This document shows, one piece after another, positions 1 through 43,817 of a DNA stretch of 43,817 bases (the stretch's first letter is position 1; every line of letters begins with the position of its first letter). Under the pieces are notes generated by a model. It had not been told where the DNA came from, ran no database searches, and saw only the letters and a program-made list of their open reading frames with translations. The position numbers and the translations under genes were made by a program. Origin of the DNA: Terriglobia bacterium (lineage in GTDB: Bacteria > Acidobacteriota > Terriglobia > UBA7540); contig JASHON010000143.1 of the NCBI GenBank assembly GCA_030041095.1, positions 1 through 43,817 of the forward strand. Direction: 5' to 3'.

Positions 1-122
1 ATCACGTTTTCCTGGTCACCCTGGCTTACGCCTTTCTTCGTTCCGAGCAAGCACGCCTTAAAAAAAACTTCTGGTGTGACTTTGCCAGCAGTGAGGAAGA
101 GACTCCAAGTCATCTTGGTTAG
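1..122 (+). mobile_element. Transposase C-terminal fragment, truncated by the window edge
   Basis: Reading codons from position 3 gives about 39 residues ending at TAG 120-122. The peptide contains HVFLVTLAYAFLRSEQARLKKNFW, shown here as HVFLVTLAYAFL and LKKNFW. This hydrophobic helix followed by an RxKKNFW-type stretch resembles the C-terminus of DDE transposases of the IS701/IS4-like group. Only the tail is visible, so the catalytic DDE residues lie outside the window and the family assignment is tentative. A short hairpin (CGGGC at 128-132 with GCCCG at 137-141) follows the stop. An insertion sequence at this edge would explain why the contig ends here. The alternative is a chance open stretch, but the residue composition is protein-like and unlike the neighbouring non-coding ORFs. 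Confidence 0.5.
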
Positions 123-1074
123 GCTCTCGGGCCGATGCCCGTGGTGTGAAACAAGATTTGATGATACCTCTTAATTACTTAACCTAGTATTACTAACAGC
201 ATTTTCAGTTGCCGAAGGATTTGTGGATCCTCATGCACGATCAGCACAAAAATTTCTGCGTCCATCGTTCCTCCCCAACACAATCGTTCCTGCGATCTTC
301 TAACGCTCATTCGCCGGCGGCGGGAGCTTACCGGCACTGCAAGTGGGGACCGAAGCGTTTCAGGTTCACTGCTTCTCGTGTGCTGCAGCCCCGCGGTCCG
401 CAGCGGGCGCGCCGCGCTACCCTCACTTTATTCGAAGGCAACGCGCGAGCGCCAATCAATAAATTCAATGAATGTCATTACAAGCGCGTCACAGGAAGGT
501 TAAAATTGGCACTATTCCTGATCCTGACGCGACGGACGGTAATTAGAAGGAACTTCCAACACTGCCGAAACGAGGGAAAGAAACAGCTTGTTCCGGCACT
601 GCATTCGCTCGCCACAGCTCAGGGCGCGCTGGCGCGCGCCCCAAACTGAGTTCGTTCCCCTTCCCCGACTCCACTTCTTGCCACCCGAGAAAATATCGGC
701 CAACGGGGCCGGAGTCAGACCGCGACCGGGGGAGGGGGAGCCCAAGTCATTAGCCTGCCGGCCCCGCGTTAGCCGTTTTGCCCCTAGGGTCGCTGGAGGC
801 AAAACCTTTAGAAGAATTCTCAAGCTTCCGGCACAACCGGGATCTTACGATCCGCTCGTATACTCCGTATGTCTATCAATTACAGATTTGATTATCCTCA
901 TCCGCAAGGTGCCAGCGCAATTCGGTTGATTATGTAGAAATCAATACACTCTGTTGCTGTTGGGTTATACGTGAAAAACCCGGTGCATTATCGTGCAATT
1001 CGAATGGGGAGAATCTGAGGGCAAATAATAACCGCCATTTTTGGGGCCAATAAGAAAGCGCCCGCTGAACGGCC
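123..1074. other. Gene-poor region next to a transposase remnant
   Basis: About 950 bp without a supportable gene. The open frames here encode Arg/Pro/Ser-rich, low-complexity peptides with no family signature, no good ribosome binding site and mutual overlap on both strands. An AT-rich patch lies at about 165-205, possibly the outer end of the insertion sequence. No tRNA, riboswitch or strong terminator was recognised. Confidence 0.5.
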
Positions 1075-1746
1075 TCACGCTTCCACCAAGTGGTTGCGAA
1101 CGGCGTAGCGAACCAATTCACTGAAGGAGTGCAATTCGAGGCGCCGCATGATTGCGCTTCGATGGGTTTCAACCGTCTTGACGCTGATGCCCAGCGCGGC
1201 CGCCACTTCTTTGTTTCCTTTACCTTCCGCCAGCAGCCGAACGACATCGTGCTGTCGGGCGGTGAGAAGTTCGCGATTGCGGCGCTTGGCCGTGGGACGG
1301 CCCGAGTCGTTCAGATACTCCTGCACGGCGATCTCCGTGACTTTGGCGCCGAAGAATCGTTTATTCGAAAGAACAGCAGCAACCGCGGCCAGCAGGTCGC
1401 GGTCCAGATCAGACTTACACACGTAGCCGCAGGCGCCGGCATCGAGCGCCTCCCGCACCACTTCTTCCGACTCGTGCATGGAAAACACCAGCAGCTTGCT
1501 CTTGGGCGAAACGCTATGGATTTCCCGGGCAACTGCCAGCCCATTCATTTCGGGCATGGAAACATCCAGCACCACGACGTCCGGCTGGAGCTGCTCGGCC
1601 TGTTTCAACGCCTCGCGGCCGCTCGCTGCTTCGGCACACACTTGCCAGGCCGGCTGGCTCTCGAGCAATTCCTTGACGCCACGCCGTACCACACCGTGAT
1701 CGTCAGCCACGAGAATGCGTACTCTGGTTTTCACTTCACCCTTCAT
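1075..1746 (-). CDS. NarL/FixJ-family response regulator
   Basis: Cytoplasmic two-component response regulator of 223 residues. The N-terminal receiver domain (about 8-125) has the acidic pair in ADDH near residue 15-16, the phospho-acceptor Asp61 in VVVLDVSMPEMNG, Ser89 at the switch position and Lys111 in CKSDL. A LuxR-type helix-turn-helix occupies about 160-220, with LTARQHDVVRLLAEG and the recognition stretch SVKTVETHRSAIMRRL. It should dimerise on phosphorylation and bind promoter DNA. The histidine kinase gene lies directly upstream on the same strand; its TGA stop is embedded in the perfect Shine-Dalgarno sequence of this gene, so the two are translationally coupled and almost certainly cognate. 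The target genes cannot be read from the window. Confidence 0.93.
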   Translation of the reverse strand: MKGEVKTRVRILVADDHGVVRRGVKELLESQPAWQVCAEAASGREALKQAEQLQPDVVVLDVSMPEMNGLAVAREIHSVSPKSKLLVFSMHESEEVVREALDAGACGYVCKSDLDRDLLAAVAAVLSNKRFFGAKVTEIAVQEYLNDSGRPTAKRRNRELLTARQHDVVRLLAEGKGNKEVAAALGISVKTVETHRSAIMRRLELHSFSELVRYAVRNHLVEA

Positions 1747-1749
1747 CGG

Positions 1750-1759
1750 TCACCTCCTT
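1750..1759 (-). promoter_or_regulatory. Perfect Shine-Dalgarno overlapping the upstream stop codon
   Basis: On the minus strand the sequence reads AAGGAGGTGA, four bases before the ATG of the response regulator. Its last three bases are the TGA stop of the sensor kinase. A terminating ribosome is therefore placed on the ribosome binding site of the next gene, which fixes the start codon and implies coupled synthesis of kinase and regulator. Confidence 0.85.
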
Positions 1760-4700
1760 GTGTCCGTTCCTTTGCGATTAGGTTTTGCAACCGCAATCGC
1801 CTGTTCACTCTCCCGCCTGGGAATCTCCTCCTGTGTTTCAGCCTCTGGTCCGCGTTTGCGGACGGAGGGCACAAACCCATTACCGTCCTCCTGCGGGAGA
1901 CCCTTCGGCGACTCGCCGGCCGCCTGCGAGAGGTTGGCGAGAGGCAGAATCGCCTTTACGACGGTGCCGCCTGGGCCGGAAGCAACATCAAGCCTGCCTC
2001 CTGTTTGCCTCATTCGCTCTTTCATCCCCATAATGCCCAAGCCGGCGCGCAACTCAGGATTCCCGTTCCCCTTGTCTTCCACTTCCAGGCGCACCTCGCT
2101 CGCGCCGTCGAGCCGCAGCGCGATGCTGGCCTGCCGGCTGCCGGAATGTTGAAGAACGTTCGTCAGGCTTTCCTGGGCCACGCGAAACAGCGCGATTTCC
2201 GCCTCCTTAGGCAGCCGCCGGAATCGGGGAGGAACGAAAAGCTGAACCGTCAGCCCGGTCTGCCGCGAAAACACCTCCACGAACCACCGAATCGCTGACG
2301 CCAACCCGGCCTCCTCCAGCATCGGCGGATACAGGCTATAGGCGAGCGTGCGGACGTCACGCATCACCTGGTCGCTCAGACCCAGACATTCGTTGAGGAT
2401 TCTCACACCGTTGGGGTCTGGCCGGCGTTGCACAGCCGCGTTAAGCTGCATTTTCAAGGCTACCAGCTTTTGCCCCGTCGAATCGTGGAGTTCTCGCGCG
2501 ATGCGCTGCCGCTCGCTGTCTTGCGCGCGGATCAGCGCGCGAGACAGTACCCGCAGGCTGCCTTCGGATTCTTTCAGACCGGTGATGTCAGAATTCACCT
2601 GTAGCATCCCTGGCGGCGCAAAATCCGAGCCAGGCTGAAACCCCCAGTGACTGTGGACGACGATCCGGCTGCCGTCGCGGCGCGTTTGCACAAACTCCCC
2701 CTCCCATCGTCCGGTTTGAGTGACCTCCCGTTCGATCTCCTCGAGGGCCACCGGATACGAAGTGTGCAAAAGGTGCCGGGTAACCTGCCCCAGCGCTTCG
2801 CGTTCCGTCCAACCGTACATGCGTTCCGCGCCATGGCTCCAGAAGCGAATGATGCCGTCGAGGTCACGCAGAATGATGGCATCATGGACCAAGTCGAACA
2901 TCGTAGCCTGCCGCTTCAGCGCTGCGAGAGCCCGCGTACGTTCCGTGACATCTTCGATGGCCAGTAGAATGAGTGGAGCGGCGGACTCGGGCTCGATCCT
3001 CCGCGCGTTCAGCAGCAGGATTCGCATGCCGATCTTGGCAAAATCGTGGCGAAGCTCGAAATCCTCTTCGGTCTGGCTGGCGGAAAGAAGGTTCATGAGC
3101 AGGTCGCGGAGCCGGGGAATATCCCACTGGCCGTTATCCAATTCATAGATCAAACGGCTTTCCGTCTCCTCCCGCGTCAGCTTAAATTTCCTGTAGAAGG
3201 CCTTGTTGGCGATGGCGACGCGGAGCCCAGCATCCAGAATCAACAACGGTTCTCGCGCGTTTTCAATGAGGGCATCGGCGTAATGCCGCGTCTGGTCAAG
3301 GGTTCGCTTTAAGGCGTCGATATTCTGAAAGGTGATGACGGCGCCGTTGACGCTGCCATCCGGAGCTTTATAAGGCCGCACACGCATCAGGTGCCACGGC
3401 CCGCCTCTTTCCTGCACTTCGCGCTCCCGGAAGCCACCTTCATCGATCACGTCCCGGACGCCAGGCGCCAAGTCGTCCATCTCCAGGTTGGGCCGAACTT
3501 CATGGAGCTTCTGCCCGGCCCCAATCGGCAACAAGTTCAACAGCTTCTCCGCGGGCGGGGTAAAGAGCCGGATGCTCAGCTCTCGATCGACCATCATCAA
3601 AGGGATCTTGACGTTGACCAGCAGGTTGGTCAGGTCGGCGTTCGCCTCGCTCAAGTCCACGTTTCTGGCCCTGAGCTCGTCGTTCAGCATCGAAAGTTCT
3701 TCGTTGGCTGCTTGCAATTCTTCCTTCGCGCTTTCCAGCTCCTGGTTGGTGCTCTGCAATTCCTCATTAGCAGAGACCACCGCTTCGTTCGCGGCGTTGT
3801 ACTCCTCCAGCGTTTGGTCGTGCACTTCCGTCAGCGACTGGAGATTGCCTCGAAGGTGTTCCACTTCACCCATCAATCGCTCGGACTCACTCTCGGCCCC
3901 ACTCGTCCGCTTCGAGCGGTGAACCTGGCGTACGGTCCCAGCCTTTGCCGCGGCCCGGCTCCGCTTTTCCTGAAACACAATCACGTATCGCTGCTGCTCG
4001 CCTGTCTGCGCAGGAAGCGGGATCACTTCCAGGTCAATCTCTCTCAACCTCCCATGCGGGGATCGCATCAGAACGTCTGCTCTCCTCGCATTTCTGTTGT
4101 GCTTCGCAGCCTCATTGATGGCGATGCGCAGATCCGGAATAAGGCTCTGATTCACCATTTTCCACAGGCTGAAAGCTGCCCGGCCGGACGCAGGCTCCAG
4201 GTATGGCCCGGTCTTGCCTCGAAATTGCACGATCTCCATCTGTGGGCTTACCACAATGCTCGCCGGCAGAAACTGCTTCATGAGAGCCTGATCCACTTCG
4301 TCCGCCACAGTCCGCTCCGCGTCCCCTGCGCTGGCCTTCTTGGCCCGGTGAACTGCCGGACCCGCGGTCGCGATCCCCGGAAAAGGAAGCGCCACCGGCG
4401 CCCTGGCGAGCTTCCTGTAAATCCGCTGTTTTTTCTCAACTACGGCGAAGCGATCTGCGAGCGGTCCGAGGCTTTCAGATTCGCCCAGGATCAGGTAACC
4501 ATCGGGTTTGAGTGCGTACTGGAGTGTGGCGATGATCCGGTGCTGAAGGGCTGGGCTAAGGTAAATGAGCAGATTGCGGCAACTGACCAGGTCCAGATTC
4601 AGAAACGGCGGATCCCGTGTTATGTTGTGTTTCGCGAAGATACACATTTCGCGCACTGCTTTCGAAACCTGAAATCCTGCGTTCGACCGCACGAAAAAGC

Positions 4701-5967
4701 GCTCCACCCGCTCCGAACCCAGCCGCTCCACGTCACCCTCGGGATAGAACCCGCTTCGGGCTCGCGCCAGAGCCGGTTCGCTGATATCTGTGGCGAAGAT
4801 CTGCACGCGCCGGGCGGCCGGGCCGGGGGCCTTTGAGGTCACGGCGCCGCGCGGTCGCCCTAACGCTTCCAGGAGGGCGATGGCGTACGAATACGCCTCC
4901 TCTCCCGTCGAGCAGCCGGCAACCCAGACGCGGAGGGGTTCTCCCTTCTTACGTTTCTTTAGCAGGTCTGGAGCCACGTGCCGGTCAAACGCGGCAAACA
5001 TTTCCGGGCCGCGGAAGAATCCAGTCACCTGGATCAGGAGATCCCTGTGCAAATCCTTCAGCTCGCCCGGAGCGCTTTGAGCGTAACGAAGGTACTCTCC
5101 CACCGTACGAATCCGGCGGAGCGCCATGCGACGCTGCAGCCGCCGGAGCAGAGTGTCCCGCTTATAATGGGTGAAATCGACGCCAGTGGTGTCGAGCAGC
5201 ATGGAGAACAACCGCCTGAGTTGCTGGTGGCCTATCAGGCCTGGCGCTCCCCGCCCTCGGCCTGGCGATTGAAAAATATTGCTGTCTCGCGCAAGCTTCG
5301 CCAGCTTGCGGGCCATGGCCTCGGGAGGAAGCACGAGATCGACGCAGCCGGCGCTGACGGCACTCGACGGCATGCTGTCATATTGGGCCGACTCAGCATC
5401 CTGAGCGATGGTGATGCCACCGGCGCTCTTAATCGCGTAGCATCCTTCCGTTCCGTCGAACACGGCGCCGGACAAAATGACACCAATTGCCTTTTGCCCG
5501 CATTCTTCTGCCAGGGACCGGAAGAAATGATCGATGGGAAACTCGTGCGCACGAGGGCGTGCGCTCAGGCGCAAAGCCCCGTCTTCGAGCTCCACGATGG
5601 CGTTTCCCGGACTCACATAAATCCGATCGGGTTCAACCGTCATTCCGTCTGTCACTTCACACGTGGGAATCCGTGTTTTATTGATGGGGATTTCCGGCGG
5701 CGTGTTCTCCCTCGCCGGATCGAGATGGCGCACAAGAACGAAAGCCATACCGGTTTTGGCCGGCAGCGCCGCGAGTAGCGTGGCGAAGGCTTGCAGGCCG
5801 CCTGCCGAGGCCCCGATTCCCACAATCGAAATAGATCGAGACGTTGCCGTTAGCGAATGCAGTTCCCTGCCCCCGGGTGGTTCTGAATCAAGTTGTTTCC
5901 GCGTATACCGTCTGTCGGGGACTCGTGAGGATTCGGCCCTGCCCTGTTTGCCAGTGGTTCCTTTCAT
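1750..5967 (-). CDS. CheB-CheR-PAS hybrid sensor histidine kinase (HisKA_3 type)
   Basis: Very large multidomain signalling protein, 1405 residues from ATG 5967; a TTG at 6009 in the same frame would add 14. Counting from that TTG, a CheB-like methylesterase domain spans about 58-240 with a visible triad: Ser68 (GIGASAGG), His95 (VRHLDP) and Asp185 (VFDGTEG). A CheR-like methyltransferase follows (about 265-520; AGCSTGEEAYS, CRNLLIYL). Then come a long Glu/Asn-rich coiled coil (EELQSTNQELESAKEEL), several PAS domains, a HisKA_3 dimerisation helix with the phospho-accepting His in ARELHDSTGQ, and a C-terminal HATPase (NVLQHSG, EDKGNG, GLGIMGMKER). No membrane segment or CheB receiver domain is present, so it is probably cytoplasmic. 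The HisKA_3 type matches the NarL-type partner immediately downstream. The DPAREN stretch after His95 diverges from usual CheB, so esterase activity is uncertain. Confidence 0.92.
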   Translation of the reverse strand: MKGTTGKQGRAESSRVPDRRYTRKQLDSEPPGGRELHSLTATSRSISIVGIGASAGGLQAFATLLAALPAKTGMAFVLVRHLDPARENTPPEIPINKTRIPTCEVTDGMTVEPDRIYVSPGNAIVELEDGALRLSARPRAHEFPIDHFFRSLAEECGQKAIGVILSGAVFDGTEGCYAIKSAGGITIAQDAESAQYDSMPSSAVSAGCVDLVLPPEAMARKLAKLARDSNIFQSPGRGRGAPGLIGHQQLRRLFSMLLDTTGVDFTHYKRDTLLRRLQRRMALRRIRTVGEYLRYAQSAPGELKDLHRDLLIQVTGFFRGPEMFAAFDRHVAPDLLKKRKKGEPLRVWVAGCSTGEEAYSYAIALLEALGRPRGAVTSKAPGPAARRVQIFATDISEPALARARSGFYPEGDVERLGSERVERFFVRSNAGFQVSKAVREMCIFAKHNITRDPPFLNLDLVSCRNLLIYLSPALQHRIIATLQYALKPDGYLILGESESLGPLADRFAVVEKKQRIYRKLARAPVALPFPGIATAGPAVHRAKKASAGDAERTVADEVDQALMKQFLPASIVVSPQMEIVQFRGKTGPYLEPASGRAAFSLWKMVNQSLIPDLRIAINEAAKHNRNARRADVLMRSPHGRLREIDLEVIPLPAQTGEQQRYVIVFQEKRSRAAAKAGTVRQVHRSKRTSGAESESERLMGEVEHLRGNLQSLTEVHDQTLEEYNAANEAVVSANEELQSTNQELESAKEELQAANEELSMLNDELRARNVDLSEANADLTNLLVNVKIPLMMVDRELSIRLFTPPAEKLLNLLPIGAGQKLHEVRPNLEMDDLAPGVRDVIDEGGFREREVQERGGPWHLMRVRPYKAPDGSVNGAVITFQNIDALKRTLDQTRHYADALIENAREPLLILDAGLRVAIANKAFYRKFKLTREETESRLIYELDNGQWDIPRLRDLLMNLLSASQTEEDFELRHDFAKIGMRILLLNARRIEPESAAPLILLAIEDVTERTRALAALKRQATMFDLVHDAIILRDLDGIIRFWSHGAERMYGWTEREALGQVTRHLLHTSYPVALEEIEREVTQTGRWEGEFVQTRRDGSRIVVHSHWGFQPGSDFAPPGMLQVNSDITGLKESEGSLRVLSRALIRAQDSERQRIARELHDSTGQKLVALKMQLNAAVQRRPDPNGVRILNECLGLSDQVMRDVRTLAYSLYPPMLEEAGLASAIRWFVEVFSRQTGLTVQLFVPPRFRRLPKEAEIALFRVAQESLTNVLQHSGSRQASIALRLDGASEVRLEVEDKGNGNPELRAGLGIMGMKERMRQTGGRLDVASGPGGTVVKAILPLANLSQAAGESPKGLPQEDGNGFVPSVRKRGPEAETQEEIPRRESEQAIAVAKPNRKGTDTRR

Positions 5968-6219
5968 GCCCCCGTCCCGGCATCGCCCGGATCCCCTCCG
6001 GTCTTGCAATGAGGCGCGTTATTGAATCAGTCTCCGCCAGCGGGTGGCCGCTGTCAAGCGAAGCGCTGCACGGATCCACGTGCGGAACGATCACGCTGCC
6101 GGTTCCAGCCGGAATAGAAATAACCTCACCACTGGCGTATCATCAAACCAGGAGTACGGTACGGCGGAGCATGCCGCGGCAAACGTACTTTTGGTCAAAC
6201 GGGGGGCGATCGTCGCGAA

Positions 6220-7158
6220 ATGAGTGAAATGGGCCAAGTGGAAACGTTCGAGCGGGAAATTCAGAAGCTCAAGCGCGAGCTGAACGCGGTGATACTGGCC
6301 CACTACTATCAAGATTCAGAAATCCAGGATGTGGCGGATTTCATTGGCGACAGCCTGCAGCTCTCGCAGCAGGCCGCCGCCACCAGCGCGGATGTTATTG
6401 TCTTCGCCGGAGTTCACTTCATGGCCGAAACGGCCAAAATTCTGAATCCCACGCGCACCGTGCTGCTTCCGGATTTGAATGCCGGCTGCTCCCTGGCGGA
6501 TAGTTGCCCGGCTCAGCTCTACAAACCCTTTCGCGAGCGGTTCCAGGATCACGTTGCGATCAATTACATCAATTGCAGCGCGGAAGTTAAGGCTCTGAGC
6601 GACATCATCTGCACCTCGAGCAATGCCGAGAAAATCGTCCGCCAGGTTCCGGCTTCCACTCCCATTCTCTTTGGCCCCGATCGGAATCTGGGCCGTTACG
6701 TGATGAAAGTAACGGGACGGCCATTGCGGCTTTGGGAAGGAACCTGCCTTGTGCACGAAACGTTTTCAGAGCAAAAGCTCCTTCGGCTGAAGCTTCGCCA
6801 TCCCGAAGCCAAGGTCCTGGCCCATCCGGAGTGCGAAGAGCGCGTCCTGCGCAATGCGGACTACATTGGATCGACCACCGGCATCTTGAACTACGTCCGG
6901 AAGAGCGCAGCGAGCGAATTCATCGTCGCCACAGAGCCGGGCATTATTCACCAGATGGAGAAAGCTTGCCCGGACAAAACCTTCATCCCTGCCCCGCCCG
7001 AAAACGGCTGTGCCTGCAATCAATGCCCTCATATGAGGTTGAACACGCTGGAAAAGCTCTATCTCGCCATGCGAAACTTTCGTCCCGAAATCGATTTAGA
7101 CGAAGATTTACGCGTGCGGGCCCTTCGCCCCATTCAGCGCATGCTGGAAATGAGTTGA
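6220..7158 (+). CDS. nadA: Quinolinate synthase
   Basis: Condenses iminoaspartate with dihydroxyacetone phosphate to quinolinate, the second step of de novo NAD synthesis, in the cytoplasm. The protein has 312 residues, normal for the compact NadA type. The three pseudo-symmetric domains are marked by AVILAHYYQ (23-31), [10 protein letters not shown] (88-96) and [15 protein letters not shown] (258-272). Likely [4Fe-4S] ligands are Cys90, Cys176 (WEGTC) and one Cys of the 264-269 group; the spacing of about 86 and 88 residues matches the family. ATG 6220 has only a weak Shine-Dalgarno, and ATG 6229 is an alternative. Its stop overlaps the likely nadC start, so nadA and nadC form one operon. 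Confidence 0.96.
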
Positions 7159-8033
7159 CGCTCTCTGTGACACCTGCCTTCTTGGACCCTGCTACGCTTC
7201 ACCCCCTTCTGAAACAATTCCTGGAGGAAGACGGCAGTTTCCACGATGTCACCACGGAAGCCACCGTGGCCGCCACGCTCGAAGCGGAGGGCCGGTTTGT
7301 CGCCAAGTCCGCGCTCGTCCTGGCTGGAATGGATATTGCTCTTGCAGTCTTCCTGCTCCTTGATCCGCAAGCTCGAGTCGATGTGCGAATGAAAGACGGC
7401 GTGTTTCTTGCGCCAGGCGATGAACCGGCCACGGTGCGCGGCAAAGCACGCGCTTTGCTCGCGGCGGAGCGAGTAGCGCTGAATCTGCTTCAACGATTGA
7501 GCGGAATTGCCACCTTGACGCGCCAATTCGTCGACGCCGTCCAGGGAACGGGAGCGGAGATTCTGGATACACGAAAGACCACCCCAGGGCTGCGGATGCT
7601 TGAAAAGTACGCCGTGCGCGTGGGCGGAGGGCGTAACCACCGCATGGCGCTCAGCGGCGCTATTCTCATCAAGGAAAACCATATTCGTGCGGCGGGCGGC
7701 ATCCGTGCGGCCCTTGCCGGCGCATGCAAGGCCCGGAGCGAAGCGCAACTCCTCGAAATCGAAGTGACGTCCCTCGGCGAACTCGATGAGGCGCTCGATG
7801 GCCAGCCGGATGCCGTGCTGCTGGATAATATGACCCCGGCAGAAGTGGCGCAAGCCGTGCGGCGGGCCCAGGCCTGCGGGAGTAAGGCCGTCTTGGAAGC
7901 TTCAGGTGGCATCACTCTCACAAACGTCCGTCAATACGCCGAAGCAGGCGTAAACTGGATTTCCGTGGGCGCGCTCACCCATTCGGCTCCAGCCTCGGAC
8001 ATCAGCTTCGAGATCGAACCGGTCAATTCATGA
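7155..8033 (+). CDS. nadC: Nicotinate-nucleotide pyrophosphorylase (carboxylating)
   Basis: Converts quinolinate plus PRPP to nicotinate mononucleotide, CO2 and pyrophosphate, using the product of NadA. Family motifs are clear: FHDVTTEA near the N-terminus, [12 protein letters not shown], the PRPP/quinolinate-binding stretch [27 protein letters not shown], and the barrel strands [15 protein letters not shown] and LEASGGI. The open frame extends far upstream inside nadA, but homology begins only after the nadA stop. I place the start at TTG 7155, which overlaps the nadA TGA by four bases with GGAA five bases upstream. GTG 7167 is an alternative. Predicted length is 292 residues (288 from GTG), typical for NadC. 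Confidence 0.93.
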
Positions 8034-8505
8034 CGGTGTGACTGGAGGGGAAAATTGGCGCTTGGGAAAAAGAAGGAACGAATGTCATTGTGAGCGTAGC
8101 GAAGAATCCCAGCACTCGTTTTCAAAGAAATGCAGAGATGCTTCGCTCAGCATGACAGACTGGCCTTCTCCTGCGGCGTGTTTAGCCTTGGCTGCGCCGG
8201 CCAGCGGCTAAAGCCGATGGAGGCTGCGACGCACTGCGGCATGACTGAAGTCATGCCCTGATACGGGGGTACCGGGGCGGCTGCTGGAGCGCCCGGGAAA
8301 CGACGTGTGAAATGTAGAAACCGCAGGGGCGAGGCGTAGCTTCGCCCTAAATAATTTGACGGCTGGCGTTCGCGGAAAGGCAAGCCTTTCCGCACGTCAG
8401 GCGGCGGAGCCGAACGGTGGCAAGGCGACATTCCTCAACCGTGGGGACAAGGTAAACCGCAAAGCAGAGGGTTGCTTGCCAGCGCAAGGTTCGATTTCTG
8501 AGGAG
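8034..8505. repeat. Intergenic block of composite dispersed repeats between nadC and nadB
   Basis: No gene. The stretch is a mosaic of palindromic units. An imperfect inverted repeat has arms at 8083-8104 (TGTCATTGTGAGCG...GCGAAG) and 8141-8157 (CTTCGCTCAGCATGACA). A second unit at about 8195-8270 contains CAGCGGCTAAAGCCG and GCATGACTGAAGTCATGCC. A third at about 8325-8345 contains GGCGTAGCTTCGCCC. The fourth, at 8374-8405, is repeated exactly elsewhere in the window. Such units are typical of extragenic palindromes scattered through some genomes. They place about 470 bp between genes of one pathway, so nadB probably has its own promoter. Confidence 0.7.
8374..8405 (+). repeat. 32-nt palindromic repeat, copy 1
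   Basis: GGAAAGGCAAGCCTTTCC forms an 8-bp stem with a 2-nt centre and is followed by GCACGTCAGGCGGC. The identical 32 nt occur again at 18833-18864, also in an intergenic region. It extends the open frame of nadB upstream artificially. The function is unknown; an extragenic palindrome or mobile fragment is likely. Confidence 0.8.
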
Positions 8506-10065
8506 ATGGTTTTGACCACTGACATCCTGGTGATCGGCAGCGGGCTGGCGGGTTGCTCCGCGGCGTGGGCGGCAGCACAACAAGGCGCCGACGTGGTCGT
8601 CATCACGCGCGCTCCGCACCCGGAGGAGAGCAACACGTTCCTGGCGCAGGGCGGCATCATCTACGAAGGCAGGAACGATTCGCCTGAAATGCTCGTAGAC
8701 GACATCCTGGCGGCCGGCGCCGGCTTGAGCTCTCCCGCCGCCGCTTATCTGCTGGCGAGCGAAGGCCCTCGGCTGGTGAAAGAGATTCTCATTGACCAGA
8801 TTGGGGTGCATTTTGATCGCACGCCGGAAAATCCGGAAGAATGGCACTTGACCGCGGAGGCGGCGCACTCGCTGCCTCGCATCCTGCATCACAAGGATCA
8901 AACGGGAGCTGCCATCGAGCGGGTTTTCCTGGAGCGTGTTGCCGCGCATCCCAACGTGCGGATGATTCCCGCCGCCACTGCGGTCGACCTGCTCACCGTT
9001 TCTCATCATTCTGAAGAGCCTCTTGATGTTTATCGGCCGCTGACGTGCGTCGGCGCGTACGTGCTGGACCAAACTAAGGGAGAGATTTCCCCGCTGATGG
9101 CGCGTGAGACGATCCTGGCTACGGGAGGCCTGGGTCGCGTTTTCCTGCATACCACCAATCCGCCGGGCGCGGGCGGCGACGGCATCGCCATGGCCAGCCG
9201 CGCCGGCGCGCGCTGCATCAACCTGCAATACGTGCAGTTTCATCCCACGACGCTCTACCATCCGAGCGGCCGTTTCCTCCTTTCCGAGTCGATGCGAGGC
9301 GAAGGCGCCCGCTTGGTAGATAGCCATGGAAGGGAATTTATGGAGCGGTTCGATCCGCGGGGATCGCTGGCTCCGCGTGATATCACCGCGAGAGCCATTT
9401 ACCAGGTGATGCTGGAATCCGGAGAGCCGTGCGCCTATCTCGACATCTCGCACAAGCCTGCCCATGAAGTCCGGGAACGCTTTCCCGGCATCTACGCCCA
9501 TTGCAAATCCCTCGGCATTGACATTACGGCGCAGCCAATTCCCGTTGTTCCGGCCGCACACTATAGTTGCGGAGGCATCGCCACGGATGAATGGGGACGC
9601 ACGAACCTGGCGCGCCTGCGCGCGGCGGGCGAAGCGGCGTGCACCGGGCTGCACGGCGCCAACCGCCTGGCGAGCACTTCCCTGCTCGAATGCCTGGTGT
9701 GGGGCACGCGCGCCGGAGCCAGCGCGGCAGAAGCGGTCGCGAGCAGCGAGGACGGCGCCTTCCCGCGCATCGTCCCATGGCGTTACGAGCACGAAGCAGT
9801 GGATCCGGCACTGATCGCCCAGGACTGGCTTACCATCCAACATACGATGTGGAACTACGTTGGGCTGATCCGAAGCGAAAAACGCCTGAATCGCGCTTAT
9901 GAAATCTTGCGCGAGCTGGACGATGAAATTTCCCGCTTCTACGAGCGTGCAGAAGTGACGGATGACATCATCGGCTTGCGCAATGGTATCCAGACGGCTC
10001 GCCTGGTGTTGAGAGCGGCAAAAGAATGCCGCGAGAGCCGGGGATGCCACTACCGTGTGGATTAA
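8506..10065 (+). CDS. nadB: L-aspartate oxidase
   Basis: FAD-dependent oxidation of L-aspartate to iminoaspartate, the substrate of NadA. The mature frame of about 519 residues starts with the dinucleotide-binding fold ILVIGSGLAGCSAAW, then SNTFLAQGGI, AAHSLPRILHHKD, the second FAD stretch ETILATGGLGRVF, AGARCINLQYVQFHPT, APRDITARAI, PAAHYSCGGI, LHGANRLASTSLLECLV, and a helical C-terminal domain with WNYVGLIRSEKRL. The open frame runs upstream to 8356 through repeat DNA, which I exclude. ATG 8506 sits directly on AGGAG; TTG 8512, six bases after AGGAG, is an equally good start. It completes the NadB-NadA-NadC route in this window. Confidence 0.95.
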   Translation: MVLTTDILVIGSGLAGCSAAWAAAQQGADVVVITRAPHPEESNTFLAQGGIIYEGRNDSPEMLVDDILAAGAGLSSPAAAYLLASEGPRLVKEILIDQIGVHFDRTPENPEEWHLTAEAAHSLPRILHHKDQTGAAIERVFLERVAAHPNVRMIPAATAVDLLTVSHHSEEPLDVYRPLTCVGAYVLDQTKGEISPLMARETILATGGLGRVFLHTTNPPGAGGDGIAMASRAGARCINLQYVQFHPTTLYHPSGRFLLSESMRGEGARLVDSHGREFMERFDPRGSLAPRDITARAIYQVMLESGEPCAYLDISHKPAHEVRERFPGIYAHCKSLGIDITAQPIPVVPAAHYSCGGIATDEWGRTNLARLRAAGEAACTGLHGANRLASTSLLECLVWGTRAGASAAEAVASSEDGAFPRIVPWRYEHEAVDPALIAQDWLTIQHTMWNYVGLIRSEKRLNRAYEILRELDDEISRFYERAEVTDDIIGLRNGIQTARLVLRAAKECRESRGCHYRVD

Positions 10066-10331
10066 GTGGAAGGGATTGAGGAAGACTGCACGTCGCCAGT
10101 TGCCGGTTGTCCTTTTTCAGTGGTCCGTTGGCGAAGAGGGGGAAATCAGCAGCCCCGCCTTTCGCGCCGCACAGCTTACGGCATCTCGCATTTTAGCGTC
10201 ACGGAACCTCCACGGAGCAGCGCCCTCAGTGGCATTTTTCAAGGCCGGCAAGATGCCGGCGCTGCGCAAAACCCCATAGGCGGCGCGCTCGGGAACCTTT
10301 ATTATGAAAGAAGGCGGTTCGTGAATTGAAA
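10066..10331. other. Intergenic region with a partial REP-like hairpin
   Basis: About 266 bp without a supportable gene. At 10242-10262 it carries AGGCCGGCAAGATGCCGGCGC, described here as GCCGGC-AAGAT-GCCGGC, matching the core hairpin of the 105-nt element found at 18629-18733 and 43127-43231. The remainder shows no clear promoter or terminator. Confidence 0.5.
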
Positions 10332-11321
10332 ATGAAAACGTTTCTGTATTTTCGCCGGGCGGCGCGACTGCTCCTTCTGCCGTTCGTTCAAGGCGCCGAA
10401 GAAGTGCTCGTTGGAGGGCAGGCCGTGATTGAAGGTGTCATGATGCGCTCGCCGCACGCTTTTGCCGTAGCCGTGCGCAAGCCCTCCGGCGCGATTGCGG
10501 TGAGCCAACGGTCGCTGAGCCGACCTTCGGAAAAACATCCGTGGCTCAAGCTTCCCTTTCTACGCGGGCTGGGCGTGCTGGGACAGGCGATGGCACTCGG
10601 CATGCGCGCGCTGCGATATTCCTCCCAAGAAGCGTTTAACGAGTCAGAAACGGGCGTGGCGGAGAAGCAGACGGGAAAGGCGGAGGCCGGCAACTGGCTT
10701 CTGTGGCTGAACCTCATTTTGTCACTCGGCTTCTTCATTGTGTTTTACAAGTTCCTGCCCCTTTACGCCGCCACGTGGATCAGCCGGCACGCCGCTCTTC
10801 ACAACTTCATTATGTTCAACCTTGCGGACGGAATCATCCGGCTGGTGCTGTTTCTCGGCCTTCTCATTGCCTTGGCGCAGGCGAAGGAGATGAAGCGGGT
10901 TTTTGAATATCATGGAGCGGAGCACAAAGTGGTTTGGGCCTTCGAGAAAACAGGCCGGATGGATTTGCAGGAAGCACGCCAGGCAACACGCTTTCATCCA
11001 CGCTGCGGCACGAGCTTCCTGCTCGTCGTCATGGTCATCGCGCTGGTCGTCTACCTCTTTATTCCCTTCCAAGCCTTCCTCTGGAAGCTGGTGACACGCA
11101 TCCTCTTGCTACCGGTGATTGCAGGCGCATCCTATGAGTTCATCCGCTATGCTGCAAAGTCACAAGGCTGGGTGTGGCGCTGCGCCTCCCAGCCGGGACT
11201 GTGGCTGCAGCGGGTGACCACCCGCGAGCCCGACGACAGCCAGCTTGAGACCGCCATCAAAGCTTTGGAATCCGCGATGGAGCTGGAAAAAGCCCGCGGC
11301 GGCGAGCTTGTGGTGGCGTGA
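10332..11321 (+). CDS. DUF1385 (YqhQ-like) integral membrane protein
   Basis: Member of the DUF1385 family, whose biochemical function is unknown. The 329-residue protein carries the hallmark GGQAVIEGVMMRSP near residue 25, followed by PFLRGLGVLGQAMALGMRAL. It has about four hydrophobic membrane segments: LLWLNLILSLGFFIVFYKF, IIRLVLFLGLLIALA, FLLVVMVIALVVYLFIPF, and the ILLLPVIAGASYEFIRYAA region. Between segments two and three are the conserved EYHGAEHKVV and TRFHPRCGTSF motifs, with His and Cys residues that could bind metal (inference). An ATG at 10332 is preferred over the TTG two codons earlier; the Shine-Dalgarno is weak. The stop shares a base with the next gene (TGATG). In Acidobacteriota this gene commonly neighbours prfA and prmC. 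Confidence 0.9.
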   Translation: MKTFLYFRRAARLLLLPFVQGAEEVLVGGQAVIEGVMMRSPHAFAVAVRKPSGAIAVSQRSLSRPSEKHPWLKLPFLRGLGVLGQAMALGMRALRYSSQEAFNESETGVAEKQTGKAEAGNWLLWLNLILSLGFFIVFYKFLPLYAATWISRHAALHNFIMFNLADGIIRLVLFLGLLIALAQAKEMKRVFEYHGAEHKVVWAFEKTGRMDLQEARQATRFHPRCGTSFLLVVMVIALVVYLFIPFQAFLWKLVTRILLLPVIAGASYEFIRYAAKSQGWVWRCASQPGLWLQRVTTREPDDSQLETAIKALESAMELEKARGGELVVA

Positions 11322-11722
11322 TGGAACTGGGTATACACCGGGACGAGTGGAAGAGGTTAACTCAATGCAGACTCGATGATGCAGCGGTGCTGCTTCGGAA
11401 CGAGAGGTATGACGCTTCGTACTATCTTGCTGGATATGCTGTGGAGTGTGCTCTCAAGGCGCGCATCGTAAGTGTGTTGGAAGGTTATTTCCCGCCGAGA
11501 TAGGGGCTGTACATCCACGATCTGGGGAAACTGCTCGAAGCTGCGAGGCTAGAGAAGGTCTTTGTGGACAAATCGAAGATGGACGCGCAGTTCGCCGACC
11601 AGTGGGAAACGGTCAAGGACTGGTCTGAGGAGAGCCGCTATGATACTCAAGACCGACGTGCGGCGGGGGACATGCTGAAGGCGGCCCAAGGAGTGGTTGA
11701 ATGCATACGAAAATATTGGTGA
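11321..11722 (+). pseudogene. HEPN-domain protein interrupted by an in-frame TAG
   Basis: ATG 11321 opens a HEPN-type helical protein: RLDDAAVLLRNERYDASYYLAGYAVECALKARIV (given here as RLDDAAVLL and YYLAGYAVECALKARIV) is the standard first half of PF05168-like HEPN domains. TAG at 11501-11503 stops it after 60 residues. Reading on in the same frame gives GLYIHDLGKLLEAARL and a normal helical second half, ending at TGA 11720-11722, about 133 residues in all, the usual size. The expected HEPN RX4-6H signature would be Arg-(stop)-GLYI-His, so the nonsense codon lies inside it. Explanations are a recent inactivating mutation, a sequencing error, or TAG readthrough; prfA, encoding the UAG-reading factor RF1, is two genes downstream. 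The reading frame overlaps the partner gene by 22 nt. Confidence 0.78.
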
Positions 11723-12111
11723 CAGACAGCCGGATGCGGCCGGGAGATCTCATCGAGGAAGGGGAAAAGTTGGTGGGCAAACTCGAAGAGAAGAAGTTTC
11801 CCATCGCTGCTGCTTTTCTCCGCTACCCTGATGAAGAAGACCTGCTGAGACTCGTGATTGTCTCACCCTTTGTAGGGCGAAAAGGTCCGCTCACCACGTA
11901 CGGGTACATCCGACAGGCGGTCGAGGAACTGGGTGACGCGGTACACTTCGGCCTCGGTGACATTTCCGTGATGAGCCCCTCAGGGTCGCAGTTTCGGCGT
12001 TTGAGGCGGAATGTCGAAGGTGTAGGCGTCCCGGACTCTCGCCCTACAACGGGTCGATGGTTGCCGTACGGGGACGTCTACCTCTACCGATGGAATCCCG
12101 AGCTCATGTAA
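11701..12111 (+). CDS. Small HEPN-associated protein of unknown function
   Basis: Soluble acidic protein of 136 residues, with no signal peptide or membrane helix. The start at ATG 11701 has AAGGAG seven bases upstream and lies within the 3' end of the HEPN frame, arguing for translational coupling. The body (about 10-65) reads as a regulatory alpha/beta fold with FPIAAAFLRYPDEEDLLRLVIVSP and GPLTTYGYIRQAVEEL. I recall similar small proteins beside HEPN genes in other bacteria, but I cannot name a family. It lacks the GSxxxG...DxD pattern of MNT nucleotidyltransferases, so this is not a classical HEPN/MNT pair. It may be the antitoxin or accessory partner of the HEPN protein (inference). If the HEPN gene is dead, this one may be a relic still in frame. 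Confidence 0.7.
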   Translation: MHTKILVTDSRMRPGDLIEEGEKLVGKLEEKKFPIAAAFLRYPDEEDLLRLVIVSPFVGRKGPLTTYGYIRQAVEELGDAVHFGLGDISVMSPSGSQFRRLRRNVEGVGVPDSRPTTGRWLPYGDVYLYRWNPELM

Positions 12112-12149
12112 CGACAGTGCGCTTGCGGGAAAGGTGACTGATTGCACTC

Positions 12150-13280
12150 ATGCACTACCTACAAAAGCTCGACGAGACTGAAGCCAAGTACGACTCGCTC
12201 ACTGAGCAGCTCGGTGACACCCGCACGCTTGCAGACCCGTCTCTCTACCAGAAGACTGCTAAAGCTCACGCTGAGCTGCGGGAAGTGGTAGAGAAGTACC
12301 GCGAGTGGAAAGCTGTCAAAAAGAACTTGCACGAGACACGGGTTCTGCTTGGGGAATCCGGCTCCGATCCGGCCATGAAAGAGATGGCTCAGGAAGAGGT
12401 GGTGAGACTCGAGGGCCAAGCCGCTGACATCGAGGCTGAGCTGAAACTTCTGCTGCTGCCTCGCGACCCCAACGACGAAAAGAACGTTGTGCTCGAGATC
12501 CGCGCGGGAACGGGCGGCGATGAAGCCACTCTGTTCGCTCAGGAGATATTCCGCATGTATAGCCGCTATGCGGAAGGCCAGGGCTGGCGCGTCGAGCTGC
12601 TTTCAACCAGCTTATCGGCAGCGGGCGGGCTCAAGGAAGCCATCGCGCTCGTTGAAGGCCAGAAGGTTTACAGCAAGCTGAAGTACGAAAGCGGCGTGCA
12701 TCGCGTGCAGCGCGTTCCGGTGACGGAACAATCCGGGCGCATCCATACTTCCGCCGTGACCGTGGCGGTGCTGCCCGAGGCGGATGAAGTTGAAGTGGAA
12801 ATCGACCCGAAGGAACTTCGCATTGATACGTTCTGCTCTTCGGGTCCGGGCGGACAATCCGTAAACACCACTTATTCCGCGGTTCGCATCACCCATTTGC
12901 CCACGGGAATTGTGGTTTCATGCCAGGACGAAAAGTCACAAATCAAGAACCGCGCCAAAGCGCTGCGCGTGCTCCGCTCGCGCCTCTACGAGCAGAAGCT
13001 TAAGGAGCAGCAAAACCAGATTGTGGAGGAGCGGCGCTCCATGATCGGGAGCGGCGACCGGAGCGAAAAAATCCGCACCTATAATTTCCCGCAGAACCGC
13101 GTCACGGACCACCGCATCGGCCTCACCGTTCACCAGCTCGATCGCGTGATGGACGGCAAGCTCGATGAGGTGATCGACGCCTTGATCACCACTTTTCAGG
13201 CTGAAAAACTCAAACAGTCCGCCGTGCTGACACCGGATAGCGCTGGGAACGCAGCTCCCGTCAATCATGTTGGTCCGTGA
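12150..13280 (+). CDS. prfA: Peptide chain release factor 1 (RF1)
   Basis: Recognises UAA and UAG in the ribosomal A site and triggers hydrolysis of peptidyl-tRNA. The 376-residue protein has a coiled-coil N-terminal domain (about 1-100), the codon-reading tripeptide P190-V191-T192 inside [16 protein letters not shown], which is the RF1 P-x-T form rather than the SPF of RF2, and the catalytic GGQ at 234-236 in [12 protein letters not shown]. The conserved [15 protein letters not shown] helix follows. ATG 12150 is preceded by GGAAAGGTGA at a long spacing. The C-terminus overlaps prmC, whose product methylates the GGQ glutamine of this protein, a widely conserved pairing. Confidence 0.97.
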
Positions 13281-14157
13281 AGCGCTGGCGCAGGCAATGA
13301 GAATGCTTGTGGAGGCGGACGTGCCTTCGCCGGGCCTGGCCGCCGAATTACTCCTGATGCATACGCTCGAGTGCGAGCGCGGCGAGCTGCACTCAAACTC
13401 CGGCCGCGAGCTTTCCGCGGACCTTGCCCTGCGCTATTTCGACGACGTCACCGAACGCCTGACCGGCAAACCCACGCAGTATATCACCGGCCACCAGGAG
13501 TTCTGGGGGCTCGATTTTGAGGTCTCACCGGCTGTGCTCATTCCCCGGCCTGAAACAGAGTTACTGGTGGAAATCGTGATCGAACTCGCCCGGGGTGAGC
13601 CGTGCCGGATGGTGGACGCGGGTACAGGCTCGGGCTGCATCGCGCTGGCGCTCGCTTCGGAGCTTTCGCAAGCCGCCATTGATGCCGTGGATATCTCCGA
13701 AGAAGCGCTCCATGTGGCGCGGAGGAACGCAATGCGGCTGGGCCTCGCGGCTCGCGTCCGGTTTCACTGTGGTGACTGGCTCGAGCCATTCCTCCGTGAA
13801 AACGGAGAGGAATCATTCGATTTTGTGGTTTCCAATCCGCCCTACGTCTCCCAGGCGGAACTGCACTCGGTGCAGCGGGAGGTGCGGGATTTCGAGCCTC
13901 GCATCGCGTGGGGTGGATTGGTGGATGCGGAAGAAGTCTATCGCCGGCTCTTTGCTCAGGCGCAAAAGCTGCTCAAGCCCGGCGGATTTGCGGTGGTCGA
14001 GATGGGCTATTCGCAAAGCGCCGCCGTGACTAAGCTCCTGCGCCAAGGCTGGAGCGAGATCAGCGTCCGGGCTGACCTCGCCTCAATCCCTCGCGCCGTC
14101 ATCGCCCGAAAGTGGACAACCACGGGCCATGACGCCACAACGACCTCTGCCGGATAA
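13267..14157 (+). CDS. prmC: Release factor glutamine N5-methyltransferase
   Basis: SAM-dependent methyltransferase that modifies the GGQ glutamine of release factors. The 296-residue protein has the helical substrate-binding domain (about 1-75, with [13 protein letters not shown] and [11 protein letters not shown]), the SAM-binding [12 protein letters not shown] (about 116-128) and the catalytic NPPY at 190-193 in [13 protein letters not shown]. Its ATG overlaps the end of prfA by 14 nt, so it is translated together with its substrate. It is followed by a convergent radical SAM gene 53 bp away, with no obvious terminator between. Confidence 0.96.
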
Positions 14158-14210
14158 TTTGCCGGACTCCGCGAACCATTGTAAGCCACGCTGTGCTTTC
14201 AGAAAAGGAT

Positions 14211-16346
14211 TCATCTGCCAGCACTACCGCCGGCCGCGGCGGCGGCAAGAACCGACGGTTCGTGGTCGCCTTCGGCAGTGTCTCGATTGCCGTTGCCGCC
14301 TGCAGCCCCAATCTGGACGAGTTCCGCCTGCGGCTTCTTCAGAACCATTTCCTCGTAAATTGCCCGTACTTTCGCAGCTTCTTCCCAGGCTTTCTTGCGG
14401 CGCAGCCGATCTTCCTCCGCCGCCGTTGCCGGGACGTCGCTAGCCCTCACTTTGACGCGCGCCGCGTCCATTGGATCAATTTTCAAGGAGTGCTCGTAGG
14501 CCTCGAGGTCCACGCTCTTGCCTTTGGCGAAGATTTCGTGTTTACCGTGCGTTCGGTACCATTCGGCGACGGTCGCGTTCTTGTGCATGTTTTCGATGAT
14601 TTTCCGCCATCCCACTCCGGTGTTATAGGCGCAGAAAGAAATTTCACCCATTTGCGTCGCGTAGGGAATAATGCACATTTCCGTTCGCCGGAAATCGTAA
14701 TTGAAGAGGTCCTGGAACCACATGCCTCCAATGAACATGAAATTCCACGGATCCTGGCGCCGCTTGAGAGCATCCTCCAGCGAGCGTTCCGGGCCGAAGC
14801 TGCCGTAAGTCTTTTTGGCTTCATCTTCGCCTTTGGTCCAGTAGGTCTTATCGAACTTCCTCCAAATATCCACCAGGCTGAGCGAGGGCGGCGCTTCCGA
14901 GGGCCGATAGTTCTTGAGCAAAGCCAGAACCATCAGAATGCTCGAAAACTTCGATCCTCGCGCGGCATCAGTAATCTTCTGAGTATCGCTGACCAGGTTG
15001 GGAAGATTGATAAAGCGCGGAACTGGCGCCCACTCCCCGGTCTGCTTGTTGATCATCAGGGCCGTTCCCACACCGCAGTTGGGATGGCACCCGCAACTGA
15101 GGCTTCCCCATCCCGCTTCGCGTCCGTGCACCATATCGGCAAAATCGGAGAAGACGCTCAGCATCGTGATTGGGAACCAGTCATAGATGGGATCGATCTT
15201 GCCCACCTGCCGGCTCACATCGCGCGCCAGGTGCGAGAGCGTGTAGCGCTGCCGCATCCGCCGCTCCGGCGTGATATCCTCATCGCGACCTGTGAAGGAG
15301 ACCGGCTGAAAGCTGATGAATGTGATCTTGTTGGGATTCTCCATGGCAAACTTCACGATGGGGCCGACCTGGTCATCATTCACGGTATTCACGATGGTCG
15401 TTACCAGCATCACCTCGATGCCCGCCTCGTGGATGTTTTGAATGGCCCGCAGTTTCACGTCAAACAGGTTGCCCACCTGACGATGGCTGTTGGCGTCATT
15501 GCCGATCCCATCGAATTGAAGGTAAACGTATCGCAGGCCCGCTTCGAAGGCCCGGCGGCAGAATTCCTTGCTTTTGGCAAATTCGATGCCGTTCGTTGCG
15601 GCCTGGACGGTGTTGAATCCGCATTTCGTCGCATAGCGGATGGCATCAATGAACAGAGGGTGCATTGTGGGCTCGCCGCCCGAGAACTGCACGGATATCT
15701 GGCGCCGGGGCTTCACGCGGGTGGCATTGTCCAGGATTTCCGTGATGTCTTCCCAGCTCAACTCGTGGACGAAACCCACCTGGTTCGCATCCATGAAGCA
15801 AGGATCGCACATCATATTGCAACGGTTGGTGAGATCGACGGTCAGCACCGTGCCGCGTCCGTGCTTTACCGTGCTGGAGCCATGATGGTGCACGTGCTCG
15901 TCGGAATGGGCGCGGATGTCTCGTCCGGGGAAATTAGCCTCAATCCAGGAGAGAAACTTAGTGTCAACGGCCATCAAGTCCTCACAGCGGCCATGAACGG
16001 GGCAATCCTTCACCATCCATACCTGACCGTTACGCTCAACAATCTGAGCCTTGATCTCGCCCACCTTGGTATTCACCAAGTCTTTCCAGTCTTTCTCGCC
16101 TTCGAAAATGGCTTTTCGCGCCTCCTTCACGCATTCCGGGCAGAGCGAGTCCGTCGAGCGGGGCCAGCCGAGGATGGGACGCGTCTTTTTCCAGGACTTG
16201 AGCATCGGTTTATCCGACCATTGCGGCGTGACCGAAGGGTTGGGCCGGTACTTATTAAAAAACTGAATGGCATCGAATGCCACTCCCGCTGTATGACAAA
16301 GAGCTTCGTCAAAGAGCTTGGACAAGTGTTGATTCATCATTGGCAT
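14211..16346 (-). CDS. Tes-like radical SAM enzyme (candidate membrane-spanning lipid synthase)
   Basis: About 711-residue radical SAM protein of the MJ0619/tetraether-synthase-like class. Numbering from a TTG one codon upstream, it has an N-terminal cysteine group (C70-x2-C73, C116-P-x-H-G-x-C122), the radical SAM CNMMCDPC at 177-184, FSGGEPTMHP at 222-231, a second cysteine group SCGCHPNC (419-425), and a late CIIPYATQMGEISFCAYN (559-576) that resembles the conserved C-terminal block of archaeal homologues. Such extra cysteines fit the several metal centres known for Tes, which joins lipid tails through sp3 C-C bonds. No membrane segment is present. The tail (680-712) is Gly/Ala-rich. AAAGGAGG lies four bases before ATG 16346; ATG 16340 is also possible. 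Family membership is strongly suggested; the substrate is inferred. Confidence 0.8.
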   Translation of the reverse strand: MPMMNQHLSKLFDEALCHTAGVAFDAIQFFNKYRPNPSVTPQWSDKPMLKSWKKTRPILGWPRSTDSLCPECVKEARKAIFEGEKDWKDLVNTKVGEIKAQIVERNGQVWMVKDCPVHGRCEDLMAVDTKFLSWIEANFPGRDIRAHSDEHVHHHGSSTVKHGRGTVLTVDLTNRCNMMCDPCFMDANQVGFVHELSWEDITEILDNATRVKPRRQISVQFSGGEPTMHPLFIDAIRYATKCGFNTVQAATNGIEFAKSKEFCRRAFEAGLRYVYLQFDGIGNDANSHRQVGNLFDVKLRAIQNIHEAGIEVMLVTTIVNTVNDDQVGPIVKFAMENPNKITFISFQPVSFTGRDEDITPERRMRQRYTLSHLARDVSRQVGKIDPIYDWFPITMLSVFSDFADMVHGREAGWGSLSCGCHPNCGVGTALMINKQTGEWAPVPRFINLPNLVSDTQKITDAARGSKFSSILMVLALLKNYRPSEAPPSLSLVDIWRKFDKTYWTKGEDEAKKTYGSFGPERSLEDALKRRQDPWNFMFIGGMWFQDLFNYDFRRTEMCIIPYATQMGEISFCAYNTGVGWRKIIENMHKNATVAEWYRTHGKHEIFAKGKSVDLEAYEHSLKIDPMDAARVKVRASDVPATAAEEDRLRRKKAWEEAAKVRAIYEEMVLKKPQAELVQIGAAGGNGNRDTAEGDHEPSVLAAAAAGGSAGR

Positions 16347-16842
16347 CAATCCTCCTTTGCGGGGTTCGATCGATCAGGAAATTCAGATCCGGTTTTAGCG
16401 GTCTGGCGCTTCTGCAGTCAACACTTCTACGAGTCGTCGGCCCCGGGCCTGACTCAAACAGGCATTGAAGCTTGGGGAAACAGGGGAATTCAGTCGGAGA
16501 TAATGATGATAAAGTCCGGGTGAAGTATCTGCTCTCCATAACGCCGAGGCCCACAATCCGTCGAAGTGGTGTTTTCCTCGGGTCAGGCGATCGGCTGGCG
16601 TGACAGTTCGTTCCAGTCTCAGGGTGTGAGGTCACTCACGTCCGTTCCGCATCTCCAGACCAGACACGCGGGAAGCACCTCAACACCAAGACCGTCAGTC
16701 TGGCTCGCTTGGCCCTTTCCCCTCCCGGGGGCTTGTGCAACGCCAAGCCCCACGCTCAAGGAAATCGTCCTAACGTAACCAACTACATTTGTATTATATC
16801 ATGCTGCGAGATTTCTCCACCGCCAGAGGCAGCTTGGCTTGG
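16347..16842 (-). promoter_or_regulatory. Putative promoter and long 5' leader of the Tes-like gene
   Basis: On the minus strand TGATATAAT (16793-16801) is a consensus extended -10 element just after the carboxylesterase stop, with no good -35. Transcription from it would leave a leader of roughly 440 nt. The leader contains a perfect 8-bp hairpin (arms 16728-16735 and 16744-16751, 8-nt loop), which has no following U tract and so is not a simple terminator. No known riboswitch was recognised and no gene is supportable here. Confidence 0.4.
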
Positions 16843-18429
16843 CTAAGGCTGCGACGGCTCGACCAGATTGAGGCGCACTTTCCACGGGTCAATTTCCGGT
16901 TTGGCGCCTTGCTCCGTGAAGTTCATCAACTCATTGCCATCCGGCGTTATTCGAGACCAGCGAGGCAGTCCGGGACCGTTCGGATCGCCGGTGCGCGCGA
17001 AGTTCGCCCAGTATTCGTTCACCGTTCGCGCCATCGCCAGATCGTGGGCGGTAATGCTCTTGCCAAAGTTTGCCCACATGGACTTGCCAATGGTATCGAA
17101 GACGTAAGGAATCTCGGAAGAATGCGGGGCGCCGGGCAGTTTTCCTCGCATGCTGGCCGCCACATAGGAAAAACGATATTCGTAAGCCGGCTCCCCGGCT
17201 GCAGCCGCGTGTCGCGCCACAAAACGCGCCGGCTCGATCATATCGCGCACCATCGCGATCCGGCGTCCGACAGCGGTTACGCTGGTATCTCCTCCGGGAT
17301 CAAACGCCGCAAGCGCTTCAGTTCGCTGTGCGCCGAACGGCGCCAGCAGCCCTGCCAAAGTGTGCGCTCTGGGGAAGCCAAGATCGGCGCTGTTCGCTCC
17401 AACGACCACCGGAACCTTGGCCTCACCGCCCTGCTTGAATACTTCCTCCGGCGGCTGCACCATCAGCTTCCCATCGATCATGGGGCCGGAATACACATCT
17501 CGTTGCTGAAACATGCTGGCCATATTGAGGCCGTCCGTAATCTTTTCCGCCGGCAGCTTTCGCAAAGCGGCCAGAGCGGCCGCGCCCTCGCCTTGGATGC
17601 CCATGCGCCGCGCAAACGCGACGGCATCTTGTTCGGCGGAGCGTTGCCCGCGAGGACCCGGATGGTCGAGCGGAGGAGAGGGCAGAATGGTGTCGCGGCC
17701 GCCGCCGGATTCGATCATGGCTCTATCGAACAAACCGCGCGCGAGCGGGGACGTCAACAGAAAATTCACGGACATGCCTCCCGCCGATTCGCCGAAGATG
17801 GTAACTTGATGCGGATCGCCGCCGAAGGCAGCGATATTCTGCTGAACCCATTTCAGCGCTGCAATCTGGTCCATGAACGCGTAGTTGCCCACCAGCCCGC
17901 CTTGTTTGACCAAGGCAGGGAAAGCAAAAAATCCAAAACGGCCTACGCGATAGTTGAAGCTGACAAATACCAGGCCCTGGCGCGCGAAGGCCGCGCCGCT
18001 GTAAACCGCGGGCGATGAACCGCCATTCACGAATCCGCCGCCGTAAATCCACACCAGAACCGGCAAGTCCTGTGCGTGCTGCAACGGCGCCCAGACGTTC
18101 AAGTAGAGGCAATCCTCGCTCGGCGTGGTGCGCAATGGCGCGGCATCATTCGGAAACAGAAACTGCATGCAGTCATGCCCGTAATCAACCGCAGAACGAA
18201 CGCCCGCCCACGGCTCGACACGCTGAGGCGGCTGCCACCGCAGCTTTCCTACCGGAGGCGCGGCATATGGAATTCCTTTGAAGACCATCAATCCTTCTTT
18301 TGCCACACCCTGAACGCGGCCCGATTCAATCTGAATAACCGGAGACGGCGCATTCGCCGCCGCAGCCGGCAATACGGCCAAAAACAGGATGACCGTCAGC
18401 AGCGTTCCCAACCAACGAACGACTCTCAC
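16843..18429 (-). CDS. Secreted type-B carboxylesterase (para-nitrobenzyl esterase family)
   Basis: Alpha/beta-hydrolase of 528 residues predicted to cleave carboxylic esters outside the cytoplasm. Residues 1-25 form a Sec signal peptide (basic MRVVR, hydrophobic LLTVILFLAVL, cleavage near AAANA). Family markers are GIPYAAPPVGKLRWQPP (52-69), EDCLYLNVW (105-113), the oxyanion-hole YGGGF near 129-133, the nucleophile Ser215 in GESAGG, and a late His in GAPHSSEIPYVF. The lengths and order match the carboxylesterase type B family (PF00135). It is transcribed towards the Tes-like gene, but a promoter-like element separates the two. The natural substrate is unknown. Confidence 0.92.
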   Translation of the reverse strand: MRVVRWLGTLLTVILFLAVLPAAAANAPSPVIQIESGRVQGVAKEGLMVFKGIPYAAPPVGKLRWQPPQRVEPWAGVRSAVDYGHDCMQFLFPNDAAPLRTTPSEDCLYLNVWAPLQHAQDLPVLVWIYGGGFVNGGSSPAVYSGAAFARQGLVFVSFNYRVGRFGFFAFPALVKQGGLVGNYAFMDQIAALKWVQQNIAAFGGDPHQVTIFGESAGGMSVNFLLTSPLARGLFDRAMIESGGGRDTILPSPPLDHPGPRGQRSAEQDAVAFARRMGIQGEGAAALAALRKLPAEKITDGLNMASMFQQRDVYSGPMIDGKLMVQPPEEVFKQGGEAKVPVVVGANSADLGFPRAHTLAGLLAPFGAQRTEALAAFDPGGDTSVTAVGRRIAMVRDMIEPARFVARHAAAAGEPAYEYRFSYVAASMRGKLPGAPHSSEIPYVFDTIGKSMWANFGKSITAHDLAMARTVNEYWANFARTGDPNGPGLPRWSRITPDGNELMNFTEQGAKPEIDPWKVRLNLVEPSQP

Positions 18430-18526
18430 TTCTTGTCTCCACCGAACAGAATGGAAAGCGAACGAGCGAAAATCATACCACCGCGTTTTCGAGAGTCAAG
18501 TGAGCAAACGAGGAGCGCGCCACATG

Positions 18527-18655
18527 GAAGTTGGAATTGCGGAAAACCCGGTGAAGGCGGGGCCGGTCGAGTCGCCCGAGGAGTGTCTGTTCGGCTTCAG
18601 CTACGTGGCAAAGCGAAAAGCCGCAGGGGCTAAACAGGCTGCGGAAAAAGTCGAC
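18527..18655 (+). pseudogene. Decayed C-terminal end of a REP-associated (RAYT/IS200-like) transposase
   Basis: In the frame starting near 18527 the peptide contains IAENPVKAGPVESPEECLFG and then FSYVAKRKAAGAKQAAEKV. ENPVKAGxVxxPEExxFxS is the characteristic C-terminal stretch of Y1 (tyrosine) RAYT transposases. The upstream catalytic HUH region and Tyr are missing, so this is only a remnant of about 40 codons. It runs straight into REP-like palindromes, which is the arrangement expected for RAYT-mobilised repeats. Family recall is by eye. Confidence 0.55.
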
Positions 18656-18741
18656 GACGCCGCGAGTGTAGCGCCGGCATCTTGCCGGCCTCCGTTGAAT
18701 TGAAGCGAGTTGCCGGCTGGAAGCCGGCGCTACACTCGCGG
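18629..18741 (+). repeat. REP/BIME-like element with 19-bp perfect inverted repeats, copy 1
   Basis: The element has inner palindromes GCCGGCATCTTGCCGGC and GCCGGCTGGAAGCCGGC, and is bounded by 19-bp perfect inverted repeats at 18660-18678 and 18723-18741 (CCGCGAGTGTAGCGCCGGC and its complement). Positions 18629-18733 match 43127-43231 in inverted orientation with about 7 differences in 105 nt, by hand alignment. It lies directly after the RAYT remnant. Confidence 0.85.
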
Positions 18742-18832
18742 CTCTGCTCCACCCAGATTAGAAGGAGGCAGGTGCAAGGCGCAGCCTTGCTTTCAAAAAA
18801 AAAGAACGATCAGAGGGTTCGGGTCCGGGTCC

Positions 18833-18864
18833 GGAAAGGCAAGCCTTTCCGCACGTCAGGCGGC
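18833..18864 (+). repeat. 32-nt palindromic repeat, copy 2
   Basis: Identical to 8374-8405: GGAAAGGCAAGCCTTTCC followed by GCACGTCAGGCGGC. It sits about 85 bp before the Gfo/Idh/MocA gene, in a 518-bp intergenic region (18430-18947) that otherwise holds only the RAYT remnant and the REP-like element. Confidence 0.8.
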
Positions 18865-18947
18865 CAAGCCGCATCGCACCAATGCGACGCCGCTGCGCAA
18901 AGGGAGAAACTCCAACGCTCGCCGCGCGGCGGGCTTAGAATAGGGCG

Positions 18948-19895
18948 ATGCTCACATGGCTTGTGATCGGTGTTGGAGACATCACGTCAAAACGGGTGTT
19001 ACCGGCGATTCTGGCGGAAGAGCGCAGCCGGCTTGCAGGCATCGTCACACGCGATCCAGCAAAGGCTGCGCCTTACGGCGTTCCTGCTTTTTCCAGTCTT
19101 GAGGCCGCTCTCGTCAAATCAGAAGCTGCGGCGGTCTACGTCGGCTCTCCGGTTTTTCTCCATGCCCCCCAGTCGATCGCCGCGCTCCAGGCACAGCGGC
19201 ACGTGCTATGTGAAAAGCCCATGGCGATGAATCTGGCTGAGGCGGAAAGGATGGCGGCAACAGCCAGAAACAGCGGCCATCTACTCGGTGTAGCCTACTA
19301 TCGCCGTACGTATCCCAAGGTCCATCGCGCGCTGGAACTGATCCGGCGGGGCGCGATTGGCCAGCCCGTTCTGGCCTGGGCCACGTACCACACCACTTTG
19401 CCCGCTACAGACACCCACCGCGCATGGCTCCTGGATCCTGCCCAGGCGGGAGGCGGGCCGCTTTACGACATCGCCTCACACCGCATCGATCTATTGAATT
19501 TCCTTTTCGGAGAACCGGCGCGGGTGACCGCCCAGCTTTCGAATGCCGTCCACCCGCTCGCCGTCGAAGACTCGGCAACGGTCATGATCGAATACCAAAG
19601 CAAGCTGCGCGCGATCGTTGACGTTCGCTGGCACTCGCAGATCACGCGCGACGAGTTCCGCATCATAGGCACCGACGGCGAAATGGACTTGACGCCGCTC
19701 AACGGTCCGGAGCTCAGCTTTTCCAGCGGGCCTGGCGGGCCAAGCGGGCATGAAAACCTGCCAACCCATTCGAACTTACACTATCCGTGCGTGAAGAATT
19801 TCGTCGATGCCGCGCTCGATGGCGTGCCGTTGCTGTCGAGCGGGGAAACGGCCCGCTGGACCGATTGGGTGACCGACCAGGCGCGCAAGGCGTAA
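18948..19895 (+). CDS. Gfo/Idh/MocA-family NAD(P)-dependent oxidoreductase
   Basis: Probable sugar or cyclitol dehydrogenase, 315 residues, cytoplasmic. The N-terminal Rossmann domain starts with WLVIGVGDITSK (4-15), a variant of the usual GxGxxA/G loop. The family signature CEKPMAMNLAEAE lies near residue 88-101. The C-terminal domain contains AGGGPLYDIASHRIDLLNFLFGEP, shown in part as GGGPLYDIASHRID, whose His corresponds to the usual catalytic position. The start at ATG 18948 leaves no N-terminal extension. It is followed at 115 bp by a GH2 glycosidase on the same strand, suggesting a shared role in sugar or uronate use (inference). The substrate cannot be told from the sequence. Confidence 0.9.
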   Translation: MLTWLVIGVGDITSKRVLPAILAEERSRLAGIVTRDPAKAAPYGVPAFSSLEAALVKSEAAAVYVGSPVFLHAPQSIAALQAQRHVLCEKPMAMNLAEAERMAATARNSGHLLGVAYYRRTYPKVHRALELIRRGAIGQPVLAWATYHTTLPATDTHRAWLLDPAQAGGGPLYDIASHRIDLLNFLFGEPARVTAQLSNAVHPLAVEDSATVMIEYQSKLRAIVDVRWHSQITRDEFRIIGTDGEMDLTPLNGPELSFSSGPGGPSGHENLPTHSNLHYPCVKNFVDAALDGVPLLSSGETARWTDWVTDQARKA

Positions 19896-20010
19896 GCGGG
19901 CGCGCCGGCGACACTACTGTTGGGCTTCAAGAGAGGGAGCGCTGCGCCAGCCTGATTTCTGCTGATGTGAGACGACGAGACAAAGCGAACCGGAGAAGGA
20001 GATCCAGACG

Positions 20011-21963
20011 ATGACATCTGAAAAACCAACCGGCGAACCTTTGAAAATGGATCGCCGCGATTTTCTGCTTGGCGTTGCCGGTACCGGCGCTGCGGCGATG
20101 GCGCCAGGAAACGAGGGCGGAAAATTACCGGCTGAAATTGCCGCCGAAGAGCCGCATCAGCACGGCGTTGTCCGGCTGCTCCTGCCGCAGCAGAATGCCC
20201 ACCGCAATCGCATCGATCTGTTGGGCCTGTGGGATTTTCAATTGGACCCGGAAGACGCCGGCGTCAGCGCCCAATGGTTTCATGGTTTGCCGTCGCCGCG
20301 CACGATCGCAGTTCCCTGCAGTTGGAACGACCTTTTCAACGACGCTGCAGACTATCTGGGACCGGCGTGGTATTTCCGCGAGGTATGGGTCCCAGCGGCG
20401 TGGCGCCGGCAGCGCATTTTCCTCTATTTCGGGTCAGTGAACTACGCGGCGCAAGCCTGGATCAACGGCACGGCCGTCGGCAGTCACCTGGGCGGGCACT
20501 TGCCGTTTGCCTTTGAGATCGCCTCTCATCTCGCCTGGGACCGTTCCAACCTCATCTCCGTTCGCGTGGAAAACGTTCAGACCGCGACGCGAGTGCCACC
20601 CGGCGGCAACAGTCGAGGAGGCCTCGGCGGAATGGAGTTGCCTGCCACGAGTTACGACTACTTTCCGTATGCCGGCATCCACCGCCAAGTGCAGCTTGTG
20701 GCTCTACCCGAAACTTACATCGAAGACATAACCGTCGTGACCAGCATCGAAGGCGCAAGCGGGATCGTCAACGTAAAGGCACAGGCGAACGCGGAATGGA
20801 GCGGCGCCGGCAAAGTCCAACTTGGAACTGCAGGGTCTGCGCGTGAGGCGGAGCTTGAATTCCGCCGCGGGTTCGCAGAGACCACCATGCGCGTTCCCGA
20901 AGCAGTCTTCTGGAGCCCTGACGCGCCGCATCTTTATCCGCTCGAGCTCACTCTCTCTGCGCATGGAACGCTGCTCGACAGCTACCGGCTCGACATCGGC
21001 ATCCGAACCGTTGAAGCGCGCGGCGAGCAACTGCTGTTGAACGGGCAGCCGATCTTTTTGAAGGGATTCTCGCGTCATGAAGATTTTGCCATCAGCGGGC
21101 GCGGCTTGAACTTGCCCGTCGTGGTGCGCGACGCGGAGTTGCTGAAATGGGTGGGCGCCAATTCTTTCCGCACTTCGCATTATCCCTATTCACCCGAGTG
21201 CATGGAGTTGGCTGACCGCTATGGCTTCATGGTGATTGACGAAATTCCCGCTGTCGGAATGACTTTTTCGGACGGTGAAACTAACATTCAGAAACGGCTC
21301 ACGCAGTGCCTGCGGGACATCGATGACCTGATTGCGCGTGACAAGAACCATCCAAGCGTCATCGCGTGGTCAGTGGCTAACGAGCCTGGGACTGGCTATT
21401 CGCCCGGAGGCGCCGTGCCGAAAGCGGAAGCCGTCGCCGCCGGAACGAAATTTTTCACGCAACTGCTCGGCCGGGCGCGCGAACAAGATGGGACGCGTCC
21501 CGTCACCTTCACCACCGTTCAAGGAGGACCGCTCGAATGGACCGCGCTTTGTGATATTGCGTGCCTCAACGCCTATTTTGGATGGTATTCGCTTGGCGGG
21601 CGCCTCGACCAGGCGGCCCAGGCATTTGCCCGCTATCTCGATCACGTCAACAGCGTCGTGCCTAAGCCCACCATCATCACCGAATGCGGCGCAGGCACGC
21701 TGGCCGGCGTTCACGATGAGCCACCGCAGATGTGGACGGAAGAGTATCAGGTGGAGTTTCTCCGCCATTATCTCGAAGTCGTCAGCAAGCGGTCTTTCAT
21801 GGCGGGGTTGCACGTATGGAACTTCCAGGAGTTTAAGACTCCGCAAAGCATCATTCGGCCCGCAGGCCAGAACAATAAGGGAGTCTTCACGCGTGACCGG
21901 CGTCCCAAGATGGCCGCCCACTTCCTCCGGTCGCGCTGGAATCGCAGTTTGCGCACTACCTGA
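20011..21963 (+). CDS. Tat-exported GH2 beta-glucuronidase-like glycosidase
   Basis: Glycoside hydrolase family 2 enzyme of 650 residues. A twin-arginine signal (MDRRDFLLGVAGTGAAAMAPG at 13-33, key residues RR at 15-16) predicts folded export. The sugar-binding domain (about 60-235), immunoglobulin-like domain (about 236-335) and TIM barrel (about 336-645) are in the normal GH2 order. Catalytic residues are visible: acid/base Glu458 in SVANEP and nucleophile Glu558 in IITECG. Asn621-x-Lys623 followed by GVFTRDRRPK matches the NxK motif that reads the uronate carboxylate in beta-glucuronidases such as E. coli UidA, favouring glucuronide over galactoside substrates. ATG 20011 has AGAAGGAGAT about eight bases upstream. 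It probably acts with the preceding oxidoreductase. Confidence 0.9.
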   Translation: MTSEKPTGEPLKMDRRDFLLGVAGTGAAAMAPGNEGGKLPAEIAAEEPHQHGVVRLLLPQQNAHRNRIDLLGLWDFQLDPEDAGVSAQWFHGLPSPRTIAVPCSWNDLFNDAADYLGPAWYFREVWVPAAWRRQRIFLYFGSVNYAAQAWINGTAVGSHLGGHLPFAFEIASHLAWDRSNLISVRVENVQTATRVPPGGNSRGGLGGMELPATSYDYFPYAGIHRQVQLVALPETYIEDITVVTSIEGASGIVNVKAQANAEWSGAGKVQLGTAGSAREAELEFRRGFAETTMRVPEAVFWSPDAPHLYPLELTLSAHGTLLDSYRLDIGIRTVEARGEQLLLNGQPIFLKGFSRHEDFAISGRGLNLPVVVRDAELLKWVGANSFRTSHYPYSPECMELADRYGFMVIDEIPAVGMTFSDGETNIQKRLTQCLRDIDDLIARDKNHPSVIAWSVANEPGTGYSPGGAVPKAEAVAAGTKFFTQLLGRAREQDGTRPVTFTTVQGGPLEWTALCDIACLNAYFGWYSLGGRLDQAAQAFARYLDHVNSVVPKPTIITECGAGTLAGVHDEPPQMWTEEYQVEFLRHYLEVVSKRSFMAGLHVWNFQEFKTPQSIIRPAGQNNKGVFTRDRRPKMAAHFLRSRWNRSLRTT

Positions 21964-22114
21964 GTCTCTTCCCGGCAGGACGCAATCCCCGCGAGCCGGT
22001 CTGCTCTTAAAGACGCCAATCCATTGCGTTGGATTCCTCAGCCCGGAGTGGGTGAACCCAAGAGGATCGTGCGGTGGAGCGCCGAATGAAGAGGAAGCGA
22101 TCCTGCAGTGAGGC

Positions 22115-22178
22115 GATGGCTCAAGGATTCAACCATTCAATGCTCCGATGACTCAATCGCTCAATGACTCAATGACAC
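22115..22178 (+). repeat. Short degenerate tandem CTCAATGA-type repeat
   Basis: Between the convergent glycosidase and FN3 lipoprotein genes the sequence reads ATGGCTCAAGGATTCAACC, then CAATGCTCCGATGACTC, then AATCGCTCAATGACTC, then AATGACACACTC. These are repeated variants of TGACTCAA with drift. There is no gene in the surrounding 229 bp and no T-rich terminator. Confidence 0.55.
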
Positions 22179-22192
22179 ACTCTCCCGATGTC

Positions 22193-23287
22193 TCATTCCT
22201 TTGTCTGAATCTTTGCCGGGGTGGAAGCGCCGCTTTCGTGCCCGGCAACGCTCACCGCAGTGACCCAATAAACGTAGTGTTGGCCCCGGAGAACAGTTCG
22301 GTCGGTAAAGACCGGCGTCAGGAGCAACTTGGAGTTTAGCCGCTCGGGTGGTTGATTGCCTTGGCGTCGATAAACATTGTAGCCGCCGAGCCTCGCGACC
22401 GGATCGGGCTTCCAAACCAGCTCAACGCTTCTGCCCGTGTAAGCTACAGTCAAACCCGAGGGCACAGGGGGTGGGAAAACATCGCGCGGCGTTATTTCAA
22501 CCGGCAGTGAGCGCGCGCTTTCCGCCTGGGTTCCATCGAACTCGAAGACTGCGCTTACTTGATAGCGGTAAGCCCGATTGAACTGGAAATCACGGTCGAG
22601 ATAATGGGCTTCGCTCGTTTGAATCGGAGGGCCCTGAGACGCGGCTTTGCTGGTGCGATAGACGAGGTAACCGAAAATGGGCGGAAGCGGACCGCCGGTA
22701 AGGCTCCGCACCGGCGCGGACCAGCTCAAGTCTATACCTTCGGGCTGCTGGCGAGCACGAAGCGTCTGGATGGGAGGAGAAACATCCAGCACCTTGATGC
22801 GGGCAACATTGGAGGGATCGCTCGATCGCACACGCCCTCCAAAACTGCGTGTCAGCGAGGTTTCGACGAAGGAGAGCGTCGAGCCAACCAAGCGGGAATA
22901 AGCCTGAGCGGAGAGCCGGTCTTCATAGATCATGCGGCTGCCTTGCGTGTATTGTGACAAGGCGCGCGGCGGCAATGAAATCCATGGCTTTGAGGCAACA
23001 AATGAGTGAGGCGGTTGCATCCCGGCCGGGGCGACGTCGCGATAAAACCGCACTTCGATGGGCTTGGTAAGCCGCCGCTTATCCTCCGCCAGGACGGGCA
23101 GCGTCAAGCGCAATCGTAACGTGCGCCCTGCCTGAATCGCTTTCAGATCGTTCACGCGAGCCGGGCGTTGAATGCGAGGAGGATGAGGCGGCGCTTCCGC
23201 CGCGCAACCGGCAAACAGGCAGACCACAACGAGCCAGGCGAGCACAAACCAATAGCCATTTCTTACTCGCCGCGAGTCACTGGCCAC
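22193..23287 (-). CDS. Fibronectin type III-repeat lipoprotein
   Basis: Envelope lipoprotein of 364 residues with unknown function. A basic start (SRRVRNGYW) and hydrophobic stretch FVLAWLVVVCLFAGC end in a lipobox whose Cys is near residue 28. Two fibronectin type III-like domains are visible, one at about 170-260 (IDLSWSAPVRSL ... YLVYRTSK ... RAYRYQVSAVFEFDG) and one at about 270-360 (VELVWKPDP ... YNVYRR ... HYVYWVTAVSVAGHES). It starts at GTG 23287, three bases after the hslU stop, without a clear ribosome binding site, so it is likely translated from the hslVU transcript. In this lineage it may be a cell-surface or adhesion-scaffold protein (inference). Confidence 0.8.
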   Translation of the reverse strand: MASDSRRVRNGYWFVLAWLVVVCLFAGCAAEAPPHPPRIQRPARVNDLKAIQAGRTLRLRLTLPVLAEDKRRLTKPIEVRFYRDVAPAGMQPPHSFVASKPWISLPPRALSQYTQGSRMIYEDRLSAQAYSRLVGSTLSFVETSLTRSFGGRVRSSDPSNVARIKVLDVSPPIQTLRARQQPEGIDLSWSAPVRSLTGGPLPPIFGYLVYRTSKAASQGPPIQTSEAHYLDRDFQFNRAYRYQVSAVFEFDGTQAESARSLPVEITPRDVFPPPVPSGLTVAYTGRSVELVWKPDPVARLGGYNVYRRQGNQPPERLNSKLLLTPVFTDRTVLRGQHYVYWVTAVSVAGHESGASTPAKIQTKE

Positions 23288-23290
23288 TTG

Positions 23291-24700
23291 TCAGAGGATG
23301 TACCTGCTCAGATCTTGGTTCTTGACGATATCCGCCAACTGCTTTTGAACGTATTCTTCGTCAATGCGAACGTTTTTCTTTTTCAGATCAGGACCTTCGA
23401 AAGAAATCTCGTCCAGAAGCTTCTCCATAATGGTATGCAGCCGGCGCGCGCCGATATTCTCCGTTTGCTCGTTCACGGCGGCAGCGTATTTGGCCACTTC
23501 CTCGAGCGCCTCATCGGAGAACGTCAGCTTGATCTCTTCGGTTTCAAGCAGCGCCGTGTATTGCTTCACGAGCGCGCTCTTGGGCTCCTTCAGAATCCGG
23601 ATAAAATCCTCCACTGTCAATGAATGCAGCTCCACACGGATCGGGAAGCGGCCCTGAAGCTCCGGAATAAGATCCGAGGGCTTGCTGACGTGGAAAGCGC
23701 CCGCAGCAATGAAGAGAATATGATCCGTGCGGACCATGCCGTAGCGCGTATTGACGGTTGTACCCTCCACGATCGGCAGAATGTCTCTTTGCACTCCTTC
23801 ACGGCTGACGTCCGGTCCATGCCCGTGCTCGCGGCCCGCGATCTTGTCCACCTCGTCCAAAAAAATGATTCCGGACTGCTCCACGCGCTCGACCGCCGTC
23901 CGCGTCACCTGCTCCATGTCTACGAGCCGGTTTTCTTCCTCCTGGATCAGATAATCCATGGCTTCTGAGACAAGCATCCGGCGCTTCTTGGTCCGCTGCC
24001 CGAACAGGCCGGGGAGAATGTCTTTGAAGTTGATATCCATCTCCTCGATGCCTTGAGCCGAAGTAATTTCAACCGCCGGAAACGACTTCTCGCGCACTTC
24101 CACTTCCACCTGGCGCTCATTGAGCTTGCCTTCACGGAGCTGGGCACGAAGCTTCTCACGCGTGCGCAAGTATTGCTCGTGCTGACGCTCGCCGTCTTCG
24201 GAAGACGGATTTTCCGGCTGAGCCTGTGGCCGCGCCGTTGCCGGCGACGGGAGCAACAGGTCCAGCAAGCGCTCTTCGGCATTCTGCTCGGCTTTTTCCG
24301 CCACTTCGTTGGCTTTTTCGTCGCGGACCATGTCAATCGCAATCTCGACGAGGTCGCGGATCATGGACTCCACATCGCGCCCCACATAACCAACTTCCGT
24401 GAAGCGTGAGGCTTCCACCTTAATGAACGGCGAATTCGTCAGGCGCGCCAGCCGCCGGGCAATTTCCGTCTTTCCAACGCCCGTCGGCCCAATCATGATG
24501 ATGTTCTTCGGCAAAACTTCTTCCGCCAGCTCTTCGGGAAGTTTCTGGCGTCGCACCCGGTTACGGAGGGCAATGGCGACAGCGCGCTTGGCCTCCGCCT
24601 GGCCCACCACGTGCTTGTCCAACTCGCTGACAATCTGCCGCGGTGTCATATCTTCAAGCGACGCCGCAGCTTCGATGCTTTCAGGCAAATAGAACACCAT
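23291..24700 (-). CDS. hslU: ATP-dependent protease ATPase subunit HslU
   Basis: AAA+ unfoldase (ClpY) that feeds substrates to the HslV peptidase. The 469-residue protein shows the pore-domain start [19 protein letters not shown], Walker A GPTGVGKT at 71-78, [13 protein letters not shown], the long I-domain (about 110-250) rich in Glu/Arg, Walker [13 protein letters not shown], sensor GRFPIRVEL, and the C-terminal LSRYIL that docks into HslV. ATG overlaps the hslV stop as TAATG. It is part of an hslV-hslU-lipoprotein operon. Confidence 0.97.
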
Positions 24701-25242
24701 TACAGCTCTTCAATTACAAAGTTTTCGTTCGTAAAGATACAAATCTGCCCCGCAACGTGCAAGGACTCTTCGACGATGGCTCTTGGAGCCAAAGACGTGT
24801 GCTTGGATAAGGCCCGGGCAGCGGCGAGCGCGTAAGGGCCACCCGAGCCGATGGCCACGATGCCGTCGTCAGGCTCGATGACGTCACCATTTCCACTCAC
24901 CAGGTAAGTGACTTTCGAATCCGCCACCAGCAACAGCGCCTCCAGGTGCCTCAATGCCCGGTCCGTTCTCCAATCCTTCGCCAACTCCACCACCGAACGG
25001 CTTAGATTTCCGTGGTACTCCTCCAGCTTCTGTTCGAAGCGGGAAAAGAGCGAGAGCGCGTCCGCCGTGCTGCCGGCAAAGCCCGCGACAATTTTGTCTC
25101 CATACAGGCGGCGAATCTTGCGCGCGTTCTGCTTCACCACGCTCTCGCCCATTGTCACCTGTCCGTCACCGCCCATGGCCAGGTGGCCGTCACGCCGCAC
25201 GCACAGAATCGTCGTAGAGCGAATTCGCGCTTTTGGATTCAA
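24700..25242 (-). CDS. hslV: ATP-dependent protease peptidase subunit HslV
   Basis: Proteasome-like threonine peptidase (ClpQ) of 180 residues. The expected N-terminal nucleophile is the first Thr of [10 protein letters not shown], which lies at residue 10, so a nine-residue propeptide (MNPKARIRS) must be removed; many bacterial HslV proteins carry short leaders. Other signatures are [38 protein letters not shown] (in part GFAGSTADA), and [14 protein letters not shown]. The start codon is TTG 25242 with GGAGG four bases upstream. The small intergenic space before it (25243-25284) lies between this gene and a LolA-like gene on the same strand. Confidence 0.96.
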
Positions 25243-25284
25243 TCGCCCTCCACCTCGCCCACAATTATAACAGGAAGCGAACGT

Positions 25285-26085
25285 CTACTCCCTTGGCGTG
25301 AAATATCCTGCCGGAAAATCTTCGTTGTACTTGGCGCTCGACCGGAACGTTTCTGCAACACGCTCGCCATTGATATTGCGGACCAGGTGCATCGGCGTTT
25401 CGACTCCCTGCACCTCCTGGTAATCCGCGTACACATCCACATATTCGTTCCAATTCCGGGTGGCCGGATCCTGGATCCGGTAGGCCACGCGTACCGGCAG
25501 GTAGGTTTGCGTGTTGATATCAACTTTGGCGTCGACCTGGCGCGAATCGATGATATCCAGAATCTGGACCGGAACGTTTTCCACGAAGTCCTGTTCGCCC
25601 ATGAGCACCAGCGTTCCTGGCTTGCGAAGACGAAATCGCACCAGATTCCCGATTTCATAGCGATTCGCCAGTCTCCAGGCCCTCAATTCTTTCTGGGTCT
25701 GGTCGATTAATCCATAGCGGTCGATCTCCCAACCTTGCTGCCCATTATTAATGAGCGTCACGCCCTTGCTGGAACTGATTCCGTAGGAAAGACGCCTCTT
25801 GTCCGGAAACAAACTCGAACTTTGGTAGGTGACGAAACCTTGCGCTACACCCTCGAAAATCGAGAACGCGCGCCCGCTGGTCGTCAGGCTCCTGGCTTTC
25901 AGGAATGCCTGGCCGCCGAGAGCCTGGATCATGCGATTTACCAGCGCTTGCGCCGCGGGAGTAATTTGCGCGCCGGAAGTGGAGGCGCTTTGCGATGCAT
26001 GCGCGCGATGGGCTGCAATCGCCCACACGCTCAACGCCACAACGAGCAGCGGCGCAGGGCGACGATGGAGAACCAGCTCTTTCAT
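25285..26085 (-). CDS. Secreted LolA-fold-like envelope protein
   Basis: Exported protein of 266 residues. From ATG 26085 (AGGG about eight bases upstream) it has a basic start MKELVLHRR, hydrophobic LLVVALSVWAIAA and a likely signal peptidase I site near AHASQS. The mature part (about 45-266) resembles outer-membrane lipoprotein-sorting (LolA/MucB-like) proteins of Acidobacteriota: LVNRMIQALGGQAFLKAR, SLFPDKRRLSYG, NGQQGWEIDRYG, VDINTQTYLPVRVAYRIQDP, and a C-terminal PAGYFTPRE. The function is not known; binding of a lipid or lipoprotein in the periplasm is the family expectation. The open frame extends to 26154, but the extra 23 residues precede the signal peptide and are unlikely to be translated. 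Confidence 0.72.
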   Translation of the reverse strand: MKELVLHRRPAPLLVVALSVWAIAAHRAHASQSASTSGAQITPAAQALVNRMIQALGGQAFLKARSLTTSGRAFSIFEGVAQGFVTYQSSSLFPDKRRLSYGISSSKGVTLINNGQQGWEIDRYGLIDQTQKELRAWRLANRYEIGNLVRFRLRKPGTLVLMGEQDFVENVPVQILDIIDSRQVDAKVDINTQTYLPVRVAYRIQDPATRNWNEYVDVYADYQEVQGVETPMHLVRNINGERVAETFRSSAKYNEDFPAGYFTPRE

Positions 26086-26182
26086 GTTTCGATCCCTGAT
26101 TCTCAGTATCGCACAGCGGGGTCTCGGACGGGCATCGGTTGCTGCGACGGTCAAAGGAACAGCCGGCGGTTAGAGGTAACGG

Positions 26183-26227
26183 GCGTGTCAGCGCCAAAGG
26201 CTGAGCGCCGGAGGTTAGATGACACGC
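26183..26227. promoter_or_regulatory. Interrupted palindrome between divergent genes
   Basis: GCGTGTCA (26183-26190) and TGACACGC (26220-26227) are perfect 8-nt inverted arms around 29 nt that themselves contain two GCGCC-like blocks. The site lies between the LolA-like gene (minus) and tkt (plus), about 70 bp upstream of the tkt -10 element. It could be an operator or part of a dispersed repeat; evidence is limited to symmetry and position. Confidence 0.3.
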
Positions 26228-26297
26228 ACAGCGGACCACTGACTACCTTCAAAAGGAAAAGAGATTCTTCCTGTGCTGCTGAGCCAGCCGGGCAGGA

Positions 26298-26303
26298 TAT
26301 AAT
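26298..26303 (+). promoter_or_regulatory. -10 element of the pentose phosphate operon
   Basis: TATAAT occurs 67 bp before the preferred tkt start, in an otherwise GC-rich stretch, with no convincing -35 at 17 bp spacing. Transcription starting near 26310 would leave a leader of about 60 nt containing GAGGA eight bases before TTG 26370. Confidence 0.45.
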
Positions 26304-26369
26304 AGAGCCTTGCTCCGCGGCCTGCGCACGAGCCAATCAAAAACTGTACAAAAGTCGAGGATTCCTCCC

Positions 26370-28418
26370 TTGCAACCTCAATCCGCAGCTCAACACAAAA
26401 GCGGCACATCATCACCCAGCGAGCTCGACCAGCTTTCCATCAATACGATTCGCTTTTTGGCTGTCGACGCCGTTCAGAAAGCCAATTCCGGCCATCCTGG
26501 GCTGCCCATGGGCGCCGCTGCGATGACCTACGTTCTTTGGACCAGGTTTCTCCGGTTTAATCCCCACGATCCGAAGTGGCCCAATCGCGACCGGTTCGTC
26601 TTGTCTGCCGGTCACGGATGCATGTTGCTTTACGCTCTGCTTTACCTGACGGGTTATGACATTTCTCTTGAAGACATCCAGCAGTTTCGGCAATGGAACA
26701 GTAAGACGCCGGGGCATCCAGAGCGGCTGCTCGAAGCCGGAATTGAAACCACCACCGGACCGCTTGGCCAGGGATTTGGCAACGGCGTAGGGATGGCCAT
26801 TGCCGGGAAGCATCTCGCTGCGCGCTTCAACCAGCCCGGCCATGCCCTCATCGATTATCACATTTACGGATTAGTCAGTGATGGTGACTTGATGGAAGGC
26901 GTGTCGTCCGAAGCTGCGTCGATCGCCGGCCACCTGGGCCTCAACAACCTCATCTATCTCTACGACAACAACCACGTTTCGCTCGAAGGACCAACGAATT
27001 GGGCATTCACTGAAAACGTGGGCAAGCGTTTTGAGGCCTACGACTGGTTCGTGCAGAAAATCGAAGATGGAAATGACCTTGCCGCGGTGGAACGGGCATT
27101 GAACGCGGCCCGCGCCGAAAGGGACAGGCCTTCCCTCATCATGGCCCGCACCCATATCGGCTACGGCAGCCCGAACAAGCACGATAGTTACACGGCTCAC
27201 GGGAGCCCGCTGGGCTTGGAAGAAGTGAAGCTAACGAAGCAGAACCTGGGCTGGCCGCTGGAACCCGCGTTCTATGTGCCGCCGGAGGCGCTCAGCCACT
27301 TTCGCTCTGCCATCGGCCGGGGCGCGAAGCTGCAGGCGGATTGGGAAGCGCGGCGAAGCGCCTTCCATAACGCTTACCCGCAGCTCGATGCCGAATGGGA
27401 TCGGTTTGTAAGCGGCGAGATTTCGCCCGACTGGAAAGCCCAGATTCCTGTTTTCGTGCCGTCGGATGACGCGCTTGCCACGCGCCAGGCTTCGGGAAAA
27501 GTATTGAACGCCATCGCGGCGAGCGTACCCACACTCATGGGCGGCTCCGCTGACCTGAACCCTTCGACAGACACTTATCTCAAGGGACAAGGTGATTTTC
27601 AGCGCGGAAGCTATAGCGGCCGCAACCTTCATTTTGGCGTTCGCGAACACGCCATGGGATCGATTGTGAATGGTTTGTCCCTCAGTGGATTCCTCGCTTT
27701 TGGCGCCACGTTTTTTAATTTTTCGGACTATATGCGACCTACACTCCGACTGGCCGCGCTGATGAAGGCCCATCCGATTTTCATCTTCACGCACGACAGC
27801 ATTTTTCTGGGCGAAGATGGACCGACGCATCAGCCGATCGAGCAGATTCCATCGCTACGCGCCGTTCCGAATCTGTGCCTCATCCGACCGGGTGACGCGA
27901 ATGAAACGGCCGTGGCATGGCGCGTAGCGATCGAGCGTCCGAATGGGCCCGTGGCCCTGATTTTGACGCGTCAGAAGATTCCTGTGCTCGACCGCAGCAA
28001 GTACGCTTCGGCGAACGGCTTGGAGCGAGGCGCTTACGTCCTGGCTGAGTCGCCCGGAAAAGAGCCCGGCATCCTGTTGATAGCCTCCGGCTCCGAGCTT
28101 AGCCTTGCCGTCGAGGCATTTGAGCGGCTGAAGTCGGAAGGGCTGGCGACGCGCGTGGTAAGCATGCCGAGCTGGGACCTGTTCGAAATGCAGCCGGAAT
28201 CCTATCGCGAGGGAGTTTTCCCCGCGCGCTTCAAGGCGCGGCTTGCCATTGAAGCGGCGTCGCCGTTCGGCTGGGAGCGATATGTGGGCCCGCAGGGCGC
28301 CGTCATTGGCATGAATCGCTTCGGCGCTTCGGCTCCCTATGAAGTGCTCGCGCAGGAGTTCGGATTCACTCCAGCGCACGTGTTGGACGAGGTTCATCGG
28401 CTACTGGAGACCGCATAA
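26370..28418 (+). CDS. tkt: Transketolase
   Basis: Thiamine diphosphate enzyme moving two-carbon units between pentose and hexose phosphates. It has 682 residues from TTG 26370. Motifs: [18 protein letters not shown] with the catalytic His, [15 protein letters not shown], the ThDP-binding [20 protein letters not shown] (GDG...N pattern ending in YDNN), [21 protein letters not shown] and [20 protein letters not shown]. The open frame reaches TTG 26310, which coincides with the predicted transcription start, so the later TTG with GAGGA upstream is preferred. The stop overlaps the zwf ATG as TAATG. It is the first gene of tkt-zwf-pgl-rpe, a compact pentose phosphate operon. Confidence 0.95.
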
Positions 28419-29971
28419 TGGCTGAATCGAATGCTTTGGCTCAATCTCTGCCCTCCGGCGCGGAGACGCGCCGTATTCCCGATCCCTGTGCGATCGTCAT
28501 TTTCGGCGCGTCGGGCGACTTGGCAGAGCGGAAGTTAATTCCCGCGCTTTACTATCTCTGGCGCGCCAATCTTCTTCCGGAAGCTTTCTGCGTGGTGGGC
28601 TGCGGGAAAACTCACTTCACGAACGAAGCGTTCCGCGAAAAAATGAAGAATGGCGTCAAGAAGTATCTCAGCGTCCAGCCGGAGGACTACGATTCGCTCG
28701 ACGCATTTCTTCGCAAGCTTCATTATCTCAGTGGTGATTATGCGACGGAGGGAGCCTATACGGACTTGAAGTCGCTGCTCGAGCAACTGGATCGCGAAGG
28801 GGGCGCGGGAGGAAATCGCTTGTTTTATCTGGCCACACCGCCCAGTTTCTTTCCCGTGGCCGTTCAACATCTAGGCAATTCGGGTCTGGCGGAACAACCC
28901 GAAGAAGGAACGCGATACTCGCGCATCGTCATCGAAAAGCCGTTTGGGCGCGATCTGACCTCGGCGCGGGAACTGAACCAAATCGTCACCCGCGTCTTCA
29001 AGGAAGAGCAGGTGTTTCGCATCGATCATTATCTGGGCAAGGAAACGGTGCAGAATCTCCTGGTCTTTCGCTTTGGCAATGGCATCTTCGAGCCGTTCTG
29101 GAACCGCCGCTACATCGACCATGTGCAGATCGCGGTAGCGGAAGAACTGGGAATGGAGGGCCGCGGCGGCTATTACGAAGAGGCGGGCCTGGTGCGCGAC
29201 ATGATTCAAAATCACGTGCTGTCGCTGCTGAGCTTGATCGCCATGGAAGCCCCGGCCATTTTTGAGGCTACAGCCGTGAGGGACGAGAAAGCTAAAGTGA
29301 TGCGGGCCATACGGCCCATCCCGCTCGAGCGCCTGAGCGAATTTGCCGTGCGCGGCCAGTACGTGGACGGATGGGAAAACAATGAACGCCTGCCGGCGTA
29401 TCGCGCGGAGCCCAAGGTTTCGCCTTCCTCCACCACCGAGACATTTGCCGCGCTAAAGGTTTTCGTTGACAACTGGCGCTGGGCTGACGTTCCTTTCTAT
29501 CTGCGGTCCGGAAAGCGGCTGCCCAAGCGAATTTCCGAAATCACCATCCACTTCCGCCGCGCTCCGCACCTTCTCTTTAAGGGCACAGGCACCACATCCA
29601 TCGAGCCGAATCGGCTTTCCATCCATATCCAGCCGAATGAAGGCATGTCTCTGGTATTTAACGCGAAAATTCCGGGCTCCACGATGCAGATTCGTCCCGT
29701 AACCATGAACTTTCGATACGAGGAGTCTTTCGGACAGTCACCGCCCTCGACCGCCTACGAAACGTTGCTGCTCGATTCCATGGTGGGCGATTCCATGCTG
29801 TTTACCCGCGCAGACTTTGTTGATCTTGCCTGGGAATTGCTCACGCCGGTCCTCAACCGTTGGCGAGAAGATGGCCGAAAAGGGCTGTCCTTCTACGAGC
29901 CGGGAACCTGGGGCCCTTCGGAAAGCGATGCATTCATCGAGCGCGATGGCCGCCAGTGGCAGGAGCTTTGA
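28418..29971 (+). CDS. zwf: Glucose-6-phosphate 1-dehydrogenase
   Basis: Oxidises glucose 6-phosphate to 6-phosphogluconolactone, generating NADPH. It has 517 residues. The Rossmann loop is IFGASGDLAERKL (28-40), the conserved EKPFGRDL is at 173-180, and the active-site signature RIDHYLGKET with its Lys spans 201-210. AFC, GMEGRGGYYEEAGLVRDMIQNH and the C-terminal RRAPHLLF and DSMVGDSMLFTRADFVDLAW blocks are all present. It is coupled to tkt (TAATG) and followed at once by pgl, whose product hydrolyses the lactone. Confidence 0.97.
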   Translation: MAESNALAQSLPSGAETRRIPDPCAIVIFGASGDLAERKLIPALYYLWRANLLPEAFCVVGCGKTHFTNEAFREKMKNGVKKYLSVQPEDYDSLDAFLRKLHYLSGDYATEGAYTDLKSLLEQLDREGGAGGNRLFYLATPPSFFPVAVQHLGNSGLAEQPEEGTRYSRIVIEKPFGRDLTSARELNQIVTRVFKEEQVFRIDHYLGKETVQNLLVFRFGNGIFEPFWNRRYIDHVQIAVAEELGMEGRGGYYEEAGLVRDMIQNHVLSLLSLIAMEAPAIFEATAVRDEKAKVMRAIRPIPLERLSEFAVRGQYVDGWENNERLPAYRAEPKVSPSSTTETFAALKVFVDNWRWADVPFYLRSGKRLPKRISEITIHFRRAPHLLFKGTGTTSIEPNRLSIHIQPNEGMSLVFNAKIPGSTMQIRPVTMNFRYEESFGQSPPSTAYETLLLDSMVGDSMLFTRADFVDLAWELLTPVLNRWREDGRKGLSFYEPGTWGPSESDAFIERDGRQWQEL

Positions 29972-29976
29972 CGCCC

Positions 29977-30720
29977 GTGCCTGAACCTTCAGTCCGCACT
30001 TTTGCAAACCTGGAAGAGTTGAGCCTCGCCGCCGCTCGCGAGTTTGCGCGTGCTGCCTCGTCGCACGCCGGCGACAAGCATCTCTTTTCGGCGGCGCTAT
30101 CGGGAGGCAGTACACCCCGAAGGTTTTTCGAGCTCTTGGCGACCGCGGAATTCTCGAGATCGATTCCATGGCCTCGCGTTCATCTCTTTCAGGTGGATGA
30201 GCGATGCGTGCCTCCGGATTCGCCGCAGAGCAACTATAAAATGATTCGTGAGAGCCTGCTCGACGGGATCGGGTTGCCCAAAGCGAACTTTCATCGGATG
30301 CAGGCCGAGCGGCCCGATCGCGAAACGGCGGCGTGCGAGTACGAAGACGACCTTCGTAGAACACTTGCCGCTCCGGCGCCGGAATGGCCTCGGTTCGACC
30401 TAATTTTCCTCGGCCTCGGTGAGGACGGTCACACGGCCTCGCTTTTTCCGGGCACGAGCGCTCTCGCGGAAGACCGAGTGGCCGTTTGTCCGAATTATGT
30501 GGAGAAATTGAAGATGTGGCGAATGACGCTGACGCTGCCCGTCCTGAATGCGGGCGCGCGCGTCATCTTCCTGGTGGCCGGCGCTGAGAAGAAGGATCTG
30601 GTGCGGCAACTGTTGAGAGATCCTGCCGCGAAGCCGCCGCTTCCATCCGGCCTAGTCAAACCTGCGCTCGGCTCGCTGGAATGGTACTTGGACCAGGCCG
30701 CGGCGAGCTCGCTATCATGA
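29977..30720 (+). CDS. pgl: 6-phosphogluconolactonase
   Basis: Hydrolyses 6-phosphogluconolactone to 6-phosphogluconate, directly after Zwf. The protein of about 247 residues belongs to the NagB/DevB-type fold: AALSGGSTPRRFFELL near the N-terminus, VHLFQVDERCVPPDSPQSNYKM, and the catalytic block DLIFLGLGEDGHTASLFPGT (given in part as GLGEDGHTASLFPG). The frame is open far into zwf. I choose GTG 29977 with AGGAG 11 bases upstream; TTG 29968, which overlaps the zwf stop, is an alternative. The 3' end overlaps rpe by four bases (ATGA). Confidence 0.92.
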   Translation: MPEPSVRTFANLEELSLAAAREFARAASSHAGDKHLFSAALSGGSTPRRFFELLATAEFSRSIPWPRVHLFQVDERCVPPDSPQSNYKMIRESLLDGIGLPKANFHRMQAERPDRETAACEYEDDLRRTLAAPAPEWPRFDLIFLGLGEDGHTASLFPGTSALAEDRVAVCPNYVEKLKMWRMTLTLPVLNAGARVIFLVAGAEKKDLVRQLLRDPAAKPPLPSGLVKPALGSLEWYLDQAAASSLS

Positions 30721-31397
30721 TCGCCATCGCTCCTTCGATACTGTCCGCTGACTTCATGCGCCTGGCCGAGCAAGTGCAGGAAGTGGAAGCTGCCGGAGTC
30801 GATCGCGTCCAGATTGACGTGATGGATGGCCGTTTTGTTCCGAATATCACGTTCGGCGCAAGCGTCATTCGCGCATTGCGGCCCCTCACCGGGCTTCAGC
30901 TCGAAGCTCACCTCATGGTCGAGCCCCCGGAGGAGTTCATTGAACGCATCGCGGAAGCGGGCGCGGACACGATCATCGTTCACCAGGAGGCCACGCCTCA
31001 CCTCCATCGGGCCATCCAGCAGATTCACGGACTCGGCAAGAAAGCCGGGGTCGCAATTAATCCGGCTACGCCAGCCATCATGCTGAGTGAAGTGCTGGGG
31101 AGTCTGCAAATCGTGCTGGTGATGACCGTCAATCCGGGTTTTGGCGGCCAGGAATTCATCTCCACCACGCTCGAGAAAATCCGGCAGGTTCGAAGCTGGA
31201 TCGAGGAACGTGGACTGGATTGCGAAGTGGAAGTGGACGGAGGAATCAATCTGGAGACGGCGCCGCAGGTTGTTGCGGCCGGAGCAAACGTTCTGGTGGC
31301 GGGAACCGCGGTCTTCGAAGGATCTGGCAGCGTGGCCGAGCGAATCCAGATGCTGCACGCGGCGTGCCTCGCAAAGCGTTGCGAGAGCCGGTTCTAA
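30717..31397 (+). CDS. rpe: Ribulose-phosphate 3-epimerase
   Basis: Interconverts ribulose 5-phosphate and xylulose 5-phosphate in the pentose phosphate pathway. This TIM-barrel protein of 226 residues has APSILSADF at 5-13 and the metal- and substrate-binding motifs VQIDVMDGRFVPNITFG, LEAHLMVEPPEEFI, VNPGFGGQEFI, EVEVDGGINLETA and LVAGTAVF. ATG 30717 overlaps the pgl stop by four bases, which fixes the start despite an upstream open frame. It closes the operon; no 6-phosphogluconate dehydrogenase (gnd) is present in the window. Confidence 0.96.
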   Translation: MIAIAPSILSADFMRLAEQVQEVEAAGVDRVQIDVMDGRFVPNITFGASVIRALRPLTGLQLEAHLMVEPPEEFIERIAEAGADTIIVHQEATPHLHRAIQQIHGLGKKAGVAINPATPAIMLSEVLGSLQIVLVMTVNPGFGGQEFISTTLEKIRQVRSWIEERGLDCEVEVDGGINLETAPQVVAAGANVLVAGTAVFEGSGSVAERIQMLHAACLAKRCESRF

Positions 31398-31429
31398 CAA
31401 AGGTTCTTCCGGTACTTTCAGTTGCTGCT

Positions 31430-32653
31430 ATGGCTACGAGCCCTAAACGAATCGCGCTTGGCGTGACGGGAGGCATCGCGGCTTACAAAGCCGCCGAGCT
31501 CTTGCGGCTTCTGCAAGATCAGGGTCACGAAGTGCAAGTGATCATGACGGAGTCCGCCCAGCGCTTCATCGCTCCACTCACGTTTGCCGCGCTTTCCGGT
31601 CGCCGGGTGATCACGGATATGTTTGAAGATCAGCCCGAGTGCGAACGAGAGGATGATTCGATCGAGCATATTTCGGTCGCGCAGCGGATCGACGCGCTCG
31701 TTATCGCGCCGGCCACTGCCAACACGCTCGCTAAATTGGCGCACGGTATCGCGGATGACTTCCTCACGGTGCTGGCGCTCGCCACGCGCGCTCCCCTCAT
31801 TGTGGCCCCGGCGATGAACGTCAATATGTGGGAGCACGCAGCGACCCGGGCAAACGTCGCCACCTTGAAAGCACGCGGCGTAAGGATCATCCAGCCGGAC
31901 ACGGGCATCCTGGCCTGCGGCATGACAGGCGCCGGCCGCCTGGCGGACGTTGGGGTCATCGCCGACGCTGTTCTTGCAGAGCTTGCCCGCCAGCAGGACC
32001 TGAGAGGAGAAATTTTTCTAATCACCGCCGGCCCCACGCGTGAGCCCGTCGATCCCGTGCGCTACCTTGGTAACCGGTCGAGCGGGAAGATGGGCTTTGC
32101 GTTGGCTGAAGCCGCGCATCGCCGCGGAGCGCGCGTCCTGACGGTGAGCGGGCCCGCAGCGATTGAGCCACCGTCAGGTGTGGAAACCGTACGCGTGGAA
32201 ACGACGGATCAAATGGCGGAAGCCGTCCTCGATCGGCTGAGTGAAGCCACAGCCATTGTGATGGCTGCCGCCGTCGCCGACTATCAAGCGGTCGAGGTTG
32301 CCAGAAGCAAAATAAAGAAGGAACAAGGCGCTCTCACACTCATGCTCGAGCCGACGCGTGACATCCTTGGTGAAATTACGGTTCGCCATCAGCCCAACCA
32401 GCTTCTCGTCGGCTTCGCAGCGGAAACCGATGACTTGCTCGAGAACGCCCGCGCGAAGCTTCGTTCGAAGCGTCTGGACCTGGTGGTGGCCAACAACGTT
32501 ACGCAAGAAGGCGCGGGTTTCGATGTGGATACGAACATCGCCACGCTGGTCTTCGCGGACGGGGATTACAAAGCACTCCCGCGAATGAGCAAGTTGGAGC
32601 TTGCACATTGCGTGCTGGATGAGTTGGTCAAATTGAGGCTGAACCGTACGTAA
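31430..32653 (+). CDS. coaBC: Bifunctional phosphopantothenoylcysteine decarboxylase / phosphopantothenate-cysteine ligase
   Basis: Catalyses two successive steps of coenzyme A synthesis. It has 407 residues from ATG 31430. The CoaC flavoprotein half (1-190) shows GVTGGIAAYKAAELLRLL, the active-site His80 in IEHISVAQ, APAMNVNMW (126-134) and the catalytic Cys163 in LACGMTGAGRLAD. The CoaB half (about 195-400) shows ITAGPTREPVDPVRYLGNRSSGKMG (in part NRSSGKMG), AAAVADYQ, and KKEQGALTLMLEPTRDIL. The open frame runs back into rpe, but homology begins at MATSPKRIALGVTGG. No close Shine-Dalgarno is seen. The next gene starts two bases after its stop. Confidence 0.94.
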   Translation: MATSPKRIALGVTGGIAAYKAAELLRLLQDQGHEVQVIMTESAQRFIAPLTFAALSGRRVITDMFEDQPECEREDDSIEHISVAQRIDALVIAPATANTLAKLAHGIADDFLTVLALATRAPLIVAPAMNVNMWEHAATRANVATLKARGVRIIQPDTGILACGMTGAGRLADVGVIADAVLAELARQQDLRGEIFLITAGPTREPVDPVRYLGNRSSGKMGFALAEAAHRRGARVLTVSGPAAIEPPSGVETVRVETTDQMAEAVLDRLSEATAIVMAAAVADYQAVEVARSKIKKEQGALTLMLEPTRDILGEITVRHQPNQLLVGFAAETDDLLENARAKLRSKRLDLVVANNVTQEGAGFDVDTNIATLVFADGDYKALPRMSKLELAHCVLDELVKLRLNRT

Positions 32654-32655
32654 CC

Positions 32656-33498
32656 GTGGATAAAGAAATCGCTTCGGAACTGAAGGCCTGGATCCAGTTC
32701 TTTCGGGATATGGGTATCGAAGATTTTTACTCGCGCGGCGCGGCCACGGAGCCGGCAGTGGAGAATGCGAGCCCAGACGCGAAAACGGAGAGCCCGCCCG
32801 CGGGCCCAGGCGTGGCGCATTCGCCGGCTGCTGCGCCGGAGCCTGCTCGTGAGTTCCGAGCCGTAAACACGCCCGCTCCAATTTCCCTCAGCCGGCCCGC
32901 TCAAACGCTCGGACTCTTCGAATCCGCTCCTTCCGAGCCACAACATAAGCTCGAGACGCTGGACGACGTCCGGAAGGACCTTGGTGATTGCCACCGGTGC
33001 AAACTATGGAGCGGAAGGAAACATATTGTTTTCGGCCAGGGCAATCCCCACGCGGAGTTGGTGTTGGTGGGCGAAGGACCGGGCGCCGACGAAGACGAAC
33101 AAGGCTTGCCTTTCGTAGGACGCGCTGGCCAGCTCTTGAACCGCGTGCTGCAGCTCGTGGAAATCAAGCGAGAAGAAGTGTACATTTGCAATGTGGTGAA
33201 GTGCCGGCCGCCCGGCAATCGCGTCCCCGAAGCCGATGAAGTCGCTGCGTGCTCGCCCTTCCTTTTCCGCCAGTTTGAGGCCATTAAGCCGAAGCTCATC
33301 TGCTGCATGGGAGCTCCTGCTGCAAGAACTGTATTGGGCGTGAAGGAGGGCATCACCAAGATTCATGGACAAGTTTTTGATTATAGCGGGACAAAAGCAA
33401 TCGTTACGGTCCATCCCGCATACGTCCTGCGCAATCCAAGAGAAGAGAAGATTCTGCGAGGAGACTTCGAAAAGATCAAGGAGTTCATTGCTAGGTAA
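32656..33498 (+). CDS. Family 4 uracil-DNA glycosylase with N-terminal extension
   Basis: Iron-sulfur uracil-DNA glycosylase of 280 residues that removes uracil from DNA. The catalytic domain begins near residue 100. Four [4Fe-4S] ligands are visible: Cys112, Cys115 (CHRC), Cys183 ([10 protein letters not shown]) and Cys199. Motif 1 is GEGPGADED (139-147), and the C-terminal motif is [12 protein letters not shown]. The first 95 residues are unusual: a short helix ([22 protein letters not shown]) then a Pro/Ala/Glu-rich, probably disordered linker up to LGLFES. The start is GTG 32656, two bases after the coaBC stop, so the genes are cotranscribed. Confidence 0.92.
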
Positions 33499-33571
33499 CC
33501 TGTGGCTTTACAGCCACACATTCAACACCGTCGCCCGCACCCCAATCTGGATTCAAGCTGTGTATTTTCAA

Positions 33572-33577
33572 TATAAT
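33572..33577 (+). promoter_or_regulatory. -10-like element upstream of lpxC
   Basis: TATAAT in an AT-rich pocket (33561-33585) 49 bp before the lpxC ATG; no good -35. A short hairpin (TGTGGCT 33501-33507 with AGCCACA 33512-33518) follows the glycosylase stop and may mark the end of the upstream transcript, though it has no T tract. Confidence 0.35.
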
Positions 33578-33625
33578 ACCCAAGTAAGTGCCGAGTGGCA
33601 TTAGAACTGCTAAATGCGTTAGCGT

Positions 33626-34522
33626 ATGGATATCTCACATCCCGCCCGGCAGCAAACGCTCGCGCGGGAAGTGCGCTTTCAAGGAATTGGTTTGCACACC
33701 GGTGTCGCGGTCTCGTTGACGGTCATTCCCGCTCCGGCCAACACCGGCATCCTCTTCAAACGTTCCGATCTGGACGGCTTCGAGATCAAGGCCAACGCGA
33801 CGAACGTGGCGCGCGTCAGTTATGCCACCATGCTGATGCGCAAAGGCGTTCTGATCTCAACCACGGAGCACCTGCTTTCAGCGCTGGCCGCGCTCAGAGT
33901 GGACAACGCCATTGTGGAAATGGACAACCTGGAGGTTCCAATCCTGGATGGCAGTGCGCTTCCCTTCGCGCATGAAATAGCGCGGGCCGGACTGCGGCGG
34001 CAGCGCGCCCGCCGGATTTATCTCCAGGTCTTGAAGCCCGTGGAGGTCGTGGATGGCGCAAAGCGAATTGCGATTCATCCGTCTCCGTTGTTCCGCGTGA
34101 CCTACGGCATCGATTTTGCTCAGCCGCATATTGGCCGCGAATTGCTGGACGTCACTCCGTTAAACGGCATCTATACGAAAGATATCGCGCCCGCCAGAAC
34201 GTTCACCACCCTCGAGCAAGTAGAAAGCTTGCGCAAGGCAGGACTCATTCGTGGCGGCTCGCTTGAAAATGCCGTGGTGGTCTCACCCGAGGGCGTGATG
34301 AATCCGGAGGGCCTTCGTTTCCGCGATGAGTTCTGCCGTCACAAGATTCTTGACCTGATTGGAGACTTGGCCTTGCTGGGTCATCCGATTGTAGGCCACG
34401 TGGTGGCGCACTGCGCCGGGCACGCCATGCATTACGCGCTGGTCTCACGCCTTCTCGCCGAGCGCGAATCCTGGCGGCTCACCGATTCTTCCCAGCTCGA
34501 GCCCCAGACTTCAGCCGCCTGA
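33626..34522 (+). CDS. lpxC: UDP-3-O-acyl-N-acetylglucosamine deacetylase
   Basis: Zinc enzyme performing the committed step of lipid A synthesis, which shows that the organism makes lipopolysaccharide or lipooligosaccharide. It has 298 residues. The zinc ligands are visible as His82 (STTEHLLSAL), His239 and Asp243 (CRHKILDLIGD), with the catalytic His266 in AHCAGH; spacing matches E. coli His79/His238/Asp242/His265. GIGLHTG (20-26) and the NAVVVSPEGVMNPEGLRF stretch are also typical. There is no good Shine-Dalgarno before ATG 33626, so expression may be weak or regulated by other means. Confidence 0.96.
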   Translation: MDISHPARQQTLAREVRFQGIGLHTGVAVSLTVIPAPANTGILFKRSDLDGFEIKANATNVARVSYATMLMRKGVLISTTEHLLSALAALRVDNAIVEMDNLEVPILDGSALPFAHEIARAGLRRQRARRIYLQVLKPVEVVDGAKRIAIHPSPLFRVTYGIDFAQPHIGRELLDVTPLNGIYTKDIAPARTFTTLEQVESLRKAGLIRGGSLENAVVVSPEGVMNPEGLRFRDEFCRHKILDLIGDLALLGHPIVGHVVAHCAGHAMHYALVSRLLAERESWRLTDSSQLEPQTSAA

Positions 34523-34588
34523 CCTCGTCCAAGGCTTGCCTTTCCCGTTCGCGTTTCCAATAATGAAACTTCGGAGTTTACCGGCATC

Positions 34589-35935
34589 ATGGCCACCGAA
34601 CGGCAACTTGCTCACGAGCCAGCGCCCGAATATGGGCGCGGAAGGCAGCTTGCCCACCGGATCTTTATGGAGACGATGGCTGCAATCGACGTGCGGCGCG
34701 TCATGCTGCAGAAGATCCAACTCGAGGGGGAAGACCTCGTTGTGGGCGAGTCTCTCCGGCTGCCCCTTCGCAAACCACCACTGGTCGTCGCCATTGGCAA
34801 AGCTGCGACGAGGATGGCAACCGTCCTCGACTCGATCCTGGGCGGGAGGATCGGCGGGGGAGTGGTTGTGTCGCCCGTCGAGCCGGCGGAGAAATTGAGT
34901 CGGTTTCAGTTTTATGCAGGTGGCCATCCTTATCCCACAGCCGGCAGCCGGAAGGGCGCTGAAGCCGCGATCGATCTGGTTTCGGGGCTCACGGCGAGCG
35001 ACATGGTGATCTACTTGATCTCGGGCGGAGGATCGTCGGCATTTGAAAAGCCGATCGATCCGGAAATCACCATCGCGGACTTGGTTGAGTTCAATCGGGC
35101 GCTCGTCAATAGCAGCCTGCCTATCGAAGAAATCAATGTATTGCGCAAGCATCTTTCGGCGATCAAGGGAGGGCGCCTCGCAATGGCTGCCTTTCCGGCA
35201 CGCCAGTTGACCATCTATATCTCGGATGTGCCGGCCTCAATGCCCTCTATGGCGGCTTCCGGTCCGTCCATGCCGGATGAATCCACCAGCGAACTCTGTT
35301 ATGAGCTTGCGGAGCGAAGCGGCCTGATACCGCGGTTTCCCGCCCGAATCCGGAAGCACTTTGAAGAGAAGACTCTGGCAGAAACACCGAAGCCCGGCGA
35401 CGCGTGCTTTGCCCATTCCGACTATTTCTGCCTGCTCTCCAGCGAGGACGCGGTGAAGGCGGCCAAAAAAGCAGCGGCAGAGCTGGGGTTCGAAGCCGAA
35501 ATTGATTCTGCCGAGCGGGACGGCGAGTACCGGGAAGCAGCGGACGCGGCGCTGAGCGCCCTGGATATGTTTGCGAAATCCCAAGCGGGTCGGGTTGTTT
35601 GCCTGGTGATGGGCGGCGAGGTCACTTGCCCGGTGACGGGGCTTGGCTTGGGAGGAAGGAATTCGTCATTCGCGCTCTACGCCGCACAGAAGATTGAAGG
35701 CGAGAGGCGGGTTGTGCTCAGCGCCGCCACCGACGGACGCGACGGCAACAGTCCTTCTTGCGGCGCGGTGGCTGACGGCAACACGATTTCGCGCGCGCGG
35801 GCTTTAGGGCTTGACCCTGCACAATTCCTCGCAGAGAGCGATGCTTACCATTTCTTCCGCACTTTGGGTGATACGATCGAGACAGGATTCACCGAAAACA
35901 ACGTACGGGACGTGCGCTTGTTGATGAGCTTCTGA
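34589..35935 (+). CDS. Glycerate 2-kinase (MOFRL/DUF4147 class)
   Basis: Class II glycerate kinase expected to convert D-glycerate to 2-phosphoglycerate with ATP. It has 448 residues. The N-terminal DUF4147 domain (about 20-270) shows VVAIGKAATRMA, GGHPYPTAGSRKGAEAA, YLISGGGSSAFEKP, NVLRKHLSAIKGGRLA and TIYISDVPA. The C-terminal MOFRL domain (about 330-445) shows VVCLVMGGEVTCPVTGLGLGGRNSSFAL (in part GLGGRNSSFAL) and AATDGRDGNSPSCGAV. The following gene encodes a beta-hydroxyacid dehydrogenase, which would supply glycerate from tartronate semialdehyde, so the pair probably handles glyoxylate-derived carbon. Confidence 0.92.
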   Translation: MATERQLAHEPAPEYGRGRQLAHRIFMETMAAIDVRRVMLQKIQLEGEDLVVGESLRLPLRKPPLVVAIGKAATRMATVLDSILGGRIGGGVVVSPVEPAEKLSRFQFYAGGHPYPTAGSRKGAEAAIDLVSGLTASDMVIYLISGGGSSAFEKPIDPEITIADLVEFNRALVNSSLPIEEINVLRKHLSAIKGGRLAMAAFPARQLTIYISDVPASMPSMAASGPSMPDESTSELCYELAERSGLIPRFPARIRKHFEEKTLAETPKPGDACFAHSDYFCLLSSEDAVKAAKKAAAELGFEAEIDSAERDGEYREAADAALSALDMFAKSQAGRVVCLVMGGEVTCPVTGLGLGGRNSSFALYAAQKIEGERRVVLSAATDGRDGNSPSCGAVADGNTISRARALGLDPAQFLAESDAYHFFRTLGDTIETGFTENNVRDVRLLMSF

Positions 35936-36017
35936 ACGCGCCGGCTATGGTTCCGGCATACGGGCGCTGCCTTCCAGGCGCATCCAACAAGCGGATGAGG
36001 GTCACAAGGAGGTTACT

Positions 36018-36920
36018 ATGCCGCAAACGATTGGCTTTATCGGTCTGGGTATCATGGGGCAGCCCATGGCGCTGAACTTGATGCAGGCAGGCTACGCATT
36101 GCAGGTATTTAACCGTACGGCAAGCAAGGCGGAGACGCTGCAGCAAGCCGGAGCGAAGGTTTGTACGACTCCAGCGGAGGCCGCAAGCGATGCGGACTTT
36201 GTCATATCCATCGTGAGTGACACCGCTGCCATGGAGGCGGTGACGCTCGGCCCGCAGGGATTAATGGAGACGCTGGGCAAAGGATCCTTGTTCATCGATT
36301 CGAGCACGATCAGTCCCGTTGCGAGCCGCCGTTTCGCCTGCCACGCCGCCGGTCGTGGCGCGCAGATGCTCGACGCTCCGGTCACGGGCAGTAAACATGG
36401 AGCGGAAAGGGGCGAGTTGACGTTCATGATTGGAGGAGAGCGCGCCGCCATGGATCGCGCGATGTCTGTGCTTCGCGTTCTCGGCAAGAAGCACATTTAC
36501 TGCGGAGCCAATGGCGCCGGCTTGTCCGCCAAGCTTGCGCAGAATGCCATTCAGGCCACGATGGTGGAAGTTTTTTGTGAAGGCTTCGTGCTAGCGGCCA
36601 AGGCGGGCGTCGCGCCGGCCGTGATGATGGAAATCATTCAGTCCAGCATGGCGCGAGCGGCGCTGACGGATTTCAAGGCGCCTTTCATTTTCAAAGGTGA
36701 CTTCACTCCCTACTTCCCGCTTAAGCTCATGCACAAAGACCTCGAGCTGGCTATGGAAGCTGCGTATGCACAGAGCGTCGTCATGCCGGCTGCCGCTGCC
36801 GTAAAAGAGGTGTATGGCGCGGCGAAGGCTAAAGGACAGGGCGATCGGGATTATGCCGCCGTCATTACTTTCCTCGAAGAAGTGGCCGGCATTGAGGTGC
36901 GCAGCAACAGCAAAGCGTGA
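36018..36920 (+). CDS. Beta-hydroxyacid dehydrogenase (tartronate semialdehyde reductase-like)
   Basis: NAD(P)-dependent oxidoreductase of 300 residues. The Rossmann loop is IGFIGLGIMGQPMALNL (5-21), the substrate-binding segment is FIDSSTISP and DAPVTGSKHGAERGEL (a variant of DAPVSGG), and the catalytic Lys lies in GANGAGLSAKLAQNAI. The C-terminal FPLKLMHKDLELAMEAA is typical of the GarR/GLYR/3-hydroxyisobutyrate group. A strong AAGGAGGTTACT precedes ATG 36018. Position 82 bp after the glycerate kinase favours tartronate semialdehyde or glyoxylate/succinate semialdehyde reduction over 3-hydroxyisobutyrate oxidation, but specificity cannot be read directly. Confidence 0.9.
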   Translation: MPQTIGFIGLGIMGQPMALNLMQAGYALQVFNRTASKAETLQQAGAKVCTTPAEAASDADFVISIVSDTAAMEAVTLGPQGLMETLGKGSLFIDSSTISPVASRRFACHAAGRGAQMLDAPVTGSKHGAERGELTFMIGGERAAMDRAMSVLRVLGKKHIYCGANGAGLSAKLAQNAIQATMVEVFCEGFVLAAKAGVAPAVMMEIIQSSMARAALTDFKAPFIFKGDFTPYFPLKLMHKDLELAMEAAYAQSVVMPAAAAVKEVYGAAKAKGQGDRDYAAVITFLEEVAGIEVRSNSKA

Positions 36921-37032
36921 GCGGCTGCTCGTATGCTCGCGCGTTGACTCTGGCCGGAACCATCTGTTAGATTGAGTTCAGGCAAGACGCTTATCAGAGG
37001 TCGGATCAATACTCGCAAAAATTAAAAACGGC

Positions 37033-37899
37033 GTGGTGATGGTCTTGGCCGCTGCAGGTCTGTTTGGCTGCGCGGTCAACCAAACCACGCACATCCCTCC
37101 AGGACTACGCCCGCCGCCTCCGCGAATCGCGTCGCTTCATGACCTGATCGCGGAGATTAACGATCAGAGCGCGGAGATCCAGACGCTTTCGGCGACACTG
37201 GAATTACAGCCCAGCGAAGGCTCCGTGTACACCGGAGTGATCAAGCAATATCACGATCTGCGGGGTTACATCCTTCTGAAGCGCCCGGCCTGGATTCGGA
37301 TGCAAGGCCAGGTCCCGGTGGTGGGGACGGATCTCTTTGACATGGCTTCCGACGGCGAGCGCTTTGACCTTTACGTTCCGTCCAAGAACGTATTCTATGA
37401 AGGCTCGAACTCGGTAACCAGTTCGCTGAAGAATTCGTTAAAAGCATTGAGGCCCGAAGACGTCGTGGACGGGCTGCTGCTACAGCCCATCAACGAGGCA
37501 ACGAGCAGTTATTTTGTGGAGGAGGCAGAACAGGGAATCAACCAGGACTACGTCGTCGGGGTCCTGGGCGCTTCCGGTGAGGGCGCTGTGACGCTCGAGC
37601 GCCAGATTTGGTTCGATCGTACCAACATGCAGATCGTGCGGGTGCAGATGTACGGGACTGGTGGAAAATACCTGGAGGACGTGCAATACGGCAATTATGT
37701 CAATTTCGGGGGCATTCATTATCCATCGCGGATCACGATCCGGCGTCCGGGCGAAGGGCTCTCGCTCGGGATCACCATTCTTCAGCCAAAGTTCAACCTG
37801 CCGATCCCTCAATCAAAGTTCTCGCTCGCCCTGCCACCGGGCGCGCACCGGGTGATGCTGGATTCTCCGCGCGCCCTCCGAGGTTCAGATGACCCGTAG
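37033..37899 (+). CDS. LolA/LolB-like (DUF4292-type) lipoprotein
   Basis: Predicted envelope lipoprotein of 288 residues from GTG 37033. A hydrophobic VMVLAAAGLFGC supplies the lipobox with Cys at residue 13. From this start the signal peptide has no basic residue and only 12 residues. The in-frame stretch upstream adds LAKIKNG, a normal basic region, but the only codons there that could start are ATA 37009 or ATT 37021. The mature part contains LSATLELQPSEGSVYTGVIKQYHDLRGYILLKRPAWIRMQGQVPVVGTDLF (in part LLKRPAWIRMQGQVPVVGT), YVPSKNVFYEG and WFDRTNMQIVRVQMY, a half-barrel pattern like LolA/LolB. It overlaps the permease gene by 11 nt and so starts a transporter cluster. Confidence 0.8.
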   Translation: MVMVLAAAGLFGCAVNQTTHIPPGLRPPPPRIASLHDLIAEINDQSAEIQTLSATLELQPSEGSVYTGVIKQYHDLRGYILLKRPAWIRMQGQVPVVGTDLFDMASDGERFDLYVPSKNVFYEGSNSVTSSLKNSLKALRPEDVVDGLLLQPINEATSSYFVEEAEQGINQDYVVGVLGASGEGAVTLERQIWFDRTNMQIVRVQMYGTGGKYLEDVQYGNYVNFGGIHYPSRITIRRPGEGLSLGITILQPKFNLPIPQSKFSLALPPGAHRVMLDSPRALRGSDDP

Positions 37900-38989
37900 G
37901 ATCATTTTGGCGAATGTGCTGCACAGGCCGATTCGCAGCATCGTCAGCGTTCTTGCCGTCGCCATTGAAGTGGCGCTGGTTCTGCTCGTAGTTGGGATGA
38001 CCACGGGAATGCTGCGAGCGGGCGCCGAGCGTGTCCATGGCGTGGGCGCGGACATCATGGTGCAACCGCCCGGAGCTTCACTTTTCCTGGGTGTCACCAG
38101 CGCCCCGATGCCGGTGACGATTGGGGATGTTCTGCGAACGTTGCCGCGCGTTCAGGCCGTGACGCCAGTCCTCCTTCAGTTCAATACCGATGGCGGGCTG
38201 AACCTGATTTACGGCATTGATATGAAGTCGTGGAATGAGGTGAGCGGAGGGTTTGTCTACGACTCGGGCGGGCCGCTGGTCAACCCCTTCGACATCATCG
38301 TCGATAACTATTACGCGCAGGACAATGGCGTCAAGGTGGGACAGACGCTCCAATTGCTCGGCCACGCCTTCCACGTGGCGGGCATCGTCGAGCACGGCAA
38401 AGGTGCGCGCCTTTACGTCCCGCTTCCTACTTTGCAGGAGTTACAGGGCGACATGAATCACGCCTCCATTTTCTTCGTCAAGTGCGCCAAGCAGCAGGAT
38501 ACGCCGGACGTTCTTGCGGCCATCAAGAAACTGCTTCCGGACAATAAGGTGCTCTCCGTAGATCAATACATGTCGATGCTCACATCCAGTGACTTGCCCG
38601 CGCTGCGCGACTTCGTGAACGTGATGATCACGATCGCGGTGGGAATCGGATTTCTGGTGCTCTTTCTTTCCATGTACACCACCATTACGGAGCGGACGCG
38701 GGAAATCGGCATTCTGAAGTCTCTTGGAGCATCCAAGTTGTATGTGATCGATCTCATTCTCGAGGAAGCCGGAGTTTTGTCGCTGGTGGGTATTGTATGC
38801 GGGTTTGTGGCCACCCTGATGGTGCAAAAGCTCACCATGGCATACGATCCCACCGTGCCCGTGCACCTAACGACGGGATGGTTTGTGCGGGCGGCCGTGC
38901 TGGCCATTGCAGGCTGCGCGATCGGCTCGTTCTATCCGGCCCTGCGGGCTGCCAGCCTCGATCCCGTCGAGGCGCTGGCATACGAGTAG
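37889..38989 (+). CDS. FtsX/MacB-like ABC transporter permease
   Basis: Inner-membrane permease of 366 residues. One N-terminal membrane helix (about 18-40, [20 protein letters not shown]) is followed by a large periplasmic domain (about 45-240), then three helices at about 245-268, 298-320 and 332-352 with the FtsX signature [28 protein letters not shown] (in part [12 protein letters not shown]). The topology is that of type VII ABC permeases (LolC/E, MacB, FtsX), which transfer mechanical force to periplasmic partners rather than moving substrate through the membrane. The adjacent gene encodes its ATPase; LolA-like proteins flank both, suggesting lipoprotein or lipid extraction (inference). 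Confidence 0.92.
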
Positions 38990-38997
38990 GCATCAAT

Positions 38998-39678
38998 ATG
39001 GCGCACGCGCAGCCGATCATCGTCACCCTGGACCTGAAGAAGGTCTATCGCACGGGAAAGGTGGAAACGCCGGCGGTGCGAGGGGTCTCGCTGCGGGTAT
39101 CCGAGGGGGAATTCGTGGCCATCGTCGGACCGTCGGGGTGCGGGAAATCGACTTTGTTGCATCTGCTCGGCGGCCTGGCTTCGCCCACAAGCGGGAAGAT
39201 TATCGTGGACGGCAACGACTTCAGCGCCATGTCCGATGCCGAGCGCACGCGGTTCCGGCGGCACGAGGTGGGGTTTGTGTTTCAACGCTTCAATTTGCTT
39301 CCCACCTTGAACGCCCGGCAGAACATCGCGCTCGCACAATCCATCCAGGGAAACGGGTTCAACCCGCACCGCTTTCAGAAGGTTGTTGAAATGCTGGGAA
39401 TCGGGGACAAATTGGAGAATCGGCCTTATGCCCTTTCCGGAGGCGAGCAGCAACGGGTCGCCATCGCGCGTGCGGTGATTGCAGAGCCGAAGATTCTGCT
39501 GGCGGACGAGCCTACGGGAAACCTGGATACGGAAAACTCTCACGCCGTGCTCAACATGATCAGGTCGCTCAACCGGTCGCTCGGGCAGAGCATCCTGATG
39601 ATCACTCATAATCTGGAGGCCGCAGCCGTGGCCGATCGCATCATCCACATGCGGGACGGGCAGATCGTTGACGATTGA
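38998..39678 (+). CDS. LolD/MacB-type ABC transporter ATPase
   Basis: ATP-binding subunit of 226 residues, partner of the FtsX-like permease. Walker A is GPSGCGKS at 44-51, the Q-loop is [16 protein letters not shown], the signature is [16 protein letters not shown], Walker B is [12 protein letters not shown] and the H-loop is MITHNLE. The FQxFNLLPxLxAxxN pattern is typical of the LolD/MacB/FtsE group. ATG 38998 lies eight bases after the permease stop. The longer open frame upstream overlaps the permease and is not used. Confidence 0.95.
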
Positions 39679-39716
39679 CTTTGTAGTTGGGAGAGAGTAT
39701 TTTCCGGAATTGGCGT

Positions 39717-40187
39717 ATGGCGCAAAGCGCGGAGATTCCGGAGCAGACGGTCGCAAAGTCAGACTGCGGCGAAGACCCAGCCGAACCAACAAGCCACTGG
39801 GCTGTGCTGAAGCAGATGGCCCACCGGTCGATCCTGTGGACCTACGAGCGAGGCTCGTGGCAATACGACGCGATGTGCGCCATCATTCTGGCGTTTATCT
39901 TTCTCACGCCGCCCTCCTGGTTCCACGACAAGCCGACGCTGGGGCTCACCAACCTCCGCTATGCGCACGGTGTCATCCAGCTTGGACGCAGCAGGGACGG
40001 CTGGCACTTCCTCGTGGATTCCCGCCTGGTCGCCGCCATGGCCCCTCTCAAGCCCGATGACGCCATACGCCAAATCCTGCAAGAACGTTTTCACCGGCCG
40101 GTCCAGTTGAAATCCGTTGTGATTCTGTTCGACAAACGTAACGTCATCCTCGGTTACACGGTGGTATTTTCCGCACTGCAGCATTAG
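39717..40187 (+). CDS. Small single-pass membrane protein of unknown function
   Basis: 156 residues from ATG 39717; a TTG at 39687 would add 10. The N-terminal 50 residues are polar and probably cytoplasmic (EQTVAKSDCGEDPAEPTSHW). One transmembrane helix follows near residues 53-67 (YDAMCAIILAFIFLTPPSW), then a small C-terminal domain (HDKPTLGLTNLRYAHGVIQLG, DAIRQILQERFHRPVQLKSVVILFDKRNVILGYTVVF) of alpha/beta character, presumably periplasmic. The helix is too far from the N-terminus for a signal peptide, giving a TonB-like topology without a proline linker. I do not recognise a family. It lies between the ATPase and LolA-like genes of an apparent operon. Confidence 0.7.
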   Translation: MAQSAEIPEQTVAKSDCGEDPAEPTSHWAVLKQMAHRSILWTYERGSWQYDAMCAIILAFIFLTPPSWFHDKPTLGLTNLRYAHGVIQLGRSRDGWHFLVDSRLVAAMAPLKPDDAIRQILQERFHRPVQLKSVVILFDKRNVILGYTVVFSALQH

Positions 40188-40294
40188 CGCTTGAGGACCG
40201 GTTTCGGCCGCTTCGAAGAACTCAGTTGTCCGGCCACGCGCGGTGGCTCTACACTGGGGGTGGGCAGCTTTGAGGGCTCGAGGATACGACGCTT

Positions 40295-41020
40295 TTGGGG
40301 TACTGGAGGAAAATACGGCGTGTTGGATTCTCCGTCATGGGGGCGCTGATCGTCGCGGCCTGCGCCGGAAGCGCACGGCCGGCACGAGGACAGGCGAAGC
40401 CGGCATCCGTGAAGCAAAGCATGGTGCTGGCCCGGATGGACCAGGCAGCCATCGCGGTCAGGGCAATTTCCGCCAAGCTGGTTAAAACGACGGTGACGGT
40501 TCTGGTCAACGACCGATCGACGCAATCGGGGACGATCTATTATAAGAAGGGCAAAAAGCCGAAACTGCTGATTCGGTTTGCGGAGCCGAGCGCCGAGACG
40601 ATTCTTATCAAGAACGATCGCGCAAGCATCTATTACCCGCGTCTGAATCAAATCCAGGAATTCAACCTCGAGCAACGACGCGACGTCCTGCAACAGTTTT
40701 TGCTGCTCGGGTTTGGCACTGAGACCAGCGAGCTCCGGGAATCGTATCACCTAAAGTATTTAGGTGTGGAGAATCTCGACGGCCAAGAAACTCCGGTGTT
40801 GGAACTGACCCCGCGCAGCGCGAGCGTTGCCCGCCAACTCAAGAAGGTTGACCTATGGATCAGCGAGCGAAGCTGGCTGCCCGTCCAGCAAGAGTTCTTT
40901 GAGCCGAGCGGCGATTATATTATTGCCCGCTACGCCAGCCTGAAGATCAACTCTCCCATGCCGCGCGCCATCTTCAAAATCAAAGCGAAGCCCGGAGTCC
41001 AGCGCGTCAAAATGGACTGA
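40295..41020 (+). CDS. LolA-like outer-membrane lipoprotein-sorting protein
   Basis: Exported LolA-fold protein of 241 residues from TTG 40295 (GAGG about 11 bases upstream). The signal is MGYWRKIRRVGFSVMGALIVAAC with a lipobox-like VAAC, so the protein may be lipid-anchored, unlike soluble LolA of E. coli. The mature part (about 38-241) shows ARMDQAAIAVRAISAKLVKT, GTIYYKKGKKPKLLIRFAEP, ILIKNDRASIYYPRLNQIQEFNL, LELTPRSASVARQLKKVDLWIS and LPVQQEFFEPSGDY, the usual succession of strands in COG2834-type proteins. Located downstream of the ABC permease and ATPase, it is a plausible periplasmic carrier for what that transporter releases. Confidence 0.85.
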   Translation: MGYWRKIRRVGFSVMGALIVAACAGSARPARGQAKPASVKQSMVLARMDQAAIAVRAISAKLVKTTVTVLVNDRSTQSGTIYYKKGKKPKLLIRFAEPSAETILIKNDRASIYYPRLNQIQEFNLEQRRDVLQQFLLLGFGTETSELRESYHLKYLGVENLDGQETPVLELTPRSASVARQLKKVDLWISERSWLPVQQEFFEPSGDYIIARYASLKINSPMPRAIFKIKAKPGVQRVKMD

Positions 41021-41054
41021 TGCTCCACCGCCTTCGGTTGGCAACGGAATTCTT

Positions 41055-42083
41055 ATGAGCCGTACGAAACTCCGCAGAAGGATTCGTTTTATCAGCCGGC
41101 GGTTGCGCGAGCTTCGAGCCATCGCCAAAGGCATTATCTCGACGCGGCATCCTATCGACGTCCATCTCATACCGATGCGCCGCTGCAATCTCTCTTGCGC
41201 GTACTGCAATGAATACGATGATTTTTCGAAGCCCGTGCCGCTGCCCGTGCTGGCGGGTCGAGTGGCTAAGCTGGCGGCTTTGGGCGCCAGCATCATCACC
41301 ATCAGCGGCGGCGAGCCTCTGCTTCATCCCGAACTCGACGGCCTCATTCGGGCCATTCGGCAGCGTGGCATGCTGGCCGGGCTCATTACCAACGGATATC
41401 TGCTGACGCCCGATCGCATCCAGCGGCTGAACGGGGCTGGACTCGACCATCTTCAGATCAGCATCGATAACGTCATGCCCGATGACGTATCGAAAAAAAG
41501 TTTGAAGGTACTGGGCCAAAAGCTCAAGAATCTTGCGGACTATGCGGAGTTTCACGTAAACATCAATTCAGTGCTCGGCAGCGCCATTCACAATCCGCAG
41601 GACGCCATCGTCGTAGCGCAGCGCGCCCGCGAGCTTGGATTCACCACCACCGTTGGCATCATCCACGACCATTCAGGCCAGCTTGTGCCGCTGAGTGAGG
41701 AGCAATCTGCCATCTTCGAACAGATCGCGAGGATGAGCCGGCGCTCCTATTCGCGCTTTTATATTGCTTTTCAGAGGAATATCGCTCGCGGGCAGGAAAA
41801 CTCATGGCGGTGCCGCGCCGGCAGCCGCTATCTCTACATCTGCGAGGCCGGCCTCGTTCACTATTGTTCCCAGCAGCGCGGCTACCCGGGCATTCCGCTC
41901 GAACAGTATTCCCGCGCTCATCTTCAGCGCGAATATCTGACGCGCAAAGCGTGCGCTCCGCGGTGCACCGTCTCCTGCGTCCAAACCATCGGCTTGTTCG
42001 ATAACTGGCGCGATCCGCAAACACGCGAAGCTTTCGATCGCGTCCCCGCCGCCCAAACCGAGGTCTCCGGCTCGGAATGCTAG
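41055..42083 (+). CDS. Radical SAM protein with C-terminal cysteine-rich region
   Basis: Radical SAM enzyme of 342 residues. The cluster motif is CNLSCAYC (Cys44, 48, 51), followed by ISGGEPLLHPELDGLI (about 85-100), GLITNGYLL and LDHLQISIDNV. The C-terminal third carries Cys in WRCRAGSRYLYICEAGLVHYC and RKACAPRCTVSCVQ, consistent with a SPASM/Twitch-type auxiliary cluster. A basic, amphipathic N-terminus (KLRRRIRFISRRLRELR) could bind membranes. No RiPP precursor-like short gene was found nearby. It lies 34 bp after the LolA-like gene, so it is probably in the same operon. The substrate is unknown; a lipid, hopanoid or lipoprotein modification is speculative. Confidence 0.85.
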   Translation: MSRTKLRRRIRFISRRLRELRAIAKGIISTRHPIDVHLIPMRRCNLSCAYCNEYDDFSKPVPLPVLAGRVAKLAALGASIITISGGEPLLHPELDGLIRAIRQRGMLAGLITNGYLLTPDRIQRLNGAGLDHLQISIDNVMPDDVSKKSLKVLGQKLKNLADYAEFHVNINSVLGSAIHNPQDAIVVAQRARELGFTTTVGIIHDHSGQLVPLSEEQSAIFEQIARMSRRSYSRFYIAFQRNIARGQENSWRCRAGSRYLYICEAGLVHYCSQQRGYPGIPLEQYSRAHLQREYLTRKACAPRCTVSCVQTIGLFDNWRDPQTREAFDRVPAAQTEVSGSEC

Positions 42084-42304
42084 TGGCCCGTCCCACGTGA
42101 TTTTTGAGAATCTCCTGGCACCATTGGGGAAAAGAGCGGTGAGCCCGTTCGCCCTTTTGCTGCGAACGGCCCCAAGCGCAGCGAAGGGACTCAGGATAAA
42201 CTCCGCGAGCCTTGTGAGGGGGTGGCCAAAGACCGCCCGTGTCAGGACTTAACCGGGACAGCCTGCCGGTGCTGCGGTCTGACGCAAGCTGCGTCTCACA
42301 GTCG
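42084..42304. other. Convergent intergenic region
   Basis: 221 bp between the radical SAM gene and pcm. GTCTGAC (42278-42284) and GTCAGAC (42303-42309) form interrupted arms across the pcm stop, with a smaller GACGCA/TGCGTC hairpin at 42281-42295. There is no T tract on either strand. Bidirectional termination is possible but not demonstrated. No gene is supportable. Confidence 0.3.
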
Positions 42305-43000
42305 TCAGACGATATGGAATCTCGAAAATCTTGCGGCTCGTAGCGTGCTTGGAGGCCAGCCGTGCTTGCCGGTCAACGGCACGAACTGGCATGGGTCCAG
42401 CCACTTTGTAGACAACTGCTCCGGCGTTTTCTCAAGAAGCTGTAACCACTGGGATTCGAGATCACCCACGGGAATCACCAGCCGGCCGCCGTCGGCCAAT
42501 TGCTCGATGAGCGCCGGAGGCACTTGAGGCGATCCGGCCGTCACCAGAATGATTTGATAGGGAGCAGCAGGACTGTAACCCTCCGTGCCGTCGGCGCAAA
42601 TCACGTCAACACCGTCAAAGCCGAGCCGGGAAAGCCGCGCCCGCGCCGCATCGGCAAGCCTCGGATTCAATTCAAGTGAAAAGACGCGCGCGCCCAGAAA
42701 GGACAGGATTGCAGCCTGATATCCGGATCCTGTGCCAATTTCCAAGGCTTTGTCGCCCGGCGCGACTCGCGCCACCTGCGTCATCGCAGCAACCATGTAA
42801 GGCTGAGAAATGGTTTCGGTCCGGCCAATCGGCAGCGCGCGGTCGTGGTAAGCAGCTTCCAAGTACTCAGGCGGCACGAATTCATGGCGCGGAACGTGGA
42901 GCATGGCGTTCAAAACGCGCAGATCGCCTATGCCGCGCCGGCGCAATTGCACGTCAATCATTTGCCTGCGCTCGAGCTCGAACGGCTTGAAATCACTCAT
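42305..43000 (-). CDS. pcm: Protein-L-isoaspartate O-methyltransferase
   Basis: Repairs isoaspartyl residues in aged proteins using SAM. It has 231 residues from ATG 43000. Motifs: VLNAMLHVPRHEFVPPEY, AYHDRALPIGRTETISQPYMVAAMT with the substrate-binding TxSQP, the SAM-binding ALEIGTGSGYQAAILS, ADGTEGYSPAAPYQIILVTAGSP and GGRLVIPVG. The open frame extends to 43150 only because it enters a REP-like element, so the 50-residue extension is rejected. The Shine-Dalgarno is weak. Confidence 0.95.
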   Translation of the reverse strand: MSDFKPFELERRQMIDVQLRRRGIGDLRVLNAMLHVPRHEFVPPEYLEAAYHDRALPIGRTETISQPYMVAAMTQVARVAPGDKALEIGTGSGYQAAILSFLGARVFSLELNPRLADAARARLSRLGFDGVDVICADGTEGYSPAAPYQIILVTAGSPQVPPALIEQLADGGRLVIPVGDLESQWLQLLEKTPEQLSTKWLDPCQFVPLTGKHGWPPSTLRAARFSRFHIV

Positions 43001-43126
43001 GAACTGAATCCAACACCCGCGGGGCAAGCTTTGGGGGAGTACAGTTTCAGTATATTCCCGGCTTGCGGTAGCGTCTACACGGCGATCACGTTTACAGGCT
43101 GAGGAAAAAGTCTTTCGGGAGTTGAC

Positions 43127-43231
43127 GTAGCGCCGGCTTCCAGCCGGCAACTCGCTTCAATTCAAGGGAGGCCGGCAAGATGCCGGCGCACCATTCGCGG
43201 CGCCGCTGACTTTTTCCGCAGCCTGTTTAGC
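43127..43231 (-). repeat. REP/BIME-like 105-nt element, copy 2 (inverted)
   Basis: Reverse complement of 18629-18733 with about 7 differences in 105 nt. It contains the two GCCGGC hairpins and, at its outer end (minus strand), codons for AAGAKQAAEKV, the same residues that end the RAYT remnant in copy 1. It lies about 127 bp upstream of the pcm start, where it could affect pcm transcription. Confidence 0.85.
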
Positions 43232-43381
43232 ACCGGCGGCTGCAACGATCATTCGGGATTCCCTCAAACGCCAGTCCGACTGCGCGTGTGATTGGGCGAT
43301 TGGGTTTTCAAGAATCTCACCTTTCGTGTTGCGCCTATGGTGGTCAATAAATGAGAGAGGCATTGCGGTCCAACATAATTA

Positions 43382-43512
43382 TTTTCAACAACTTACTGGG
43401 ATATCATTCGGTAAATACTAATAACCAACTTATTTTCAGCAACTTGCCAGGATTGTTGGTTCTTGGCTTCATCGCCGTTCATTGTTTTCAGCAACTTACT
43501 GGGATTGTTGGT
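43382..43512 (+). repeat. Three spaced imperfect 28-bp repeats
   Basis: Units start at 43382, 43433 and 43485. The consensus is TTTTCAGCAACTTACTGGGA followed by TTGTTGGT; unit 1 keeps only the first 21 positions. Periods are 51 and 52 bp, with unrelated intervening sequence. The surrounding 43232-43817 contains no supportable gene; its last 30 bp are AT-rich. Confidence 0.75.
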
Positions 43513-43817
43513 CATCGATTCTTTGATGATCCGGAGCTTCCTCATTTTCCGACCCAGCGGGGAGATTGCTTCGGCTTTGCCGTACGATGCCGGAGCGGCG
43601 GCGGGCCGGCGATGCGCCACACGCCGGTGATGGTTCCCGGCTTCAAAAGCGGCAGCCTGTTAAACGCCATCGAAAATAAAAAAAGGCGAGCCCGGACCGC
43701 CAACCGGTTCTTGCACGGTCGCAAGCCGGAGTCCCGCTGGCCGGACCCTCTGGCGGAGAACCGTCCACGGGTAAAAACCATTCGAGACTAGTATACATAT
43801 ATAGCCTATTATTGTCA

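Follow-up and report, generated by a model that had tools for sequence, protein, structure and literature searches.

Acidobacteriota carry two kinds of Tes homologue: the canonical bacterial Tes, here called class C, and a derived, widespread clade, here called A/B, split from it by its metal-ligand signature. A class A member is encoded in the window, the whole stretch of 43,817 nucleotides of Terriglobia bacterium DNA that we analyzed. Profile, structure search and phylogeny all firmly identify this protein as a Tes homologue. Its score, however, misses the curated Tes cut-off, and it has no ligands for one of the solved enzyme's four metallocofactors, which makes it a derived branch and not a straightforward Tes. 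By analogy with M. jannaschii (Mj) Tes, we give a probability of roughly 0.6 that it joins iso-C15 tails tail-to-tail, which would lead to iso-diabolic acid-type membrane-spanning lipids.

The lipid reading for acidobacterial Tes homologues, which the original prediction had mentioned, is indeed already published in outline (PMC8941075, PMC10087280). As far as the literature searched shows, what is new here is the two-class split, the loss of a cluster and its direction, an earlier cysteine gain and a duplication in the own genome. In the passages of open-licence PMC papers that were consulted, an acidobacterial Tes homologue that has lost the N-terminal cluster is nowhere described.

Family assignment of the window protein

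The ORF (P0001) is intact: it occupies positions 14211-16346 on the minus strand, encodes 711 aa and starts at an ATG that is preceded by a Shine-Dalgarno-like stretch, AAAGGAGG. The gene and its neighbours are:

12150-13280, release factor gene (Pfam)
13267-14157, PrmC gene (Pfam)
14211-16346, minus strand, class A Tes-like radical SAM protein of 711 aa that lacks the N-terminal-cluster ligands
16843-18429, carboxylesterase gene (Pfam)

A 776-aa ORF at 14193-16523 spans the whole gene in antisense and is taken as its mechanical shadow. The original prediction had named prmC and a carboxylesterase as neighbours and described a stand-alone gene. Pfam confirms both neighbours and the adjoining release factor gene; the gene does stand alone, and none of these three neighbours is lipid-related. 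Elsewhere in the window, at 41055-42083 on the plus strand, lies a gene for a second radical SAM protein (342 aa, no other Pfam domain at E 1e-6).

In the window protein, Pfam recognizes Radical_SAM and Zn_ribbon_HMPTM. The profile search that the original prediction had proposed gives Tes (NF045702) as the best NCBIfam model, at 317.5 bits (E 1.4e-94), which falls short of the Tes equivalog cut-off of 450 bits; TrsS (NF045646) comes second at 221.3 bits, under its cut-off of 490. The closest solved structure is M. jannaschii Tes (7tol/7tom, E 3.8e-58), and the next is MoaA (2.3e-8). An AlphaFold2 model, built from a 48-row alignment with rows 65-76% identical to the first row, reached a pLDDT of 65.8 and a pTM of 0.75, with pLDDT below 50 at residues 141-195, 417-423 and 544-593, i.e. 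around the active site. This predicted fold aligns to 7tom with Z 20.1 and rmsd 3.7 over 417 residues; among the entries listed, the best non-Tes match is MoaA, with Z 14.6 over 237 residues. Thus, the idea of a Tes-like radical SAM enzyme stands as far as homology goes and must give way where it would imply a canonical Tes (317 bits is below 450, and the N-terminal-cluster ligands are absent).

Could the protein instead belong with TrsS or with pterin- or arsenic-type radical SAM methyl transferases? The Zn_ribbon_HMPTM domain and the 221-bit TrsS match point that way, but the Tes model scores higher at 317 bits, the predicted structure matches most of the Tes fold, C-terminal part included, and in the outgroup tree described below A/B nests within bacterial Tes, with TrsS and a pair of haloarchaeal plasmid proteins outside. 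Such a placement is therefore highly improbable, and an identity as pterin methylase or TrsS itself is rejected on model scores and tree. The Pfam name seems to derive from an early pterin-methylase annotation, and the structure paper calls the pterin-methylase label first given to Tes incorrect (PMC9433317).

Metal-site ligands retained, lost and added

Classes A, B and C were defined by sequence score, not by motif. Class A comprises 117 ORFs, which give 99 unique rows besides the window protein; B has 6 and C has 39. ORFs shorter than 450 aa, exact duplicates and the window's copies (L002, L009) were left out of this 144-row count. Because the 99 A rows had been collected by their closeness to the window protein and so lean towards it, we fetched 40 extra rows, hand-chosen from a phylum-wide list of below-cut-off Tes matches; 27 of these score as A and 13 as B or other.

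According to the structure paper (PMC9433317), Mj Tes contains a rubredoxin-like Fe site (C9, C12, C33, H36), an N-terminal [4Fe-4S] cluster with C73, C77, C80 and one His as ligands, the radical SAM cluster and, in its C-terminal part, another [4Fe-4S] cluster whose labile ligand is Met439. Met439 is named in that paper; Cys338, Cys455 and Cys470 were assigned to the C-terminal cluster by conservation. Alignment to 7tol gave the equivalences below, and the CPEC coordinates were computed from residue numbers.

16131-16142, minus strand, CPEC (C69, C72), the first ligand pair of the rubredoxin-like Fe site, equivalent to Mj Tes C9/C12 (7tol alignment)
15993-16004, minus strand, CPVH (C115, H118), the second ligand pair of the rubredoxin-like site, equivalent to Mj Tes C33/H36
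15873-15890, minus strand, H153-x-H155-G-x-S158 in place of the Tes C73/C77/C80/His ligands of the N-terminal auxiliary [4Fe-4S] cluster
15798-15821, minus strand, CNMMCDPC (C176, C180, C183), the radical SAM [4Fe-4S] motif CX3CX2C
15075-15095, minus strand, CGCHPNC (C418, C420, C424); C424 is equivalent to Mj Tes C338, and C418 and C420 are extra
14721-14723, minus strand, Met542, equivalent to the labile cluster ligand Met439 of Mj Tes
14631-14675, minus strand, CIIPYATQMGEISFC (C558, Tyr562, C572), equivalent to Mj Tes C455, Y459 and C470, the C-terminal auxiliary cluster region

The cysteine groups are not chance, because they are near-invariant across the 99 unique class A rows: C69, C72, C115, C176, C180, C183, C418, C420, C424 and C558 are Cys in all 99, C572 is Cys in 98 (with one X), and H118 is His in 98 and Cys in one. 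All the cysteine groups listed in the original prediction are thus present and conserved, except that C121, the last Cys of its CPVHGRC, is not conserved in class A, where the conserved ligands of that stretch are C115 and H118. What its tally missed was an absent Tes group, the N-terminal [4Fe-4S] ligands, replaced here by H153-H-H155-G-S-S158: H155 and S158 occupy the columns of Mj C77 and C80, and the C73 column is a gap.

This replacement separates the classes sharply. The C3H motif of the N-terminal cluster is found in 39/39 C rows and in none of the 123 A and B ORFs; counted by rows, it is absent from all 105 A/B rows (99 A, 6 B) and from the 40 further rows (0/145). The HxHG.S stretch is present in 99/99 A and 6/6 B rows, and only three of the 40 further A/B rows vary from it, by one residue each (Ala for Gly156 or Ser158). 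At the same time, a CxC (C418, C420) appears beside the C-terminal cluster in A/B, in 99/99 A, 6/6 B and 40/40 further rows; among the 39 C rows, C420 is present in 24 and C418 in four. The rubredoxin, radical-SAM and C-terminal-cluster ligands are retained. In A and B, the equivalents of C338, C455, C470, Met439, Tyr459, Q268 and R275 are all kept, the Met439 position being M in 99/99 A, 6/6 B, 39/39 C and 40/40 further rows, and all 40 further rows keep C418, C420, C424, M542, C558 and C572. A change at Mj Arg210 seen in the alignment was set aside as a likely alignment shift, because R289 is one residue away.

Set against archaeal Tes / GDGT-MAS (MJ0619, 7tol/7tom), the window protein therefore shares the CxxC...CxxH rubredoxin-like site, the CX3CX2C motif, the fold (Z 20.1) and equivalents of Cys338/455/470, Met439, Tyr459, Gln268 and Arg275. 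It differs in being only 30% identical, in lacking the N-terminal [4Fe-4S] ligands C73/C77/C80/His, in two extra Cys before the C338 equivalent, in a 22-residue insertion in the rubredoxin domain, and in length, extending some 60 residues further at the N-terminus and being longer at the C-terminus too. An N-terminal amphipathic anchor helix was not evident in the window protein, because its hydrophobic moment does not clearly exceed that of shuffled sequences (124 of 2000 reach it); at the 5% level, 40/99 A rows and 0/6 B rows pass. Class C, of the same family and phylum, has a full set of ligands at each of the four metal sites (save for the rubredoxin part in one truncated row), unlike the window protein, which lacks the N-terminal set. 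TrsS (NF045646) has in common with the window protein the radical SAM core and a related N-terminal region; it forms a separate branch and, in the two rows looked at, keeps the N-terminal cluster motif that the window protein lacks.

Descent and distribution of the classes

Trees were computed on subsets of 59, 57 and 43 rows, the window protein and Mj Tes included, and descent was tested with the N-terminal-cluster columns removed. A and B form one clade (bootstrap/SH-aLRT 100/100), which is joined, again at 100/100, by three cluster-bearing C rows (L165, L168, L169). Monophyly of C is rejected (p-AU 2.4e-8); class C was set before the tree, and this test was picked after a first tree. A/B thus nests inside C, and therefore the cluster was, on these sequences, probably lost. 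The motif is carried by Mj Tes, by every one of the 39 C rows and by the closest sister rows, so the most economical explanation is that the N-terminal-cluster ligands were lost on the branch leading to A/B. That branch is long, at 2.22 changes per column. The first extra cysteine, C418, seems to have been gained before the cluster was lost, because the four C rows that have it (L165, L167, L168, L169) are the three sister rows of A/B plus L167, which shares the family code f13 with two of those sisters.

When TrsS and more distant relatives are added, A/B still lies inside bacterial Tes, with TrsS and two proteins of haloarchaeal plasmids outside it. A phylogeny, which the original prediction had proposed as a check, thus groups the window protein with Tes and not with TrsS. 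This outgroup tree holds one archaeal Tes row and two TrsS rows, with long branches flagged by the program, and, like the tree that gave the 2.22 branch, it carries SH-aLRT support only; five of the 15 outgroup loci (L177, L189, L195, L196, L198) gave no row after the filter. The N-terminal motif is present in 8/10 outgroup rows, among them both TrsS rows and all five of a group D; the rows without it, L187 and L190, come from haloarchaeal plasmids and are the two most distant.

Several of these relatives have features of their own. Group D is Tes/TrsS-like (L191-L194 and L197, from G114, G168, G096, G206 and G103, and L188, a Persicobacter plasmid) and shows the opposite pattern to A/B, with the N-terminal motif kept and S/T and D/E at the Cys455 and Cys470 columns. 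The TrsS matches of family f36 (L176, L178-L181) each contain one in-frame TGA, as would fit selenoproteins. L187, L189 and L190 (Salinirubellus, Mycolicibacterium and Halorarius plasmids) are distant radical SAM relatives with a methyltransferase-domain gene directly after them on the same strand.

Identity to Mj Tes is 29-33% for A rows and 37-46% for C rows, and the Tes cut-off follows the same division. Among the 39 C rows, 30 come from matches above the cut-off in the phylum scan, and two other C proteins scanned exceed it (589 and 554 bits), as the window protein at 317 bits does not; a B protein scanned (312 bits) and the own-genome paralogue (321) are both under it. This paralogue (G000 C124:5345-7378; L119:5330-7420) makes two class A genes in the own genome, which has no match above the cut-off; the two are 75% identical and belong to different subgroups of A. 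Of 61 related genomes, the own included, 57 have a match at least 58% identical to the window protein, some as fragments only, six have a B-like match (51-52%) and ten a C-like match (37-38%). Phylum-wide, 164 of 297 genomes match the Tes model at 1e-40, 32 of them above the cut-off, and 133 have no match at 1e-40.

The two classes can be close together. In f10, one family of the same class, all three C-bearing genomes of the phylum scan have A within about 7 kb of C, at about 0.8 kb (G299), 4 kb (G164) and 6 kb (G122; L170, L171, L172). In 11 other genomes where both are visible (nine in the related-genome set, two in the phylum set), A and C lie on different contigs; nearness is possible there too, because the assemblies are fragmented. 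In two f9 genomes (L126:6656-8293, L128:9815-11371), the class C Tes is directly followed, on the same strand, by a frame of 519-546 aa that contains a weak match, of radical SAM type, to the window protein.

Neighbour families at 77 class A loci revealed no informative conserved operon partner. The commonest, at 31/77, encodes a low-complexity protein with no Pfam match, sometimes more than 3 kb away, and explains nothing of function; all remaining families occur at no more than 10 of the 77 loci each, and the seven minor ones scanned were QueG, PNPOx-like, beta-lactamase-like, phosphoglucomutase, NifU-like, MoaA and LysE. At two loci (family f87; L173:6544-7674, L174:6309-7457), a gene of about 380 aa lies 54 bases upstream of the class A gene on the same strand; judged by eye, its product has a radical SAM-like CxxxCxxC. 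The own genome also holds a match to DUF2229 (G000 C195:11512-12207, L139, in a 1173-aa frame), which we take to be a domain of PlsA/Ger-type ester-to-ether enzymes. An ether-lipid claim from this match was dropped because DUF2229 also matches controls such as Lactococcus.

The two classes could simply be redundant brGDGT synthases that couple ether or ester iso-C15 lipids, the lost cluster reflecting neutral drift. The radical SAM and C-terminal cluster ligands retained in A/B, the nearness of A to C in the three f10 genomes and Edaphobacter, reported to make iso-diabolic acid lipid and some brGDGT with one homologue, would all fit. Yet several genomes retain both classes, and the very long A/B branch carries near-invariant new features (HxHG.S, CxC) and not scattered losses, which suggests a shifted task; we regard redundancy as quite unlikely.

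Proposed reaction and its meaning

For Tes, the substrate radical is described as stored on the C-terminal cluster in an S-C intermediate, in surroundings that include the labile Met439 and a conserved Tyr459, before a second SAM is used to close the bond (PMC9433317). The parts used in this scheme are, as judged from the alignment, those retained in the window protein. We envision that it joins the ends of two glycerolipid tails, acyl or alkyl, both iso-branched (iso-C15). SAM would be cleaved at the radical SAM cluster (C176/C180/C183), and the 5'-deoxyadenosyl radical would abstract a hydrogen from one tail's terminal methyl. The C-terminal auxiliary cluster (C424/C558/C572, with Met542 as labile ligand) would hold the resulting carbon radical through a C-S bond, until a second SAM cleavage generates a second radical, whose attack on the held carbon would close the C(sp3)-C(sp3) bond. 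This chemistry has been shown by others for M. jannaschii Tes; for the window protein we infer it by analogy, together with the iso-C15 substrate, the product and any role for the two added cysteines. The N-terminal cluster would then be dispensable for its reaction.

What is known of acidobacterial lipids is compatible with such an enzyme in part. Iso-diabolic acid is reported in subdivisions 1, 3, 4 and 6 and makes up 20-40% of fatty acids in 17 cultures of subdivisions 1 and 3 (PMC13274423). Bacterial Tes homologues were proposed for brGDGTs by Zeng et al., who list one in Edaphobacter aggregans, 32% identical to archaeal Tes, and others in Koribacter (42%) and Solibacter (40%). With the caveat that the reference sequence differs, the Edaphobacter protein looks like class A, because 32% fits the 29-33% of the A rows and not the 37-46% of C, and those of Koribacter and Solibacter look like, and probably are, class C. 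Because E. aggregans produces iso-diabolic acid lipid along with a little brGDGT, class A is the best candidate for iso-diabolic acid coupling. Also counting for this reading are the near-universality of class A around the window's genome (57/61), the nearness of A to C in all three C-bearing f10 genomes and the fact that Tes is both the best profile and the only close structure.

Against the coupling reading count the score below the Tes cut-off, the gene's lack of lipid neighbours and the 11 genomes with A and C on different contigs, as opposed to the three f10 genomes with A nearby. Solibacter, for whose brGDGTs Halamka et al. propose Tes homologues, also speaks against it, as it is described with brGDGTs, without detectable iso-diabolic acid, despite two named Tes homologues (PMC10087280). 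The experimentally tested bacterial enzyme, Mss of Thermotoga maritima (Sahonero-Canavesi 2022), has a proposed reaction that is alike, from fatty acyl tails to membrane-spanning lipids. This proven coupling is not transferable by orthology, because the T. maritima control genome has no match to the Tes model at E 1e-40.

The chemistry of A/B may itself have changed, because the N-terminal ligands were lost and two cysteines were added. A/B could have taken on a different radical-based modification of lipids (C5/C6 methylation, closure of rings or tetraether cross-bridging) or a different hydrophobic substrate. The branch of 2.22 changes per column, the exchange of one ligand set for two cysteines, the 22-residue rubredoxin-domain insertion and the longer C-terminus would suit such a move, which is nevertheless unlikely, given that the C-terminal cluster and the Met439 and Tyr459 equivalents are retained throughout and that the described ring and bridge enzymes, Grs and Gms, belong to other radical SAM subgroups (PMC11186832). 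Tail-to-tail coupling thus stays our preferred reading. A bolder version of it, which we put forward only tentatively, makes A/B a distinct enzyme that has lost the surface N-terminal cluster and is left with three metal sites; its radical-holding C-terminal cluster, rebuilt with the CxC, would be differently ligated (perhaps all-Cys or enlarged) and carry the intermediate, and the enzyme would serve as a dedicated acidobacterial iso-diabolic acid (tetraester) synthase, separate from the brGDGT-making canonical Tes.

The brGDGTs of bacteria are a widely used paleotemperature and pH proxy, and their makers and enzymes are poorly known. Surveys, in the parts consulted, tally 'Tes homologues' by one loose BLAST cut-off; the split in two by a sharp ligand signature and an order of descent provides a marker for the enzyme class in each genome. 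Comparing the two classes also offers a natural experiment on the function of each auxiliary metal site in Tes, where the structure paper calls it unclear what the remaining metallocofactors do (PMC9433317): should A/B prove to couple lipids, this chemistry can proceed without the N-terminal cluster. Finally, a separate A/B iso-diabolic acid synthase, if true, would explain why iso-diabolic acid is common and brGDGTs are patchy in Acidobacteriota.
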